From the NCBI RefSeq assembly GCF_005405585.1, contig NZ_BJEQ01000002.1:1-64000 (forward strand): DNA of 64,000 bases, given 5' to 3'. Origin of the DNA: Agarivorans sp. Toyoura001. GTDB lineage: Bacteria > Pseudomonadota > Gammaproteobacteria > Enterobacterales > Celerinatantimonadaceae. Below are positions 1-64,000 of this stretch, piece after piece (position 1 is the first letter of the stretch; each line of letters begins with the position of its first letter). The notes beneath the pieces were generated by a model. It did not search any database. It saw only the letters and a list, made by a program, of their open reading frames with translations, and had not been told where the DNA came from. Position numbers and translations under genes: made by a program.

Positions 1-123
1 CTAAAGAGACTTGTAAAAGAATCGATAGCGATATACAACACGATGAGACCGCACCTGAGTTTAAATATGGAAACGCCCAATCAGGTGCATAATAGAAAAG
101 GCCAGCTACTGGAGCTGGCCTAA
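1..123 (+). CDS. IS3-family transposase (OrfB), C-terminal 40 residues
   Basis: Reading frame 1 is open from the first base to the stop at 121-123. It encodes the last 40 residues of an integrase-core transposase, including the YN-x-M-RPH-x-SL-N-x-x-TP motif that is characteristic of the C-terminus of IS3-family OrfB. The DDE catalytic residues lie upstream of the window. It differs from the second IS3-family element near 56-57 kb, so two different IS3-type elements are present. Confidence 0.8.
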   Translation, partial: LKRLVKESIAIYNTMRPHLSLNMETPNQVHNRKGQLLELA

Positions 124-152
124 AAACTGTCAACCTATTTTAGGACGGGTCA
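1..152 (+). mobile_element. Right end of an IS3-family insertion sequence (partial)
   Basis: The window opens inside an IS. Bases 128-152 (tgtcaacctatt...gacgggtca) look like an IS3-family terminal repeat ending in the usual TCA, directly after a transposase C-terminus. The element ends 13 bp beyond the cyanase stop codon, so it sits just downstream of the nitrogen operon and does not interrupt it. The rest lies outside the window, so completeness and target duplication cannot be judged. Confidence 0.75.
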
Positions 153-165
153 TCTTAGATAGCGC

Positions 166-615
166 TTAATAGGTTTTATAAGGTAAAAACTTACCCGATA
201 ACACGACGTTTACTCGGTCACCATTGGGATTTTCTTCACGCTTAATATCCATAGAAAAATCAATCGCGCTCATAATGCCATCGCCAAACTCTTCGTGAAT
301 AAGTTCTTTAATGGTGCTGCCATACACATTGACCACTTCGTACCAACGATAGATAAGCGGATCGGTTGGCACCGCAGTAGGCAGTGAGCCTTTATAAGGC
401 GCTATTTGTAACCAAGCGATAGCTTCATCAGTTAGCTCGAACATATCGCCGACAGTCTCAGCCTGCGCTTTATCAAAAGTCATTTGCCCTAAACAAGCGG
501 CAGTAGTCCACTCTTTAGACAAGCCAATAGCGGCCGCGACTTCACTCCACTTAATGCCTTTTCTTACCTTGGTTGCCACAATTAGCTGAGTGACGTCTTC
601 TCTACTAGTAATCAT
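166..615 (-). CDS. cynS: Cyanate hydratase (cyanase)
   Basis: A 149-residue protein that aligns throughout with the cyanase family (E. coli CynS is 156 aa). It catalyses bicarbonate-dependent breakdown of cyanate to ammonium and CO2 in the cytoplasm, detoxifying cyanate and supplying nitrogen. The catalytic triad is visible as R90 and E93 (in YRWYEVVNVYG) and S116 (in FGDGIMSAIDF). The N-terminal half is the helical HTH-like domain. It is the last gene of a minus-strand operon with the FNT channel and the PP2C-kinase; 48 bp separate it from the kinase gene. An IS end lies 13 bp past its stop. Confidence 0.95.
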   Translation of the reverse strand: MITSREDVTQLIVATKVRKGIKWSEVAAAIGLSKEWTTAACLGQMTFDKAQAETVGDMFELTDEAIAWLQIAPYKGSLPTAVPTDPLIYRWYEVVNVYGSTIKELIHEEFGDGIMSAIDFSMDIKREENPNGDRVNVVLSGKFLPYKTY

Positions 616-663
616 TTGCGTTTCCTTCCCTTTTCAGTAAATGAAGTCTATTTTCACGACGCG

Positions 664-2385
664 CTAACGGCTTAACAAGTAAACCACTAGCGCAGCCAGA
701 ATGGCTGATATGCCCTGCCATACGGCCACTGGATTTCGCTCCACTAGCGGCGCGCGAGTTTTGTTTAAAAAAGCGTTATTGGGCTGGCGTAAATCACACA
801 AAAACTCGGTAATTTGCTCATACCTCTTAAGGCGATTCACCTGCAACGCTTTTTCTAAAGCATCATCAATCCAAACGGGTATTTCACTGTCTGTGTCGAG
901 TACCGACTGATAAACCAAGCGCCTTTGCGCGGCCTGGCTTTTTGCGCCCGCCACTTTGGTGCCGTACGGGTAGCGCCCACACAGCATGAAATAGGTAATA
1001 ACGGCTAATGAAAACAGCTCGGCACGCGTGCTACCGCACTCACCCAAAAACAGCTCTGGTGCCGAATAAAGTGCAGTGCCGAGTAAATGCTGTTGAGTTA
1101 AATCATGGGTTTGCTCGGCTAAACCTGCCGCCCACACCGAGCCAAAGTCGATAATTTTTATGGTGCCGGTGTTATCTATCATGATGTTGTCGGGTTTAAG
1201 ATCTTGGTGCAGCATATCCATGCGGTGAAAAGTGCGTAGCCCTTTAGCAATTTGCTCAACTATTTCTCTCACCCTGCTTAACTCAGGCTTTGGGTTGTCG
1301 GTTATCCACTGCGCTAGAGTTTGCCCTTCAACATACTCAAATACGGTATACAGGTAATTACGCTCCCGCGGGTCGAGATTGGCTTTTAGTACATAGGCGC
1401 TATTAATGCGGCGAGCTATCCATTCCTCAGTGAGAAAGCGCTCTAAGTATTCAGGGTCATCGCGTAAATCTATTGAGGGGGCTTTTAGTATTACCTGTTG
1501 CCCCGATTGTTCGTCTAAGGCTAAGTAAACATGGCTGCGGCTGCTGGCGTGAAGTTGGCGAACAATGGTGTAGCCATCAAACTGCATTCGCGCTTCTAAC
1601 ATGGGCGGAAAGGGCAGCCTATCTACTTGCTGCTTTAAGTGCTGAGCACTAGCCTTTGCCAATTGGTCAACGCGAATAATCTGTAAGCTTAAATTATCGT
1701 CGCTGCCTGCTTCATAAGCTAACTCTACTATCTTGTTGGCTGCGGCTTCTAATTCATTGGGATACTGTTCAATAGTGCTGTTGACTAGAGCTGCATCAAT
1801 AAACTCATAAACCCCATCGGTGGCTAATAAAAAGATGTCACCTGGTTCTACGCGCAAGCTTTGGTAGTCAAATTCACAATATTCATCTATGCCTAAAGCT
1901 CGACTTAGGTAGCTTTTATTTTCATTCACCCATAGGCGGTGATCTTTAGTGAGTTGCTCTAAACCGTTTTGATTTAAACGGTAAACGCGGGTATCACCCA
2001 CGTGAAAAATGTGTGCGGTATTGCCTTTTATGACTAAGGCACTAAAAGTACAAACGTAACCCTTGTCTTTGTCGTAATGGTAAGGGCTTTGCTGTGACTG
2101 GGAATACAGCCAAGCATTGGTGGCGTCTAATACTTTTTCGGCTGAGTGCTGAACCGACCAAACTTCAGATGTGCAGTAGTAATCGTCAAGAAAGCTTTTC
2201 ACTGCGGTTTCGCTGGCCACTTGGCTCACTTCGCTGCTGCTAATGCCGTCGGCCATCACAGCAGCAAAACCTTTGTGGTTTAACTGCGAGCCTCGCGGAG
2301 TGGATACACCGTAACAGTCTTGATTAATGGCCTTGCGGCCTTTATCAGAACATTGACCAATGGAAACACTCAGCTGGCTCGTCAT
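664..2385 (-). CDS. Bifunctional PP2C phosphatase / Ser-Thr protein kinase, C-terminal membrane anchor
   Basis: This 573-aa protein carries a PP2C-type phosphatase domain (about 1-240) fused to a Hanks-type kinase domain (about 270-540) and a single C-terminal TM helix (about 552-571). PP2C metal-binding aspartates are seen at D46 (MADG), D190 (ATDG) and D229-D230 (GSDDN). Kinase residues are K301, the catalytic loop HQDLKPDN with D395, and D413 of DFG. The glycine-rich loop is degenerate, though the catalytic residues are present. Such fusions are known next to nitrate/nitrite assimilation genes, and here it sits 13 bp downstream of an FNT channel and upstream of cyanase. Regulation of nitrogen uptake is inference; substrates are unknown. 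Confidence 0.9.
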   Translation of the reverse strand: MTSQLSVSIGQCSDKGRKAINQDCYGVSTPRGSQLNHKGFAAVMADGISSSEVSQVASETAVKSFLDDYYCTSEVWSVQHSAEKVLDATNAWLYSQSQQSPYHYDKDKGYVCTFSALVIKGNTAHIFHVGDTRVYRLNQNGLEQLTKDHRLWVNENKSYLSRALGIDEYCEFDYQSLRVEPGDIFLLATDGVYEFIDAALVNSTIEQYPNELEAAANKIVELAYEAGSDDNLSLQIIRVDQLAKASAQHLKQQVDRLPFPPMLEARMQFDGYTIVRQLHASSRSHVYLALDEQSGQQVILKAPSIDLRDDPEYLERFLTEEWIARRINSAYVLKANLDPRERNYLYTVFEYVEGQTLAQWITDNPKPELSRVREIVEQIAKGLRTFHRMDMLHQDLKPDNIMIDNTGTIKIIDFGSVWAAGLAEQTHDLTQQHLLGTALYSAPELFLGECGSTRAELFSLAVITYFMLCGRYPYGTKVAGAKSQAAQRRLVYQSVLDTDSEIPVWIDDALEKALQVNRLKRYEQITEFLCDLRQPNNAFLNKTRAPLVERNPVAVWQGISAILAALVVYLLSR

Positions 2386-2398
2386 ATAGTATCAGTGA

Positions 2399-3256
2399 TT
2401 AAGCGTTAGCCGAAGCGGTTTTACTTGGTGCTTCTACAGCAGATTTAGCCACTTTACGCTTAGGTGCTGTTCTTACGTGTGTGGTGTAAAGAGTTAGACC
2501 AGTAAAGGCCAAACCACCCACTAAGTTACCTAATGCCGTTGGAATTTCATTCCATAGAAAGTAATCCATTACAGAGAAGTCACCACCCATAATTAAACCA
2601 AATGGGAATAAAAACATGTTCACTACTGAGTGTTCAAAACCCATGTAGAAGAACAAGAATATTGGCATCCACATAGCGATAACTTTACCGCTAACATTGG
2701 TAGAAATCATCGCGCCTACTACACCCATTGATACCATCCAGTTACACAACATGCCGCGAACAAAAATAGTAAACCAACCTGCCACACCGTGTTCTGCATA
2801 ACCTACGGTACGCGCTTCACCAATGGCTGCTGCTTTAGCACCCACCGCACCAGCTTCGATGTTAAAGCCGTAAGTGAAAATGAAGGCCATCATCACCGCA
2901 ACGGTTAAGGCTCCACCAAAGTTTCCTAAAAACACTAAGCCCCAGTTACGCAACAAGCCAGGTACATCTACGCCGGGCCGTTTATCTAACAGCGCCAACG
3001 GCACTAAAACAAACACTCCAGTTAATAAGTCAAAACCCATCAAATAAAGCATACAGAAACCCACAGGGAACAAGATGGCTCCAATTAAAAAGTTTCCGGT
3101 ATTTACAGCAATGGTAATAGCAAAAATAGCGGCTAGGGCCAAAATGGCACCGGCCATAAATGCACGAATTACCGTATCGCGGGTAGACATGAATACTTTA
3201 GATTCACCCGCATCCACCATTTTTGTAACAAACTCTGAAGGAGCTAGATATGACAT
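2399..3256 (-). CDS. Formate/nitrite transporter (FocA/NirC) family channel
   Basis: A 285-aa inner-membrane protein of the FNT family with about six hydrophobic helices. The conserved pore histidine is present at H209 in GFEHSVVN, the same number as in FocA. Family members move formate, nitrite or hydrosulfide. Because cyanase follows in the operon and no formate genes are near, nitrite uptake for assimilation is the favoured role (inference). The start ATG at 3254-3256 follows AGGGA. It is the first gene of the operon, with a sigma-54 promoter about 155 bp upstream and a structured leader. Confidence 0.9.
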   Translation of the reverse strand: MSYLAPSEFVTKMVDAGESKVFMSTRDTVIRAFMAGAILALAAIFAITIAVNTGNFLIGAILFPVGFCMLYLMGFDLLTGVFVLVPLALLDKRPGVDVPGLLRNWGLVFLGNFGGALTVAVMMAFIFTYGFNIEAGAVGAKAAAIGEARTVGYAEHGVAGWFTIFVRGMLCNWMVSMGVVGAMISTNVSGKVIAMWMPIFLFFYMGFEHSVVNMFLFPFGLIMGGDFSVMDYFLWNEIPTALGNLVGGLAFTGLTLYTTHVRTAPKRKVAKSAVEAPSKTASANA

Positions 3257-3316
3257 AATATTTCCCTATATTGCTTAGTAGTAAATTGAATCCTACGGCT
3301 TGGAGCAGTGTTATCG

Positions 3317-3374
3317 GCGGTAACTACCGCAGCGTACCTTTCACAAGTAGAGCTCTAGGCTCTTTGTCAACTTG
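3317..3374 (-). ncRNA. Structured 5' leader of the nitrite-channel operon (two hairpins)
   Basis: Between the predicted transcription start near 3400 and the FNT start codon, the minus strand can fold into a composite hairpin at 3344-3374. Its outer CAAGT/ACTTG stem encloses an AGAGC/GCTCT stem. A second stem at 3317-3330 pairs GCGGT with ACCGC. Nitrate-assimilation leaders are sometimes controlled by ANTAR antitermination, but I see no clear hexaloop pair or U-run, so function is open. Confidence 0.3.
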
Positions 3375-3411
3375 CTGCTTGGGTCTGTCCTTGACCATCA
3401 ATAGGGAAATA

Positions 3412-3426
3412 GCAATTGTTGCGCCA
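3412..3426 (-). promoter_or_regulatory. Sigma-54 (RpoN) promoter, -24/-12
   Basis: The minus strand reads TGGCGCAACAATTGC. This keeps the invariant GG at -24 and GC at -12 with exactly ten bases between, and matches the family consensus TGGCAC...TTGC at most key positions. It points toward the FNT gene and places transcription start near 3400. Half-sites resembling NtrC boxes (TGCAC near 3536-3540, TGCACC at 3557-3562) lie about 140-160 bp upstream, where enhancers usually sit. Confidence 0.6.
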
Positions 3427-3763
3427 AACGACACACAAAAACACACAAAAACACACAAAGCCTTAACAAATAGGCAACCCAGCGCTATTTATCATTAATA
3501 TTTAGCATGCTCTTTAACTGAGCCTCTTAAGGATTTGCACTGTATTAGTCTATAAATGCACCATTGCATAGCGCTTACAGTTATATGCATCAATTAAGGG
3601 CAACGACAAAGTGCCTAAGTAAAAAGGTAAATCCACCTTGCCTTAACGTTTTGTTATGAAACTACTGCGTTTTTTTGCAATGAGATAAATCACGCATCAA
3701 ATCTCCCGGCCTTGCGATACAGTAAAGATTGGAAGAGGTATAAAGTGAGTAATAGGAAGTAGT
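3427..3763. other. Intergenic region upstream of the nitrogen operon and the sulfotransferase gene
   Basis: This stretch between divergent genes has no credible gene. It holds a short run of the repeat ACACAAAA (three to four units, 3430-3460), the two NtrC-like half-sites near 3536-3562, and the presumed promoter of the plus-strand TPR-sulfotransferase gene, whose ATG is preceded by AGGAAG. Confidence 0.6.
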
Positions 3764-5482
3764 ATGAAGCCCGAGCAACGGCACAGCATTATGGAAAAAG
3801 CCGTAAAGGCCTTACAAGCTGGCAAGTATAGCCAAGCTATTTCTACCGTAAATAAAATTAACAAGCTTAAATCTCAACAAGACTATAAAAGCCTTGAGCT
3901 AGAAGCTTATGCGCTATTTCATATGCAAAAGTTAGAAAAATCACTAGAGAGTTACCAGCAACTGCTAGGGTTTTGCCAAGACAATGAACAGCGTAACAGC
4001 ACCTATCGCAATATCGCTAAAACACAAAAAACACTGGGCTTAACTCGAGTTGCTATCAGCTCTTTTGAACAGTGTTTTTCACTAGATAACAGTATCAATA
4101 ATGCGCCAATCGCGGCTCAGTTAGGTGAATGCTACCTAGATGAAGACTGCTATGGCGAACTCGACAAATTGACGGCGCTGATGCAAAGCTGGCCAGGGTA
4201 TTACGCCCCCGCCCAAGCCCTATTGATTTCAGCTGCGAAAAAACAAGGTAACAAACAGCTTGCTCTAGAAAGAATTAACGCTTTTCTAGCGCATTCAAGC
4301 TTTATAGAAGAGTGGCAGCTGGAGTTTGCTATAGACACCTTGATGTTTATACGAGAACACCAGAGTGCAATTAAAATACTTAAACAAGCCGAAATAGACT
4401 TTGTTAACAAGCCTTGGATTCGTTACTACCAAGCAGAAGTAAAAGCGCGCCAAGGAGAACACGAGAGTGTAACGCTATTACTGAGTGATGAGCTTATAGA
4501 GCGCTTAGATTTTATGCGCCAAAAGGCCGCTTATAAGCTTCGAGCGGAAGCATTTGATAAACAACAGCGTTACTCCGACGCCTTTATTGATTTCACCGCT
4601 ATGGCTAATTTGAATCACCAACGGGCTCAGGCGTCTAGTCATACAGACAATGTAGCCAGCTTACAAAAACTCGATTTGTCATTTCTACATAATGTAAAAA
4701 ACATTCACACGAAAGAGCATCAACCAGTGTTTATGATGGGCTTTAATCGCTCTGGCACCACCTTATTAGAGAACATACTCGATACCCAAGAACAGGTTAT
4801 TGCACTTAGCGAAACCCGCTCACTGTTTAACGTTACCGAAGCCTTTAGCTACAAACTTAACAAACGCTATCCGCAAGACTTACCTAAATTAAACGAGCAA
4901 GACTTAAACATATTGCACCAAGAGTACTTTGATTACTTTACGCATAACGGGATTCAGCTAAAAGATAACAGTGTCGTCGTCGATAAGTTTCCTTTATACA
5001 CCATAGACTTGCCCTTAATACTAAGCTTATTCCCTAAAGCAAAAATCATCTTTTGCTTACGCCACCCAGCTGATACTTGTTTGAGTAACTTCCAGCAAAA
5101 CTCAGCAAACAACCAACAACAAGCTAAATTGAACCGCTTGGAAGACTGCTTTAAACGCTACCAACAAGTCTTCACTCTATTTCAGCGCTACCAAACAGAA
5201 TTAGATTTAAACATTCATTTTGTACGGTATGAGGACTTAGTCAGCGATCTTGAAAAAGAAGCGAAGAAGGTATTTGAGTTTTTAGAGATTGATGCCAACA
5301 ACGATTATCTAAATTTTAATCAACATGCTAAACAAAAAGTGGTGATGTCTGCTTCCAGCAACCAAGTGGTTAAACCTATTTACACCGAGTCATGTTACAA
5401 ATGGCGCAACTACCAAGAGTTTATAACCCCACACCTTGCTATGGTTAAGCCCTTTATCAAAGCCTTTGGCTACAGCGACTAA
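3764..5482 (+). CDS. TPR-repeat sulfotransferase
   Basis: A 572-aa cytosolic-looking protein. The first ~300 residues are helical tetratricopeptide-type repeats. The C-terminal ~250 residues form a sulfotransferase domain. The PAPS-binding 5'-phosphosulfate loop is seen near residue 325 (GFNRSGTTLLENIL) and the 3'-phosphate element as IFCLRHPADTCLSNF. The family transfers sulfate from PAPS to carbohydrate, lipid or protein tyrosine acceptors; the acceptor here is unknown. No cys or sulfatase genes are adjacent. It is monocistronic and followed by a strong hairpin. Confidence 0.85.
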   Translation: MKPEQRHSIMEKAVKALQAGKYSQAISTVNKINKLKSQQDYKSLELEAYALFHMQKLEKSLESYQQLLGFCQDNEQRNSTYRNIAKTQKTLGLTRVAISSFEQCFSLDNSINNAPIAAQLGECYLDEDCYGELDKLTALMQSWPGYYAPAQALLISAAKKQGNKQLALERINAFLAHSSFIEEWQLEFAIDTLMFIREHQSAIKILKQAEIDFVNKPWIRYYQAEVKARQGEHESVTLLLSDELIERLDFMRQKAAYKLRAEAFDKQQRYSDAFIDFTAMANLNHQRAQASSHTDNVASLQKLDLSFLHNVKNIHTKEHQPVFMMGFNRSGTTLLENILDTQEQVIALSETRSLFNVTEAFSYKLNKRYPQDLPKLNEQDLNILHQEYFDYFTHNGIQLKDNSVVVDKFPLYTIDLPLILSLFPKAKIIFCLRHPADTCLSNFQQNSANNQQQAKLNRLEDCFKRYQQVFTLFQRYQTELDLNIHFVRYEDLVSDLEKEAKKVFEFLEIDANNDYLNFNQHAKQKVVMSASSNQVVKPIYTESCYKWRNYQEFITPHLAMVKPFIKAFGYSD

Positions 5483-5498
5483 TAACTTACCTGATGGT

Positions 5499-5530
5499 GG
5501 ATAAGCGAGAGTGCCCACTCTCACTTATCC
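5499..5530. terminator. Hairpin between convergent genes
   Basis: A near-perfect inverted repeat, GGATAAGcGAGAGTG facing CACTCTCaCTTATCC with a CC-rich loop, lies 16 bp after the sulfotransferase stop and before the convergent nuclease gene. It could serve both strands, but neither side has a clear U-tract, so an intrinsic terminator is only likely, not certain. Confidence 0.5.
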
Positions 5531-5559
5531 GTAACTCACAAGCTGCAATGCAGTTAGCT

Positions 5560-6579
5560 TTAATCAAAAGGCCGATAAACAAAGTTCGCTTTAATAATGC
5601 CGTGATCAGTAGCACCCAACGACTCGTAGTGTTCATCGTTTAAATGGTCGTTAATCACCTCTAAGCCTTTAAAGGCCCAAACCCTATCTCGGCTTCTGTC
5701 ATAGAACTGCTCACTCACTAAAATGTGGTCTAAAGACTCTAAATGGTTATTGTGAATATGGGTGTAATACACGTCGCGCCTGCTACGATATTGCTGCATC
5801 ACTCCCGCAGAATATAAAGCGTTATCCGCCCCTCCTCTGGCATCGCCATCTAACAAAAAGCGCGGCTGCTCGGTAAGAATGTTTAAAGTATTACTGCCTT
5901 GACCATCATTAAAATCACCCAATACAATCACAGGCGTATCAGTGTGCTTCATTTGTTCGGTGAGTATCATTCGCAATGCCACTGCCTCAGCGGTGCGGCG
6001 CAACGTGGAAATAGCATAACCCAGAGCATTTGCATGTACCTTATGTTGCGCTGGGTCGTACCAATCTTCTCGGCCGATCCAAGTGGGACGTTTTGATTTA
6101 AAATGACATACATAAACATGCACATTTTCTTCATCGGCATGAGGCTTGATTTGAAAATGTAAAATAGGTCGAGAGAAACTATCGATATCTAAGTCTAACG
6201 CGCCAGTTTGCGCGTCGTCACCTTGGCTAGCAAGCTTGAAACTACCGGGGAAATTTTTGATCCACTCAGGCTGCCCTACCATCAGCTCACTACGTACCGC
6301 AGCTGCACAAGCAATTTTACCTTGGTGGCCACTTGGCACTAACAATTGGTATTGATTGTCTAAGCCTGCGAGTTCAAACACATCTTGCAAGGCTTGCTCG
6401 TGCCAGAGCTCTTGAAAGCCCCACACATCGGCTTGTACTGCATTTAGTTGACTAACCAACCACTTTACTTTTTGATCGTATTCATTGGGTAGCCACCCAT
6501 CTCGATTACGATACATAGGCAAATTGGGTCGATTAAGATTGAGGGTGTTTGCTGTCGCAATCGAGAGTTTTACCGCCAT
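5560..6579 (-). CDS. Endonuclease/exonuclease/phosphatase family hydrolase
   Basis: A 339-aa protein of the metal-dependent EEP fold (DNase I / exonuclease III / phosphodiesterase type). Family landmarks are the metal-binding glutamate in GFQELWHE, the VLGDFNDG strand, ESLDHILVS, and the C-terminal catalytic GATDHGII. No signal peptide is seen, so it is probably cytoplasmic. Members cleave nucleic acids or phospho-lipid/sugar esters, and the sequence does not decide which. It appears monocistronic. Confidence 0.85.
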   Translation of the reverse strand: MAVKLSIATANTLNLNRPNLPMYRNRDGWLPNEYDQKVKWLVSQLNAVQADVWGFQELWHEQALQDVFELAGLDNQYQLLVPSGHQGKIACAAAVRSELMVGQPEWIKNFPGSFKLASQGDDAQTGALDLDIDSFSRPILHFQIKPHADEENVHVYVCHFKSKRPTWIGREDWYDPAQHKVHANALGYAISTLRRTAEAVALRMILTEQMKHTDTPVIVLGDFNDGQGSNTLNILTEQPRFLLDGDARGGADNALYSAGVMQQYRSRRDVYYTHIHNNHLESLDHILVSEQFYDRSRDRVWAFKGLEVINDHLNDEHYESLGATDHGIIKANFVYRPFD

Positions 6580-6746
6580 AACTTGCTCCGCTTAATTATT
6601 GGTCACTCATTAAGCAAGTATGGTTCAAATTGACTATTTTATTATTGTAAATTTATGACTAGTCATCGCCCAGTTTATTTCAATGTAATCCAGTGGTGTT
6701 CGCTCAAGTTACAGCATGCATATTAAAATGAGCGACCAACATACGC

Positions 6747-7316
6747 CTACTTAGGCAGGTGCGCTTTAATGATGTGGTAAAGCTCTGGTCTATGTTCAGC
6801 AATCTCTGCCGGACTTAGGCCTTCTAGTGAATGCGGATACTTTAACCATTGTGTTGTTTCATGCAAAAAGTAATCAGGCTCCCGGCTAGTTTTGTTTCGC
6901 TCTGGCTTGAAATACGGCACAGCGACACGAATATCACTGGGCGTATTTAGTCTGGCTAAGCGGCTTAATTCATTAATTATCGCTTCAATAGAACGGCCAG
7001 TATCAAATACGTCATCAACAATCAGCAATCTGTCGTGTTGCTGCACATGTTTAACTAAGTAATTCAGCCCAAATACTTGTACTTGCTTGGCTTGCTGGTC
7101 AATGCCTGCGGCATAGGAGGCGGTGCGTATTGCAATGTTGTCAGTATCTATTCCGTGATAAGCCAAAAACTCCTGTACCGCAATACCAATAGGTGCGCCA
7201 CCACGCCAAACAGCTATGATAAACGTAGGTTTAAAGCCGCTTACCAATACCTTTTCTGCGAGGCGAAATGAGTCTTCTAACAACTCCTGCCCAGTGATAT
7301 AACGTTTATCACTCAT
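6747..7316 (-). CDS. Phosphoribosyltransferase (hypoxanthine/xanthine type), copy 1
   Basis: A type I phosphoribosyltransferase of 189 aa using the ATG at 7314-7316, which follows a strong AGGGGGG Shine-Dalgarno; a longer in-frame start at 7349 has no such signal. The PRPP-binding signature is LLIVDDVFDTGRS, with the AVWRGGAPIG loop upstream. Members salvage purine bases from PRPP. It is divergently transcribed from a clear paralogue 80 bp away. Exact base specificity cannot be read from the sequence. Confidence 0.85.
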   Translation of the reverse strand: MSDKRYITGQELLEDSFRLAEKVLVSGFKPTFIIAVWRGGAPIGIAVQEFLAYHGIDTDNIAIRTASYAAGIDQQAKQVQVFGLNYLVKHVQQHDRLLIVDDVFDTGRSIEAIINELSRLARLNTPSDIRVAVPYFKPERNKTSREPDYFLHETTQWLKYPHSLEGLSPAEIAEHRPELYHIIKAHLPK

Positions 7317-7405
7317 TGATCCCCCCCTTAGCATTGCCGAGCTCTTCATAATAGATATAGTATAAAATTAACACTGTAGAAGCCTTTAACTCAAGGATGT
7401 TGTTT

Positions 7406-8011
7406 ATGCCAATGAGCCAGCCTACCGCACAACTTAAAAAGCACTATTTAGATGAAGATGCGCTTATTCAAGACTCGTTTCGTTTAGCGGTAAATATTTT
7501 TGAAAGCGGCTTTCGCCCTAGCTTTATTGTTGGGCTATGGCGTGGTGGCAGTGCAGTGGGTATTTATGTGCAAGAGTGTTTACAAACCTTAGGCGTGAAA
7601 ACCGACCATATCTCACTGCGTACCTCCTACCAAGGACAAGCTAACTATCATCAAATACTCGAAGCACCAGAATCGATTCGAGTACACGGCATTCAATATC
7701 TATTAGAAAACCTAAATGTCGATGACAGCCTGCTAATTGTTGATGACGTATTTAGTAGCGGTCACAACATTGAAGCAGTGTTAACTCGCTTACAAAGCAA
7801 GCTAAAACGCAATATGCCTAGCCAAGTAAAAATAGCCACACTATGGCAGAGACCGGCGTTTAATCAAACTCAGCTAGAACCTGATTATTGCCTTCACCAA
7901 ACCGAAGATTGGTTAGTATTCCCCTATGAGTTAACTGGATTAAGTTATGAAGAAATACAGCAACATAAGAGCTTTGTGGCGCCGTTGGTCACACCACCAT
8001 CACAAGGCTAA
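7406..8011 (+). CDS. Phosphoribosyltransferase, copy 2 (paralogue)
   Basis: A 201-aa paralogue of the adjacent minus-strand gene, sharing the order GLWRGGSAVG, then LLIVDDVFSSGHN (PRPP loop), then a C-terminal EPDYCLHQTEDWLVFPYEL block. In the PRPP loop the usual T-G-R/K-S is replaced by S-G-H-N, which suggests altered substrate handling. The ATG at 7406 is chosen because AAGG lies 9 nt upstream; an ATG at 7397 overlaps that Shine-Dalgarno. Role in base salvage is inference. Confidence 0.8.
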   Translation: MPMSQPTAQLKKHYLDEDALIQDSFRLAVNIFESGFRPSFIVGLWRGGSAVGIYVQECLQTLGVKTDHISLRTSYQGQANYHQILEAPESIRVHGIQYLLENLNVDDSLLIVDDVFSSGHNIEAVLTRLQSKLKRNMPSQVKIATLWQRPAFNQTQLEPDYCLHQTEDWLVFPYELTGLSYEEIQQHKSFVAPLVTPPSQG

Positions 8012-8035
8012 TTTCACTTAAAAGATGAAATTAGA

Positions 8036-8061
8036 AAAGCTTGTAACAATACAAGCCTTTT
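8036..8061 (+). terminator. Intrinsic terminator after phosphoribosyltransferase copy 2
   Basis: The stem GCTTGTA / TACAAGC around an ACAA loop is followed by CTTTT on the plus strand. A second inverted repeat, CTAATTTCA/TGAAATTAG (8009-8035), lies immediately upstream and overlaps the stop codon. Confidence 0.6.
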
Positions 8062-8083
8062 ACAGTTTCGAATATAAAAAGCC

Positions 8084-9175
8084 TTAGTTTCTATCGAGCA
8101 TGTCGTAGTTTTCAGGTACATCAAAATTACTGTTATGCGCCAGCTTATTCTCTACCGTTTTCACTTCGTAGATATAACGTATACGAGCATCTCTCATCCA
8201 CTCATCAACTTTTTCGTCAATCATGTCATCAGCGGCATTTTTAACGATATTCCCCAACAAATTAGTTGCAGCGTCTTCTAAGCCACCAGAAAAGTCGATG
8301 CTAGTATCGCGCTTCTCTTTCTTTTTGTTATCAGCACATGCTTGCATGTTCTGAAACCATTCCAGCTTTATCGACAAAGGATAACCTTTAATTTTTGCCA
8401 GTTCTTGCTGAAACGCGTTTAAGCCTAGGTGATCAGCTTGTTCAGTATCACCAGTAAATGCACTGATCGTTTTAAACCCTTCTCGCCCTAGAAGACGTAC
8501 TAGAGGGTTATTCTCGCCAACCGAATCCAAGTATTTATTAGTTGCAATTTCATGCACACGCCATGCTTCTTTCATTTCAGCATTAGGATCAGCGGTCCAG
8601 AATACAAACTGAAGTAAGTTTAGATCTTTTTTGCCTTTCTCATCAGTGAATTCAGTTGACCATTTTACCTTATACTCTTCACTTGCTTGGCCACCAATTT
8701 GACGTTTATGACCTGTAGACAATACTTCAAACTCATTTTTGGTAAGCTCGACTTTACAACCTAAGTCTTCGTAGCTTTCATACTCTTCTGAACCTTCATC
8801 TGATTCAAGCATATCGGCATAGCCACTTACGCAGCCTGATAAAGCACATTCTTGGTATGTTTTATTTTTATGGTCCAGTTGCCATAGCAAATTTTTGTCC
8901 ATACGAAAAATACCGCTAGCATCAATACTCGCCCACTTCATATAAAAGCTATCAGGCTTCAATCTGTCATGAATAGTTCGCATATTTTCACGAGTATATA
9001 CAACTTGTTCACCTTGAGCATCTGGCACATACAGACCATTTAGGACAACTTTTGCCGTGACAACAGCGGTTTGCTCTTTAGGCGTTTCATCTACCGGAGT
9101 GGATGCGCATGCACCTAACAATAATGCGCTAGACAGCAAGGTTAACTTAGGGTTTATTGAATAACAGCGTTTCAC
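8084..9175 (-). CDS. Predicted outer-envelope lipoprotein of unknown function
   Basis: A GTG start at 9173-9175 is preferred: it follows AAAGGA by 6 nt and places a typical lipoprotein signal peptide (KLTLLSSALLLGAC) at the N-terminus, with the lipobox cysteine about 22 residues in. The upstream ATG at 9235 would bury this signal. The mature ~340-aa protein is acidic and mixed alpha/beta, with several cysteines (e.g. ECALSGC). I do not recognise the family. It appears monocistronic. Confidence 0.75.
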   Translation of the reverse strand: MKRCYSINPKLTLLSSALLLGACASTPVDETPKEQTAVVTAKVVLNGLYVPDAQGEQVVYTRENMRTIHDRLKPDSFYMKWASIDASGIFRMDKNLLWQLDHKNKTYQECALSGCVSGYADMLESDEGSEEYESYEDLGCKVELTKNEFEVLSTGHKRQIGGQASEEYKVKWSTEFTDEKGKKDLNLLQFVFWTADPNAEMKEAWRVHEIATNKYLDSVGENNPLVRLLGREGFKTISAFTGDTEQADHLGLNAFQQELAKIKGYPLSIKLEWFQNMQACADNKKKEKRDTSIDFSGGLEDAATNLLGNIVKNAADDMIDEKVDEWMRDARIRYIYEVKTVENKLAHNSNFDVPENYDMLDRN

Positions 9176-9317
9176 AATGAATCCTTTCACCAAAAAACAA
9201 ACGAGTCTATCAATAAAGCACCGCCATAGATACAAACAAAACTATAAATAACAACGGTAAGCCACTGTTTTTGATAAGTAGTTTCACCTTAATGAGCCTT
9301 CAGAACTTTCAGCCTAA

Positions 9318-11045
9318 CTAATACTGCTGATTGGCTTTGCGGTAATTCCCCTGATAATCAAAAATATGATGCTCAACTTGCCAGTAGTGCTTTTGTTTTT
9401 TGGCAATCACAAAGTCTGGGGCAACAATTTGTTGGATAGTTTTTTCAGCTTGTTTGGCGTTAGTGACTTCAACGTTATTTCCTTCAACTCTGCGAGCGAA
9501 CACAGTATTAAATTGCTGCTTAGCTTTTGAATAAGCAAAGTTAAAATGTTCACTAAGCTCAGCGCCATCTTCATCGTGGTAGATGAGCTTTAGTTTGTCA
9601 CCCTCACAACTTGCCGACATACCACTGCACCTCAGTACTTTTCGATCTTTTAGCTGCAAGGCATCTTTCAGTTGGTTGTCAGGGTCAATTAACTGATAAC
9701 CACAACTATGGCATTGCCGAGCCGCAATATCATTCTCAGCGTTACATTGTTGGCACTGCTTATATTTATAGCGGTAACTGCATTGCACTTGCTTGGTTTG
9801 GTCATTTGGGTCTTCAACCAAACCTTGGCACCGACGACCATAATGTTCGAGAATGTCACCGTCTTTATCGGTGATTCCCCAAAACATGTTGGCAAATTCA
9901 CATTGCGGGCAACTCACTTGTACTAAAGTGCTATTGGGGTTGGGTTTAGTTTCGCCAATTTCTGGTTGGTATAGGTCGTAATTACTACCCGCGTAGTCAA
10001 CAATTAAGCAATCGGTTTTCCCCTCATACAGTCGTAGTCCACGGCCAGCAATTTGTTGATATAAACTGACCGAGGCAGTGCGTCGTAATATCGCAATTAA
10101 ATCCACATGGGGAGCGTCAAAGCCAGTAGTTAATACTGATACATTCACCAAAAATTTAAGCTGTTGGCGCTTAAACTGTTCAATTAGCGAGTCACGCTGT
10201 TGGTTAGGCGTTTCAGCCGTCACTACTGCTGTTTGGTCATCTGGTAAGTAGTGAGCTATCTCTTGAGCGTGCTTTACCGTTGCTGCAAACACCATCACGC
10301 CTTTACGGTCTTCTGCTAGCTGAACTAACTGCTTACATATGGCCTGAGTCACTCGTGGGCAGCCCGCTAAAAATTGGTCTAGCTGCGCCTCACTGTACTG
10401 AGTCGGCAACTCATCAAACTGATAACGCGCAGCAGGGGCATCTACCAGCAAAGGCTGAGTAAGATGGCCTTTACAAATCAGGTGGCGTAAAGGCAGTTCG
10501 TAAATACATTTTTTAAACCAAGCATCTTCTTTACCTCGCGCATAACCGTGGTAATGCTGCTGATAAATCCAACCCTTATCTAAGCGATAAGGCGTGGCGG
10601 TTAAACCGAGTACTTTTAGCTGAGGGTTTTGCTGCTTTAGGTGATTAATAATCACCTGATATTGGCTATCACTATCATCATTTACGCGGTGGCATTCGTC
10701 AATTACTACCAAAGAATAGAAGCCCGAAAACTGGTCAAGATTACGGCTGAGCGATTGCACGCTAGCAAAGGTGACTGAATATTGGTTTTGTTTAAGCCCT
10801 AAGCCTGCAGCAAATACGCCTGACTCAAAACCATAGGTAGTAAATTTACTTTGGTTTTGCTCCACTAACTCTTTTACATGGGCTAATACCAAAATGGGGT
10901 ATTTAGCTAAACGCGCTAGTTCAGCAATGACTATGCTTTTACCGGCCCCTGTGGGTAATACAACTACTGCAGCGTCATCACTTTGTCGAAAGTGTGCCAA
11001 TACGGAATCAACCGAAGCTTGCTGGTAATCTCGCAGCTGTAACAT
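9318..11045 (-). CDS. radD: RadD (YejH) family DEAD/DEAH-box helicase-like ATPase
   Basis: A 575-aa superfamily 2 protein matching E. coli RadD over its length. Motif I is VVLPTGAGKSIV, motif II is the DECH variant VVIDECHRVND, motif III is LGLTATPYRL and motif VI is QQIAGRGLRLY. The C-terminal third has the zinc-type cysteine clusters CPQC...C and CQQCNAEND...CHSCG seen in RadD. RadD works in repair of gapped or broken DNA and stimulates RecA-dependent exchange. No neighbour is functionally linked. Confidence 0.93.
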   Translation of the reverse strand: MLQLRDYQQASVDSVLAHFRQSDDAAVVVLPTGAGKSIVIAELARLAKYPILVLAHVKELVEQNQSKFTTYGFESGVFAAGLGLKQNQYSVTFASVQSLSRNLDQFSGFYSLVVIDECHRVNDDSDSQYQVIINHLKQQNPQLKVLGLTATPYRLDKGWIYQQHYHGYARGKEDAWFKKCIYELPLRHLICKGHLTQPLLVDAPAARYQFDELPTQYSEAQLDQFLAGCPRVTQAICKQLVQLAEDRKGVMVFAATVKHAQEIAHYLPDDQTAVVTAETPNQQRDSLIEQFKRQQLKFLVNVSVLTTGFDAPHVDLIAILRRTASVSLYQQIAGRGLRLYEGKTDCLIVDYAGSNYDLYQPEIGETKPNPNSTLVQVSCPQCEFANMFWGITDKDGDILEHYGRRCQGLVEDPNDQTKQVQCSYRYKYKQCQQCNAENDIAARQCHSCGYQLIDPDNQLKDALQLKDRKVLRCSGMSASCEGDKLKLIYHDEDGAELSEHFNFAYSKAKQQFNTVFARRVEGNNVEVTNAKQAEKTIQQIVAPDFVIAKKQKHYWQVEHHIFDYQGNYRKANQQY

Positions 11046-11133
11046 GTTTATCCAATAAAATAGTAACTCTAATAGCTACATATATTATCTCATAGGATTG
11101 ATGTTACAACGCGAGTTCCTATCGATAACAGTG

Positions 11134-12066
11134 TTAACTATTTATTTTTCTTTTAGTTTGCTGCATAAAATTCCAAACGCAGTTTGGAATTAACTTAAAA
11201 AGCCACCCCTTAAACCATAGCTTTCTATTGGATAGCACACTGTGGGCTTTAAGATAAGTTTCACCCGCTAATTGATAAAAACCCGAAAATACATAAGAAC
11301 TTGCATACCTAGTATGTAACGTCTGAGTTATCAGTGACCAATCTGCTGACTTGTTATACCTATCTGCCAAAGCCTCTATTTTATCAAGGCAAACTAACTC
11401 AGCAGCATGCATTTTTTTATCGTTCAGAGAGTAATTATCACCATGAAACACGTGAATAGCTAAAGGCTCAGCCACAAACTCAAACTTCGCGACTAACGCA
11501 ACTTTTAACCAAAGATGCCAATCATCAACCCCCATAAGAGCTCTATCAGGATCAAAGCCCCCTATTTTGGAGAGTGCTTCTCTTCGCACCACAGCTGTAC
11601 AGCACGTAAGCATATTTTCTTGAACTAAACTGTCGAAAACCCAACCTTTTTTATTCCTAGAAAAATCAGGATTCACCGTCTTATTTAAATCGGTGTAATG
11701 AGCAAAAGAACCACAATAAACTAATCCTATTTGAGGCTCAGCAAACAATGGCACTTGCTTCTCTAATTTCTCAGTCAACCACAAATCATCTTGATCGCAG
11801 AAAGCAATAAGTTCACCTGAAGAATTCTTAATACCTACATTCCGAGCTGCAGCGACTCCCCCGTTAGCACAGTGCAGAGCTATTACTCTTGGGTCACTAT
11901 CTGCCATAAGATTGATTAGCTCTTTAGATTCATCTATCGAGCCATCATTGATTAATACCAATTCAAGGTTTTCATATGACTGAGATAGAATAGCATCGAC
12001 GGTTTTATTTAAATAAGTTGCACCGTTGTAGACTGGCACAATTACGGAGACTAGCGGCTTAGACAC
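11134..12066 (-). CDS. Glycosyltransferase family 2 (GT-A fold)
   Basis: A 310-aa GT2 enzyme that starts with the typical VSVIVPVYNGATYLNKTV strand-loop. It contains the nucleotide-sugar and metal-binding segment AFCDQDDLW (DxD-type) and a C-terminal MGVDDWHLWLK acceptor-side motif. It likely transfers a sugar during surface polysaccharide or LPS synthesis at the cytoplasmic face of the membrane. It is isolated from other polysaccharide genes, so the product glycan is unknown. Confidence 0.85.
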   Translation of the reverse strand: MSKPLVSVIVPVYNGATYLNKTVDAILSQSYENLELVLINDGSIDESKELINLMADSDPRVIALHCANGGVAAARNVGIKNSSGELIAFCDQDDLWLTEKLEKQVPLFAEPQIGLVYCGSFAHYTDLNKTVNPDFSRNKKGWVFDSLVQENMLTCCTAVVRREALSKIGGFDPDRALMGVDDWHLWLKVALVAKFEFVAEPLAIHVFHGDNYSLNDKKMHAAELVCLDKIEALADRYNKSADWSLITQTLHTRYASSYVFSGFYQLAGETYLKAHSVLSNRKLWFKGWLFKLIPNCVWNFMQQTKRKINS

Positions 12067-12346
12067 AGTTACATCCTTTTACAACCAAGTTTAGTTTGTC
12101 AATCAGTGTTAGAGGTAAGTGAGTATCTTGAGAAAGAGCACGATATCATCTGACTGGGAATAACACTTAGCTTCCTGCTAATCATACAGGTTATTTAATT
12201 TAGTGATTACTGTCTAATTTTTTATCCACTTATTGGCAATAAACCAGATATTTATTAGAAATATTAGACACTCTACTTTTGACAATTTCATTGTTCTGAA
12301 ACCAAATATTCTGTCTTAGTGCTTCTTTATAGATGCTGCATTATAA
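12067..12346. other. Intergenic region upstream of the GT2 gene
   Basis: About 280 AT-rich bases between the GT2 gene and the terminator of the first GH9 gene. They presumably carry the GT2 promoter on the minus strand. I see no gene, repeat or RNA in them. Confidence 0.5.
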
Positions 12347-12367
12347 AAAGGCGACCGAAGTCGCCTT
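12347..12367 (-). terminator. Intrinsic terminator with UUCG tetraloop, after GH9 copy 1
   Basis: On the minus strand AAGGCGAC-TTCG-GTCGCCTT forms an 8-bp stem capped by the very stable cUUCGg tetraloop and is followed by TTTTTA. It lies 18 bp beyond the GH9 stop codon. Confidence 0.85.
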
Positions 12368-12384
12368 AAATATTTATGGATTAC

Positions 12385-15207
12385 TTATGGAAGCACTTCA
12401 CACGTAGGTGCTTCAAAGTTGCCACTGTAGCCACCTTGCATACCAAACGAAGTACTCGCATTCGGACCTAAGTTACCGTTATATACTTCATTTACAGCAG
12501 TAAGTCCTAAGCCATCACTAGCTGCTTGATACTTAGCGTTCCAACCGTTTACCAAACTAATCGGTTGAGGGAAGCTTAAATGAACCTTCCACCCGCTTAC
12601 ATCTTCGCCACCAGCATTAGTCACTTTAATATTGCCTAATACAAAGCCGCTATTCCACACGTTAGCTTCACCTACGGTACAAGTAAGCTCAGACTCGCCG
12701 CCAACTGGAGGTTGTTCACCCGCTTTAACGGTTAAGGCTAAAACAGCTTCAGCAGACAACTCTGCCGCTTGCTCATCTGTAGCAATAACCAGTACCACTA
12801 CTTCACCTTCACTCTCAGGCATAGTGATACTTACATTGCCGCTACCTACTCGGCTCGTCACTAAAGCGCCATCAAGGTAAACATTTGCGCCATAAGCGTT
12901 GGCTAAGTCTAAGCGAACTTGTACGTCGCTAGCTGGGCTAACTTCACTGCCATTTGCAGGCGAACTGATCGCCACTGCAGGAACAATAGGCGCCGCTACA
13001 TTCACGGTTACTTTTGCTTCAGTGGAGTTTGCACCTTGGTTATCGGTAGCGAAATAAGTGAAGCTATCAACACCAAACGAACCAGTATTAGGTACATAGT
13101 CCGCTACGCTGCCATTTAAGCTAACAATACCGTTAGCTGGCTGACTCGCGATAGTGAAACTAGTGACTTGACCGTCGGAATCTGTTGCGGTTAATTCAAT
13201 AGATACAGGCGTATCAGAAGCCGTGTTTACACTTTGATTTTGCGCCACAGGTGCACAGTTAATGCCTGTATCTGCGCCACATGCCGCACTTGGCTCAGTT
13301 CCCCACACTAACTCGCCGTTATCGTATAATGCGATTTTACCCGCAAGCTTGTAGGCATTGTTGTAGTTATCCCACGACGGGTCGTTAGCATTATCCCAAT
13401 CGGGGTTGTTGGTATTGGTTGGTAATGATAAACGGAACTGCACTTCCTTTTTAGAGGCCGATTGACCACCAGGGTAAATATCTATGCCATCAAAACTAAT
13501 TTCTGCGTAATAGATGTTATCCGCTTCGTCACCCCAAGCATGTAAACCACTAAAACCGGAACCTTGGCTGTAAGCGGTTGATAACTTTACATCATTTAGC
13601 GAGTAACCCGCCTCAAACACTTCACTCAAATCAACCCAGTAACGATAGCTTAGTTGATCAGTTACGCGAGATGGCCAAGCCGTATGGTTATGTACTCTAG
13701 TCGCTAACTCAATATGGCGTGTACCTTGCGAGTTGATTTTAGCTTCTACAAATAACTCGGTATCACGTTGCTCTTTAGCCGGGAAACTAGCCTCGGCAAT
13801 AGGATCTCCGCCATGGTCGAGCCACAAGCGCGCTAACGCCGAAGTAAAGCCTGCGTTGTAGTCGGTAGCCACTTCGTTTTTAACGTAATCGCCGCGATCA
13901 TCGACCCAAGAATCATCTAACCCAGGGCCGCCCACCAATGCGCCTACCAATAAGTGGCGGTTTTCTACAGGGTCACCCGAATTATCATTCCATGTTCCGT
14001 GAGCGGTGCGGTGATGAGGCTTAGTTGGGTGGTAATCACCGTAGCCAATTTGGTAAGAAATATTTAACGGATTATCTCCCAAAATATAATCTAACTGGCC
14101 TTTAGCAAAGTTATAGTAAATTTCAGCCTTAGCATCTTTATCGGTATTTTCTCTTAAGTAATCTGAGTACACCAAGGCTAAGAACGAGGTATTAGAACTG
14201 TAACGGGCTGCGCCCCATGTATCTAAAAAGGCTAAACCACCGGGCGTATAACGAATTTTTTCACCGTTGTAACCTACCGTCCAGTAATCAAGCCAACGCT
14301 CTGCGTCAGCTTGGTAGCTAGCCTCACCGGTAAGGCTAGCCATTAATACATAAGCGCCGTAAGACTTATCATCCCAGGCTTGGCCCCACTTGTAAGAGCG
14401 TGTATCCGTTTGCGGTTCAGTGCCTAAAGAGCCATATTCCGTTTTAGCTTTATTCAAATAGCTAGCGTCTTCAGTGGCGCGGTACAACCAAATGGCACCC
14501 CACACTAACTCATCTTGATAACCACTCCATGAGTTATAAAACGCTTTGGCATCGGTAATGGCGTCTGAATATTTACCACGGTATTTATCGGCAAATGAAT
14601 ATAGCTCTTTGGCGTGCTCAAGTAGCATTGCTGCATAACTTGGGTCGCTGTCTTTAAACACCATAGAAATAGCGGCTAATGCTGCAGCAGTTTCACCAGC
14701 CAAATCAGAGCCTGGGTTAGCGGAATCAACCTTGTAAGAAGGGCGCTCCATTTGCATTACTTCAGCCGATCCCCACCAAGCGTGGTCTACCGAGCCTTTA
14801 CCTACTTGGCCATAAAGCTCGTTTGGTGCGGTGTGAGCGCTAACAAAGTAGTCTGCCACAAAACGCAGGTTATTTTTGATGTGAGTTAGTTGGTTGGTTT
14901 GCTCGTAAGCTTGCGGATAATCTACTACGCCCCACGCTAACATGGTGGCGGTGGCTGCCATTGGGAAGCCAAATTTAACGTGGTCGCCGGCATCATACCA
15001 GCCGCCAGTTAAATCAACATTGTTGTCAGCGCCGTCTTGTAATGCCGAGTCACCTCGCCACTCATTTCGGTTCCAACTAGGAATTACGCCCGATTGTTGG
15101 GCTTCGTAAAAATAAATAGATTTTTGTAAGGCTTCGCCATAATTTGCGGCTTGCGCCGACATTGCACTGGTAATTACTGCGGTCGCGAGTAAAGTTTTCC
15201 TTAACAT
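12385..15207 (-). CDS. Secreted GH9 endoglucanase with CBM3c, Ig-like domains and CBM2 (copy 1)
   Basis: A 940-aa secreted cellulase. A signal peptide (1-20, ending SAQA) precedes a GH9 catalytic domain (about 21-465). GGWYDAGDHVKFG supplies the catalytic-base aspartates D72/D75, HHRTAHG is the substrate-binding histidine motif, and E445 in NEVATDYNAGF is the general acid. A CBM3c-type module follows (about 480-640), typical of processive 'theme B' GH9 enzymes. Then come a cadherin/Ig-like domain with TDSDG (about 650-740), a second Ig-like domain (about 742-830) and a C-terminal CBM2 (about 840-940). It hydrolyses beta-1,4-glucan outside the cell. It is a near-duplicate of the gene at 17879-20698. 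Confidence 0.95.
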   Translation of the reverse strand: MLRKTLLATAVITSAMSAQAANYGEALQKSIYFYEAQQSGVIPSWNRNEWRGDSALQDGADNNVDLTGGWYDAGDHVKFGFPMAATATMLAWGVVDYPQAYEQTNQLTHIKNNLRFVADYFVSAHTAPNELYGQVGKGSVDHAWWGSAEVMQMERPSYKVDSANPGSDLAGETAAALAAISMVFKDSDPSYAAMLLEHAKELYSFADKYRGKYSDAITDAKAFYNSWSGYQDELVWGAIWLYRATEDASYLNKAKTEYGSLGTEPQTDTRSYKWGQAWDDKSYGAYVLMASLTGEASYQADAERWLDYWTVGYNGEKIRYTPGGLAFLDTWGAARYSSNTSFLALVYSDYLRENTDKDAKAEIYYNFAKGQLDYILGDNPLNISYQIGYGDYHPTKPHHRTAHGTWNDNSGDPVENRHLLVGALVGGPGLDDSWVDDRGDYVKNEVATDYNAGFTSALARLWLDHGGDPIAEASFPAKEQRDTELFVEAKINSQGTRHIELATRVHNHTAWPSRVTDQLSYRYWVDLSEVFEAGYSLNDVKLSTAYSQGSGFSGLHAWGDEADNIYYAEISFDGIDIYPGGQSASKKEVQFRLSLPTNTNNPDWDNANDPSWDNYNNAYKLAGKIALYDNGELVWGTEPSAACGADTGINCAPVAQNQSVNTASDTPVSIELTATDSDGQVTSFTIASQPANGIVSLNGSVADYVPNTGSFGVDSFTYFATDNQGANSTEAKVTVNVAAPIVPAVAISSPANGSEVSPASDVQVRLDLANAYGANVYLDGALVTSRVGSGNVSITMPESEGEVVVLVIATDEQAAELSAEAVLALTVKAGEQPPVGGESELTCTVGEANVWNSGFVLGNIKVTNAGGEDVSGWKVHLSFPQPISLVNGWNAKYQAASDGLGLTAVNEVYNGNLGPNASTSFGMQGGYSGNFEAPTCEVLP

Positions 15208-15250
15208 CTTTGCTGTCTCATCATTTAGTCAAAAGTATTAAGCCTCCTTC

Positions 15251-15278
15251 TGCCATTCTATGTAGCGGTAAGAAGTAC
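15251..15278 (-). promoter_or_regulatory. Conserved upstream element of GH9 copy 1
   Basis: The plus-strand block GTAGCGGTAagAAGTAC, with flanking GCCAT and C/T-rich bases, recurs upstream of GH9 copy 2 (20741-20767) at the same distance (about 45-70 bp) from the start codon. Surrounding noncoding bases are much less conserved, which suggests a shared promoter, operator or 5'-UTR signal. Confidence 0.5.
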
Positions 15279-15580
15279 TGCTGTTTACAGAAACAGACAC
15301 TCTTTACAAAAGATCCCAACCGCGTTGTGCAAGTCCACGTTGGTAACTTTCAAGTCTTTGCTTCCTGCGATGGCCGCTATAAATAACACATCCACCAGTA
15401 AACGAGCGCAAGCTTACCTTAGTTCTGATAAAACTGTTTATTAATAAGTGACAATTTTACCAAAAAGGACTTAACCTTTGATATACATAACAAAAATGGA
15501 ATTATTTACTAAAGTAAACATTACCAATCGGCACTAACAGAGAAATAATCTAAATCGAAGTAGCAGATTGCCACAAAAAC
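15279..15580. other. Upstream intergenic region of GH9 copy 1
   Basis: About 300 bases between the conserved element and the GH5 terminator. No ORF with a ribosome-binding site was seen. The region is AT-rich and probably carries the promoter of GH9 copy 1. Confidence 0.5.
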
Positions 15581-15581
15581 A

Positions 15582-15613
15582 AAAAGCCCTTAATAAAGTG
15601 TATTAAGGGCTTT
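15582..15613 (-). terminator. Intrinsic terminator after the GH5 cellulase
   Basis: AAGCCCTTAATA pairs with TATTAAGGGCTT around a 5-nt loop. On the minus strand the stem is followed by TTTTTGTTTTT. It separates the GH5 transcript from the GH9 copy 1 promoter. Confidence 0.85.
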
Positions 15614-15653
15614 ACAGTTAAGCGCGTTCTTAGCGCGATGACTTATTTATAAA

Positions 15654-17816
15654 TTAGCGCATAGTACATGTAGGTGCGCCAAAGTTACCTGAATGCCCCC
15701 CTTGCAGACCAAAAGACAGACTGCTACCTGGGGCAATGTCGGTATTATAAGCTTCATTGCTCACTTCAATACTCTGGGCTGTCGCAGTAAATACGCCCCC
15801 CCAACCGCCCACTAAGCTAACCGCACTAGGAAAATCAAGTACTGCCGTCCAACCAGAGATGGTTTCGGTACCCGTATTGCTAACCGTAATGCTGTTAATC
15901 ACAAAACCACTGCCCCATGAATCTGCAGGCCCAACCGTACAACTTAAGTTAGCTGCTGCCGGCTCAACAACATTAAGCGCCACACTGTCTGAAACACTCA
16001 GGTTTTGGCCTTGTTCGTCTTGCGCTGTCACTTTCAAGGTGTAGGCGCCAACTACACTAGGCGCTGTTAGTTCGGCACTGGTGCCAGTAAACGACAGCAC
16101 TTGTCCCGCTAAGTTGGTTTCAAAACCTGCGGCATCTTTAAGGTTCACGCTTACCGCAAAGGTACTAGCAGCTTCTATACGGCTATTGGCATTTGGCGAG
16201 CTTACGCTAATTTCAGGCTGCAACGGTACTTCGTTTAACGCACTGAGCGCAATACTATCGCTCACCGCCATTTCACTACCGGCACTATTTACTGCCACGA
16301 GAGAAACGGTAAAGTCACCTTCAGCGCTTGGCGCGGTTAAGTTCACGCCACCTGAAACCGGCCCGGTTTTCACAAAACTACCATCTAGATAAACGTTCAC
16401 CGATGCCGCTTTGTTCACCGAATAACTTACGCTAAAACTTGAACCAGTTAGCACGATGCTATTTGCGGCAGGTGAGCTAATACTTACCGACGGATTCAAA
16501 CCTTGGTAGTAATCATTCAGGCTAATACCGGTAGCACTGTTAGCGCCCCCTAATGCCACTTCGTGATCCAAGCTAATAAATTTACCTGCATCATTGGCCC
16601 AAAGAGATGGTAGAAATAAGGCGTATTTCTCTTCATCCCAAGTCGTCCAGTCGTGACCGAGTAAGCCACCTGTATCACCCGAGTTAGGATTAATACACCA
16701 GAAGGTGTGGTGTAGTTGGTGTTCGATAATCAAGTCACGAATCGCCACCATCCAGGCCTCATTGGGTCCGCCATCCATAAAGCCGCCCCACTCGCCAATC
16801 AATAGCGGAGATATGCCTTCTTCATGAATAAACATCCAGTTATCTTTCCACACATCTTGATACAAGGTGTCTTTATTAAAGCCTGGGTAAAACCAATCTT
16901 GAGCAAATACTAATGGGCCATAATCATGCGGTGAGTACATAAACTGCTGCTGGCGCGCCCCTAAATCGATAGGGAATTCGCGCACGCCGCGCAAGTTTCC
17001 GCCCCACCAGTTAAAGTGAAAATCGTCTTTGCCTTTGCTTTCCCAGTTTTTACCCTCTACCGGATAGGCTTCAATCCCTTCACACATCACCAACATATTG
17101 GGGTTAATATCTAACACGCGGTTAGACACCACCTCACAAGCATGTTTCCAGTTGTTCTCGTCGGTTGAGTTATCCCATTTAGCAAACTCACCAGCAGCGC
17201 TTTGTTTAGGGTTGCCATGTGGTTCATTTTCTAAATCAAATGCGATAATAGTGTCATCGTTTTTGTAACGCTCAGTCACCCACTCCCAAGTAGAGAAGAA
17301 GTCTTCTGAGGTAATGTCGCCTTTGTACCAAAGTGGCGCGATGTGCCCCATGTTATCCGCTTCAGCGCCGTGCACATCTAGTAGGATTTTCATGCCACTG
17401 GCCTTGGCGGCAGCGATCATTGCATCAAATACTTCTAAGGAAGTGGCCGAGGCTAAATCAGGATTAGCCGAAGCATTCACTTGAATCGCCACAAACTGGC
17501 CATTTTTCCATTCTTTTAGCAGTTCGGTTGAAATCGGCACTCGCAGTAGGTTCACCCCACGCGAGGCGATATCTTGAATAGTATTTTCCAAATTCACCGA
17601 CCACAAACCATGTAATACCCGCTCGGTAGTATTAAAGCCAAACCAATTTGCGCCGGTTAGCCACACGGTATTGCCTTGCATATCTTTAATTTGGTTACCT
17701 TCAACATGTAACCAATCATCTCCCGGTAAGGGAGCGGCCATTAAACTAGTGCTTACCAGCGAAGCAGCGGTAAACCCTAAACATTTAGCGAGAAAGCTTT
17801 TTTTAGTATTCATCAT
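15654..17816 (-). CDS. Secreted GH5 (subfamily 1-like) endoglucanase with two Ig-like domains and CBM2
   Basis: A 720-aa secreted cellulase. A signal peptide (about 1-28) leads into a GH5 TIM barrel (about 30-435) resembling Acidothermus E1, with the shared GxNWFGFxT...HGLWS segment. The acid/base is E198 in FDLENEPHG and the nucleophile E342 in LIGEWGG. Two Ig-like linkers (about 445-530 and 540-620) and a C-terminal CBM2 (about 625-720) follow. It cuts internal beta-1,4-glucan bonds and should act with the flanking GH9 enzymes. Two adjacent ATGs follow GGAG; the first is used. It starts 62 bp after GH9 copy 2, with a terminator between. Confidence 0.93.
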   Translation of the reverse strand: MMNTKKSFLAKCLGFTAASLVSTSLMAAPLPGDDWLHVEGNQIKDMQGNTVWLTGANWFGFNTTERVLHGLWSVNLENTIQDIASRGVNLLRVPISTELLKEWKNGQFVAIQVNASANPDLASATSLEVFDAMIAAAKASGMKILLDVHGAEADNMGHIAPLWYKGDITSEDFFSTWEWVTERYKNDDTIIAFDLENEPHGNPKQSAAGEFAKWDNSTDENNWKHACEVVSNRVLDINPNMLVMCEGIEAYPVEGKNWESKGKDDFHFNWWGGNLRGVREFPIDLGARQQQFMYSPHDYGPLVFAQDWFYPGFNKDTLYQDVWKDNWMFIHEEGISPLLIGEWGGFMDGGPNEAWMVAIRDLIIEHQLHHTFWCINPNSGDTGGLLGHDWTTWDEEKYALFLPSLWANDAGKFISLDHEVALGGANSATGISLNDYYQGLNPSVSISSPAANSIVLTGSSFSVSYSVNKAASVNVYLDGSFVKTGPVSGGVNLTAPSAEGDFTVSLVAVNSAGSEMAVSDSIALSALNEVPLQPEISVSSPNANSRIEAASTFAVSVNLKDAAGFETNLAGQVLSFTGTSAELTAPSVVGAYTLKVTAQDEQGQNLSVSDSVALNVVEPAAANLSCTVGPADSWGSGFVINSITVSNTGTETISGWTAVLDFPSAVSLVGGWGGVFTATAQSIEVSNEAYNTDIAPGSSLSFGLQGGHSGNFGAPTCTMR

Positions 17817-17843
17817 AATTCTCCGTACATATTCCCTATGAAA

Positions 17844-17863
17844 AAAGCGGCCGAAGCCGCTTT
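17844..17863 (-). terminator. UUCG-capped terminator or attenuator between GH9 copy 2 and GH5
   Basis: Minus-strand AAAGCGGC-TTCG-GCCGCTTT followed by TTT lies in the 62-bp gap after GH9 copy 2. No good promoter is evident between this hairpin and the GH5 start, so it may act as a partial terminator that sets the GH9:GH5 ratio. Confidence 0.75.
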
Positions 17864-17878
17864 AAATGGAGTTAAGTA

Positions 17879-20698
17879 TTAAGGTAAAACCACACAAGTT
17901 GGTGCTACAAAGTTGCCTGAATGCTCGCCTTGTAAGCCAAACGAAGCACTAGCACTCGGCGCTAGTTGCCCGTTATGAACCACATTGCTAGCACTAATAC
18001 CTAAGCCATCACTGGCGAGATTTAGCTCTGCATTCCAGCCATTGGCCAAAGATACTGCTTCGCTGAATGCTAGGTTAACTTTCCAACCGGTTACCGCTTC
18101 AGTCCCACCGTTCGTCACCGTGATAGCGTTGATAACAAAACCGGTAGACCATGAGTCAGCTTTACCAACTTCACAAGTAAGGTCTCCAACAGGAGTCACC
18201 GCACCTTGCTTAACCACCAAGCTTAAACTGGCTTCGGCACTTATTTCTGTACCTTGTTCATCAGTGGCAATCACCGCGATGGCAACCGTGCCTTCGGTAT
18301 CCGGCATGGTTAAGGTCACTGCTCCGCTACCGACACGGCTAGTGGCAAGCGTGCCATCTAAGTACACATTGGCTCCATGAGCGTTTGCAACATCGAGCTG
18401 CAAGTTCACATCGCTTGATGGACTCACTTCAGTGCCATTGGTTGGCGAACTAATGGTTACTGCGGGAATGATCGGTGCTGCTACATCTACGGTTACCGTA
18501 GCCGCTTGCGATACTGCTGCTTGATCGTCACTGGCGGTAAAGCTAAAGCTGTCACTACCAAAGTAACCAGCGGTAGGCACGTAACTGGCAACATCACCGC
18601 TTAAGGTGACAGAGCCATGTGCTGGCTGGCTAGCAATGGCATAGCTGGCAATAGTGCCATCGCTATCAGTTGCGGCAAGAGTAATTGAAGCAGGGGTATC
18701 AAACGGTGTAGCCACTGTTTGACTTTGCGCGATTGGCGCACAATTTATACCGGTCGCTCCGCCACACTCAGCACTAGGTTCCGCTCCCCATACCAATAAA
18801 CCTGCGTCGTACATGGCAATTTTAGGTGCAAGTTCATGCGCATTACTGTAGCTATCCCAAGAAGGGTCGTTAGCGTTATCCCAATCAGGATTGTTGGTAT
18901 TGGTTGGCAATGCCAAACGGAACTGCACTTCTTTTTTCGAAGGAGACTGGCCGCCAGGGTAAATATCTACACCATCAAAACTAATCTCGGCGTAGTAAAT
19001 GTTATCGCCTTCATTACCCCATGGGTGTAAACCACTAAAACCAGTACCTTGTGAATATGCCGTGCTTACTGTTACGTCATTTGCGGTATAACCTGCAGCA
19101 ACAACTTCAGTTAAATCAACCCAGTAACGTAGGCTAAGCTTATCGGTAACACGTGATGGCCAAGCAGTATGGTTATGCACACGCGCACTAATTTCTATAT
19201 GGCGCGGCCCTTCGGAGTTAACTTTGGCGTCTATGTAGAGTTCGGTATCGCGTACTTCTTTAGGCGGGAAATCCGCTTCAGCAATCGGTGCACCGCCATG
19301 ATCTAACCACAAGCGGGCCAAGGCTGAAGTAAAGCCAGCGTTGTAATCGGTGGCCACTTCATTTTTGTAGTAATCACCGCGATCGTCTGCGTATGAATCA
19401 TCTTTACCTGGCCCACCCACTAGCGCACCAATCAGTAAGTGACGATTCTCAACGGGATGGCTGGATAAACTGTCTGCCCAAGCACCATGTGCGGTACGGT
19501 GATGCGGCTTAGTCGGGTGGTAAGAACCATAGCCAATTTGGTAAGAAATGTTGAGTGGGTTATCCCCTAAAATGTAATCTAGCTGACTTTTCGCAAAATC
19601 GTAGTAAGTAGCAGCCTTGGTTGGTGCCAATGCATTCGCTTTAAGAAAATCAGAATAGATAAGCGCTAAGAATGAAGTATTAGAAGTGTAACGGGCTGCG
19701 CCCCATACATCTAAAAAGGCTAAGCCGCCTGGTGTGTAGGCAATTTTCTCGCCATTAAAGCCAGTGGTCCAGTAATCCAACCAGCGCTCGGCATCATCTT
19801 GATAGACTTGCTCACCAGTAAGTTTGGCCAACAATACATAAGAGCCATAAGATTTATCATCCCAAGCTTGGCCCCATTTGTAGGCACGGTACTCCGTTTG
19901 ACCTTCGTTACCGAGGTTAGGGTATTCAAGCTTAGCTTTATCCAAATACGCAACATCATTAGTGGCGCGGTATAACCAAATTGCCCCCCACACTAACTCA
20001 TCTTGATAGCCACTCCAGGAGTTGTAAAAGGCTTTAGCGTCGGTAATGGCATCTGAATATTTGCCGCGATAATTGTCAGCAAAACTATAAAGCTGCTTAG
20101 CGTGATCTAACAACGTGGCCGAATATACTGGGTCACTTTCTGCAAATACCATTGAAATGGCGGCCAGCGCTGCAGCGGTTTCACCGGCTAAATCTGAACC
20201 AGGATTGGCTGCATCAATTTTGTAAGAAGGACGCTCCATTTGCATCACTTCTGCAGATCCCCACCAAGCATGGTCGATGCTACCACCGCCCACTTGGCCA
20301 TATAATTCATTAGGTGCGGTATGCGCTTTTAGAAAATAATCGGCCACAAAGCGCAGGTTATTTTTAATATGTTCAAGCTGATTAGTTTGAGAATAGGCTT
20401 CTGGATACTCAATAACCCCCCACGCCAACATGGTCGCAGTAGAGGCCATTGGGAAGCCAAATTTAACGTGGTCACCGGCGTCATACCAACCACCAGTGAG
20501 ATCTACATTGTTATCGCTACCATCATTTAAGGCTGAATCGCCGCGCCATTCGGTACGGTTCCAATCAGGAATGACACCCGATTGCTGAGCTTCGTAAAAG
20601 TAGATGGATTTTTGCAAGGCTTCACCATAATTGGCCGCTTGCGCCGACATTGCACTCGTTACTATCGCCGTGGCGAGAAGTGTTTTCCTTAACATCAT
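17879..20698 (-). CDS. Secreted GH9 endoglucanase with CBM3c, Ig-like domains and CBM2 (copy 2)
   Basis: This is the paralogue of the gene at 12385-15207, with the same architecture: signal peptide, GH9 barrel with WYDAGDH and NEVATDYNAGF catalytic motifs, CBM3c, two Ig-like domains and CBM2. From the ATG at 20696-20698 it encodes 939 aa, matching the 940 aa of copy 1. The open frame extends upstream to 20812, but copy 1 and the start of the signal peptide (MLRKTLLATA) argue against those residues. Differences are spread over the Ig-like and CBM2 regions more than over the catalytic domain. It is probably the first gene of a GH9-GH5 transcript. Confidence 0.94.
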   Translation of the reverse strand: MMLRKTLLATAIVTSAMSAQAANYGEALQKSIYFYEAQQSGVIPDWNRTEWRGDSALNDGSDNNVDLTGGWYDAGDHVKFGFPMASTATMLAWGVIEYPEAYSQTNQLEHIKNNLRFVADYFLKAHTAPNELYGQVGGGSIDHAWWGSAEVMQMERPSYKIDAANPGSDLAGETAAALAAISMVFAESDPVYSATLLDHAKQLYSFADNYRGKYSDAITDAKAFYNSWSGYQDELVWGAIWLYRATNDVAYLDKAKLEYPNLGNEGQTEYRAYKWGQAWDDKSYGSYVLLAKLTGEQVYQDDAERWLDYWTTGFNGEKIAYTPGGLAFLDVWGAARYTSNTSFLALIYSDFLKANALAPTKAATYYDFAKSQLDYILGDNPLNISYQIGYGSYHPTKPHHRTAHGAWADSLSSHPVENRHLLIGALVGGPGKDDSYADDRGDYYKNEVATDYNAGFTSALARLWLDHGGAPIAEADFPPKEVRDTELYIDAKVNSEGPRHIEISARVHNHTAWPSRVTDKLSLRYWVDLTEVVAAGYTANDVTVSTAYSQGTGFSGLHPWGNEGDNIYYAEISFDGVDIYPGGQSPSKKEVQFRLALPTNTNNPDWDNANDPSWDSYSNAHELAPKIAMYDAGLLVWGAEPSAECGGATGINCAPIAQSQTVATPFDTPASITLAATDSDGTIASYAIASQPAHGSVTLSGDVASYVPTAGYFGSDSFSFTASDDQAAVSQAATVTVDVAAPIIPAVTISSPTNGTEVSPSSDVNLQLDVANAHGANVYLDGTLATSRVGSGAVTLTMPDTEGTVAIAVIATDEQGTEISAEASLSLVVKQGAVTPVGDLTCEVGKADSWSTGFVINAITVTNGGTEAVTGWKVNLAFSEAVSLANGWNAELNLASDGLGISASNVVHNGQLAPSASASFGLQGEHSGNFVAPTCVVLP

Positions 20699-20740
20699 GT
20701 CTTGTCTCTCTTTGTTTGCAAAATTAGCTATTTTCTTCCT

Positions 20741-20767
20741 CGCCATCTTTGTAGCGGTAGAAAGTAC
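20741..20767 (-). promoter_or_regulatory. Conserved upstream element of GH9 copy 2
   Basis: Plus-strand GTAGCGGTAGAAAGTAC, preceded by GCCATCTTT, matches the block at 15251-15278. It lies 43-69 bp before the chosen start, the same spacing as in copy 1, and supports the shorter start at 20698 because it would otherwise fall inside coding sequence. Confidence 0.5.
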
Positions 20768-21102
20768 ACTGGCGTATTTACCAATTACAAACAGAGAACT
20801 TGACCATGCCATGCTAACTCGTGGCGGTTCTCATTAGGCCATACACCTTTTTGGTAAACCTTCTATTGAGGTTTGACTCATTTAAGAAACTAGCAAGCCC
20901 GTTTAAGTTCTCAAGGCGATTATTGACAAACTTGAAACCAATCAAGAAAAATATTTTAATGATGAAACTAACAGGAAACTTTGAGAGCGTTTTCATAAGA
21001 AAAACTGCTCAAGGTCGCTAATAGGATCTGCTAAGACCAGCGACCTTTTACCGATAAAATAGCTAATTGTGCTTGAAAGTGAGGCTTTCAAGCATAATCA
21101 AA
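20768..21102. other. Intergenic region with two hairpins
   Basis: There is no supportable gene here; short open frames on both strands lack ribosome-binding sites. AAGGTCGCT (21011) pairs with AGCGACCTT (21039) around a 19-nt loop and is followed by TTA. TGCTTGAAAG and CTTTCAAGCA (21068-21094) form a 10-bp stem just after the SemiSWEET-like gene and may end its transcript. Confidence 0.5.
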
Positions 21103-21408
21103 TCAGGCACTTAAAGCCTCGATAGAGGCTGTATCACGATACTTGAGGCGTTTATACACCAATACCGACACCATGGTGAGATTGGCGGCTAACACTAGAG
21201 AAGTAGTAACAGATAACAGTGGGTCACCCACTACAAACACCGTATAAGTCCATGCAAGTACGGCATTACACTGGAACATAATCCAGCTCATAAATGAGAT
21301 ATCTTTTGCCGGTCCTTTGATTCGCATTAAGCGGATAATCTGCGGGCTGAAAGACAAAATAGAAATAAGCCAACTGAAGGGATATAAAAATTGTATAAAC
21401 TGTTCCAA
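21103..21408 (-). CDS. SemiSWEET/PQ-loop family small membrane protein
   Basis: A 101-aa protein with three predicted TM helices and the proline-glutamine loop motif FSPQI in the first helix, the hallmark of PQ-loop/SemiSWEET half-transporters. These dimerise to form a sugar or related solute pathway in the inner membrane. The conserved IxFMSW segment marks helix 2. No ribosome-binding detail changes the start. Substrate unknown; a link to the neighbouring cellulases' sugars is speculative. Confidence 0.7.
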   Translation of the reverse strand: MEQFIQFLYPFSWLISILSFSPQIIRLMRIKGPAKDISFMSWIMFQCNAVLAWTYTVFVVGDPLLSVTTSLVLAANLTMVSVLVYKRLKYRDTASIEALSA

Positions 21409-21544
21409 GTAGTTCTCCGATAGCCAAAACGCGCCATCCGAGGCGAACAGTCATACCTTTAGTGCAGGCGAAAAAGTAAGCAAGTTAAAATCTGCGGCGA
21501 TGATACACCAGCCTTGTGTACCGGTCAAAACTTAAGCAGCTATT

Positions 21545-22510
21545 TTAAGGTGTTTTATGCTGATACATATCTTGATCGGCTAAAGCAAGTATGTTTTCTA
21601 CTTCCATGGTTAAATCTACGTCAGCGTAACCAATGGTCACTGTGTACAAAGGCAGGTCTGATTCCGAATATTGGGCAAACTGCTCGGTAAAGCGAGTGGC
21701 TATCGCCTCAAAATCAGAATCTTGCTCAATCAAGACTAATGCAACAAACTCATCGCCGCCCATTCGGCCAATAACGTCGGAGCTGCGCACGCAATGGCGC
21801 ATTGCTTTAGCCACATCAATTAACACATTGTCTCCAACTGCATGGCCATGGGTATCATTGATTTGCTTGAACTTATCAATATCTAAGTAAAATACACCTA
21901 AGCGTGACCCCATTCGTTTGGCCAAACGGATCCTTTGCTGAGCTAACGAGCTGAAACCTCTACGATTATTTAATTCTGTAAGAGGATCGGTTACTGCCAG
22001 CTTTTGCATTTGTAAGTACAATTCAAGCAAGGACAAGTCCGCTTCTAGGATATCTCTTAACTGCTCTATCAGCTCAAAGTAAGTATCGTCGTAATTGGTC
22101 TCACGGTAATCTAATACACAAAAGGTACCAAAGGCTTTCCCGTTAGGCCAAAACACTGGAACACCGAGATAAGACCGAAAGCCATCCTTATGCACTTCAG
22201 GGTTTGAGTCCCAACAGGGGTCTATCGTAGCGTTAGCTACATAAAGGCTTTGGCGAGTTTCAACTATTTTGCGGCAAAATATATTCGCTTCTGGCTCTAC
22301 CACCATACCCGCGCTGTAGGGATTGCTTTGCTGCTCACTGGCAATAGCAACTTGGTAACCCGAAGAAGTATGTTGGACTAAAAAACCTGCTGGAGCGTCA
22401 AACAATTTAGCTAACAGGTTTACCGTGCGCTGCCACTTAGTAAGTGAAATGAGATCGTTGGGGCTATCCAGAATCCATTGTTCAGGATCAATTGCAGGTT
22501 TTAGTGGCAT
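21545..22510 (-). CDS. GAF-GGDEF diguanylate cyclase
   Basis: A 321-aa cytoplasmic protein with an N-terminal GAF sensory domain (about 20-155) and a C-terminal GGDEF domain (about 160-320). The active site is intact (GRMGGDEF), and an RSSD inhibitory I-site lies five residues before it, so c-di-GMP synthesis with product feedback is expected. The ATG at 22508-22510 is preferred because GGAGG lies 6 nt upstream; the ATG at 22522 overlaps that signal. It appears monocistronic. Confidence 0.9.
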   Translation of the reverse strand: MPLKPAIDPEQWILDSPNDLISLTKWQRTVNLLAKLFDAPAGFLVQHTSSGYQVAIASEQQSNPYSAGMVVEPEANIFCRKIVETRQSLYVANATIDPCWDSNPEVHKDGFRSYLGVPVFWPNGKAFGTFCVLDYRETNYDDTYFELIEQLRDILEADLSLLELYLQMQKLAVTDPLTELNNRRGFSSLAQQRIRLAKRMGSRLGVFYLDIDKFKQINDTHGHAVGDNVLIDVAKAMRHCVRSSDVIGRMGGDEFVALVLIEQDSDFEAIATRFTEQFAQYSESDLPLYTVTIGYADVDLTMEVENILALADQDMYQHKTP

Positions 22511-22774
22511 CTGCACCTCCATGCTAGACTTTATGTCTTCAAGCCTTACTCACAGCCATCATACAAATTCTAAGAAAGAAGTACTTGTAGCGCTCGTTAT
22601 CAATTGCCGCCATCAAATGCATACTAAGATTTTAAGTGGCAACAATTATTTACTTAACCTCACCTCACTAACGTTAATCGGCTAACCCTATCGAGCAAAA
22701 TAGATTTAGCTTTATAGCTCACTAATAGTTTAAAAATCTGCAGAAATCAGCTTAAACCTAAAGCTTAGACAAAC

Positions 22775-22996
22775 TTAATGACCACCACCGCAACTCATGT
22801 TTTGCCACATATAAAGCTGCTCTGCAGTTAAACCGGATTTTTTAGTCGAATCGGAAGACTGCTGAATAGACGCCAGTAAATCGTCATCTGTAGCGCCGGC
22901 TTGTTCTATGTTTGTTGGTGCAGAACTAACGATAGGTTGATTAGAACAAGCGACTAAATAAACAGCCGCAAATAATACCGATATGGTTTTCATCAC
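22775..22996 (-). CDS. Small predicted lipoprotein
   Basis: A 73-aa protein with a lipoprotein signal (VLFAAVYLVAC, lipobox cysteine about residue 17). It has a short Ser/Thr/Asp-rich body and ends in CGGGH, a potential metal-binding tail. A second ATG one codon downstream is equally possible as start. Function unknown. It shows the composition of an envelope-anchored small protein. Confidence 0.6.
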   Translation of the reverse strand: MMKTISVLFAAVYLVACSNQPIVSSAPTNIEQAGATDDDLLASIQQSSDSTKKSGLTAEQLYMWQNMSCGGGH

Positions 22997-23238
22997 TCAC
23001 ACCCCAGAAATGCAACATAATGATAACAACTTAGTATTATTTACGTTAAATGTCACTCGCTAACTGAGTTAAAGCCCGCAGGATGAAGACGCGTATACAA
23101 ACACGCCCCATACCGAATCGGCATCAAGCCAATACTCTACCGCTTAACAGTATCAAAAATTGGCACCTTGGCTACGTTATATCAATATGGAAACTACAAA
23201 GCTTTGCTAGCCTCTAGCTAACGTTCAAGAGGCGATTT

Positions 23239-23514
23239 ATGAGTAAAACAGACATACATGCGGTGATACAAAGCTTTACCTGTATGGAAGAAGCGCTGCG
23301 CTATTTTGAGATTGATTTTGATAATGGCTTTATCGACGAATATCGAGAACTGCTCACTAAACGCTTTGGTGGTAACTTGATCATGAGCAAAGCCAATGAT
23401 TGGTTCTCTGCGCGTCGCGCATTAAAAAATGCCTACTGCAAAACCCAACGAGAACGTTTAGACAAACACACTCGCTCGGCCTGCCGAGGTTGTACGTCTT
23501 GCGAGCGACGCTAA
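23239..23514 (+). CDS. NifW-like small protein (no nif genes nearby)
   Basis: A 91-aa protein whose core (EEALRYFEIDFDNGFIDEY and the following RELLTKRF, then ARRALKNAY) resembles the NifW nitrogenase-protective family pattern of an acidic helix, a Y/F-D turn, an R-x-x-L-x-x-RF helix and a late ALxxAY helix. Unusually it ends in a cysteine cluster, CRGCTSC, that may bind metal. NifW normally accompanies nitrogenase, and none is seen here, so the role must differ if the homology is real. ATG follows AGAGGCG. Confidence 0.45.
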   Translation: MSKTDIHAVIQSFTCMEEALRYFEIDFDNGFIDEYRELLTKRFGGNLIMSKANDWFSARRALKNAYCKTQRERLDKHTRSACRGCTSCERR

Positions 23515-23535
23515 AAATAGTCCTAACTACTCTTT

Positions 23536-23685
23536 TTATTGCCCCACCCAAGAACCATTTACGCATTTATAGCTACCAATGGTCGCCCCTTCCGGGTAAA
23601 CATTGCCGCCATGCACGCAATCGGCAATGCTTGGCAAACTAAGAGCAAGCCCAATAATAGCCACTAACATCGGTAATTTTTTCAT
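23536..23685 (-). CDS. Very small exported protein with C-NGSW motif
   Basis: A 49-aa protein with a signal peptide (about 1-21) and a 28-residue mature part with two cysteines. Its pattern C-x3-G-x2-Y-x-EGA-x2-G-x3-C-x-NGS-[WF] is shared exactly with the gene directly upstream, so the two are paralogous domains. The start ATG (23683-23685) overlaps the upstream stop as ATGA and is preceded by AGGAG, indicating translational coupling. The two cysteines probably form a disulfide after export. Function unknown. Confidence 0.75.
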   Translation of the reverse strand: MKKLPMLVAIIGLALSLPSIADCVHGGNVYPEGATIGSYKCVNGSWVGQ

Positions 23686-23951
23686 TGCTCTGCTCCTAAA
23701 GCATGCTGCTCACTGTTGTCTGTTTGTGGTGTTAATGATGCGCTTACATGGATGCCATTTCGGCTTACCAAATCACCCTCACCATTAGGCGTAGTTGTAC
23801 TTCGGCTGGCTTTATCCGCCGATGTAAAACTTCCATTTAGGCAAACTAAATTACCTAATTTCGCACCTTCATCGTAAATATCTCCCTGTAAGGTACAGTT
23901 AGCATTTACCGATACACTGAAAGGCAAAAGACAAATCAACCATTTGTTCAT
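23682..23951 (-). CDS. Small exported protein, paralogue of the following gene
   Basis: An 89-aa protein starting at the ATG 23949-23951, which overlaps the stop of the upstream gene as ATGA. A signal peptide (about 1-17) precedes the same two-cysteine module as its neighbour (CTLQG...CLNGSF). A low-complexity Ser/Thr/Asn tail follows. Codon use and position show that it belongs to a three-gene coupled operon. Periplasmic or outer-surface location is inferred; function unknown. Confidence 0.7.
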   Translation of the reverse strand: MNKWLICLLPFSVSVNANCTLQGDIYDEGAKLGNLVCLNGSFTSADKASRSTTTPNGEGDLVSRNGIHVSASLTPQTDNSEQHALGAEQ

Positions 23952-24970
23952 TTTTCGCACCATCGTTTAAGTTTTGCTTCCCACGCTTTTTTCCAACTGT
24001 GCTCTAGCGCTACCTTTTTAGCCTGCTCTCTATAATCTTTTCTGCGTTGTACTAAATCCGCTTTCGCCACAGAGTCGAGCACGAGTAAATGTTCTAAATC
24101 GACTAATCGCTTAAACTGTTCCGTATCCTTTTGGCTCATGTATTGCCGCAAATCATCATCGATCACCGAACCATAAAGCGTATTCGTTTTAAATAGCATT
24201 TCAGACAATTGACCTAACTCAACTTGCCTCTGCGCCTTTAACTCATTCACAGTTAAAGACTCAGCTTGTGAGTTAGATTTATTGATACGTAAACCGCTTA
24301 GATTAGAAAATATAAAACTTGATCGTGAAAAGGTATCAGCACGCTCGTCTTTAGTACCAGACAACTCAATAGATACATCTTTGAAGTTACCCCAATACGC
24401 TCGCGCGCCATGAAACAGACTTTGACTAAAGTTAACGTTTCGAAAATTCACGTAACTAGACTCTGGCATATCAAACGCCACTTTAGCCAAATAGCTGTTT
24501 TCCAGATTGACGCAATACAACGTGGTTGTTTGAAAAGTAATGTCTTTAAGCTCTACTCCACTTAAATCTTTACCCGCCAACGAAAGCGACTTTTTACTCA
24601 CAAAGCTGCGTGTAGTGTCGAACAAATACGTTAGCTCGTTACTTGCTAAAAACTGAATAACTTGGGCAACCAAAGAAGGGTAATTTAAACTTTCAAACAG
24701 CAGTTGAGAGCGAGAGACTATAAAACGTTCTAAGCGCGCCTCATCAGTATTAGATAAAACAATGGCATCACTCACAGCCGATACAAAATAAGCAACATTC
24801 GCCACCTGCGCAGCACGCTTTTGTTCATCTAGTTGTCTAGTGAAATTGTCAGCTGAACTCTTAAGCGATACGTACGCTAAAACAACCGCAATGATAGTGG
24901 CAGCAGAACTCAATACACCATGGTGTGATGATACCCAATCCCATGCTTTCTTAAGCCAGATAATTAACAT
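23948..24970 (-). CDS. Membrane-anchored protein with pentapeptide-like repeats
   Basis: A 340-aa protein with one N-terminal TM helix (about 19-38). A helical region follows (40-130), then a stretch with A/S-x-L/F-x-N-type fivefold periodicity (about 130-235, e.g. NLENSYLAKVAF and VNFRNVNFSQSLFHGA) typical of a pentapeptide right-handed helix. The C-terminal tail is charged and helical. The bulk is probably cytoplasmic. It is first in an operon with two small exported proteins, both coupled by 4-nt overlaps. I recognise no named family beyond pentapeptide-type repeats. Confidence 0.7.
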   Translation of the reverse strand: MLIIWLKKAWDWVSSHHGVLSSAATIIAVVLAYVSLKSSADNFTRQLDEQKRAAQVANVAYFVSAVSDAIVLSNTDEARLERFIVSRSQLLFESLNYPSLVAQVIQFLASNELTYLFDTTRSFVSKKSLSLAGKDLSGVELKDITFQTTTLYCVNLENSYLAKVAFDMPESSYVNFRNVNFSQSLFHGARAYWGNFKDVSIELSGTKDERADTFSRSSFIFSNLSGLRINKSNSQAESLTVNELKAQRQVELGQLSEMLFKTNTLYGSVIDDDLRQYMSQKDTEQFKRLVDLEHLLVLDSVAKADLVQRRKDYREQAKKVALEHSWKKAWEAKLKRWCEK

Positions 24971-25096
24971 TGCACTGCCACGCTGTTGCCCACGCTAGTG
25001 ATAAATCAATCTAATGACTTAATGCATAACGAGTACCTAAAATGACAAACATAATAAAATCAAGCTGTTCAATATTTAAGCAAAAGCGCTTGTGTG

Positions 25097-25123
25097 AAAA
25101 ATGTAAAGAAAAGCGACATTTTT
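25097..25123. promoter_or_regulatory. Inverted repeat upstream of malE-like gene
   Basis: AAAAATGT and ACATTTTT face each other across an 11-base spacer in the 302-bp gap before the MalE-like gene. It could be an operator. Apart from this and the CRP-like site I see nothing in the gap. Confidence 0.35.
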
Positions 25124-25182
25124 AAGCGAAATACAAGTGATTACGTTTTGTATCTCATTTATTAAAAACGCCTGAGATTGAT

Positions 25183-25199
25183 TGTGATAAACCTCAATT
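25183..25199 (+). promoter_or_regulatory. Possible CRP binding site upstream of malE-like gene
   Basis: TGTGATAAACCTCAATT has a perfect left CRP half (TGTGA), the correct 6-base spacer and a weak right half (TCAAT instead of TCACA). It lies about 75 bp before the start codon, a sensible place for activation of a sugar-uptake gene. Confidence 0.35.
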
Positions 25200-25272
25200 G
25201 CCCAAAGTCGCTTGCTTGCAAAGCACTGTCATTTTCTCAATGCTACATTCGCAAGTAATAGGGAATTAAAAA

Positions 25273-26451
25273 ATGATAACTAGAATAAGCAGCCTCGCGG
25301 CCACGTTATTAGTGCTGGGTATAGCCTGCGCAAAGGCCGATCAAGTCGATGCGCCTAGCATTACCATATGGACAGGTAAAAGCCATGCTCAAATGCAACA
25401 AATTGCGCAGGATTTCACCACCGATACAGGGGTAAGCGTTGAAGTAAAGCGCCCCGTTGATATAACCGGAAATTTTGAAATACAAGCCCGAAATGGCGAA
25501 GGTCCAGATGTTATTTTTTGGCCACATGACCGAATAGGTGATTGGGCTAAAGCAGGGTTGATCAGTGAATTAAAACCCAGTGAGTCACTAAAAGCTTCTG
25601 CGGTAGATTATGCTTGGGATGCCGTGAGCGTAGAAGGGAAAACCTACGGTTACCCAATTGGAATAGAAGCCATTAGCCTTATTTATAACAAGGCTTTAAT
25701 TAGCCAAGTACCGACTTCTTTTGAAGAGATTTTTCAATTAGATCAACAGTTACAAGAGCAACACAAAGCCAAGGCCATTTTGTGGGACTACAACAATACC
25801 TATTACACTTGGCCGTTGTTAGCGGCCGACGGCGCTTACGTTTTCGCTAAACAAAACCAGCGTTATAACGTTAAAGATACTGGAGTAAACCACCCTAGCG
25901 CCATGTATGCCGCAAACTTGCTAAAACGGATGCTTGATGAGCAAGTGATGCCCCGCAACGCCGATTATTCAATTATGGATGTACAGTTTATTAAAGGCGA
26001 AGTGGCCATGGTGATAAATGGCCCGTGGTATTGGGATGAGCTTAACAGTGTAGGGATGGATTTTGGGGTTGCTCCACTCCCTAGCGTGAATGGCAAGCCG
26101 GCAAAAGCCTTTGTTGGCATTTGGAGCGCAGTGGTCAATAGCGCCACTAAACATCCAGCCCTAGTGGACGAGTTTTTAAACTATTACCTAATGACGGTAG
26201 AAAACCAACGTTTGCTATTCAGCAGTGGCGACATTGGCGCAATGGCTAACCTCGAACTAGAAAAAGAACTCGCAAACGACCCAAAAGTTCAAGCTGTATA
26301 CGCAAGTGCAGCACAAGGTGAACCCATGCCAAACGCTGCCGCCATGGGCAAGTTTTGGGCTGCAATGGCGACCACACTAACTAACATCACCACCGGAAGG
26401 CAACCAGTAGAAAAAGCGCTTAATGCTGCCGCTAAGCGAATTACACGTTAA
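25273..26451 (+). CDS. malE: Maltose/maltodextrin-binding protein (MalE family)
   Basis: A 392-aa periplasmic solute-binding protein with a signal peptide (about 1-22). It parallels E. coli MalE throughout: ITIWTGKSHAQ (INGDKG region), GEGPDVIFWPHDR, YPIGIEAISLIYNK, the ligand-contact segment YTWPLLAADGAY, VAMVINGPWYW and the C-terminal GRQPVEKALNAAAKRIT. The ATG follows AGGGA. No malF, malG or malK is adjacent, so the permease must be encoded elsewhere or the protein has another use such as chemotaxis. Confidence 0.9.
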   Translation: MITRISSLAATLLVLGIACAKADQVDAPSITIWTGKSHAQMQQIAQDFTTDTGVSVEVKRPVDITGNFEIQARNGEGPDVIFWPHDRIGDWAKAGLISELKPSESLKASAVDYAWDAVSVEGKTYGYPIGIEAISLIYNKALISQVPTSFEEIFQLDQQLQEQHKAKAILWDYNNTYYTWPLLAADGAYVFAKQNQRYNVKDTGVNHPSAMYAANLLKRMLDEQVMPRNADYSIMDVQFIKGEVAMVINGPWYWDELNSVGMDFGVAPLPSVNGKPAKAFVGIWSAVVNSATKHPALVDEFLNYYLMTVENQRLLFSSGDIGAMANLELEKELANDPKVQAVYASAAQGEPMPNAAAMGKFWAAMATTLTNITTGRQPVEKALNAAAKRITR

Positions 26452-26456
26452 TAACA

Positions 26457-26484
26457 AAAAAGCCGAAGAGTAACTTCGGCTTTT
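26457..26484. terminator. Bidirectional intrinsic terminator after malE
   Basis: AAGCCGAAG-agtaa-CTTCGGCTT with A-runs before and T-runs after can terminate both the malE-like gene (plus) and the M48 peptidase gene (minus). Confidence 0.85.
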
Positions 26485-26516
26485 TATTTTCTTGATTTTA
26501 CTCTAATAAGCAACCT

Positions 26517-27530
26517 TTACTCAGTAGAGGCTGAGCACTGAATTAGCTGCTCTAACCGCTCTTCATCTCCTGGATGGCTACTTATCCAAGAAGGAATATC
26601 TGCTTTGGCATACTCAAAAAGATGTTGGTAACCACTTAATAGGTGCTGCTCAGATAAACCCAGTTTTTGGCTCCATTGGCAGGCAAAGAGATCTGCGCTT
26701 GCTTCTGCTTCTCTGGAGTATCCCATACTTAGTCCTAACACAGCTGCGCTCACCAAGCCATCCACCAGCAAGCTACTGTCACCTACCAGCAAAACCACAG
26801 CGGTACTAACAAGTGCCGAACGCACTAGCCCTGCCATTACATCGTTATGTGCAACATGAGCGAGTTCGTGCAGTAATATGCCATTCAACTGTTCAGGTTG
26901 TTGCATCAATTCGACCAATTTATCGGTCACTATGATGGAACCATTCGCCAATGCAAAAGCGTTAGCTTGGTCGGACAGTTTGTAGAACAGCAATTGCGGG
27001 CTTGGGTGTAAGTCGTCAATACTACTAACCAACTGCTGGAAATTACCCTGAATAAGCTGCTGAGTTTCTGTGTCAATCTCGGTGGGTTCAAAGCCTACAG
27101 ATTCGAGCTGCTCTAACGTTCGTTCTTCGAGCTCCACCGCAACCACATCGGGAATGTGTTTTGCTAACGACTGAGACAAGCGAGGCAAGCCTTGCTCTAT
27201 GCTCACGTATACCACCATGGCACTGACCAAAATGGCCACAGCAATAACCAAAAAGTTTTTCTCAAAGCTTTTAAGCAGCGATGATTGGCCGTGCTTGTCT
27301 AACCAAGCATTTAATTCCAATGGCTGATCCGCAACAAAGCGATCACCGTTACTGAAACTAATAGCTCGCGGCTGGTTGCCTATCGCGGCTGAAATATCCA
27401 GTTCATCAAACCTAGCGCGGGTAGCCCCCTGTTCATCACTCAGTTCTAACCAGCCCTCGTCAGAGCAGTGCAAACGCGCTGCTCTAGACAAAGAGCCATT
27501 GGCTACAAATACTTTGCCCTTAAAGTTCAT
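26517..27530 (-). CDS. M48-family membrane metallopeptidase
   Basis: A 337-aa protein with an N-terminal beta-rich domain (1-80), a TM helix (about 93-112) and an M48 peptidase domain. The zinc motif HELAH is at 221-225, and the third ligand is likely in SREAEASAD. It starts 5 bp after the DUF898 gene, so the two are cotranscribed; this pairing (YjgN-type protein followed by an M48 peptidase) is common in gammaproteobacteria. Probably acts in membrane-protein quality control (inference). Confidence 0.9.
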   Translation of the reverse strand: MNFKGKVFVANGSLSRAARLHCSDEGWLELSDEQGATRARFDELDISAAIGNQPRAISFSNGDRFVADQPLELNAWLDKHGQSSLLKSFEKNFLVIAVAILVSAMVVYVSIEQGLPRLSQSLAKHIPDVVAVELEERTLEQLESVGFEPTEIDTETQQLIQGNFQQLVSSIDDLHPSPQLLFYKLSDQANAFALANGSIIVTDKLVELMQQPEQLNGILLHELAHVAHNDVMAGLVRSALVSTAVVLLVGDSSLLVDGLVSAAVLGLSMGYSREAEASADLFACQWSQKLGLSEQHLLSGYQHLFEYAKADIPSWISSHPGDEERLEQLIQCSASTE

Positions 27531-27535
27531 ATGGT

Positions 27536-28732
27536 TTAAATAACACCCACCTCAATACTAAAGGCGTCGGCCACTTCATCAGAAATAGCCGTAGTACTAT
27601 CACTCACTTGGTTTTGGTTAGCCACCGTGTCAATTTCGCCCATTACCGCAGTGGCATCGGCCATAAAATTAGCCATACGGACTTTAGCCAACGGAATAGC
27701 TAAACCAAGAGAAAAAACAGTGAGCAGCATATTGCTTAACATCACCCCTAAAAAGGCCATTGGTTTAACGTTTGAATCCATATATAGCTTGCTTTCTAAA
27801 TCAGTTTGGCCGAATTGATAGTTTCTTATGCATGCTTGTAAATAAGCAGTAACAAACCAACCAAGTAAGAAAAAGCTCAAATATATAACGCCAATAACAC
27901 CAAAGATTAATCCTTTAGCAGCAAAGTCTTGCAAGCCACCCTCACCTATATTGGCAAACATCATGGCTATTTGGCCTAGGTCAGTACTAAAGGCAACAAA
28001 TGCAATCACAGCAAGTATTAGCATTAAGCCAATAAATCCGCCTAACCCCATAGCGGCTACTTTTAAGAATATTTTGAATACTGCGCGCGAGTCGATGTCG
28101 GCAGAAAACTGTAATTTACCCCAGCGGTAATTGTTTAGAATGTAAGTGCTCATTTGAGTAGCAATCATTGCATTTACATAGGTAATGCCTAAACCAAACA
28201 ACACCACACTAATAATGCCGCCCAATACGCTAGAGATAAGTGTAAATACGTAACTTACGACAACTAAAATTAAGATAAAACTCAGCATGTAAACAAACGG
28301 CAATACTAAAAACGTTTTGTAAGCCTCACCGTAAGAGCCGGCAAAATCAAAGCGCACATTACGATAACGAGTGACTCTAGAGTCAAAGCGCAAGTTTTTC
28401 ACCATTAATACCGGCATTAGGGCGACAAACGCCAAGCCCAGTATTGCGCTAGCGGCTTCGCTCACGGCCGGCAACGCTACCCAAGCAATGACACATACCA
28501 GTGCAATAACTCGACCAATAAGAATCTGTAAAGGCTTAGCCAAATACTCGAAGTTTTCTCCGGCTAGCTCGGTGTTGCCATAAAAATACTGTTTGTTACG
28601 AACCTTAGCCCAGGCGGAATATATGCCTAGAGTAAGAATGGTGAGAAGTACATTTACAATCCAAATACCAAAGAACTCTCCGGCTCTTCCATTAAAGCTA
28701 AAAGGATTATTTTGCGGTTTATAGTCTTCCAT
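27536..28732 (-). CDS. DUF898 (YjgN) family membrane protein
   Basis: A 398-aa polytopic inner-membrane protein. It holds two copies of the DUF898 pattern: the N-terminal PFSFNGRAGEFFGIWIVNV with TLGIYSAWAKVRNKQYF, and a second block with FSLGLAIPLAKVRMANF. About seven to eight hydrophobic helices are visible. The family has no established biochemical function. It is first of a two-gene operon with the M48 peptidase. Confidence 0.85.
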   Translation of the reverse strand: MEDYKPQNNPFSFNGRAGEFFGIWIVNVLLTILTLGIYSAWAKVRNKQYFYGNTELAGENFEYLAKPLQILIGRVIALVCVIAWVALPAVSEAASAILGLAFVALMPVLMVKNLRFDSRVTRYRNVRFDFAGSYGEAYKTFLVLPFVYMLSFILILVVVSYVFTLISSVLGGIISVVLFGLGITYVNAMIATQMSTYILNNYRWGKLQFSADIDSRAVFKIFLKVAAMGLGGFIGLMLILAVIAFVAFSTDLGQIAMMFANIGEGGLQDFAAKGLIFGVIGVIYLSFFLLGWFVTAYLQACIRNYQFGQTDLESKLYMDSNVKPMAFLGVMLSNMLLTVFSLGLAIPLAKVRMANFMADATAVMGEIDTVANQNQVSDSTTAISDEVADAFSIEVGVI

Positions 28733-28996
28733 GTTAACGCTTCCTAATTTGTGCTAATTAATTGATATTACTAATGTGTTATTATTTTTTGGCTATAATA
28801 ACCAAATAATTATTAGATTTGTTAGTAAAAGTTAAAATATTGCGTTAATTCAGGAAGAAAGTGATGCGATAGCGCTTTCAATCACGCTTTTAGAAATGAT
28901 ACAAACAAAAAGAATAACAATAGCAAAGTGCTAGCATCATTCTTTTTATAAATAAAATGTGTTTTGTTAATTAACACTTTCACTCATTAAGTGGGC

Positions 28997-29815
28997 CTAA
29001 AACAAATACTGCTGCATATTCACTTTAAAACTGTCGCCGTCATCAACCCCTGACTGCTCAACGATAAACGCCCCCAACTTATCTTTACTCACCCATATTT
29101 CAGTATTCGAGGTATTATTAGCTAACTCGAAACCATGGCTAACATATACTCGCTTAGCGGCACTTAAGGGTTTTTCACCTAAGTATTTAACCTGATACGA
29201 AATAATATCGAACTCATCTAAATCCAGTACTTTCAGGGTATGAGTATTTTTGTGGTCAATGGATGTAACTAAGTGATCCGCTAAACTGGCGGAATCAGTA
29301 TCAAAATCAATTTGCTGAACAATCGCATCAGGTGCATCAGAAAAAGCACTTAATGCTAATGGGATCCCACTATCAGCCCCTTTTCGGTCAATAGACTTCG
29401 CTAGCTGTTTTACCCTAGCGGGGTTCTGCTCAGCCTTGTGCTCTACGGCATTAATGTGTAAACCTTGTTCAAGCTTATCACTACCAAAAATCAGGTATTG
29501 CGCCTCCTCATCGCTGACCTTATAGGCGAAGTGCTTTAGCTTTCCGCCTTCCAACATTACTTTACCGTTTCGTTGATACTGCTCGTTAAACCATAAAAAG
29601 CTAAAATCGAGATTCACTTGCTCTTGAATAGTCATCGCGGTTGGCTGCGAATCGTTAACCATTCGTGTAAGTTGATAACTACCAACCACATCCCCCTCCA
29701 CTTCTATTTGGTAAATTACCGTTCTAGATTGATGCGCTGCTAAAGCAACGTTAGCCACAAACATGCTCGATAACGCCAACAGCACCACTACTCTTATGCT
29801 CATAGACACCGACAT
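28997..29815 (-). CDS. Exported DUF6134-like protein
   Basis: A 272-aa protein with a signal peptide (about 1-26, ending ALAA). The body is beta-rich and begins with a TVIYQIEVEGDVVGSYQL strand pair, resembling the DUF6134 periplasmic family. It lies 25 bp after the outer-membrane barrel gene, so the two form an operon divergent from the RstAB-like system and may be its target. Function unknown. Confidence 0.6.
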   Translation of the reverse strand: MSVSMSIRVVVLLALSSMFVANVALAAHQSRTVIYQIEVEGDVVGSYQLTRMVNDSQPTAMTIQEQVNLDFSFLWFNEQYQRNGKVMLEGGKLKHFAYKVSDEEAQYLIFGSDKLEQGLHINAVEHKAEQNPARVKQLAKSIDRKGADSGIPLALSAFSDAPDAIVQQIDFDTDSASLADHLVTSIDHKNTHTLKVLDLDEFDIISYQVKYLGEKPLSAAKRVYVSHGFELANNTSNTEIWVSKDKLGAFIVEQSGVDDGDSFKVNMQQYLF

Positions 29816-29840
29816 AGCAAACCTCCTTAAGCCTTAAGCC

Positions 29841-30857
29841 CTAAAACTCGTAAGCAACACCCACTAACACGCCCAAAGACTTACTCTCGTAAAACGAAAT
29901 GTTACTACTGCCTTTCTCGTAAGACGCCATCACATACAGCGAGCTATTATCAAAATCAAAAGGGCGCATATAGCCATAAATGGCATTTATACCTACATCA
30001 TCATCATCTTGAGTCTGACTAAAAATCGGGTTCCGCCCTTTATAATCGCGCTTGGCGTAATTCATAAACAAGCTGGTAAAGTGGCGCTCAGCAAATGAAT
30101 AAGTGGTTTCCAGGCCAACACCATAGCCATCAAAGGCCATCGCATCACCGTCAGTATCTGCTTTGGTGTAGGTCAATTGTGGGGTAATCATTAACCCGCC
30201 TTCGTCATAAACCATGACCTCAGCCGCCAATCGGTGATACGAACCGTCACGCTGCATTAACTGTTGTTCAGCGGCATCTAAACCAAAGGCCACGCCACTG
30301 CGTTCGTTTTCAATATCCGCTTTAGCAAAGCCATAACGTAAAGTAACTGGCGTATCAAAAATATAGCGCCAAGCCATTCTAAAGCCGCTGCTATCGGCAT
30401 CGGTTTTTTGACGTGCTGAGCCAGTTAAGTAAGGATCTTGCCAAGTTTCACTAAAACCGGGAATACGCGGAAAGTAGGCTAACTCAAGCTCTGAGTACTC
30501 ACCCACCATTTGGGTTATGCCTAGCTCAATTTGGTCTTGACCTCGAACAATGTTTTCATCTTGTTGGCCTAAGAAAATCTGAGTTTTACGGTTGGCAAAA
30601 GTGTAATTAAGCTCACCTAATACGGCTGGGCCTACACCAGAGCTTTTATTCCCTGAGTTGTTTAAATCTGCGGTAGTGGCGTTGTCATCATCGGTATCAA
30701 ACTGCGATTGCTGTTGGCCTACGGTAGCGCCTAATAGCAGTTCGAAGCCAAACCCTGCTTCATCATCAATGTAACCCGTCGCATTTGCATGGCTAACTGC
30801 GCCTAATAAAGTAGTAATAGCGGCAGCTATTGAAACGGCCTGTGGAGATTTTTTCAT
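29841..30857 (-). CDS. Predicted outer-membrane beta-barrel protein
   Basis: A 338-aa protein with a signal peptide (about 1-26). Alternating aromatic/polar strands are separated by acidic loops, and it ends VGVAYEF: the terminal phenylalanine is the usual BAM recognition signal of outer-membrane barrels. Strand count suggests a 10-14-strand barrel. Substrate unknown. It is divergent from rstA across a 250-bp region with direct repeats, which suggests control by that regulator. Confidence 0.7.
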   Translation of the reverse strand: MKKSPQAVSIAAAITTLLGAVSHANATGYIDDEAGFGFELLLGATVGQQQSQFDTDDDNATTADLNNSGNKSSGVGPAVLGELNYTFANRKTQIFLGQQDENIVRGQDQIELGITQMVGEYSELELAYFPRIPGFSETWQDPYLTGSARQKTDADSSGFRMAWRYIFDTPVTLRYGFAKADIENERSGVAFGLDAAEQQLMQRDGSYHRLAAEVMVYDEGGLMITPQLTYTKADTDGDAMAFDGYGVGLETTYSFAERHFTSLFMNYAKRDYKGRNPIFSQTQDDDDVGINAIYGYMRPFDFDNSSLYVMASYEKGSSNISFYESKSLGVLVGVAYEF

Positions 30858-30953
30858 CCTGTTCCCTGTCCTATATAACGCTAGCGAAAGCGATTAGTGC
30901 TCATCGCTCAATCAGTTGTTGAGAAGATTGTAAAATGCGACAAATTCTCAATC

Positions 30954-30990
30954 AGTCAGTCTTTCGTCAGGGATAGTCAATCTTTCGCAG
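30954..30990. promoter_or_regulatory. Direct repeats between barrel gene and rstA-like gene
   Basis: AGTCAGTCTTTCGTCAG (30954-30970) and AGTCAATCTTTCGCAG (30975-30990) repeat with a 21-bp period, two helical turns. A further CTCAATCAG copy lies upstream. This suits tandem binding of an OmpR-type regulator in the shared promoter region. Confidence 0.5.
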
Positions 30991-31109
30991 AATCCTTAAC
31001 CAGAACGTGAGGTAAAATTTACAATTAAATGATATTTGTCGTATTTTTGTAAGAGGTAATTGCATCGTCTTAGGCGCTCTCTAAAATGAGCCAGCTAGGG
31101 GAGTTGTCT

Positions 31110-31859
31110 ATGCAGGGAAACAAATTGAGCCAAGAACATAAAAGAATCGTATTAATCGAGGATGATTCACGTCAACAACAGTTGGTGGCAACATTTTTGC
31201 GTAGTGAAGGTTTTGAAGTTATTTCTAGTGAGCGTGGAGACCAAGCACCCGCGCTTATCGCTAAACATTCCCCAGATGCAGTATTGTTAGATTTAATGCT
31301 ACCAGGTATGGATGGCATTCAAGTATGCCAAGTAGTGCGTGACTTTTATTCCGGCCCTATTCTTATGGTTACCGCCCAAGGCGACGATGTAACCGAAGTG
31401 TCGGCGTTGAATTTGGGCGTGGATGACTTTTTGAGTAAACCATTACGCCCGCATGTTTTGCTTGCGCGCTTACGCTCGGCGCTGCGGCGCAGTGACCGCA
31501 CTTCAGCATTAGACAATCAGCACACTAATCAAACTGAACAGCCGCGCAATGCTCACCGAATTATTTGCCAAGACTTAGATGCAGACAAAACCCAACGCCG
31601 TATTTGGTTAGGCGAACAATTATTAGAGCTTACTGACGCAGAGTTTGATTTGCTTTACTTCTTAATGGACAACGCTGGCCATGTATTACCTCGCGACGTA
31701 TTGTTTAAAGAAATGCGAGGGATTGACTACGATGGATTAGATCGCTCACTCGATATGCGTGTATCCACTATTCGTAAAAAGCTTAACGACAATACCCCGC
31801 CCTACCGCTACATTAAGTCGGTACGTGGTAAAGGCTATTTATTTGTTAAAGCCGCTTAG
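31110..31859 (+). CDS. rstA: RstA-like OmpR-family response regulator
   Basis: A 249-aa response regulator with a receiver domain (phospho-acceptor D61 in LLDLMLPGMDG) and a winged-helix DNA-binding domain. The RGIDYDGLDRSLD segment before the recognition helix is typical of RstA. The ATG at 31110 is chosen because GGGGAG lies 6 nt upstream; the ATG at 31086 has no such site. It is followed after 15 bp by its sensor kinase. Direct repeats upstream may be its binding sites. Confidence 0.8.
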   Translation: MQGNKLSQEHKRIVLIEDDSRQQQLVATFLRSEGFEVISSERGDQAPALIAKHSPDAVLLDLMLPGMDGIQVCQVVRDFYSGPILMVTAQGDDVTEVSALNLGVDDFLSKPLRPHVLLARLRSALRRSDRTSALDNQHTNQTEQPRNAHRIICQDLDADKTQRRIWLGEQLLELTDAEFDLLYFLMDNAGHVLPRDVLFKEMRGIDYDGLDRSLDMRVSTIRKKLNDNTPPYRYIKSVRGKGYLFVKAA

Positions 31860-31874
31860 GTCAGCAACGCAACC

Positions 31875-33197
31875 ATGATTACGCTATTTCTACGATTATT
31901 CCTGTCGTCGGTGTTTGCTATTGTGGCGGCCACTTTTATTTATGGAGTCATCATTGAAGAGCGTGTTCAACAAATTGAGCGAGACCAAATAGGCACAATA
32001 ACCCTACCAATATATTACTTGTTAGAACGCGACTTATTACACGCCGAAAACCCAGATGTAGACGCAGTACTCACTCGCTACCAAGAAGAATTCCCCTTCT
32101 TTATTCGCATTTATCCCATCACTGAAATGGACGCCGAAAACCGGTTACATGTTATGCGGCATGGCCAACATATTGCCGTACACTCTAACTTTTTGGATGA
32201 TGACGACATCACCCTTTTTTACCAATGGCCAAATCAACAAGTGTTGGAGCTAGATCTCGATGAAGAGTTTATTGACCACGGCGATTGGCTATTCTGGTAT
32301 ATGGTTGCTCTTATTGGAGGGTGTTTAGCCGCAACGGTAATGTGGTTCTCGTTCTCGATTACTCGCCATACCTACCGCCTTGCTAAGGTCACAAAATCTT
32401 TGGGTGAAGGTAACTTTGATGTAAGCGCAAACGAAAAAGCCCCTTCGCCAATCAACCACATGGCCCGCAGCCTAAATGCGATGGCCTATAAACTTAAAAC
32501 GCTAATTCAAGAACAAGACGCCATGACAATGGCCGCCTCACACGAGCTAAAGACGCCAATAAACAACCTGCGTTTTGCGTTAGACATGACCCGTTCAATT
32601 ACCGATATGCAAACCATGCATGAGCACATTCAAGAAATGGATGAAGATTTGGACAGCTTGGAAGATCTTACTCACGAGCTAATTACCTTTTCTCAGCTCA
32701 CTAAGGCTACCGGTATTCATCCCGAATCACTCAATCCCTACCCGCTGCTTTACAATATGTGTGAACGTTTATCTAAACTAAGTCCTAACTTAAAACTACA
32801 AATCGAATGTCCAGTGGGTTTATCGCTAATGGCCGATGAAAAACTGCTGCGCCGCGCCTTAAATAACCTGATAGTGAATGCTCAAAAATATGCTGAAAAG
32901 CTGATCCTTATTCGCGCTTACTTATCCAATAAGTCAGTATTTTTTGAAGTGCATGATGACGGTATCGGTGTGCCAGAACAGTATCGCGAATCCATATTCT
33001 TACCTTTTGCTCGAGTAGACGACAGCCGCAGCAGGCAGAGTGGCGGTCACGGTTTAGGCTTATCTATTGTAGAGCGTATTGTGGCGAACCATGGCGGCAA
33101 CGCACAGGTAAGCGATAGCCCAATTGGTGGTGCATTGTTCACCTTAGAGCTACCACTGTTTCAACATCAAGATGAAAAAAGCAAAACCAATAAATAA
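31875..33197 (+). CDS. rstB: RstB-like sensor histidine kinase
   Basis: A 440-aa inner-membrane kinase. TM1 (about 4-26), a periplasmic domain rich in acidic residues, TM2 (about 138-160), a HAMP segment, H-box AASHELKTPIN with phospho-acceptor H223, N-box NNLIVNAQKYA, G1 DDGIGVP and G2 GGHGLGLSI are all present. It pairs with the RstA-like regulator immediately upstream. The acidic periplasmic loop could sense cations or antimicrobial peptides (inference). Confidence 0.85.
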   Translation: MITLFLRLFLSSVFAIVAATFIYGVIIEERVQQIERDQIGTITLPIYYLLERDLLHAENPDVDAVLTRYQEEFPFFIRIYPITEMDAENRLHVMRHGQHIAVHSNFLDDDDITLFYQWPNQQVLELDLDEEFIDHGDWLFWYMVALIGGCLAATVMWFSFSITRHTYRLAKVTKSLGEGNFDVSANEKAPSPINHMARSLNAMAYKLKTLIQEQDAMTMAASHELKTPINNLRFALDMTRSITDMQTMHEHIQEMDEDLDSLEDLTHELITFSQLTKATGIHPESLNPYPLLYNMCERLSKLSPNLKLQIECPVGLSLMADEKLLRRALNNLIVNAQKYAEKLILIRAYLSNKSVFFEVHDDGIGVPEQYRESIFLPFARVDDSRSRQSGGHGLGLSIVERIVANHGGNAQVSDSPIGGALFTLELPLFQHQDEKSKTNK

Positions 33198-33274
33198 CAG
33201 TTGAACACTTGGCCTAATTGCCACACAGCGGTATTATTGGCCCCTTGATGTAATCCTTAAAAAGAACCTGGCTT

Positions 33275-33898
33275 TTGAACCCTTCCTCCCCCGCTAATAC
33301 TGTTATTGTTCTCGATTTCGAAACCACTGGCTTGTCACCGAACCAAGGTGACCGAGCGATAGAAATAGGGGCAGTACTCCTAGAAAATGGTCAAGCCACT
33401 CAGCGCTTTCAAGAATTAATGAATCCGGGGTTTAGGGTTAACTCGTTTATTGAAAACTACACTGGCATTAGTAACACCATGTTACGCGACGCCCCTCCTT
33501 GTGAAGAGGTGATGGAACGTTTCTATCAATTTGTGGGGTCTCATAACCTTGTGGCGCACAACGCCTCATTTGATCAACGTTTTTTAGAGGCCGAATTTGC
33601 CCAAATAGGCCGAAGGCTTCAAGGCCAATTTGCCTGCTCTATGTTGCTGTCACGCCGTATATTTCCCGACGCCCCCAACCATAAACTGGGGAGTTTAGTG
33701 GCTTACAACAATATTGATAACGACGGTGTATTTCACCGAGCGTTAGCCGATTCAGAGATGACGGCCAAGCTATGGAACTGTCTGCTAGAGCAACTCGCTA
33801 ATCAATACCATCTAGACCAACCAAGCTTTAGCTTAATGCAACAGATAAGCAATAAGAGTAAAGCAAATGTCGCGAGCTTTTTACGTAAAATTGCGTAA
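33275..33898 (+). CDS. DnaQ-like DEDDh 3'-5' exonuclease
   Basis: A 207-aa exonuclease-fold protein. ExoI is DFETTGL (D and E ligands), ExoII is NLVAHNASFD, and ExoIII is HRALADSEM with the DEDDh histidine. It resembles stand-alone DNA polymerase III epsilon-type proofreading exonucleases. The frame has no ATG before the domain, so a TTG start at 33275 is used; an in-frame stop at 33251 limits upstream extension. It is the first of the plus-strand genes after rstB, separated by 77 bp. Confidence 0.85.
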   Translation: MNPSSPANTVIVLDFETTGLSPNQGDRAIEIGAVLLENGQATQRFQELMNPGFRVNSFIENYTGISNTMLRDAPPCEEVMERFYQFVGSHNLVAHNASFDQRFLEAEFAQIGRRLQGQFACSMLLSRRIFPDAPNHKLGSLVAYNNIDNDGVFHRALADSEMTAKLWNCLLEQLANQYHLDQPSFSLMQQISNKSKANVASFLRKIA

Positions 33899-34008
33899 CA
33901 ATGAGTGATATAAAATAAAAGCTATTGAATAGCTGATTTCCGGTGGTATGCCTCAAGATGATATGGCACAATCGCCGCCCTTTTTTCTCCGCCAACAGTG
34001 GGTACACC

Positions 34009-34299
34009 ATGAAATTATTAGTCCGCAACCTAACTCGCACCATTACCGAAACCGAGTTATCAGCCTTATTTGAAGCCCACGGAGAAGTACAGAGTTGCGA
34101 CTTAGTGATGGATCAAGAAAGTGGCAAATCAAAAGGTTTTGGCTTTGTTGAAATGGCCGACGATAGCGCCGCTCAAGCAGCGATTGACGCACTCAACGGC
34201 ACTAAGCAAGCGGGTAACAAAATTCGCGTAAAAATGGCCGACGAAAAGCCGCAAGCGCCAGCTGAAGAGCAAATATGGCCAGAGCAAGAAGGCGAATAG
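34009..34299 (+). CDS. RRM-domain RNA-binding protein
   Basis: A 96-aa protein that is a single RNA-recognition motif. RNP2 is LLVRNL and RNP1 is KGFGFVEM, followed by a short acidic tail. Bacterial proteins of this kind are often cold-induced RNA chaperones. The ATG at 34009 begins exactly at the conserved MKLLVRNL; the frame extends upstream to 33943 without domain support. Specific target RNAs unknown. Confidence 0.88.
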   Translation: MKLLVRNLTRTITETELSALFEAHGEVQSCDLVMDQESGKSKGFGFVEMADDSAAQAAIDALNGTKQAGNKIRVKMADEKPQAPAEEQIWPEQEGE

Positions 34300-34328
34300 T
34301 TTTGCACCGTTTTAGTAGCGACTAATCT

Positions 34329-34625
34329 CTACTCTTCGCTACTAAAACGAACTTGTCGTTTAAGGTTATTCAACTGAATACCTTTAACATTTAACTCTAG
34401 GTTAATTTGTTCTGTAATGTTTTTCAGCTCGCCCGCCCGTTCCGCACTCTTTAGTGCATCTTGGTGAACGTAAACACACTGCACTTCTAAACTATCGGGA
34501 AAGCGCTGATAGTTCACTTGATGACTAATCCAACTAAAGTCCGCGTTATCTAGCTTAGCCGCCTCGCACACCGTTGTTAAAGCCGCCACGATATCCTTAT
34601 CGCGCTTTTTATCCATTTTTCGCAT
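34329..34625 (-). CDS. Conserved small protein coupled to the RND transporter
   Basis: A 98-aa soluble protein without recognised motif. It begins MRKMDKKRDKDI and has an alpha/beta composition, similar to small gammaproteobacterial proteins sometimes labelled Fis-like without experimental basis. Its ATG overlaps the stop of the RND pump gene as TAATG, so translation is coupled and it is third in the efflux operon. Function unknown. Confidence 0.7.
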   Translation of the reverse strand: MRKMDKKRDKDIVAALTTVCEAAKLDNADFSWISHQVNYQRFPDSLEVQCVYVHQDALKSAERAGELKNITEQINLELNVKGIQLNNLKRQVRFSSEE

Positions 34626-37600
34626 TAGTTCTCACATCTGTTGTCGCGATTTGATATTGCGCTATTTCCTTGTAACTGTTGATTAAGTTGTTCGGCACGC
34701 GCTTCCGGTGAGCCACTTAAGCCCCCCAATAAATGATACAAACACGGTACCACAAACAGCGTCACAAAAGTGGCTAGTAACATGCCACTAAATATTACAA
34801 TACCAATCGCAAAGCGGGTTTCCGAACCGGCGCCAGTAGCAAGCAACATAGGCACTGCACCTAGCAAGGTGGTCATGGCCGTCATAATAATCGGCCGTAA
34901 GCGATTGGTAGACGCTTTAATAATGGCCTCTTTCACTGCCAAGCCTTGGTCGCGTAATTGATTGGCAAACTCTACAATTAGAATACCGTTTTTGGTTGCC
35001 ATACCTATAAGCATTAATAAACCTAACTGGCTGTATATATTAAAAGTTTCACCAGTAATAAGGATGCCGAGCAATCCTCCTAGCAACCCCAGCGGTACGG
35101 TTAGCATGACAATGGCGGGGCTAATAAAGCTTTCAAACTGCGCTGTTAACACCAAATAACAAACCAATAAAGCCATGGCAAACAACAACCAGATTTCTCG
35201 CTGGTTATCGTAAAACTCTTTTGATTCTCCAGCGTAATCTACGGTATAGCCGCTGGGCAAAATTTCGCTAGAAGCCTGGTTCAAAAAGCTCAGTGCTTCG
35301 CCCAAGCTCACATCGTCACTTAAGTTAGCTTTAAGGTTTATCGACTTTTTCCGTTGGTAATGAAACAAGCCTCGAGCCGATGCCACATCATTCGCTTCCA
35401 CCAAGGTGTCTAAAGACACTAAGGCGCCACTGGCACTGCGCAGATACACCTTGCTCAAATCACTGGGCGATTGGAACTGACTTTCATCGGCTTTTAAGTA
35501 AACGTCATACTCTTCACCAAACTCTTCGAATCGGGTCTGAGCTCGTCCTCCAAGCAGTACTTCTAAGGTGCTGGCAATATCGTCGATACTAATACCCAGC
35601 TCGCGGGCAGCTAAGCGATTTACCTGTAGCAGTATCTCCGGCGTAGTGGGATTGTAATCAAGCTGAACCCCGTGCATTAAGCCGCTATCATTGGCTTCTT
35701 TCTCTAGCATTTGAGCGTATTGATAAAGACTTTCATAATCATCGCCCTGCAATACAAATTGCACTGGTTCACCCATTCCACCGCCAAAGCCGGGTTGATA
35801 GGGGTAGACTTTTACGTCACTGACATCATGAGCAGCATCGCGGATCATCTCTACTACTTCAGCGGCATTTTGAGTTCGCTGGTTCCAATCTTTTAAACGA
35901 ACAATGAAAAAGCCCTGGTGGTCGGCCCAACTGCCAAAAGCAGGGGCAGAATAATTAAGGGTGTCGATAGGGCCGTCTTGATCCATCATTGGCAATAAGC
36001 GCTGCTCAATTTGCGCCATGCTTTCTACCATGCGGTCGTAACTGGTCGCCTCCACGCCACCAACATAGACGTTAACAACCCCACGGTCTTCTTTAGGTGC
36101 AAAGGCCGGATTTTGCTGCTGATAAGCCCACACAAGCAAGGCCATACACGCCACAACAACCAGCACAGCGCTCACTTTAAAATGCACCACCTTTTCCAAC
36201 AAAGCCGCATATCTGTTCTGCAGCGCAGTCATTGCTCGGCCTACCGAGCGATTGAGCCAGGTCACCTTAGTGGGATCTTTCTCAAATAGCTTACCCGCCA
36301 TTACGGGTGCAAGAGTCAGCGCCACTAAAGAAGAGAAAATCACCGCAGCCGACAGCAATACCGCAAATTCGCTAAACAAGTCGCCAATTTTTCCCTGCAT
36401 AAATACCAGCGGCAAAAACACCATGACCAATACAACGGTGGTAGCAATAACAGCAAAGTTTAGCTCTTTAGCACCACGAAACGCCGCAACCAAAGGCGGT
36501 GCGCCCGCGGCTCTATGGCGAATGATATTCTCCACCACCACAATCGCATCATCTACCACCAAACCAATGGCTAAAATGAGGGCCATCAGAGTCACTAAAT
36601 TGATGCTGTAACCCAGCATATAAGCCACCGAGAAAGCAGCCACTAAAGATACTGGTACGGTTACCGCAGGAATAATGGTGGCGCTTAGTCGTCCCAAAAA
36701 TAAATACAACACTGCCACCACTAACAAGGCACAAATCGCTAGGGTGGAATACACCTCGTTAATCGCCTGGCGGATAAAAATAGTGCTATCGTAATCAACA
36801 CTTAACTCAGCGCCTTCATGCAAAAAACGCTGCAGAGAAGCCAGTTCTTTGTTAACCGTATCAGCTACTTCCAAAGGATTAGCTTTAGACATAGCAACAA
36901 TGCCCAAGCCCATGCTGTCTACGCCGTTGCTTTTAAAGGTAGTGGTGTCTTTTTTAGCACCAATGTAGATGTGGGCAATGTCATCTAGGGTAACGCTGTC
37001 GCCATTTAGGTTAGCAATTTGTAGCTCAGCAAAATCGTCGGCTTGCTGATACATGCGCTCCATGCGCACCACGATATTTAGGCTGTCATTTCGAACATAA
37101 CCGGCCGGCAACTGCAGGTTTTCTCGATTAAGCGCATCAATAACGTCGTTGGTGGTAAGCCCGCGCCCTGCCATGGCTATTGGGTCCAATTCCACATACA
37201 TTACTCGCTCAACCAAACCAGAGGTATTTACCGCACTCACCCCGGGCAGCAAACTTAAACGCTCAATCAGTATCCGTTCGGCAAAGTCACTTAACTCAAC
37301 GCGGTCTTGCAAAGTAGCAGTAAGGTTTAGCCACATAAATGGCGCTTCTTCACTGTCGTTTTTACGCACCACCGGTTCATCTACATCATCAGGCAGGCGA
37401 TTACGCGCACGGCTTACCGCATCTCGCACATCGCTCACCGCCGCCAGCATGTCAGAGCCTTGCTTGAAGGTGATAGTAATGCCAGACCAGCCATCCCAAG
37501 ACGATGACCAGATGTAATCAATACCATCAATGCCGCTAAGTTCATCTTCTATCGGGTTGGTGATTTGTGATTCGACGATGGAGGAAGCACTGCCGCGATA

Positions 37601-37750
37601 TGGCGTACCAATAGAGACTACTGGGCTTTCAATATCAGGCATTTCGCGCACCGGCAGTTGGCTGTAACCAACAACCCCAAATAGCATCAACAATATGCTT
37701 AGTACTATCGCCGCTACCGGGCGATACATCGACAGGTCTGAAATTTTCAT
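34625..37750 (-). CDS. RND-family efflux transporter, inner-membrane subunit
   Basis: A 1041-aa HAE1-type RND pump with the usual 12 TM helices and two large periplasmic loops. The proton-relay aspartate pair appears in LVVDDAIVVVENI (TM4 region). The N-terminus (SMYRPVAAIVLSI) and RDAVSRARNRLPDD segment are typical. It exports drugs, detergents or metabolites with a periplasmic adaptor (next gene upstream) and an outer-membrane channel such as TolC, not encoded here. Its start overlaps the adaptor stop as TAATG. Confidence 0.93.
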   Translation of the reverse strand: MKISDLSMYRPVAAIVLSILLMLFGVVGYSQLPVREMPDIESPVVSIGTPYRGSASSIVESQITNPIEDELSGIDGIDYIWSSSWDGWSGITITFKQGSDMLAAVSDVRDAVSRARNRLPDDVDEPVVRKNDSEEAPFMWLNLTATLQDRVELSDFAERILIERLSLLPGVSAVNTSGLVERVMYVELDPIAMAGRGLTTNDVIDALNRENLQLPAGYVRNDSLNIVVRMERMYQQADDFAELQIANLNGDSVTLDDIAHIYIGAKKDTTTFKSNGVDSMGLGIVAMSKANPLEVADTVNKELASLQRFLHEGAELSVDYDSTIFIRQAINEVYSTLAICALLVVAVLYLFLGRLSATIIPAVTVPVSLVAAFSVAYMLGYSINLVTLMALILAIGLVVDDAIVVVENIIRHRAAGAPPLVAAFRGAKELNFAVIATTVVLVMVFLPLVFMQGKIGDLFSEFAVLLSAAVIFSSLVALTLAPVMAGKLFEKDPTKVTWLNRSVGRAMTALQNRYAALLEKVVHFKVSAVLVVVACMALLVWAYQQQNPAFAPKEDRGVVNVYVGGVEATSYDRMVESMAQIEQRLLPMMDQDGPIDTLNYSAPAFGSWADHQGFFIVRLKDWNQRTQNAAEVVEMIRDAAHDVSDVKVYPYQPGFGGGMGEPVQFVLQGDDYESLYQYAQMLEKEANDSGLMHGVQLDYNPTTPEILLQVNRLAARELGISIDDIASTLEVLLGGRAQTRFEEFGEEYDVYLKADESQFQSPSDLSKVYLRSASGALVSLDTLVEANDVASARGLFHYQRKKSINLKANLSDDVSLGEALSFLNQASSEILPSGYTVDYAGESKEFYDNQREIWLLFAMALLVCYLVLTAQFESFISPAIVMLTVPLGLLGGLLGILITGETFNIYSQLGLLMLIGMATKNGILIVEFANQLRDQGLAVKEAIIKASTNRLRPIIMTAMTTLLGAVPMLLATGAGSETRFAIGIVIFSGMLLATFVTLFVVPCLYHLLGGLSGSPEARAEQLNQQLQGNSAISNRDNRCEN

Positions 37751-38781
37751 TAGTTTAGTACGTCAACCTCAATCCCATCGTGAAGCTTCACTAATCCGCG
37801 ATACACCACTTTATCGCCAGCTTCCAAACCATTTAGTACTTCCACTACATTATCGCCACGCACGCCCAGCTCTAGTTCAACTTTGTCCACCTGCTGCTGG
37901 TTAATTCGGTAAGCAAAACGGCGGTCACCATCGTAGGCCACCGCTTGCAGAGGCAGCAGTAAACGCTCTGGCGCGCTTAGAGCTAACTCGCCAGTAACCA
38001 GAGCACCCGGTGCCAAACCCGCTTGTTGATTATCAATAGACAACTGAATGTAAACATTGAGGCTTTCGCCACGCACTCGGCTATCAATACTACTCACCGT
38101 GGCATCAAACACTTGATGTTGAAGCCCAGCTTGATGCACTTGCGCTTGTTGGCCAACGGCAACTCGCCCTAAATAGCGGGCTGCCACCGGTACATTGAGG
38201 CGTAAAGTATCAGCATTATCTAACGTCGTAAGGGTGGTATCGGTATTCACCAATTGGCCGGGACTTAAATCAACTAACCCCAGTTTGCCGCTAAAAGGCG
38301 CTCGAATAGCTCTATCTTGCAAAGCTGCCGTGGCAATCGCTAATTCAGCTTGCTGCATCGCTACTTGTGACTCATAACGATCCACTTCAGCCTGAGTAGT
38401 GGCACCTTTGGGTAACAGTTGTAGTAAGTTTTTATGTTGGCGAAGAATGTCGTCTAAACGGGCTTGTTCTCGCTGTAACACCGCCTGTTGATGGCGGTTA
38501 TCAAGCTGCACCAATAACTGGCCTTTGCTAACTGCTTGGCTAGATTTAACTGCCACAGTGGCAATACGGCCATCAACCTCAGGGTTAATATTCACCGAGC
38601 TGGCGGAGAATACGTTGCCTAACAAATGCACTTGTTCGCGCAGCTGGCCTTTCTCTATAGTCACCACTTCTACGGTAACGGGTTTATTCGGAATGGCTGC
38701 CGAATCAGCAGCGTCGTTACTGTAAAACATCCATGTAGCAACAGTAATCAACGCCGCCATAATTAAAATGATGCGTCGCAT
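37750..38781 (-). CDS. RND efflux periplasmic adaptor (membrane fusion) protein
   Basis: A 343-aa adaptor with an N-terminal membrane anchor (about 4-18). Then follow a lipoyl half-motif (GRIATVAVKSSQAVSKGQLLVQLD), a coiled-coil hairpin (about 95-150), the second lipoyl half (IRAPFSGKLGLVDLSPGQLV) and beta-barrel domains. It bridges the RND pump to an outer-membrane channel. It is the first gene of the operon adaptor-pump-98 aa protein, joined by one-base stop/start overlaps. Confidence 0.9.
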   Translation of the reverse strand: MRRIILIMAALITVATWMFYSNDAADSAAIPNKPVTVEVVTIEKGQLREQVHLLGNVFSASSVNINPEVDGRIATVAVKSSQAVSKGQLLVQLDNRHQQAVLQREQARLDDILRQHKNLLQLLPKGATTQAEVDRYESQVAMQQAELAIATAALQDRAIRAPFSGKLGLVDLSPGQLVNTDTTLTTLDNADTLRLNVPVAARYLGRVAVGQQAQVHQAGLQHQVFDATVSSIDSRVRGESLNVYIQLSIDNQQAGLAPGALVTGELALSAPERLLLPLQAVAYDGDRRFAYRINQQQVDKVELELGVRGDNVVEVLNGLEAGDKVVYRGLVKLHDGIEVDVLN

Positions 38782-39122
38782 TATTGCTTACCTTTACAAA
38801 CTGAACACCGACTCTATCGCAAGCCAAGCTAAATGGTCTATCTTTAGTTTGTGACAGAAGTGATAAATGCGAATTTGGCAGGATTAGTTCCTAAAAAAAC
38901 ATGATTGGCGAGATTAACAGCCTATAAATAGCCCTTTGATACTAACAAGCTCTGCTGAATGATTTTATTTCCTTAGGCTTTTCTCCAAGCAACAAACCTC
39001 ACCTAAGCCCCATGGCCTACTGCGTTTACACACCTTGGTTTACTCTGATTAGAACTATCTCTACACTAAATAGCGAAATATTTTCAGCATTCACTGCAAC
39101 TATTTCGCCACTTATCACCCTA
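38782..39122. other. Divergent promoter region between efflux operon and gltS
   Basis: About 340 bases with no supportable gene. They should contain the efflux-operon promoter (minus) and the gltS promoter (plus). No clear operator was recognised except the paired palindromes next to gltS, listed separately. Confidence 0.5.
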
Positions 39123-39158
39123 AGTAGGATGGATCCTACTCAGCAAGCCCAGCTTGCT
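39123..39158 (+). promoter_or_regulatory. Tandem palindromes in the gltS upstream region
   Basis: AGTAGGAT-gg-ATCCTACT (39123-39140) is followed one base later by AGCAAGC-cca-GCTTGCT (39142-39158). Both are perfect and end 28 bp before the gltS start codon. They may be operators, or hairpins in the 5' leader. Confidence 0.45.
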
Positions 39159-39186
39159 TAATAACATTTAGCTAATAGGAAATTGT

Positions 39187-40416
39187 ATGGGCATTGAGTT
39201 CAATGACGGAGTTTTAGTATTTGACTCCTTTTTTACCGCCACCATCGGCATATTGGTGTTGTTTATTGGCCGACGAATTAACAGAGCGGTTAATTTTTTA
39301 AGAGAGTTCAGTATTCCTGAACCCGTTACCGGAGGCATTTTGTTCTCGGTAATCATTGGTCTTATTTACGCCCTCACCTCAGTAGAGATTGAGTTCACCT
39401 TAATCGCTCGCGATATTTTACTGGTCTACTTCTTCACCACCATTGGTATCAACTCCAGTTTAAAAGATTTGCTAAAAGGTGGGATGCCCTTAGTGATTTT
39501 ACTCGGCATTACCATTGGTTACATGATTCTTCAAAATCTCACCGGTATCACTGTGGCGAAAATTTTCGGTCTAGACTCTGCCGTGGGCCTCTTAGGCGGA
39601 AGTGTATCGTTAATTGGTGGGCACGGTACGGCCATTGCGTGGGCACCACGAATTGCCGAAGATTTTGGCGTAACAAACGCCATGGAAATTGGTATTGCCA
39701 GTGCAACCTTCGGGCTAATACTTGCCAGTTTAATGGGTGGCCCAATTGCTCAATTCTTAGTGAACCGACATAACCTAAGCCCTAAAAAAGATGAGCCGCT
39801 AGACGTTGGTGTAGCAGAAGAGAACAAAGATAAAGGGATCACTGGTTTTGACTTTTTAGATGCCATTTTAGCGATTCACATCTGTGTCATTTTAGGCTTC
39901 ATACTGAATGAAATCATTGCCAACGTGGGCTTACAGCTACCGCTATTTGTAACCTGTTTATTTGCCGGTATTGTAATGACCAACTTGGTACCGTCTTCGC
40001 TACCGCGTATAACGGGTACCCAATGGCCAACCCGCAAACCCGCCATTGCATTAATTGCCGATATTTCCCTAGGTACTTTTTTAGCGATGTCGCTAATGAG
40101 CATGCAATTGTGGACGCTAATTGATTTAGCGGGTCCTATTTTTGCCATCCTAAGCGCCCAGTTTGTGATTGCCATTCTAGTGAACATTTTCATCGTATTC
40201 CCAGCAATGGGCAAAAGCTACGACGCCGCAGTAATTTGTTCAGGCTTTGGTGGTATATCGCTAGGCTCTACACCTACTGCAATGGCAAATATGTCAGCGG
40301 TATCGCAGCGCTATGGTAACTCACACCTCGCCTTTATTATTGTGCCTTTGGTCTGTGCCTTCTTCATTGATTTGGTGAATGCCTTATTGATTCCATTCTT
40401 CTTAGCTAACTTCTAG
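39187..40416 (+). CDS. gltS: Sodium/glutamate symporter
   Basis: A 409-aa inner-membrane symporter that aligns with E. coli GltS (401 aa) end to end. Shared segments include FSIPEPVTGGIL, FFTTIGINSSLKDLL, SLIGGHGTAIAW, the second pore loop GGISLGSTPTAMANM and the C-terminal FFIDLVNALLI. It imports glutamate with Na+. The ATG is preceded by AGGA at 7 nt. Monocistronic, with a 12-bp hairpin after the stop. Confidence 0.95.
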   Translation: MGIEFNDGVLVFDSFFTATIGILVLFIGRRINRAVNFLREFSIPEPVTGGILFSVIIGLIYALTSVEIEFTLIARDILLVYFFTTIGINSSLKDLLKGGMPLVILLGITIGYMILQNLTGITVAKIFGLDSAVGLLGGSVSLIGGHGTAIAWAPRIAEDFGVTNAMEIGIASATFGLILASLMGGPIAQFLVNRHNLSPKKDEPLDVGVAEENKDKGITGFDFLDAILAIHICVILGFILNEIIANVGLQLPLFVTCLFAGIVMTNLVPSSLPRITGTQWPTRKPAIALIADISLGTFLAMSLMSMQLWTLIDLAGPIFAILSAQFVIAILVNIFIVFPAMGKSYDAAVICSGFGGISLGSTPTAMANMSAVSQRYGNSHLAFIIVPLVCAFFIDLVNALLIPFFLANF

Positions 40417-40424
40417 CATTACTC

Positions 40425-40453
40425 AGAGGGGATGCATTTACTGCATTCCCTCT
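40425..40453 (+). terminator. Hairpin after gltS
   Basis: AGAGGGGATGCA pairs with TGCATTCCCTCT (one G-U pair) around TTTAC, eight bases past the stop. There is no U-tract, so it may stabilise the 3' end instead of terminating alone. Confidence 0.45.
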
Positions 40454-40598
40454 AAATAGTAAGCCTCTGTTTTATCTCGTCATTTACAGCAAAAAAAACA
40501 AACTGACATAAATACTTATAAAAAAAAGACTGTTACATCTGCTATACCTTAACTATTCAAATGACTAAAAAACACTCAACATTTAGGAGGCGCTTGCA

Positions 40599-40907
40599 AT
40601 GACTATGATCAGCGCTAAACAGTTTTCAGAATGGTTATGCGACCGTTTCGCCGAAGACAAAAAAGGGGTTTGTTTGTCGCGAGAAGACATTAACCACCTT
40701 ACTGGCCGCCAAAGCTTTTCACTGGGTTTTGTGCACGATATTCACTATGAACTCATGCCTCGTGGTATGGCGTTTGTTACCGACACTAGCCGTGAAACCT
40801 TTTATTTGGTTCCCATTCAGAAACGCAATTGGCGTGATCACCTAGAAAAACAATACGAGCGAGAGCTATTTTGCAATGTACTACCCTTGGATAAATCGGG
40901 TACCTAA
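40599..40907 (+). CDS. Conserved hypothetical small protein
   Basis: A 102-aa soluble protein with a good ribosome-binding site (AGGAGG, 9 nt before ATG). It is basic/aromatic, with MISAKQFSEWLCDRF at the N-terminus and a central beta-rich part (MAFVTDTSRETFYLVP). No domain recognised, no signal peptide or TM helix. The gene stands alone, with 112 bp to the next gene. Confidence 0.65.
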   Translation: MTMISAKQFSEWLCDRFAEDKKGVCLSREDINHLTGRQSFSLGFVHDIHYELMPRGMAFVTDTSRETFYLVPIQKRNWRDHLEKQYERELFCNVLPLDKSGT

Positions 40908-41019
40908 GGCTTTACTTAGTTGTAACCATATACCCCACTAAGCTTGCACCTTTAACAAGGTCGATCCAAATGCCTGCTTACTACGTTTAATAAAGTAGTA
41001 AATCGTTAAGGACGGTATT

Positions 41020-41451
41020 TTGGACAAACTACAGCGCACAATCACTTTTTTAGGATTCGCAGGGTTAAGTGTTTTCATCGCTTTATGTTTGGCCACACTA
41101 ATGCAAATAAAGTTGTTCACACACAGCCCTCAGCAATTGTTTGTTGGATATAGCGCAGTCATCTCAAGCTTTCTTTGTGGAAGCTTGTGGGCGCAAGCAT
41201 TAAACGGCGAAAGCCATAGCAGTAAGCAACTAATTATTAGCAACTTACTGAGTGTACTCAGCTTTGTATGTTTAATGCTAAATTCCACCAGCAGTGCACT
41301 CACTTTACTGGCTGGTGCTTATATAGTTGTTTATTACCGTGAATGGCATAGCCAACCACCTAGCCGCTTTAGTCCGTCTTACCAACGTTTACGATTAATT
41401 TTAACCTGCGTAGTGGTGAGCACTCACCTACTAATACTTGCCTACCAATAA
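41020..41451 (+). CDS. DUF3429-like membrane protein
   Basis: A 143-aa protein with four predicted TM helices, resembling the DUF3429 family (N-terminal FLGFAGLSVFIA and a W/Y-rich third helix ending in YYREWHS). A TTG start at 41020 is used: AAGGA lies about 7 nt upstream and no ATG fits. It precedes a DCC-family gene by 12 bp and is likely cotranscribed. Function unknown. Confidence 0.65.
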   Translation: MDKLQRTITFLGFAGLSVFIALCLATLMQIKLFTHSPQQLFVGYSAVISSFLCGSLWAQALNGESHSSKQLIISNLLSVLSFVCLMLNSTSSALTLLAGAYIVVYYREWHSQPPSRFSPSYQRLRLILTCVVVSTHLLILAYQ

Positions 41452-41463
41452 ACCGGAGTACTT

Positions 41464-41865
41464 ATGCAATTACGAATTTTTTATGATGGCCAATGCCCTT
41501 TATGTGCAGAAGAAATGCGTCAACTTAAGTTTTTTGATCACCGAGAGCTAATTGAATTACAAGACATCAACCAAGCTGAGTTTACCGACAAATTTCCACA
41601 CATAAACCGAACAGAAGCCAGCGATATACTACATGCAGAAACCGAAACTGGGACATTGTTACTAGGCTTAGATGTTACCGCTCAAGCTTGGGGGCTGGTG
41701 AATCAAAAGCCATGGATACAACTGCTACGCACCCCGCTATTACGTGGAGTATCTGACAAAGCCTATTTGGTGTTTGCTAAAAATCGCTTCAAAATATCAC
41801 GTTTGTTAACTGGCAAAGCCCGTTGCGATGAACAAAGTTGTGGCGTAGGTAAGCAGTTTGACTAA
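41464..41865 (+). CDS. DCC-family thiol-disulfide oxidoreductase-like protein (DUF393)
   Basis: A 133-aa thioredoxin-like protein with the family signature FYDGQCPLC near the N-terminus (redox cysteines C11 and C14). A late conserved block (LLTGKARCDEQSC) adds two more cysteines. The family is widespread but its substrate is unproven. It is the middle gene of a small plus-strand cluster (DUF3429, DCC, DUF3081). The ATG follows CCGGAG. Confidence 0.88.
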   Translation: MQLRIFYDGQCPLCAEEMRQLKFFDHRELIELQDINQAEFTDKFPHINRTEASDILHAETETGTLLLGLDVTAQAWGLVNQKPWIQLLRTPLLRGVSDKAYLVFAKNRFKISRLLTGKARCDEQSCGVGKQFD

Positions 41866-41893
41866 ACCATGCTAAACATTTTAGGAGAAATTG

Positions 41894-42148
41894 ATGCAAC
41901 GCGTTGTTGATGTAAACCTAGCGCTTCGAGTATATGAAAAAATTACCCGCTTAGGCATAAAGCAGGGTGAAGGCTACCTGTATCAAGGTTTACAGGCTAG
42001 CTCCGATTGGGATGGTTACACCATTGTGCTCAGTAACCAACAATTGGATCTTAGTGTATTTTTTCACAATAAATACCAGTTTTCGGTGCATGACGATAAA
42101 GCGATAGATAGCTTTATAAAACAACTCAAACACCTCGACCAAGGCTAA
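41894..42148 (+). CDS. DUF3081 family protein
   Basis: An 84-aa protein. The ATG at 41894 is preceded by AGGAG at 6 nt; a TTG directly before it is in frame but less likely. Conserved features are LRVYEKITRLG, SDWDGYTIVL and a hydrophobic SVFFHNKYQF strand, which match DUF3081. Soluble, function unknown. Last of the three-gene cluster, starting 28 bp after the DCC gene. Confidence 0.75.
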   Translation: MQRVVDVNLALRVYEKITRLGIKQGEGYLYQGLQASSDWDGYTIVLSNQQLDLSVFFHNKYQFSVHDDKAIDSFIKQLKHLDQG

Positions 42149-42279
42149 TTACTTGGCCACGGTATACGCTTCTCCATTGCCACATGAGATCTTGATCTCA
42201 AGTTCTAGTCTTCGGCTAACTGGTCAGAGCTGCAACTGTTATGGTAACAAACTGTTAACACTTAGCAGGATGCCAAGTT

Positions 42280-42771
42280 ATGCCAAAACCCGTGCAGCAA
42301 TGGTTTAATGAATATGCCGTGAGCCATAAAAACCCTACCAACAAAGCCATTCACTGGTTTATGGTGCCTGCCATCTATTTCAGTATTGTTGGCCTTTTAT
42401 GGTCTCTGCCTTTATCAGCATTTGTCAGTGATCAACAACTTTCCCCTTGGATAAATGTCGCCAGCCTTTTAGCTCTGCCTATTCATTGGTTTTACTTACG
42501 CTTATCCAAAGCACTCGCGTTGGCGATGGCTTTATTCACCCTGTCGTGTTTTCTATTATGCGATTTGATCAGTACATTGAGCCCAATTCCTCTTTGGCAA
42601 TGCAGTATCTGGATATTTGTAGTGGCCTGGATTGGTCAGTTTATTGGCCATAAAATTGAAGGGAAAAAGCCCTCATTTTTTGAAGACATTCAATACTTAC
42701 TGATTGGCCCTTTATGGTTAATGGGCTTTGTCTTTGACTACTTAAACATTGAATATAAAGCAAAAAAATAA
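42280..42771 (+). CDS. Mpo1-like (DUF962) membrane protein, 2-hydroxy fatty acid dioxygenase family
   Basis: A 163-aa protein with four hydrophobic helices and the family's conserved histidines: YAVSHKNPTNKAIHW near the N-terminus and GQFIGHKIEGKKPSFFED later. Yeast Mpo1 uses Fe2+ to alpha-oxidise 2-hydroxy fatty acids; the bacterial role is assumed similar. A decayed second copy lies at about 45020-45447 on the same strand, beyond the alginate lyase. Confidence 0.85.
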   Translation: MPKPVQQWFNEYAVSHKNPTNKAIHWFMVPAIYFSIVGLLWSLPLSAFVSDQQLSPWINVASLLALPIHWFYLRLSKALALAMALFTLSCFLLCDLISTLSPIPLWQCSIWIFVVAWIGQFIGHKIEGKKPSFFEDIQYLLIGPLWLMGFVFDYLNIEYKAKK

Positions 42772-42779
42772 GCGGTAAC

Positions 42780-42885
42780 TGCAGCTTAGTCTACCTAGTC
42801 GTTAATACTTATTGCTCCACCGAGTTCTGAGCGGTTTGCTGGAATAGCTTGTTCCTTGGTTGCAGCTGAATGAGAAAGAGGAGGA
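42780..42885 (-). pseudogene. Remnant of a YjfB-like gene (decayed copy)
   Basis: These bases match, with many substitutions, the 3' half of the intact YjfB-like gene at 45471-45650. Shared pieces in the same order include GCTTAGTCTAC, TTAAT..TTATTG, CGG.T.GCTGG and CAGCTG. No open frame of the family remains. It is one half of a reciprocal pair of losses after duplication. Confidence 0.45.
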
Positions 42886-42953
42886 AAGAGCAAGCCCACT
42901 TAACGAAGAAGAGTGATTAAGAAAGCCGCTAAATTTAAATCCTAATAAAGAAA

Positions 42954-42974
42954 AACCCCGCTCTGAGCGGGGTT
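42954..42974. terminator. Bidirectional terminator before the alginate lyase 3' end
   Basis: AACCCCGC-tctga-GCGGGGTT, with A-rich bases on the left and CTTTTTT on the right, can stop transcription from both sides. The main user is probably the minus-strand alginate lyase, whose stop is 31 bp away. Confidence 0.85.
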
Positions 42975-43004
42975 CTTTTTTACAAACAGAGTGATAACTA
43001 AAGC

Positions 43005-44573
43005 TTATTTCTCTGTGTATGTATCATGAGAGGCTTCAAGCTTGTAGAAGGTAGCTTGAGCGTAATCGTCTAAATCACCAGAGATGTTTTGATTGTAAAC
43101 ACCAGCTTTAAAGTACATGTACTTGCCGCCAACATCGTAGCCACTGTCACTCATGTCAACTACCTGAACGGCGTCTTCTTTGCCTTCACGCATAACACTA
43201 ACTGTCATCATGTTGCCAACCACTTCAATACGGTAGCTGAAGATCTCACCTAGAGCGATACCATCCTCACCAACCTCAGCTGTCAAGCCACCCACTAGCG
43301 GATAAAAATCCTCTTTTGTGGCATCTTGGCTTTCATGTGCAAAGTAAACAGCACCTGTTGCTTGGTTTGGCAGTTTACGGTAGTACAAACGAATTGGCTC
43401 ATCGTTTTGGTCGTGGATTTGACCAATGATAAAGCGACCTACTTCATTAGCTTTACCGGTAGTCGTAGCGTGGTCAATTTTCAGGGTTGCTTCTAAAACG
43501 CCATCAATACCGCCAGCCGCTTTTAAGTCTGCTTCAGGAGCGCTTGAGAATACCCAGTTGTTTTTGTTCACACCTTTAGTGCTATGTGACATGTTACCGC
43601 GACGTAGCATCTCACGAAGCTCGGTACGAGCATACTTGGTATTTTTAGAGGTACGAACACCTTTCACGTAAGATTTAAATACTAGGCCACCATCATCAGC
43701 GGTGTAGAAAATCTCGGGGTGTTGGTAACCGTTTGCTAAGTTCCATTCAGACACGTCGTCTGGACGTTCATTTTTATCATGGTCGAAAGGCTGAGATAGG
43801 TACCAGTATGACAAATCAAAGTTTTCGCTCGGTGCATTACCTGCTAGAGGGGTTGCTGGCAAGCTTGGTGTTGGCGGAAGCTCACTACGCGAACAATTTA
43901 CCGTAGTATCACATGGGTATACTGCTGGCTCACCAAAATCACCTGAACGAAGGTTTTTACGCGATTCTTTATACGCTTTCTCTGCCGCTTTCATTTCGGC
44001 AATCATTGATGCTTCAGCAGCAACAACTGCTGACGTAATGATGTGGCTTGAAGGACAAGCATTAATGTCACAGTTCACGGCGGCTAGTTCAGTAACACTG
44101 TTCCAACCATTTTTAGTATTGCCGTGCCCAACGTATTTTACGTAACGTGCATTTACCGCAGGCTCAAACTGAAAGCGCTCTAGACCAAGGGCTTTACCCG
44201 AACTCATTTGGCTTTCGAGTACAGTAGTCCAGTTTTCACCATCAACACTCATTTGGATATCAAATTTAGATTGGCGCTGGTTACCTTTACTAAATGCAGC
44301 TTGAACGGCATCAAATTCTTGAACAGAACCAAAGTCCAACATTGCCCATTCACCGTCACCCGCTGAAGACCAACGCGTTGTAAGATCTTGGTCCAATAAA
44401 CGGTCAGGGCCGTTACCATCGTGGCTACTTGCTGTAACTGCTACTGGCGTTAATAAAGCTTCACCCGTTTCCTTGTTATTAACGAACTCATTAACAGGAT
44501 CAGAGGTTGATGTACAACCTACAGCTAAAAAAACAGACGTTGCTAACAAGCTTTTAAGATAGATATGTTTCAT
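43005..44573 (-). CDS. PL7 alginate lyase lipoprotein with CBM32 (F5/8-type C) domain
   Basis: A 522-aa surface lipoprotein with lipobox cysteine C20 (VFLAVGC). It has an F5/8-type carbohydrate-binding module (about 40-168), a helical/proline linker with a cysteine pair (about 175-245) and a PL7 catalytic jelly-roll (about 250-515). The three PL7 signature motifs are intact: RTELR (316-320), QIH (385-387) and YFKAGVYNQ (487-495). QIH rather than QVH usually marks preference for guluronate-containing alginate. It cleaves alginate by beta-elimination at the cell surface. Two palindromes lie upstream. Confidence 0.95.
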   Translation of the reverse strand: MKHIYLKSLLATSVFLAVGCTSTSDPVNEFVNNKETGEALLTPVAVTASSHDGNGPDRLLDQDLTTRWSSAGDGEWAMLDFGSVQEFDAVQAAFSKGNQRQSKFDIQMSVDGENWTTVLESQMSSGKALGLERFQFEPAVNARYVKYVGHGNTKNGWNSVTELAAVNCDINACPSSHIITSAVVAAEASMIAEMKAAEKAYKESRKNLRSGDFGEPAVYPCDTTVNCSRSELPPTPSLPATPLAGNAPSENFDLSYWYLSQPFDHDKNERPDDVSEWNLANGYQHPEIFYTADDGGLVFKSYVKGVRTSKNTKYARTELREMLRRGNMSHSTKGVNKNNWVFSSAPEADLKAAGGIDGVLEATLKIDHATTTGKANEVGRFIIGQIHDQNDEPIRLYYRKLPNQATGAVYFAHESQDATKEDFYPLVGGLTAEVGEDGIALGEIFSYRIEVVGNMMTVSVMREGKEDAVQVVDMSDSGYDVGGKYMYFKAGVYNQNISGDLDDYAQATFYKLEASHDTYTEK

Positions 44574-44611
44574 TTACCCATTCACCTAATGTTGTATAAA
44601 TCGATGATGCA

Positions 44612-44626
44612 TTTTGTAGTACAAAA
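44612..44626. promoter_or_regulatory. Perfect palindrome TTTTGTAGTACAAAA upstream of alginate lyase
   Basis: A 15-bp perfect palindrome 39-53 bp before the start codon. TNGT...ACNA fits the general GntR-family operator shape. Another TTGTA...TACAA pair with a wider spacer lies at 44729-44752. The position overlaps the likely promoter, as expected for a repressor site. Confidence 0.5.
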
Positions 44627-44647
44627 CCAATTTAGCGCTGTGTATTG

Positions 44648-44680
44648 ATGTGGAAATAACAGCTATATCCTTTTCCACAT
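44648..44680. promoter_or_regulatory. Inverted repeat ATGTGGAAA...TTTCCACAT upstream of alginate lyase
   Basis: Two perfect 9-base arms separated by 15 bases, 75-107 bp before the lyase start. It could bind a dimeric regulator or form a hairpin. Confidence 0.4.
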
Positions 44681-45019
44681 TATCTAAAACCCTATACAAT
44701 AGTGTTTTCAAACTCTAACGAACATCAATTGTAATATAATTTAATAATACAAATGTGACTAAGTATTGATAAATGCGATTAAGGTCTAATACCGTCGTCC
44801 GAATAGTGATCAATGTTCAAAAAATACAGCTTACATCGAAGCTTTTCTTAAAATGCTCATGCTTAAACTACCAATAGATACCAGCCTTTATATCGAAGGT
44901 GATGCCCTATTAATGTCCAAACTAAAGATAAAATAAGCGTATTGTCAGCCTTAGCGACAAAATTTTTACCTCAATGAATAGTGTGGTTGATAGGATTCTC
45001 AATCTTTGTACAAACTGTG
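44681..45019. other. AT-rich gene-free stretch
   Basis: No coding frame of note. It contains the TTGTA...TACAA inverted pair at 44729-44752 and otherwise nothing recognised before the decayed Mpo1-like copy begins. Confidence 0.5.
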
Positions 45020-45447
45020 TCGCTCCATTCTTTTCGGCGCCATAATTCGCAAGCTAAACGCTTCAATAATGGCAAGGCTCGCCATCTTGAGTATTGGTCT
45101 AGGTCAACATTCCAAAGCACTCGAACGCGCTTGCAGCTCCCTACCCAAGTAATTTGACTAGCGCTTAATTAATCTTCTAACCATGGTGTTGAGTCAATAC
45201 AACTTGGAGTTCAATGCCGCCGGTACATTAGGTTTATCCAAGCTCTTAGCGCTTGCTATGCTCAAGTTTACTTTAAGCGGCTTTTTGCTCTGTAATGTCA
45301 TCAACACACTAAGCTCGATTCCAATTTAGTCATGCACTGGGATGACTTTTATTATGATGGAGTACTTCAACCTGTTGAACACATATAGAGGGGGGAGCTA
45401 TTGGAAAGTATTCAATATGGCACATTGAATAAAAAGCAAAAAAATAA
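45020..45447 (+). pseudogene. Decayed copy of the Mpo1-like (DUF962) gene
   Basis: By eye this stretch follows the intact gene at 42280-42771 in order: GCCATCTTGAGTATTG (gene: GCCATCTATTTCAGTATTG), TTTATCCAAGCTCTTAGCG (gene: CTTATCCAAAGCACTCGCG), then a shared end AAAGCAAAAAAATAAGC that includes the stop codon. Frameshifts and stops are many, and part of the 3' half is lost. It is directly followed by an intact YjfB-like gene on the other strand. Confidence 0.55.
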
Positions 45448-45463
45448 GCCGCTACTGCGGCTT
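45444..45463 (-). terminator. Intrinsic terminator of the YjfB-like gene
   Basis: Minus-strand AAGCCGC-agta-GCGGCTT followed by ATTTTTTT, 8 bp past the stop codon. The equivalent hairpin in the other copy (near 42768) is degenerate. Confidence 0.75.
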
Positions 45464-45470
45464 AGTCTAC

Positions 45471-45650
45471 TTACACTTTAATGTTTATTGTTTCGCCTAG
45501 TCCCGGTCGGCTCGCTGGCGCGGCCTCAGGAACATCAGCTGCGGCAACTAATTCTTGTACAGCTTTACCGTCTTGCTCTTGTTGGCTTTTAGCCAACTTG
45601 GCTGAAATCACTTCCATTGATTGAGAAGTGCTTGCACCATTGATTTCCAT
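45471..45650 (-). CDS. YjfB-like small protein (putative motility family)
   Basis: A 59-aa protein with a strong ribosome-binding site (AGGAGGT, 4 nt before ATG). It has the YjfB-type layout: MEINxxS N-terminus, an amphipathic Lys/Gln helix (AKLAKSQQEQDGKAVQELV), an Ala/Pro linker and a terminal PGLGETINIKV. The family is labelled putative motility protein, with no firm function. It lies 91 bp after the coiled-coil membrane protein gene and may be cotranscribed. A decayed copy is at 42780-42885. Confidence 0.65.
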   Translation of the reverse strand: MEINGASTSQSMEVISAKLAKSQQEQDGKAVQELVAAADVPEAAPASRPGLGETINIKV

Positions 45651-45741
45651 TCTACCTCCTGATTCCTGGTCATCGCTTCTGTAGCGGCTTTATTGAGAAT
45701 AACTTTAGCTTTCTCGACCACAAAAGATCTTTTTTATGCTG

Positions 45742-46662
45742 CTACTCTTCACAAGTTTCGGTCGTCAGCTGGTGTTCACCAGCATCCTCACCTTCGGCAA
45801 TAATAAAGTCGCTAAGTAATTGATAACAAATCGCTTGGCCCTGTTTATCAATGGATTTTATGGTGATCAAACCACTGTTACCAGAACGGCGGTTACTCCA
45901 TTGCTCTTTCGCATCCTGCTTGGGGGCTTTCATCAATTTTTTCATCGCCTTGGCGTACTGTTCTCGGTCGGTTTCAGTGAGGCTGTCGGCATTTTTGAAG
46001 CCCAAACGCTCAGTGGTGTTTTCACCTATTTTACCAATGAGATTAAATGGCGAAGTAAGAATGCCGCCTACAAAGCCTGATACCAAACCACGGCTTGCTT
46101 CTTTTCCGGCTTCTTCAGCCTTACCTACTAGCTCATCGGCACTGGCGATCATCTCTGGTATCTCTACTCGTAAGGCTTCACTTTCAGCCAAAATAAGCGG
46201 TACTTGAGGCACCACTTTAGCTATTTGTTGGTTAGTGCCTCTCACCGTTGTATTAGTGTCATCAACTCGCTTTAATACTGCGGGTAGTTCACCACGCCAC
46301 GCATCCGATTCAGCCAAAATTGGCTCTATTGCTTGGCTAATCGTGGTAACTTCATCAATGATTATGGGCAACTGTTGGTTAATAACATCAATACGCTCTA
46401 GTACTTCTGGAATCAACGCTTGGTAACCAGCGCTTTGCTCAATGATTTGTGGAATGAAAGTTTTAAGCTCGGCGACCTCTGCCACTATCGGGTCTACTCG
46501 TTGTGCTGTAGCGTCTACTTTTTCCAACAACATGGGTAACTGCTCACGAAACTGGCGTAACTCTAAAGTAAAAAAAACAATCGCCGCAGCCAAAGCAAAC
46601 AAACCAATACTTGTTAGTATTCGCACTAAACGAAGCAAACCTTCCATAAAACATCTGTCCAT
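45742..46662 (-). CDS. Membrane-anchored coiled-coil repeat protein
   Basis: A 306-aa protein with one TM helix (about 13-33). A long helical region follows (about 36-180) made of five or six repeats of about 22-28 residues with the theme LP-x-(L/I)LE-(R/K)(V/I)D and PI(V/L)AE, resembling apolipoprotein-like or chemoreceptor-like helices. A glycine-rich hinge (VSGFVGGILTSPFNLIG) could insert in membrane. A C-terminal globular part has two cysteines. Start is uncertain between 46662 and 46647. Function unknown. Confidence 0.65.
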   Translation of the reverse strand: MDRCFMEGLLRLVRILTSIGLFALAAAIVFFTLELRQFREQLPMLLEKVDATAQRVDPIVAEVAELKTFIPQIIEQSAGYQALIPEVLERIDVINQQLPIIIDEVTTISQAIEPILAESDAWRGELPAVLKRVDDTNTTVRGTNQQIAKVVPQVPLILAESEALRVEIPEMIASADELVGKAEEAGKEASRGLVSGFVGGILTSPFNLIGKIGENTTERLGFKNADSLTETDREQYAKAMKKLMKAPKQDAKEQWSNRRSGNSGLITIKSIDKQGQAICYQLLSDFIIAEGEDAGEHQLTTETCEE

Positions 46663-46799
46663 CGTAAAAAATCCACTTCCAGCTTACCCTATAAAACCCG
46701 TTTAAGGGTGAGCCTATTAAGTAAAACTTTGTCGTTTTACTTTTCCCGCCATAAATAGGAGCTGTTACAATAAGCAAGAATTTACTATTGGCTACCAGC

Positions 46800-47018
46800 A
46801 TGACCCAAGAAAACAACCCTCTGCACGGCAAAACCCTTGAAAGCATTCTAAAAGAACTGGTCGATTTTTATGGCTGGGACGAATTAGGCGCGCGGATCAA
46901 TGTTCGCTGCTTTACTCACGACCCAAGCATTAAATCTAGCCTGAAATTTTTGCGTAAAACTCAATGGGCCCGCGATAAAGTAGAAAACTTATACTTGCGA
47001 ATGAAAGGGCAAGCGTAA
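46800..47018 (+). CDS. VF530 (DUF2132) family DNA-binding protein
   Basis: A 72-aa protein matching the VF530 family: [53 protein letters not shown]. Family members are small helical proteins with reported DNA-binding structure and no defined regulon. The ATG at 46800 fits the family's usual N-terminus. Monocistronic. Confidence 0.88.
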
Positions 47019-47120
47019 ACAGATTGTTTGTTCACAAATCGCCGACAATACTAGCAACATTTGCGCAGGCTACTTATAGTGGAAGTAACCACTAAGATGT
47101 TGATTAAATAAGGGCTATTT

Positions 47121-48056
47121 GTGGAACTTAGACTAATACTCAACGGCAAGAAAGCACACCTTCCAGATATTCGTGAGGCAGTCTCTCAGCTGCGCCAGCA
47201 AGGGCACAACATTCAAGTGAGAGTCACCTGGGAAGGTGGCGACGTAGAGCGGCTAGTCGCCGAAGCACACCAACAAGGTTGGAACTCGCCAGAGAAAAAA
47301 CTAATGATTGGCGGCGGTGATGGCTCGGTACAAGAAGTGGTATCAGCCTTAATGCTCTATCCTGCAGAGCAGCGCCCTAGCCTAGCCATTTTGCCCCTCG
47401 GTACCGCCAATGACTTTGCTACCGCTTGCCAGATTCCTACTAATCCTTTAAATGCCATCACCTTTGCCTTGGAACATTCTGCGCAAATGGTGGATGTAAT
47501 AAGCGCTAAAGATTTAGAGAATCAACAACAGTACTATTTTATGAACGTACTCACCGCCGGTTTTGGCGCACAAATCACCGCCGAAACACCGGTAGAGCTA
47601 AAAAACTTTTTAGGTGGTGGCGCTTATACCCTCTCTGGAATAGTACAAGCCTTGAACTTTAAGCCTTATGTGGGAGAACTTAGTAGCCCTGATAAAAACT
47701 TTAACGGTGGTTTAATCATTGGTGCGCTTTGTAATGGCAAGCAGGCCGGCGGCGGTCAAATACTGGGGCCAAATGCTTACTTAAACGACGGTTTGATGGA
47801 CATATGCATTGTGCGGGATTTCCCCGCTACCGCCTTAAGCCAAGTACTGCAAGAAGCCGCTGCTTTTGGCAATGGCGACATCCAAAACGGCGAGTATATT
47901 GTGACTTGGCAAACTCCTTGGTTAGAGACTAAATCAGAACAGTTTATACCCACAAACTTAGACGGCGAACCGCATAAGTTTAATCATGCCCGTTTTGAAG
48001 TTGTACCAAATGCGCTGCCGCTAATCATTGCACAAAACAGCCCATGTTTATGCTGA
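47121..48056 (+). CDS. yegS: Lipid kinase YegS
   Basis: A 311-aa member of the diacylglycerol-kinase-like fold. The nucleotide-binding loop GGGDGSVQEVVSAL and PLGTANDFA follow the YegS pattern, and the catalytic region LDGEP is present near the C-terminus. E. coli YegS phosphorylates phosphatidylglycerol in vitro. The start is GTG at 47121 after AAGGGC. It appears monocistronic and ends in an inverted repeat that can form a terminator. Confidence 0.92.
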   Translation: MELRLILNGKKAHLPDIREAVSQLRQQGHNIQVRVTWEGGDVERLVAEAHQQGWNSPEKKLMIGGGDGSVQEVVSALMLYPAEQRPSLAILPLGTANDFATACQIPTNPLNAITFALEHSAQMVDVISAKDLENQQQYYFMNVLTAGFGAQITAETPVELKNFLGGGAYTLSGIVQALNFKPYVGELSSPDKNFNGGLIIGALCNGKQAGGGQILGPNAYLNDGLMDICIVRDFPATALSQVLQEAAAFGNGDIQNGEYIVTWQTPWLETKSEQFIPTNLDGEPHKFNHARFEVVPNALPLIIAQNSPCLC

Positions 48057-48084
48057 ATAAACTCCATCGCCTTTGGGCTGTTTT
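48034..48084 (+). terminator. Long-loop terminator overlapping the yegS stop
   Basis: AAAACAGCCCA (48034-48044) pairs with TGGGCTGTTTT (48074-48084), ending in a T-run. The 29-nt loop contains the yegS stop codon. Confidence 0.45.
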
Positions 48085-48102
48085 CACTGTTAGGCTTACA
48101 CC

Positions 48103-48789
48103 ATGAGAAAGAACGTTGTTATTAGTTGGTCATCAGGTAAAGACTCTACGCTCACTCTTTTGCGGCTGCTTAAAGACCCAACATATAAGGTTACCGCCTT
48201 ATACACCACACATGTGAAAAACGACGTTCCATTTCAAGCAACCCCTTTAAACGTTGTGCAAATGCAAGCAGACCTTATTGGTTTGCCTCTCATCACCATA
48301 GAGCTTCCAGAGGTTTTTCCCAGTAATCACATTTACCAAAGTACCGTGATTAATGGGCTGAAAAAATCGGGTGTTGCGATAGATGCAATAGCCTTTGGAG
48401 ACATGTTTTGTAACGGTATTGTTGATTATCGAAGAAGTTATATAGAACCCGCAGGATGGGAATGTGTTTTCCCCTTGTTAGGCGAAGCTTCAGAATCACT
48501 GGCTGCAGATATTCTTAGTAGCGGTATTAAGACATTTTTAATCACTGTTGATAGTGAACGCTTACCAAGAGAATACTGTGGCCGAGAATACAACGAGGAA
48601 CTGCTTAGTGAACTGCCACCAGATATTGACCCTTGTGGTGAAAATGGAGAGTTTCATACCTTAGTGGTGCAAGCGCCTTACTTTAACGGACAAATAAACT
48701 TAGAGCTGTTACATGTAGAGCATCTGCAACGTTTCAGCCATCAAAGATACAAGGCGACTTCGGTAACCAACACCAGTAAATCAAACTAA
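48103..48789 (+). CDS. PP-loop ATP-binding protein (diphthine-ammonia ligase-like, DUF71)
   Basis: A 228-aa adenine nucleotide alpha-hydrolase family protein. The PP-loop is SWSSGKDSTL near the N-terminus, and the DUF71 hallmark near the C-terminus is DPCGENGEFHT. Eukaryotic relatives amidate diphthine; bacteria lack diphthamide, so the substrate here is unknown. It lies 46 bp after yegS beyond a hairpin. Confidence 0.88.
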   Translation: MRKNVVISWSSGKDSTLTLLRLLKDPTYKVTALYTTHVKNDVPFQATPLNVVQMQADLIGLPLITIELPEVFPSNHIYQSTVINGLKKSGVAIDAIAFGDMFCNGIVDYRRSYIEPAGWECVFPLLGEASESLAADILSSGIKTFLITVDSERLPREYCGREYNEELLSELPPDIDPCGENGEFHTLVVQAPYFNGQINLELLHVEHLQRFSHQRYKATSVTNTSKSN

Positions 48790-49024
48790 GTGCACAACTA
48801 AGCACCATGACTAAAGAAGGGATCAACTAGCGCTATTTACGGCACTATTTACGCACAATACGCTGCCCATGAAAAAACCGATGTAAATGTCTGCTATAAC
48901 TCACTATGGTGAGTATTGTTACTCAGGCCTTGGTTTGTTGCAGCTTTGTCACTCGTTCGCAAATATACCAATATTAGAAGCCGTTTTAATGCTGCCCTTT
49001 ATCTAGGCTTAAAAGGAATTATCA

Positions 49025-49648
49025 ATGCCCCAGCAAAATCAAAAAGTATTAGTGTTATTTGCTCACCCCTCGCAAGACCGCTCAGAAATAAATCGGCCTA
49101 TGTTTAAGCTAGCTAGCAACATTGAAGGGGTAACAGCGGTAGATTTATACCGCGAGTACCCTACTTTTCGCATTAATGTAGATAAAGAACAACAGCGCTT
49201 ATTGGAACACGACATAGTGATTATGCAGTTCCCTTTATATTGGTATTCTACTCCCGCTATTTTAAAAGAATGGCAAGACTTAGTACTGGAATATGGCTTT
49301 GCTTATGGGCACGACGGCAAAATGCTACATGGCAAAAGTTTACTCTGTGCCATCACCGCTGGCGGTGCCGAAAACGCCTACTGCGATAAAGGCTATAACC
49401 ACTTCACTATTCGCGAACTATTACACCCGCTAGAACAAACCGCATCACTCATTGGCATGCGTTACTTAGCGCCCTTTGCTTTATTTGCCTCGCGAACGGC
49501 TGCAGAAGAGCAACGAGTGGGTGTTCATCTAAATAATTGGAAAAAGCTATTGGTTAATCTTGTTGAAAACAAGGTGGATTTAGAACTGGCCAGCCGCTTA
49601 GACAAGCTCACTCAGCTTCCTAATAACTTGTTCAAGGAGGCCTTATGA
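49025..49648 (+). CDS. Kef ancillary NAD(P)H oxidoreductase (KefF/KefG type)
   Basis: A 207-aa flavodoxin-fold quinone oxidoreductase. It has the N-terminal FAHPSQDRSEINRPM motif, QFPLYWYSTPAILKEW (FMN-site region) and YGHDGKMLHGK. KefF and KefG bind FMN and are needed for full activity of the potassium antiporter encoded next; the ATGA overlap shows coupling. Whether it is the F or G form cannot be settled here. Confidence 0.88.
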   Translation: MPQQNQKVLVLFAHPSQDRSEINRPMFKLASNIEGVTAVDLYREYPTFRINVDKEQQRLLEHDIVIMQFPLYWYSTPAILKEWQDLVLEYGFAYGHDGKMLHGKSLLCAITAGGAENAYCDKGYNHFTIRELLHPLEQTASLIGMRYLAPFALFASRTAAEEQRVGVHLNNWKKLLVNLVENKVDLELASRLDKLTQLPNNLFKEAL

Positions 49649-51588
49649 CCGGTTATTTTCTACAAGCCTTTGTCTATCTTATTGCTGCTGTATTAGCGGT
49701 TCCTTTAGCTAAAAAACTCGGTTTGGGCTCGGTGCTGGGTTATTTAATTGCTGGTGTCATTATTGGGCCAGTAATCGGTTTAGTTGGCACCGAAACCGCC
49801 ACCATTCAGCACTTTGCAGAGTTTGGCGTGGTGATGATGCTGTTTGTGGTGGGACTAGAATTAGAACCCCGCATGTTATGGGATATGCGCCACAAGCTCA
49901 TTGGTTTAGGCGGTCTGCAAGTATCGTTAACTACCATTGTGGTGATGGGTATCGCCCTAGCCTTTGATTTACAGTGGACCATTGCGCTCGCCATTGGCCT
50001 AATCTTTTCGCTGTCTTCTACCGCAATTGTGCTGCAAACCTTTAATGAAAAAGGCCTAAATAAAACTGATGGCGGCCGTTCGTCGTTTTCGGTGTTGCTG
50101 TTCCAAGATATCGCCGTAATTCCCATGCTGGCGCTTATTCCGCTGCTCGCATTACCAGAGTTAATTGAAAAAGCCGAGCAACTGGGCCAAGCCGCTGCCG
50201 AACATGGTGACAGCTTAAATCTAGTGGCTCACCTCCCCGGTTGGGCCTATGCCCTGGTGGTTGTGCTAGCCATTGCAGCCTTAGTGATAGGCGGCCATTA
50301 TCTTAGTCGCCCCCTGTTTCGTTATGTAGCAAGCTCTGGCCTGCGTGAGATCTTCACTGCCGCTACTTTAATGCTGGTAATTGGCATAGCAGCGTTAATG
50401 GGCTTGATTGGTTTATCGCCGGCATTAGGCGCGTTTTTGGCTGGGGTAGTATTGGCCAACAGTGAGTTTAGGCACGAGTTAGAATCCACCATCGAGCCCT
50501 TTAAAGGGCTGCTGTTGGGGCTATTTTTTATCACCGTTGGCGCAGGCGTAGATTTTGGGGTACTACAAGTTCATTGGCCTAAAGTTATCGCCATGGCCTT
50601 AGCGGTTATGCTAATTAAAGCCTCAGTACTGTTTGTACTGGCCATCATCTTTAAAATTAAAAACAGCGACCGTTGGTTGTTTGCACTTAGTTTGGCGCAA
50701 GCGGGTGAATTTGGCTTCGTATTACTTAGCTATACCGTCCAAAACCACGTTATCCCTCAAGACATTGCGCAAATACTGTCTTTGGTTGTGGCCTTCTCCA
50801 TGTTCTTAACCCCTAGCCTGTTTATTCTTTACGACAAAGTGATATTGCCGCGTTACGAAGAAGCCGAGAACCATCAAGAACCCGATGAAATTGACGAAAA
50901 AGGCACGGTAATCATTGCCGGTATTGGTCGTTTTGGGCAAATTGTAAACCGCTTCCTAGTGGCCAATGGCATAAAAACCGTGGTGCTCGACCACCAAGTT
51001 GCTCAAGTAGAATTGATGCGCAAAATTAACATCAAAAGCTACTTTGGAGACGCCACACAACCCGAGTTATTGCACACTGCAGGCATTGAAGAAGCCAAGC
51101 TCATGGTAGTCACCATTGATGATAAAGAGCGGGTAAGAGACATTGTTAAGTACGTAAAACATAACTTTCCACATGTGCGCTTAATGGTACGTGCCTTTGA
51201 CCGTGGCCACGCTTACGAGCTTCGTAGCTTAGGAGCAGACCACATTATTACCGAAGCCTACTACTCGGCGCTGGAGATGGGCGGTCGAGCACTGTCTGAA
51301 CTAGGCTTTCATCCGTTTAAGGCTGAACAGCTTAAAAATGCTTTCGACCAAATTGAAAAAGACAACAAAGAGAAGCTTTATCAAACTTGGCTGGCGAGCA
51401 GCGAAGATAACCGCTTTAGTAATGACTATCGCGATCTGTTTTTGCAACTAGAAGATCTGTTAGGCAAAGCCATGAACAAAGACCGAAGTGACGGCCACTC
51501 TCTAACCGATAGAGGCTGGACGCCACCGCCTAAAAACTATTTAGACGATTTTGAGCAAGACCAGCCAAAGGCTGATGATAAACCTTAA
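49645..51588 (+). CDS. Glutathione-regulated K+/H+ antiporter (KefB/KefC family, CPA2)
   Basis: A 647-aa protein with about 12-13 TM helices (1-385) of the CPA2 fold and a cytoplasmic RCK/TrkA-N domain (about 405-530) whose Rossmann motif GIGRFGQ binds nucleotide and glutathione adducts. A variable acidic tail follows. It releases K+ and acidifies the cytoplasm during electrophile stress. Its start overlaps the oxidoreductase stop by 4 bp, and a terminator follows the stop. Confidence 0.92.
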   Translation: MTGYFLQAFVYLIAAVLAVPLAKKLGLGSVLGYLIAGVIIGPVIGLVGTETATIQHFAEFGVVMMLFVVGLELEPRMLWDMRHKLIGLGGLQVSLTTIVVMGIALAFDLQWTIALAIGLIFSLSSTAIVLQTFNEKGLNKTDGGRSSFSVLLFQDIAVIPMLALIPLLALPELIEKAEQLGQAAAEHGDSLNLVAHLPGWAYALVVVLAIAALVIGGHYLSRPLFRYVASSGLREIFTAATLMLVIGIAALMGLIGLSPALGAFLAGVVLANSEFRHELESTIEPFKGLLLGLFFITVGAGVDFGVLQVHWPKVIAMALAVMLIKASVLFVLAIIFKIKNSDRWLFALSLAQAGEFGFVLLSYTVQNHVIPQDIAQILSLVVAFSMFLTPSLFILYDKVILPRYEEAENHQEPDEIDEKGTVIIAGIGRFGQIVNRFLVANGIKTVVLDHQVAQVELMRKINIKSYFGDATQPELLHTAGIEEAKLMVVTIDDKERVRDIVKYVKHNFPHVRLMVRAFDRGHAYELRSLGADHIITEAYYSALEMGGRALSELGFHPFKAEQLKNAFDQIEKDNKEKLYQTWLASSEDNRFSNDYRDLFLQLEDLLGKAMNKDRSDGHSLTDRGWTPPPKNYLDDFEQDQPKADDKP

Positions 51589-51605
51589 ACTTAGGTTTTA
51601 ATGAA

Positions 51606-51645
51606 CTAACAAACAGGCCAAAGTATTGGCCTGTTTTTGTTTTCA
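51606..51645 (+). terminator. Terminator of the Kef operon
   Basis: ACAGGCCAA-agta-TTGGCCTGT followed by TTTTTGTTTT, within 40 bp of the antiporter stop. Confidence 0.85.
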
Positions 51646-51731
51646 TACCCTGTTTCGGCCGCCCTGAATAAGTTGAACCCCGCAGCCCACTCAGGTTTAA
51701 TGTGGCCAAATAAGCAATAATAAAGAACAGT

Positions 51732-52385
51732 ATGAACATCAGCCAAGCCGAAAGAGATGCACTTTACAAAGTGATTTATTCGCGCAGAGACGTGCGTAAA
51801 GACTTCATCAACAAAGCCATTCCACAAGATGTTGTTCAACGAATTCTGGCGGCGGCGCATCATGCACCAAGTGTCGGTTTTAGCCAACCTTGGGATTTTA
51901 TCTTAGTGACCCAAGAGCAAACTAAACAGGCGATTAAACGCGGCTATCAAGCCGCCAGTGCCGAATCGGCCAAGCTTTTCTCTCAAGAAAAACGCGATAC
52001 CTACCAACGCTTTAAACTAGAAGGCATATTAGAAGCCCCACTTGGCATTTGTGTTACCTGCGACAGAGAACGCAATGGCCCAGTAGTGATTGGCCGCACC
52101 ATAAAACCAGAAATGGATTTATACAGCACCGTATGCGCTATTCAAAACATGTGGCTGGCCGCTCGTGCCGAAAATCTCGGCCTAGGCTGGGTAAGCATTA
52201 TTCATGATCAAGTATTACGCGACACCCTTGCCATTCCCGAGCGTTTAGAAATTATTGGCTACCTGTGCCTGGGCTATGTGTCGAGCTTTAGCGAAAAACC
52301 AGAGCTAGAACAGTTTGGCTGGCTACCTAGAGAACAACTAGACCAACTGGTTCACAATGAAAAGTGGACAGATAAATCTAAGTAA
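51732..52385 (+). CDS. bluB: 5,6-dimethylbenzimidazole synthase
   Basis: A 217-aa nitroreductase-fold protein of the BluB type: YSRRDVRKDF with FMN-binding arginines, AAHHAPSVGFSQPWDFI, and the later GLGWVSIIHD. BluB uses O2 to break FMNH2 into the lower ligand of vitamin B12. No other cobalamin genes and no B12 riboswitch are seen beside it, so it may serve remodelling or synthesis encoded elsewhere. Confidence 0.92.
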   Translation: MNISQAERDALYKVIYSRRDVRKDFINKAIPQDVVQRILAAAHHAPSVGFSQPWDFILVTQEQTKQAIKRGYQAASAESAKLFSQEKRDTYQRFKLEGILEAPLGICVTCDRERNGPVVIGRTIKPEMDLYSTVCAIQNMWLAARAENLGLGWVSIIHDQVLRDTLAIPERLEIIGYLCLGYVSSFSEKPELEQFGWLPREQLDQLVHNEKWTDKSK

Positions 52386-52659
52386 ACGAAGCAGTGGTCA
52401 ATCTGGTGTAATGCCACAACACATAAGCTAAGGCTCACTGCCATACTCGTTCGATTGATTTGACTCAGCCCTATTCTGGCCTAACACGGATTTGCCCCAA
52501 AGTGAGTTAGGTACGTTTTGAAATTGTGACCAATTTTCTATTGACCGACACATTGAAATGTTGAACTTTCATTTTCTCGTTGAGATGAAAGAGATAAAAA
52601 TGGAAAATATTTAGCAAAGCATATTTTCCATTTTATGTAGAAGGATGCTTATTCTACTT

Positions 52660-53082
52660 TTACTCAGTACTCTCACCTTCTTCAGCATCAATTTCATTAA
52701 TGCTTTTAATACTATCTTGAATTTGTAAATATGTACTCTCAACCGCGGACTTAACATTACTTTTAAATTGCTCTGCGTGGCCTTGAATTGTCTCGTTAGT
52801 TTTACTCATTGCCGATACAACATCGCCTTGAATTTCAATGATGTTGCCTTAAATAGTTTTTTCTGTATTTTCTACTACAGATTCAATGTTGGTATGTACA
52901 TTCTCGATTTGGGTCTGAATGCTTTTTAAAGATTCATCCTCTAATGCGTTATAAATATAACTACTATAAGTAACTAGTGCATATATAGTCAGACCGATAA
53001 GCCCAGATAAACATACAGCTACGGATGCGAAAGTCTTAATTATCATCTTCTTATCAATAATTTTCATTCGTTTAGCTAGCAT
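52660..53082 (-). pseudogene. Membrane-anchored coiled-coil protein gene broken by one nonsense codon
   Basis: The frame encodes a TM helix (about 15-38) and a Gln/Asn/Ser-rich helical tail, but is cut by TAA at 52849-52851 after 77 codons. Reading continues in the same frame for 62 more codons with the same composition, to TGA-free TAA at 52660-52662. The interrupted site reads KTI-stop-GNI, and a later internal repeat reads ETIQGHA, so the stop most likely replaced a glutamine codon (CAA to TAA). The ATG directly follows the stop of the YgiW-like gene, so it belonged to that operon. Function unknown. Confidence 0.65.
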
Positions 53083-53445
53083 TTATTGATTGATTAATAA
53101 CGAGTCAGCATCAATCGAAATCTGTTTCCATTCTTTATCTACTTCACCAACGATGGTAATTATTGTTTCTGGGGTCACTGTTTGCCCCTGAAATAAATGA
53201 TTGTCAATTTCAACTTGAATCTCACCTGTTTCATCTTTAAACAGGTAATTTTCATCTCCTTGCGTCGAAACAATATGGCCCGTGATTGAAACCAAGGTTT
53301 CGTCTTGTGCATCTTGAACTTGTAAAACTGTTAATTGGGGAGCAGAACTAGGGCCTTTAAATCCACCTTGTTGAATAGGTAAAATGGCTGCAAAGCTAAT
53401 GCTAGAAAACATAACAAGTGGTAATACACATAATTTCTTAAACAT
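53083..53445 (-). CDS. YgiW-like periplasmic OB-fold (BOF) protein, copy 1
   Basis: A 120-aa exported protein with a signal peptide (about 1-19) and the bacterial OB-fold pattern QGGF-x-GP, VSITGHIV, YLFKDETGEIQVEID and VTIVGEVDKEW. YgiW/VisP-type proteins act in envelope stress resistance. It is highly similar to the copy at 55656-56018, with a QseBC-like system between. A direct-repeat box lies 100-116 bp upstream. It is followed by the broken coiled-coil gene. Confidence 0.85.
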   Translation of the reverse strand: MFKKLCVLPLVMFSSISFAAILPIQQGGFKGPSSAPQLTVLQVQDAQDETLVSITGHIVSTQGDENYLFKDETGEIQVEIDNHLFQGQTVTPETIITIVGEVDKEWKQISIDADSLLINQ

Positions 53446-53544
53446 AATTTTTCCTCACAAAATAAGTCGCTCAATAAAGGCAGGTTGTTAACTTACTCAT
53501 TACGACCAAGTAAATTATTATGTGGGCATTATGCAGGTAAAGGT

Positions 53545-53561
53545 GTGAAGAGAACGTGAAG
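53545..53561. promoter_or_regulatory. Direct-repeat box (GTGAAG-N5-GTGAAG) upstream of YgiW copy 1
   Basis: GTGAAG AGAAC GTGAAG repeats with 11-bp period, within the longer conserved AAGGTGTGAAGAGA..GTGAAGG block shared with the copy 2 promoter. On the gene's strand it reads CTTCAC-N5-CTTCAC, close in form to PmrA/QseB-type boxes. Probable site of the neighbouring response regulator. Confidence 0.6.
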
Positions 53562-53693
53562 GTATTTTTTATATTCAAATTAAGTTTAAAATAATTCAGC
53601 AGAGTAGATTCACTCAATTTAAGGAAGGTTATATGTTTGAAGGACAGGATGCTAACAACAAAATATTAGCTAATATTTTACTGTAGGAACAAC

Positions 53694-54935
53694 TTAAAAT
53701 TGTACAAAGGCTATAAACTCTTCTCCCGTATCTTTACTAGTAAATATCCATCCCATTCGTTCGCACACGCGCTCAACAATCACCAAACCACAACCATAGC
53801 CTGCTTGATAAGTTTCGTTTCCTTGATGACGATTCGTGATGGTCAACTGTCGCTGTTGTAGGCTGACTTGAATATCTGCAACGCTGTAACTAAATGCATT
53901 TTTAATGAGGTTATTAATCACGATAGAAACAAAGGAAGATGGACACTTTATTGTGGCTGGTTGATGTAGATGTAAAGAGTAATCTAATCCTTGTTTTAAA
54001 AATAAAACCTGCAATTCATTGAGCTGTTTTCTAACTGCATCTTCTAGCTGAACATCTTTAAAATGCGCTTCTTCGATTGATTCCTTACCTAATAATAAAA
54101 AAGCTTCTGATAATACCTCCATGTCTTCGCAGGCCTGTTGTACGCGTTTAATTGCTTTTTGTGCAACAGGCAGCTGGTTGGGAATTTTTGCTAATAACTC
54201 AGCAGAGCCTTTGATCACCATGATTGGTGTGCGTAACTCATGAGATGAAAAGCGACTAAACTCGGTTTCTCGTTGGAAAAAGCCTTCAATATCCTTTTTA
54301 TTATTAATAAAGGTTTGTTCTATATGGCGTGTTTCACGATATTTTGTTTGTAGTTTAGACATTTGTTGGTTAGGTTTCATTAGCGTGATTTTTTGCTCTA
54401 TGGCGAGTAATGGCGAAGATATTAAACGCATAAAATAGAAACTGTAAATCACCACGCCCAATCCAATAAATAAACCGAGGAATATAATATAGGTATGTAG
54501 ACTTTCTTCATATATATCTAAAAAATCATCGGCATCTTTTTTAAAGACAATATACATCAACCCCTTACCTGAAGGGTGGTTTGCGATAATAAAGTGTTTG
54601 TCCTCTGAGTCTAATAAGTGCTCATTAAAACCAATCTGCTGGAATGGAGCTAACCAATCAGGTACTTCACGTTCTGTCCAATAAGTATCAAATTCAGCGG
54701 TGTTGGGCAACTTGGTAGCTAAACCATAGATGGCATATTCTTTCTCGTAACGATCTAATTCAGTATCTAGCCAATGATGCAAACTAATCATTTCAAGTTT
54801 GCTTTCAGCAAGATAAACAGTTGAGCCGAAAAAACAGAAAATAACCAACAATGAGATGCTTAAATGGCGTCTTATGTGGCGATAAATGCTCGGATATTGT
54901 TTGTTATTCTGATTTAAGTCGGAAGCCTTGCCCAT
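53694..54935 (-). CDS. QseC-like sensor histidine kinase
   Basis: A 413-aa inner-membrane kinase with TM1 (about 26-44), a periplasmic sensor domain (about 45-147) and TM2 (about 148-170). The H-box FSSHELRTPIMV has H232, the N-box is NNLIKNAFSYS, and the G-box is GYGCGLVIVE. A D-x-G N/G1 element is weak. The start overlaps the regulator gene by 32 bp; no better start was found. It pairs with the adjacent regulator, and the ygiW-regulator-kinase order matches ygiW-qseB-qseC of enterobacteria. Confidence 0.82.
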   Translation of the reverse strand: MGKASDLNQNNKQYPSIYRHIRRHLSISLLVIFCFFGSTVYLAESKLEMISLHHWLDTELDRYEKEYAIYGLATKLPNTAEFDTYWTEREVPDWLAPFQQIGFNEHLLDSEDKHFIIANHPSGKGLMYIVFKKDADDFLDIYEESLHTYIIFLGLFIGLGVVIYSFYFMRLISSPLLAIEQKITLMKPNQQMSKLQTKYRETRHIEQTFINNKKDIEGFFQRETEFSRFSSHELRTPIMVIKGSAELLAKIPNQLPVAQKAIKRVQQACEDMEVLSEAFLLLGKESIEEAHFKDVQLEDAVRKQLNELQVLFLKQGLDYSLHLHQPATIKCPSSFVSIVINNLIKNAFSYSVADIQVSLQQRQLTITNRHQGNETYQAGYGCGLVIVERVCERMGWIFTSKDTGEEFIAFVQF

Positions 54936-55575
54936 GAATAGTCTCTAGTCGGGATTCATTTTGCCCTTCAGCAAGTTTAGTGCGCAAGCTATATACATGA
55001 CTTCGCAGTGCATCACTAGAAGGACTTTCATCTCCCCATATTGCTTGTATGACTTCTTGTCGACTCGCAATATTGGGAGCTTTTTTAAGTAACACTTTAA
55101 GAATGGTTAATTGAATTGGACTCACTTTAATCATTTTACCAGCGCAATTCACTTCTCCACTTTTAACATCAACACTGATATCCGCAAAGCTTAATTGACC
55201 AATGTTTTGACGTACACCACGATGGGAAAGAGCATGTAAACGTAAACTCAATTCTTCTAATGCAAAGGGCTTTACTAAATAGTCATCACCTCCAGCTTTG
55301 AAAGAAGCTATTTTATCTTCAAGCTGATCCTTAGCAGTTAAGAACAAAATAGGTACATCACAAAATAATTCTTCTCTTAACTTTTTGACCGCAGTAATGC
55401 CATCCATTTTGGGCATCATAATGTCCATGATAATGGCATCATAGTGATTATCTTGTACTAATTGTAAGGCTGTTTCCCCATGATAAGCAAAATCAATGGT
55501 CATGCCTTCAAGTTCAAGATAATCAGCAATTGTTTCTGCGACACTATGGGTATCATCCACAATTAATATATGCAT
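54904..55575 (-). CDS. QseB-like OmpR-family response regulator
   Basis: A 223-aa regulator. The receiver domain has acidic pocket VDD (near residue 7) and phospho-acceptor D51 (IIMDIMMPKMDG), with lysine in LVKPF. The C-terminal winged helix ends in LETIHGQGFRL. It follows YgiW-like copy 2 by 80 bp and precedes the kinase. It is the best candidate to bind the two matching direct-repeat boxes in this locus. Confidence 0.85.
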   Translation of the reverse strand: MHILIVDDTHSVAETIADYLELEGMTIDFAYHGETALQLVQDNHYDAIIMDIMMPKMDGITAVKKLREELFCDVPILFLTAKDQLEDKIASFKAGGDDYLVKPFALEELSLRLHALSHRGVRQNIGQLSFADISVDVKSGEVNCAGKMIKVSPIQLTILKVLLKKAPNIASRQEVIQAIWGDESPSSDALRSHVYSLRTKLAEGQNESRLETIHGQGFRLKSE

Positions 55576-55655
55576 TTAGCACCTTCGTAATACGAACTTA
55601 TAAAGTTGAATGATAAATAGTTACCTTACGATAGATGCTGGCTTGAATCAATCTA

Positions 55656-56018
55656 TTATAAATTAATTGTTAATGCATCTACATCCACTGAACTATCGCT
55701 CCAATCATTATCGACTTCACCAACAATTGTCACTAACATTTCAGGCGTTACAGTCTGGTTTTTAAATACATGGTTATCAATTTCAACTAGGATACGGCCA
55801 GTTTTATCTTCAAACCAGTAATCGTCTCCACCATTTGAAAGTACAATATGACCAGTTAAAGAAACAGTCGTATCATCTTTTACTTCTAACGCTTGTTTAA
55901 CTGACAATTCAACATCTGTATTTGGTCCTGAAAAACCACCTTGTTGTGCAGATTCATAATTAGCAAAACTAAGGCTAGAAAATACAATAAGAGGTAACAC
56001 GATTAACTTTTTAAACAT
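55656..56018 (-). CDS. YgiW-like periplasmic OB-fold (BOF) protein, copy 2
   Basis: A 120-aa exported protein, paralogue of copy 1, with the same signal peptide start (MFKKL-x-VLPL) and OB-fold blocks QQGGFSGP, VSLTGHIV, GRILVEIDNHVF and VTIVGEVDNDW. It heads the likely transcript YgiW-regulator-kinase. The direct-repeat box is 105-121 bp upstream, and an IS3-family element is inserted about 30 bp beyond that box. Confidence 0.85.
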   Translation of the reverse strand: MFKKLIVLPLIVFSSLSFANYESAQQGGFSGPNTDVELSVKQALEVKDDTTVSLTGHIVLSNGGDDYWFEDKTGRILVEIDNHVFKNQTVTPEMLVTIVGEVDNDWSDSSVDVDALTINL

Positions 56019-56122
56019 GGTTTTTCCTTAATAAATAAAGTGGGTAGTACAAATATTTATATTAAGTAACAGAGTTTTAAGTCTCGTGCTGCTCAATGTG
56101 TAGCTACTATATCTATTAAGGT

Positions 56123-56139
56123 GTGAAGAGAGTGTGAAG
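56123..56139. promoter_or_regulatory. Direct-repeat box (GTGAAG-N5-GTGAAG) upstream of YgiW copy 2
   Basis: GTGAAG AGAGT GTGAAG, the same 11-bp-periodic repeat as at 53545-53561 and at nearly the same distance from the start codon. Flanking AAGGT and GG are also shared. It suggests autoregulation of the two-component locus and co-regulation of both paralogues. Confidence 0.6.
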
Positions 56140-56171
56140 GAAAATCTGATATTTGAATAGCCACCACATCA

Positions 56172-57017
56172 CTAGACGCTAGTTAGCCTTCTTTCATATT
56201 GCTTTTCATACTCTACAGGCGACAGTTGATTATTGGAACCATGTCTTCGATTCACGTTGTAGAACATTCCGATATACTCGAAGATATCAGTTCGAGCATC
56301 CTCTCTCGCTGAGTAGATCTTTCGCTTAACTCTTTCTCTTTTTAAGAGTTGGAAAAAGCTTTCTGCGACAGCATTATCATGGCAATTCCCACGACGACTC
56401 ATACTTCCTTCCAATCCATGTTGCTTTAAAAAGGAACTCCAGTCATGGCTTGTATATTGGCTACCCTGGTCTGAATGCACTAGCACATTGTATATCGGAG
56501 AGCGCCGCCAGATCGCCATCAGAAGAGCGTCTAATGCGAGCTCTTTGGTCATTCTGCTCTTCATGGACCAACCGAGCACCCTGCGTGAATATAAGTTTAC
56601 GACCACAGCAAGATAGAGCCAACCCTCATGAGTTTTGATGTAAGTAATATCGGTTACCCAAGATTGATTTGGAGCTTGTGGATCGAAGTTTCTATCCAGT
56701 TTGTTTGGGGTAACAATGTCCTCAGCCCCCGATCTGGCTCTTGGCTTTCGGTATCCTCTTTGGGATTGCAGTCCTTCTCGTTTCATCAAATGATGAACTT
56801 GATTGATACCACAAGTTTCGCCCTCATCTCGCAAGTCACAATGTATCTTTCGATACCCATAAACACAGCCAGATTCGAGCCAAAACTGCTTAATTAGTCC
56901 GAGAAGATACTTACGTCGCCTTTCTTGTTTGCATTCTGGATGCTTCAACCATGCGTAAAAACCACTTGGATGGACGTCAAGCACGCTGCACATTCGTCGT
57001 ACAGCCCAGATAGGCAT
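56172..57017 (-). CDS. IS3-family transposase OrfB (DDE integrase core)
   Basis: A 281-aa frame with the retroviral-type catalytic core: first D in SWVTDITYI, second D in VHSDQGSQYTS, and E in NAVAESFFQLLKRE, then the terminal NVNRRHGSNNQLSPVEYE. It is normally made as a fusion with OrfA by -1 frameshifting; the frame is open upstream through the OrfA end. It looks intact. Confidence 0.93.
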   Translation of the reverse strand: MPIWAVRRMCSVLDVHPSGFYAWLKHPECKQERRRKYLLGLIKQFWLESGCVYGYRKIHCDLRDEGETCGINQVHHLMKREGLQSQRGYRKPRARSGAEDIVTPNKLDRNFDPQAPNQSWVTDITYIKTHEGWLYLAVVVNLYSRRVLGWSMKSRMTKELALDALLMAIWRRSPIYNVLVHSDQGSQYTSHDWSSFLKQHGLEGSMSRRGNCHDNAVAESFFQLLKRERVKRKIYSAREDARTDIFEYIGMFYNVNRRHGSNNQLSPVEYEKQYERRLTSV

Positions 57018-57040
57018 ATTGGCTTTGATAAAGGCATACC

Positions 57041-57325
57041 TCAGTCGGACTGACTTGCGAAGTACACCGCGGCTTTTTTTAGGATGTCACGCTCTTCAGT
57101 CATCCGTTGCAATTCTTTTTTTAGTCGACGGAACTCTGCGTTTTCATCGGACTTGGTTTGATGAAGAGAAGAGTCTGGGCCATACCGTTTGATCCAGGCA
57201 TAGAGACTATGAGTAGTTGTCCCTAAACGAGCGGCAACTTCAGCCACACTGTGACCTTTTTCAGTCACTTGTTTAACGGCTTCAATTTTAAATTCTTCAG
57301 GATATCTTTTACTGTTCATAAGCAC
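57041..57325 (-). CDS. IS3-family transposase OrfA (HTH)
   Basis: A 94-aa protein with an N-terminal helix-turn-helix (YPEEFKIEAVKQVTEKG with VAEVAARLGTTTHSLYAW) and a C-terminal leucine-zipper-like helix (RRLKKELQRMTEERDILKKA). A slippery A7-G run at 57073-57080 on the coding strand would shift ribosomes -1 into the OrfB frame, giving the full OrfAB transposase. Confidence 0.92.
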   Translation of the reverse strand: MLMNSKRYPEEFKIEAVKQVTEKGHSVAEVAARLGTTTHSLYAWIKRYGPDSSLHQTKSDENAEFRRLKKELQRMTEERDILKKAAVYFASQSD

Positions 57326-57425
57326 CTCTTGGTTAGTTATTTTGTCTAACTAAAAGGCGTCTATCAAGTCAGTGGTTATTCAATTTGTATGCTGATTTGA
57401 AGAGCTTAAATTAAAGGAACATAAT

Positions 57426-57470
57426 ATGTGCGGTCGTGTAAACTTTAATTTATTACCGTACTTCCTATAA
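57426..57470 (+). pseudogene. 5' remnant of an SRAP (YedK/HMCES) gene
   Basis: A ribosome-binding site (AAAGGA) and ATG are followed by codons for MCGRVNFN, then the frame closes after 14 residues. Met-Cys-Gly-Arg is the near-invariant start of SRAP proteins, whose Cys2 crosslinks abasic DNA. The rest of the gene is absent; the nearby IS may have been involved in its loss. Confidence 0.4.
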
Positions 57471-57501
57471 TCTCATAACTCATTTTTAACCCTTTTGTAC
57501 T

Positions 57502-57527
57502 AACTCACTTCTGTCCAAAAGTGAGTT
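57502..57527. repeat. Inverted repeat AACTCACTT...AAGTGAGTT
   Basis: A perfect 9-base stem with an 8-base loop lies between the SRAP remnant and the next gene. There is no T-run directly after it. The rest of the gap (57367-57657) holds nothing else recognised. Confidence 0.5.
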
Positions 57528-57657
57528 GAGGTGGTTTGACGCATTTTTGCCCCGCCGCGACAGCCGCCGCATAGTTTAACTAATGCTTAAGTTAGTGCTA
57601 CTTGTTTGCTCAGGCTTTGTTTATTATTGGCCAGCATTAGCTAATTGAGGAAACACG

Positions 57658-57873
57658 GTGACACCCGAATCAACATCTTCTTTGAGTGTATATGCCTTGG
57701 TGATGCTCGTTTCTGTAGTGCTTATTTTGATTGGGCGATCGTTGCGGAACAGTAAAAGCTCGCGCGGTATTTCTGCGTCCAGTAATGATACCTCTACAGG
57801 CACTGCTTTTATGGTGGTAGGTGCGCTGCTATTTCTGAGCTATTTATACAAATTTGTCCAAGGGTTATTGTAA
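57658..57873 (+). CDS. Small two-TM membrane protein (DUF3185-like)
   Basis: A 71-aa protein beginning at GTG 57658, preceded by GAGG at 8 nt. Two TM helices (about 9-26 and 48-68) flank a Ser/Asn/Thr-rich loop. Size and layout resemble DUF3185 proteins, but similarity is weak. Function unknown; monocistronic. Confidence 0.6.
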   Translation: MTPESTSSLSVYALVMLVSVVLILIGRSLRNSKSSRGISASSNDTSTGTAFMVVGALLFLSYLYKFVQGLL

Positions 57874-57930
57874 ACGCCAGCGAAAAACCACTAAGCCTTT
57901 GCTTACACAAAGGCTTAGGTTAATTGTTAC

Positions 57931-59028
57931 TTAAGCTTGATAACTTGGGTAATCGCTTAAGCCCTGCTCGCCGCCACCAAATAGCGTGTTTGGATCGTGA
58001 GCAGCCAGCGGATATCCATGCTGCAAACGCGCAGGTAAATCGGGATTGGCCACAAACGGGCGGCCAAAACCAATCATGTCGGCTAAACCGTCTTTGATCG
58101 CTTGTTGAGCATTGTCCCCTTTATAACGGCCAGCATAAATTAATACGCCTTGGTAGGCTTCACGCAAAGCACGTTTAAAGCTTATTGGCGTATCTGGCGC
58201 ATCATCCCAGTCCACTTCGGCAATGTGCAAATAAACAATATTGTGTTTGTTTAACAACACAGCCGCAGCGGTGTAAGTCTCGATAGGGTTAGCGTCTACG
58301 GTACCATTTAAGGTTGTTAGTGGCGCTAAACGCACCCCTACTCGCTCTGCGCCAATGGCATCCACCATGGCTGCAACTACTTCATCTAAAAAGCGTAAAC
58401 GGTTTTCCAAGCTACCACCGTATTGGTCTTGGCGTTGGTTAGATTCTGAATCGATAAACTGGTTTATTAAATAGCCGTTAGCAGCATGCAGCTCAATACC
58501 ATCAAAACCGGCTTCTATGGCATTTAAAGCTGCTTGGCGAAACTGTTGAACCACTTCGCTAATGTCATGTTGGCTCATTTCTCGCGGGGTGCTTACGTCA
58601 ACAAAACCCGGTTCGTCGCTACCGTTATCAATAAATACTTTTACATTTTCGGCGGCAATAGCAGACGATGAAATAGGCTGTTCATCGTTAATGTTATCTG
58701 AGTGAGTCACTCGACCTACGTGCCATAACTGAGAAAACATAGTACCGCCCTTGGCATGCACTGCGTCGGTTACTGTCTTCCAACCTGCAATTTGCTCTTG
58801 GCTATAAATACCTGGTGTCCACGCATATCCTTTGCCCATTGGCGAGATTTGAGTCCCTTCAGATACAATTAAACCTGCACTCGCTCGCTGAGCGTAATAC
58901 GTGGCCATCATTTCATTAGCCACATCACCCGGTTGGCTGGCGCGCGAACGTGTCATTGGCGGCATTACAATGCGGTTATTTAGGGTCAATTGGCCCAATT
59001 TGATTGAGTCGAACAAAGAAGTTGTCAT
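57931..59028 (-). CDS. nemA: Old yellow enzyme family alkene reductase (NemA-like)
   Basis: A 365-aa FMN-dependent ene-reductase. The start at 59026-59028 follows AGGAAC and matches the family N-terminus (LFDSIKLGQLTLNNRIVMPPMTRSRA); the longer frame to 59082 is not supported. The active-site HxxN appears in IELHAANGYL, and the catalytic tyrosine region follows. C-terminal YAGRYKG and IGFGRPFVANPDLP contact FMN. It reduces activated C=C bonds, nitro compounds or N-ethylmaleimide with NAD(P)H. Confidence 0.9.
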   Translation of the reverse strand: MTTSLFDSIKLGQLTLNNRIVMPPMTRSRASQPGDVANEMMATYYAQRASAGLIVSEGTQISPMGKGYAWTPGIYSQEQIAGWKTVTDAVHAKGGTMFSQLWHVGRVTHSDNINDEQPISSSAIAAENVKVFIDNGSDEPGFVDVSTPREMSQHDISEVVQQFRQAALNAIEAGFDGIELHAANGYLINQFIDSESNQRQDQYGGSLENRLRFLDEVVAAMVDAIGAERVGVRLAPLTTLNGTVDANPIETYTAAAVLLNKHNIVYLHIAEVDWDDAPDTPISFKRALREAYQGVLIYAGRYKGDNAQQAIKDGLADMIGFGRPFVANPDLPARLQHGYPLAAHDPNTLFGGGEQGLSDYPSYQA

Positions 59029-59216
59029 GCTTGGGTTCCTATTATTTAGCTGTTGCCAGTTTACCAACTCTCTAGCCAGCAATTTAGCTCAAAAATCACA
59101 AATGATTTTTGTTATAACTACAACAAACCTCAAGCGGGCTCTCTCGTTCCTGCAAAGTTTGCTAATCACTGGTCGACTAGCGCATACTCATTACACAAAA
59201 TTAAGAGGGTTTGTTT

Positions 59217-59870
59217 ATGGCTGCTGGTATTTCCTTACGCATCGATATTGTGTCTGATGTGGTGTGTCCTTGGTGCATTGTGGGTTACCTGCGTTTGCAA
59301 GAGGCTTTAAGCCAGCTAGATGACAATATTAGGCCACATATTCAATGGCACCCTTTTGAGCTAAACCCGAAAATGCCCGCAGAAGGACAAAACCTTCGCG
59401 AACATATTCAAGAAAAGTATGGTAGCACTACAGAGCAAAGCGAGGCCGTGAGAGAGCAGCTAAAAGGCATTGGCAAAGAGCTTGGGTTTAGCTTCAATTT
59501 TAATCAAGACTCTAGAATTTATAACACCTTTGAGGCCCACCAATTACTGCATTGGAGCGAGCCGTACGGTAAGCAAACCGAGCTCAAGCTAGCATTGTTT
59601 GAGGCTTACTTTAGCCAAGGGAAAAATCCCTCGGACCGCGATACCTTATTAGCAATAGTGGAGCAAGTGGGCTTAAGCAGTGAACTAGCGCAGCGAGTAT
59701 TAAAAGACCAACTCTACGTTGAAGAAGTGCGCAATAGCCAGCAGACCTGGCAAAATCACGGCATTCAAGCGGTGCCCGCGTTTATCATTAACAATCGTTA
59801 TTTGTTGTCAGGCGCTCAGCCTAGTAAAAACTTACTGGATGCAATAAACGAGAGTTTAAGTAAGGGCTAG
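59217..59870 (+). CDS. FrnE-type DsbA-family oxidoreductase
   Basis: A 217-aa cytoplasmic thioredoxin-fold protein of the FrnE group: D-V-V-CPWC active site (C17 and C20), helical insertion and the cis-proline segment GIQAVPAFIINNRY. It probably acts as a protein disulfide isomerase or oxidoreductase in oxidative stress. The ATG at 59217 follows AGAGGG. It overlaps the convergent chalcone-isomerase-like gene by 4 bp at the 3' ends. Confidence 0.88.
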   Translation: MAAGISLRIDIVSDVVCPWCIVGYLRLQEALSQLDDNIRPHIQWHPFELNPKMPAEGQNLREHIQEKYGSTTEQSEAVREQLKGIGKELGFSFNFNQDSRIYNTFEAHQLLHWSEPYGKQTELKLALFEAYFSQGKNPSDRDTLLAIVEQVGLSSELAQRVLKDQLYVEEVRNSQQTWQNHGIQAVPAFIINNRYLLSGAQPSKNLLDAINESLSKG

Positions 59871-60355
59871 TTTGCCCCGGTTAACGAGCGCTGCTGTTTT
59901 GGGAAGCGGCTGTTTTCCGAGAGCCAAATATCTAAAAAGTGCTGACTAAATAGGTTGTCATCTAATGAGCCCAAATGTTCACCATTGAGATAAAAGCGCC
60001 CTTGGTTGGCCGAGTCGGCCACTAACTGTAGCTGATCACCTTTTTTTAAATCTGGCCAAATCGATGAGAGCTTGTTGAGCCATTGCTGACACGGCGATTG
60101 CTCACACACTCCTAAGCGCTGCCACTCATCTTTAGTGGCATCTACCAATTTACTGCGGTTAATTTTTCGCAGGTAATCAATTGTCAGCACCATTGGGTAG
60201 CGATGTTGCTGATACTGCCCGTCTGGACTGTGTAAACTCACATTGTAAATAGACCAAAACAACACCTTTAATCTGGCGTCGCCTACCAGTTTCATATCGC
60301 TTGCTTGGCTAAAGCTTGAGAATAATGCAATGGCTATTATTAGGGTTTTAAACAT
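59867..60355 (-). CDS. Periplasmic chalcone-isomerase-like protein
   Basis: A 162-aa exported protein (signal peptide about 1-18) with the pattern of bacterial chalcone-isomerase-fold proteins: VGDARLKVLFWSIYNVSLHSPDG, LTIDYLRKIN and a late FYLNGEHLGSL. It is the last gene of the operon, overlapping the DUF2878 gene by 8 bp. Such proteins recur in this lipid-modification gene set; a catalytic role is not established. Confidence 0.75.
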   Translation of the reverse strand: MFKTLIIAIALFSSFSQASDMKLVGDARLKVLFWSIYNVSLHSPDGQYQQHRYPMVLTIDYLRKINRSKLVDATKDEWQRLGVCEQSPCQQWLNKLSSIWPDLKKGDQLQLVADSANQGRFYLNGEHLGSLDDNLFSQHFLDIWLSENSRFPKQQRSLTGAN

Positions 60356-60821
60356 AGCGTTTCTCCAATAACGAATTAGCTAAGTAAGCAAACACACTCC
60401 ATAACGGTAGCAGTATAAGCAGCCCTAACCAAAGGCCTGGCTCTAGGGTAAATACGTTGGCTAAGCTGGCTAAGTAGTAAGAAACTGGCCCCATTATCGC
60501 AACAAAAATTGGCATAAAAGGTTTAGGTAAACTGGCCAAGGTGGGCAGTAAAAGGGCAAAGCTTGCCCACAACAGCATCATAAACACAGGTAAGTTAGGC
60601 GAGCTAAAACTCAGCACGCCAAACTCTACTAGCGCGATATCGATGATAACGCCGACGACGCTTAACATGGCACAAGGCAAAAGTACCGCCCACTGATAGT
60701 TGCGTACTTGCAATAAGGCTAAGGCCACTAACCCCAGCAACATAAACCACACCGCTTGCTCGCCCCAAAAAAAGGCGGCAAACCAGTTCAGTTTAAATAC
60801 AAGCAATACAGGCCATTGCAT
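60348..60821 (-). CDS. DUF2878 family membrane protein
   Basis: A 157-aa inner-membrane protein with five or so TM helices; LNWFAAFFWGEQAVWFMLLG and the later PLWSVFAYLANSLL fit the DUF2878 family. It starts 7 bp after the methyltransferase gene. Role in the pathway is unknown; it may support a membrane lipid-modifying complex. Confidence 0.75.
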   Translation of the reverse strand: MQWPVLLVFKLNWFAAFFWGEQAVWFMLLGLVALALLQVRNYQWAVLLPCAMLSVVGVIIDIALVEFGVLSFSSPNLPVFMMLLWASFALLLPTLASLPKPFMPIFVAIMGPVSYYLASLANVFTLEPGLWLGLLILLPLWSVFAYLANSLLEKRYV

Positions 60822-60828
60822 AAGCCAA

Positions 60829-62052
60829 TTACCCTTTCACCATGGTGAGCTGTTCGGTACCAATATTGTGGCTACGGAAACCCGCTTCGCAATAAGCGAA
60901 ATAGAAGTGCCACAGACGGTAAAACTGCTCATCAAAGCCAAAGCTTTGGCTGTTGTTTTGGTGTTGTTGCTGCACTCTATGATGCCAATGCTGTAGGGTT
61001 TCGGCATAATCAATGCCTATTTCTAGGCGCTGTAGAGGCTGCATTCCCTGCTTGGAAAATAGTTGCTTAAGCAGCGAAGGTGAAGGTAAAAAACCGCCTG
61101 GAAATACATATTGCTGAATAAAATCAACGCTTTTTCTGTATGCGGTAAAACGACGGTCGTCGATAGTAATCGCCTGCAGTAGCATTAAGCCACCCGCTTT
61201 TAAGCGCTTAGAGCATAACTCAGCAAAACCAGGTAAATAACGCTCACCCACTGCTTCAATCATCTCAATCGATACTAGCTTGTCGTATTCGCCTTCTAGT
61301 TCGCGATAATCTTGATTAAGCACCGTAATCAAATGGCCTAAATTACGTTGTTCGACTAACTGGCAAACATGGGCATGCTGTTTATCTGAAATAGTAGTGG
61401 TAGTGACTTTGCAGCCATAATGACTGGCCGCATACATGGCTAAGCCGCCCCAACCTGTACCAATTTCTAGCAAGTGATCATTTGATTGCAGCTTTAGCTG
61501 CTCGCAAATACGTTTGAGTTTATTGTCTTGCGCCTGTGCCAGCGTAATATCTTGGCCGCCGAAAATAGCCGAAGAATATTGCATTTGCGGATCGAGAAAC
61601 GACTGGTAAAAATCATTACCCAAGTCGTAGTGAGCTAAGATGTTTTTCTTGGCTTGACGCCTGTGGTTGCGACGAAAAAAATGCTGCACTTTAAACCACG
61701 CGCTGGTAAACCAATGTAACTTTCTGTCTAAGCTGTCTAGATGATCTTGGTTGTCTGCTAGAAGCTGTAACAAGCGATGTAAATCAGAACAGCGCCACAA
61801 ACCTTCCATGTAGGTTTCGCCTGCAGCAATGCTACCGCCCTTCAAAATGCGAGAAAAAACCTGAGCATCAAGAATGTGTACTTCTACTACATGAGGATAG
61901 TCTTTCTCTCCAAGGTGAACAGACTCGTAGCCCGCTTGGCTCAATAAAATTGCCCCGCCGGTTAAACCGTCAAAGGTTTTCATTACAAGATGGCGAGTAA
62001 TGTCCAAGCTGCTATTTAACGATGCAGTAGCGAGCGATTTTGCAGTGGTCAT
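60829..62052 (-). CDS. Cyclopropane-fatty-acyl-phospholipid synthase family methyltransferase
   Basis: A 407-aa SAM-dependent methyltransferase of the CFA-synthase family. The N-terminal lipid-binding region is followed by the DPQMQYSSAIF segment, the SAM loop LLEIGTGWGGLAMYAA and the GGFLPSPS motif. In this operon context (FAD oxidase and DUF1365) it is more likely a member of the group modifying unsaturated acyl chains during singlet-oxygen or envelope stress than the housekeeping CFA synthase; this is inference. Confidence 0.88.
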   Translation of the reverse strand: MTTAKSLATASLNSSLDITRHLVMKTFDGLTGGAILLSQAGYESVHLGEKDYPHVVEVHILDAQVFSRILKGGSIAAGETYMEGLWRCSDLHRLLQLLADNQDHLDSLDRKLHWFTSAWFKVQHFFRRNHRRQAKKNILAHYDLGNDFYQSFLDPQMQYSSAIFGGQDITLAQAQDNKLKRICEQLKLQSNDHLLEIGTGWGGLAMYAASHYGCKVTTTTISDKQHAHVCQLVEQRNLGHLITVLNQDYRELEGEYDKLVSIEMIEAVGERYLPGFAELCSKRLKAGGLMLLQAITIDDRRFTAYRKSVDFIQQYVFPGGFLPSPSLLKQLFSKQGMQPLQRLEIGIDYAETLQHWHHRVQQQHQNNSQSFGFDEQFYRLWHFYFAYCEAGFRSHNIGTEQLTMVKG

Positions 62053-62074
62053 AAGTTTTCCTTAACAGCAAATA

Positions 62075-62809
62075 TCAGTGAGTTTTGTCGCTGGCTGGAT
62101 GACCATAAAATGGAACTTTTTTCATCCATAACTTCAATGCCTGCCAATAAATTCCCCCTACTACTTTAAGAGTGAGCAAAGGATATGACTTAATAACGCG
62201 ACTAAGGCTAGAAGAGTTTAATGGCTGCTTAATTAAATTTACTCCAGCGCTAAATTCTTTCTGTTGCCGCCAGCAGTTAATCACCACAGTAACCTGTTGT
62301 TCTACTAGCTTTACTTGCCAGTTGTAGCGCATATCCATTGGGTTGAACGGAGATACGTGAAAGGCTTTATCATGGTCTTCTAGAGTGTTTAAATCTAACC
62401 AATATTGGTGTTTTTCTTTCCATGGGGTATTGGTAACTTCGGCCAGCATGTAATCAAACTTGTCGCCATCACCATAAAGCACAAAATTAACCGGGCTAAA
62501 ATACCAACCAAGGCAACGAAACTGCCCCATTAGCACTACTTGTTTAGCGCTATAATCTGGCTGAAAACGCTGCTGAGCGGCCAAGGCTTTATCGCGAATG
62601 CTGCCCGGTTGCTTGCCTAAATAGTCGCCTTCACGGAGCCGAAACCACGGCAGGAAGCGGCTGAAGTTTTTTAGCTGATTACGAACGGCTTGCTCCTCAG
62701 CTAAATCTATCCATGCATAATAGAGCTTGTAGTTAAAGCCATGCTTACGTGGCACAAAACGCTGATGAAAGGTATCGCCAAAGGCAATAGAAGAGTGTTT
62801 TACGTCCAT
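62075..62809 (-). CDS. DUF1365 family protein
   Basis: A 244-aa protein with the family pattern: [17 protein letters not shown] near the start, [32 protein letters not shown] and [18 protein letters not shown]1365 regularly sits between an FAD-dependent oxidase and a CFA-type methyltransferase, as here, with gaps of 10 and 22 bp. Biochemical role unknown. Confidence 0.9.
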
Positions 62810-62819
62810 CGTTTACTCC

Positions 62820-64000
62820 TCACAAATCGATGCCAAACTTACGACATACTTCCACCGCTGAACGCACACCATCTTCATGAAAACCGTTATGCCAATAAGC
62901 GCCACAAAAGTAACTGTTATGCTGGCCATTAATCAGTTCACGTTGCTGCTGCGCGCCAAACCCTTCAACCGAAAACACCGGGTGCATATAGTTAAAGCGC
63001 TTAATCACTTTATCTTCAGCAATCGGCTCCAGTGGATTCAAGGTGACACAAAACTGCGGCGCATCCTCTAAACCCTGCAAACGATTCATATCGTAGGTAA
63101 CACTGGCCAGTCGGTCATTCCTATCGCCGCTAGGCGGTAGTAGGTAGTTCCAACTAGCACGAGCACGATGAATGCTTGGCAGCAGACGCTCGTCGGTATG
63201 TAGGATGACTTCATTACTTTGATATTTGAGTTTACCTAATACCTCTCGCTCATCAGTACTGGCTTCTGCGCCTAATACCGACAATGCTTGGTCACTATGG
63301 CAGGCAAACACTACGGCATCGCCCTGCCATGTCCACCCATCGCTGGTTTCAATGCTTACCCCTTCGTCGCCTCGTTGAATACTGGTGACTTGGCTGTTCA
63401 AGCGAATGTTATCTTCTAAGCCCGCAAGTAGCGGTTTTATATATTGCTTGGAACCACCTGGAACAACATGCCATTGCGGGCGATTAGCAACATCTAACAA
63501 GCCGTGGTTTACAAAAAAACGAGCAAAAAACTGCATTGGAAATTGGTTAATACCGTTTAGTGAAGACGACCAAATCGCCGCCCCCATGGGCAGCAAATAG
63601 TTTTCTTGAAACATTCTGGAAAAGCGGTGCTCTTGTAAAAACTGCCCCAAGCTTACCGAGGTATCTATGTCTACCGCTGCTTTAGCTAGCTTGTTAAAAC
63701 GCAAAATTTCGTTAATGAATTTATAGAAGCTAGGTTTAAGCAAGTTGCTACGTTGGGCAAACATAGTGTTTAGATCGTGCCCATTGTATTGTAAGTTAAG
63801 CTCTGGATTAACCACGCTAAAGCTCATTTCAGTAGGCTGAGCGTGAATACCTAACTTGTCCAGCAACTTATTAAACAAGGGGTAGGTACGGTCGTTAAAC
63901 ACAATAAAACCGGTATCTACCGCGTACTCTTTACCTTCTATTTCAATTTGATTGGTCGCGGTATGCCCGCCAAGATAATCATTTTGTTCCAGTAAGGTGA
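62820..64000 (-). CDS. FAD-dependent amine-oxidase-type oxidoreductase (partial)
   Basis: The frame is open to the right edge, so the N-terminus with the FAD-binding dinucleotide fold is only partly visible (LLEQNDYLGGHTATNQIE and VDTGFIVFNDRTYP). The visible ~393 residues end with SYFCGAYWHNGFHEDGVRSA, the FAD-contact motif of this flavoprotein group. It is the first visible gene of the DUF1365/CFA operon. Related operons are controlled by RpoE-ChrR in other proteobacteria; the upstream part is outside the window. Confidence 0.88.
   Translation of the reverse strand, partial: TLLEQNDYLGGHTATNQIEIEGKEYAVDTGFIVFNDRTYPLFNKLLDKLGIHAQPTEMSFSVVNPELNLQYNGHDLNTMFAQRSNLLKPSFYKFINEILRFNKLAKAAVDIDTSVSLGQFLQEHRFSRMFQENYLLPMGAAIWSSSLNGINQFPMQFFARFFVNHGLLDVANRPQWHVVPGGSKQYIKPLLAGLEDNIRLNSQVTSIQRGDEGVSIETSDGWTWQGDAVVFACHSDQALSVLGAEASTDEREVLGKLKYQSNEVILHTDERLLPSIHRARASWNYLLPPSGDRNDRLASVTYDMNRLQGLEDAPQFCVTLNPLEPIAEDKVIKRFNYMHPVFSVEGFGAQQQRELINGQHNSYFCGAYWHNGFHEDGVRSAVEVCRKFGIDL

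Follow-up and report, generated by a model that had tools for sequence, protein, structure and literature searches.

According to PMC8404706, MgrB is a 47-aa protein with two conserved periplasmic cysteines that acts on a membrane protein, the sensor kinase PhoQ. Its transmembrane (TM) helix is left uncleaved and participates in the binding, its activity is affected by the periplasmic redox state via the two cysteines, and C28, C39, G37 and W47 are among the six periplasmic residues described there as important (PMC8404706). MgrB, taken as an analogy only, shows that regulation of a membrane protein by a microprotein with two cysteines is possible. The two small proteins encoded by the locus of Agarivorans sp. 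Toyoura001 described here share with MgrB a conserved pair of cysteines and differ from it in carrying a cleavable-looking signal peptide, whereas MgrB is an uncleaved TM protein.

Two other groups of described proteins were compared with the locus. Animal vWC, E and fibronectin F1 modules contain several disulfides each; they gave the best, weak matches of the predicted module in Foldseek and VIA-align, and the module differs from them in having only two cysteines and no Pfam match. For pentapeptide repeat proteins, the profile of the 340-aa product of the locus gave E 1e-4 with designed beta-solenoids, which we take to be pentapeptide-based, while its matches to natural pentapeptide structures were no better than E 0.036. 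The 340-aa protein differs from this group in its short repeat stretch, N-terminal anchor and long non-repeat flanks, and in being encoded together with exported-looking microproteins.

Layout and inheritance of the trio

Within the window, by which the whole analysed stretch of 64,000 nucleotides is meant, the locus had the following features:

23948–24970, minus strand: gene 1, 340-aa N-terminally anchored pentapeptide-type protein
23948–23951, minus strand: ATGA overlap of the gene 1 stop and the gene 2 start
23682–23951, minus strand: gene 2, 89-aa exported-looking protein with signal peptide, module, linker and RNGIHV tail motif
23826–23897, minus strand: module of gene 2 (residues 19–42), 24 residues
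23745–23762, minus strand: RNGIHV motif of gene 2 (residues 64–69), identical in 4/4 genus homologues
23682–23685, minus strand: ATGA overlap of the gene 2 stop and the gene 3 start
23536–23685, minus strand: gene 3, 49-aa exported-looking protein with signal peptide and predicted 28-aa mature part
23548–23619, minus strand: module of gene 3 (residues 23–46), invariant in the 4 trio-bearing genomes

The gene set is real, and the ATGA-coupled minus-strand operon of three genes (340, 89 and 49 aa) described in the sequence-only reading was confirmed at its coordinates. An AGGAG-type ribosome-binding site was read from the sequence inside gene 2, directly ahead of the overlap at 23682–23685. The signal peptides were placed by eye at approximately 17 aa for gene 2 and 21 aa for gene 3, and the predicted cleavage of the 49-aa product before D22 would leave 28 mature residues. 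An RNA element was considered and rejected, as no Rfam family reached the gathering threshold within the 64-kb window. Promoter-like and terminator-like sites around the trio occurred at chance level.

The trio was found to co-occur in other genomes, a point that the sequence-only reading had proposed for checking: it was present as a whole in four of the seven genus genomes (own genome included) and wholly absent in the other three. The homologues of the 340-aa protein in the three other trio-bearing genomes were 76, 53 and 52% identical, and no homologue was found in the other 53 of 60 genomes searched. All four trio genomes showed the same gene order, flanked by a solute-binding-protein gene and a gene encoding a 91-aa protein. 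In two genomes without the trio (G003 and G004) approximately 230–270 nt separated these flanking genes, a span that held no more than a putative 76-aa frame (G004), while a different small frame of 65 aa occupied the trio's place in G006. Since the flanks are kept where the trio is missing, the trio looks to have been gained or lost as one unit. At the first junction, three of the four genomes had an ATGA overlap and one had an overlap of 1 nt; at the second, two had ATGA and the other two a gap of 2 nt. Tight linkage is conserved in the genus and the exact overlap geometry is not. The fixed stoichiometry that had been read from the ATGA coupling was therefore not upheld, because the overlaps vary between species and coupling does not set stoichiometry.

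Several neighbouring genes of the window were also recorded. The flanking 91-aa gene (23239–23514, plus strand; tail ACRGCTSCERR) is convergent with the trio, was present in 7/7 genus genomes and had no credible Pfam family. A small lipoprotein-like gene ending in CGGGH was located at 22775–22990 (minus strand), with similar genes in the equivalent place in L002, L003 and L004. Two very similar long secreted-looking proteins were encoded around a third (12385–15207, 15654–17816 and 17879–20812, minus strand), which gives the look of a cellulase cluster that includes a duplication. A pair of similar exported-looking proteins of 120 aa (53083–53445 and 55656–56018, minus strand) was seen by eye around an apparent two-component system, and a transposase-like gene (56172–57017) adjoins this cluster, also by eye.

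The two-cysteine module and its relatives

The pattern C-x3-G-x2-Y-x-EGA-x2-G-x3-C-x-NGS-[WF], which had been reported as common to both small proteins, matched exactly in each. A looser regular expression run over six frames of the 64-kb window matched only the gene 2 and gene 3 modules. Across the genus the identity between the two proteins was partly lost, as NGS of the pattern was replaced by NGE, NGN or DGN in three 89-aa homologues. In gene 3, the 27-residue stretch starting with D before the first cysteine showed 12, 12 and 16 synonymous changes and not one non-synonymous change in three species comparisons, and dN of the signal peptide was 0.46–0.52. The gene 2 module, with dN 0.13–0.19, was less constrained than that of gene 3 and retained the pattern core together with RNGIHV. 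Both modules are under purifying selection. For the 340-aa protein, dN between species was 0.18–0.41.

Neither the 89-aa and 49-aa products nor a set of 15 module sequences had a convincing family in Pfam, NCBIfam or PHROGs, and no vWC, E or fibronectin F1 family was among the Pfam matches of the 15. Alignment of the 15 modules produced the pattern [DNEG]-C-x3-G-x2-[YH]-x2-G-x7-C-x2-3-G-x-[WF], with the last G missing in L070 and exactly two cysteines per module in 15/15. In the alignment the hydrophobic N-terminus, taken as a signal peptide, ended in alanine right before D/N/E/G-C. AlphaFold2, run from three sequences, gave a mature module of four strands with pLDDT of approximately 90 and a low-confidence signal peptide. 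The best Foldseek matches of the predicted module were mucin/von Willebrand D-assembly, vWC and fibronectin F1 modules, all weak (E 0.58 or worse, TMq up to 0.57). VIA-align gave Z of at most 3.5, with rmsd of 1.0–1.6 Å over 30–33 residues for the cleanest rows and up to 9 for others. On this prediction, the vWC/fibronectin F1 resemblance is weakly indicated and would be a lead on shape, not on kinship. The BFVD viral structures produced nothing credible, and solved structures produced nothing credible for the 89-aa protein, the module or the partner proteins of class A, class B and L048 described below.

Profile searches detected the module in ten further genomes at E 6.7e-8 to 1.4e-16. The relatives outside the genus are single-module proteins of 45–52 aa. 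Matches were G168 (Vibrio sp. PID17_43) among 345 genomes of the order, G521, G619 and G395 among 369 genomes of the class, and G766 and G803 (the latter from another class) among 249 genomes of the phylum. Besides G766, 135 genomes of its order yielded G970, G991, G1030 and G958, and a second run over 274 genomes of this order returned the same five. Only G619 matched among 8 genomes of its order, and only G803 among 48 genomes of its class, apart from one weak row that was dropped. A scan of genome contigs found nothing with the 89-aa protein and, with the module alignment, only Vibrio sp. PID17_43, the same record as G168 and counted once. With so few matches in broad genome searches, the module family is sparse; besides other Gammaproteobacteria, it was seen in a single further class.

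Weaker rows were dropped before loci were counted. These were G008 (E 0.476), which on inspection was no small exported frame; ten rows of the order search (E 0.0129–0.094), of which L015, L018 and L019 were inspected and the other seven were not; thirteen rows of the class search (E 0.0021–0.0494) whose loci were not inspected; and G780 (E 0.002 in the phylum search, 8.5e-4 in that of the class of G803), where a 32-aa frame lacked the module. The 11 loci counted below comprise the genus, counted once, and the ten loci outside it. In the genomes searched the module does not occur widely as unlinked single genes, the outcome that the sequence-only reading had named as telling against it: it is sparse outside the genus, and nine of the ten loci there adjoin an anchored-protein gene (one by homology). 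What that reading missed is the wider module family with other membrane partners. An origin from a mobile element was considered and rejected, as gene 1 had no match in plasmids or viral contigs and the module had no credible match in plasmids, phages or viral contigs. No paper on this module or trio was recognised among open-licence papers available in part, which is weak evidence.

Membrane-anchored partner proteins

The description of the 340-aa product as a pentapeptide-type membrane protein was borne out by a PF00805 score above the Pfam cut-off (24.8 against 20.2 bits) and by one N-terminal hydrophobic segment. Its genus homologues scored 21.9, 34.8 and 36.2 bits with PF00805, and Pentapeptide_4 scored 28.7 for the 340-aa protein, under its Pfam cut-off of 38. 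The pentapeptide matches fell within residues 130–199 (approximately 24374–24583), the sole hydrophobic segment comprises residues 18–36 (approximately 24863–24919), and the protein has two cysteines, C153 and C338. Its profile matched in 16/320 other genomes of the class at E 4.3e-7 to 9.9e-4, in almost every case through the pentapeptide stretch alone. Structure prediction of the protein alone was uninformative (pLDDT 37.9).

In nine of the 11 loci the module gene either overlaps the gene of an N-terminally anchored protein or follows it within 24 nt. These nine are the locus of the window's genus, L014, L046, L048, L064 (where the two genes overlap by 4 nt), L069, L070, L071 and L072, the partner in the last being cut by the contig end and its anchor predicted from 56% identity to L048. 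In L047 the module lies 90 nt before an anchored-protein gene. In L065 the module is solitary, adjoining a thioesterase-type gene on one side and what we take to be a ruvB-like gene on the other. As a yardstick, 6/55 genes of the window had an anchored-type upstream neighbour within 50 nt, a count that comes from this one 64-kb window and includes signal-peptide proteins. Against this background the 9/11 adjacency gave a rough binomial value of approximately 1e-7, which is overstated since the loci are non-independent (class A counted three times, class B three and class C two); this test and the cysteine test below were framed after the data had been seen. Ten outer neighbours at nine loci were compared by Pfam: eight had families, none of them common to two loci, and two had none. 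In L071 (G1030), a gene at 414–1460 (minus strand) that encodes a Tle1-like phospholipase effector catalytic domain (PF09994) follows 37 nt after the module gene.

Comparison of the partner proteins showed that class A (L014, L069 and L071) is one family, with 39% identity between L069 and L071 and 27% between L014 and L071. Class B includes L046 and L064 (33% identical), to which L070 is weakly related (BLAST E 0.002 over 37 residues; hhalign E 4.4e-4), and class C consists of L048 and L072. Classes A and B were weakly related by hhalign (E 1.1e-4, probability 57%) and may have a common middle domain; with BLAST alone, L014 and L064 stayed unconnected. Class C, the L047 partner and the pentapeptide protein had no detectable relation to classes A and B or to one another. 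By sequence comparison the partners form four groups without detectable mutual relation. Tests for shared ancestry among the partners showed relatedness only within A, within B (weakly for L070), within C and weakly between A and B. The scanned partners outside the genus had no credible Pfam family, and no kinase domain was found by Pfam in 13 partner sequences, that of L072 being scanned only as a fragment. A defence system was also tried and rejected: PADLOC with nine partner proteins and the 89-aa protein gave a best E of 0.017, none credible.

Exactly two cysteines were counted beyond the first hydrophobic segment in 12/12 partner sequences from 9 loci, the N-termini of L002 and L064 having been trimmed. 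In the part of the L072 partner that is visible, a loop carries two cysteines that L048 lacks there; this fragment was left uncounted. A loose yardstick was provided by 11/42 window proteins of at least 150 aa having exactly two cysteines in all, a count over whole proteins that is not quite alike to the partner count. A domain that faces the envelope and carries one disulfide would be expected to have such a pair, which was noticed post hoc. Flanking charges favoured an N-in anchor in six of the 12 partner sequences, were tied in three and opposed it in three, among them the window's own 340-aa protein.

Proposed role and alternative explanations

We put it at an even chance that the microproteins are exported, disulfide-stapled companions of the adjoining membrane-anchored protein, duplicated in this genus. 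Each would be made with a Sec-type signal peptide and cleaved right ahead of the D/N/E-C with which the module begins. Once outside the cytoplasm, the mature module would fold into a small unit of two hairpins, probably held together by a single disulfide that links the two invariant cysteines. Its most likely role would be that of a dedicated small subunit or regulatory ligand, binding to the envelope-facing domain of the anchored protein, which here would be the pentapeptide-type protein and in other lineages other anchored proteins. In the order of duplication events that we infer, the microprotein gene was duplicated in the genus, one copy presumably staying minimal and invariant and the other gaining a linker and the RNGIHV tail.

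That the microproteins act alone in the envelope, for example by binding the cell wall or a surface polymer, with the membrane gene merely co-transcribed, is unlikely. The solitary module of L065 and the sequence-unrelated nature of the four partner groups would fit such action. Many pentapeptide proteins are cytoplasmic, so the large domain of the 340-aa protein may also lie on the cytoplasmic side and have no contact with the microproteins. However, an anchored-protein gene adjoins the module gene in 10/11 loci (one by homology) as compared with 6/55 for the upstream-side background, and the trio looks to have been gained or lost as a unit. A redox-type regulator, in which the microprotein would bind its membrane partner in the manner of MgrB and have its activity set by oxidation of the periplasmic cysteines, agrees with the two invariant cysteines of the module, the conserved glycines between them and the W/F near the C-terminal end. 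The comparison is strained by the cleavable-looking signal peptide of the module proteins where MgrB keeps its TM segment, by a cysteine spacing of 18 as against 11 in the MgrB numbering, and by the missing histidine kinase domain in every partner scanned with Pfam (L072 as a fragment), and this reading is quite unlikely.

We regard as very unlikely a secreted peptide signal or bacteriocin, in which the cell would release the peptide of 28 residues and the anchored protein would serve as its receptor or immunity protein. A small exported-looking two-cysteine peptide adjoining a membrane protein, its patchy presence, and the L071 module gene 37 nt before a Tle1-like hydrolase gene are consistent with it. 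Toxin-immunity pairs diversify together, whereas the gene 3 module is invariant between species while its partner diverges. Moreover, no dedicated exporter gene was seen by eye beside the trio, and the plasmid, phage and viral-contig collections held no credible copy of the module.

Beyond the companion role of the two microproteins, a broader reading can be offered tentatively, at somewhat less than even odds: that these are undescribed one-disulfide, vWC/F1-like bacterial microproteins which form an exchangeable companion recruited by unrelated anchored proteins and duplicated here beside a pentapeptide-type partner. Genes under 50 codons such as gene 3 are easily overlooked. Were bacteria to have an animal-like vWC/F1 hairpin with a single disulfide, this would raise a small question, open to testing, on the origin of such modules. 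Should the adjacency rule hold, one exported partner would be common to several anchored membrane proteins that are so far unnamed, and a function found in one lineage would become testable in the others.
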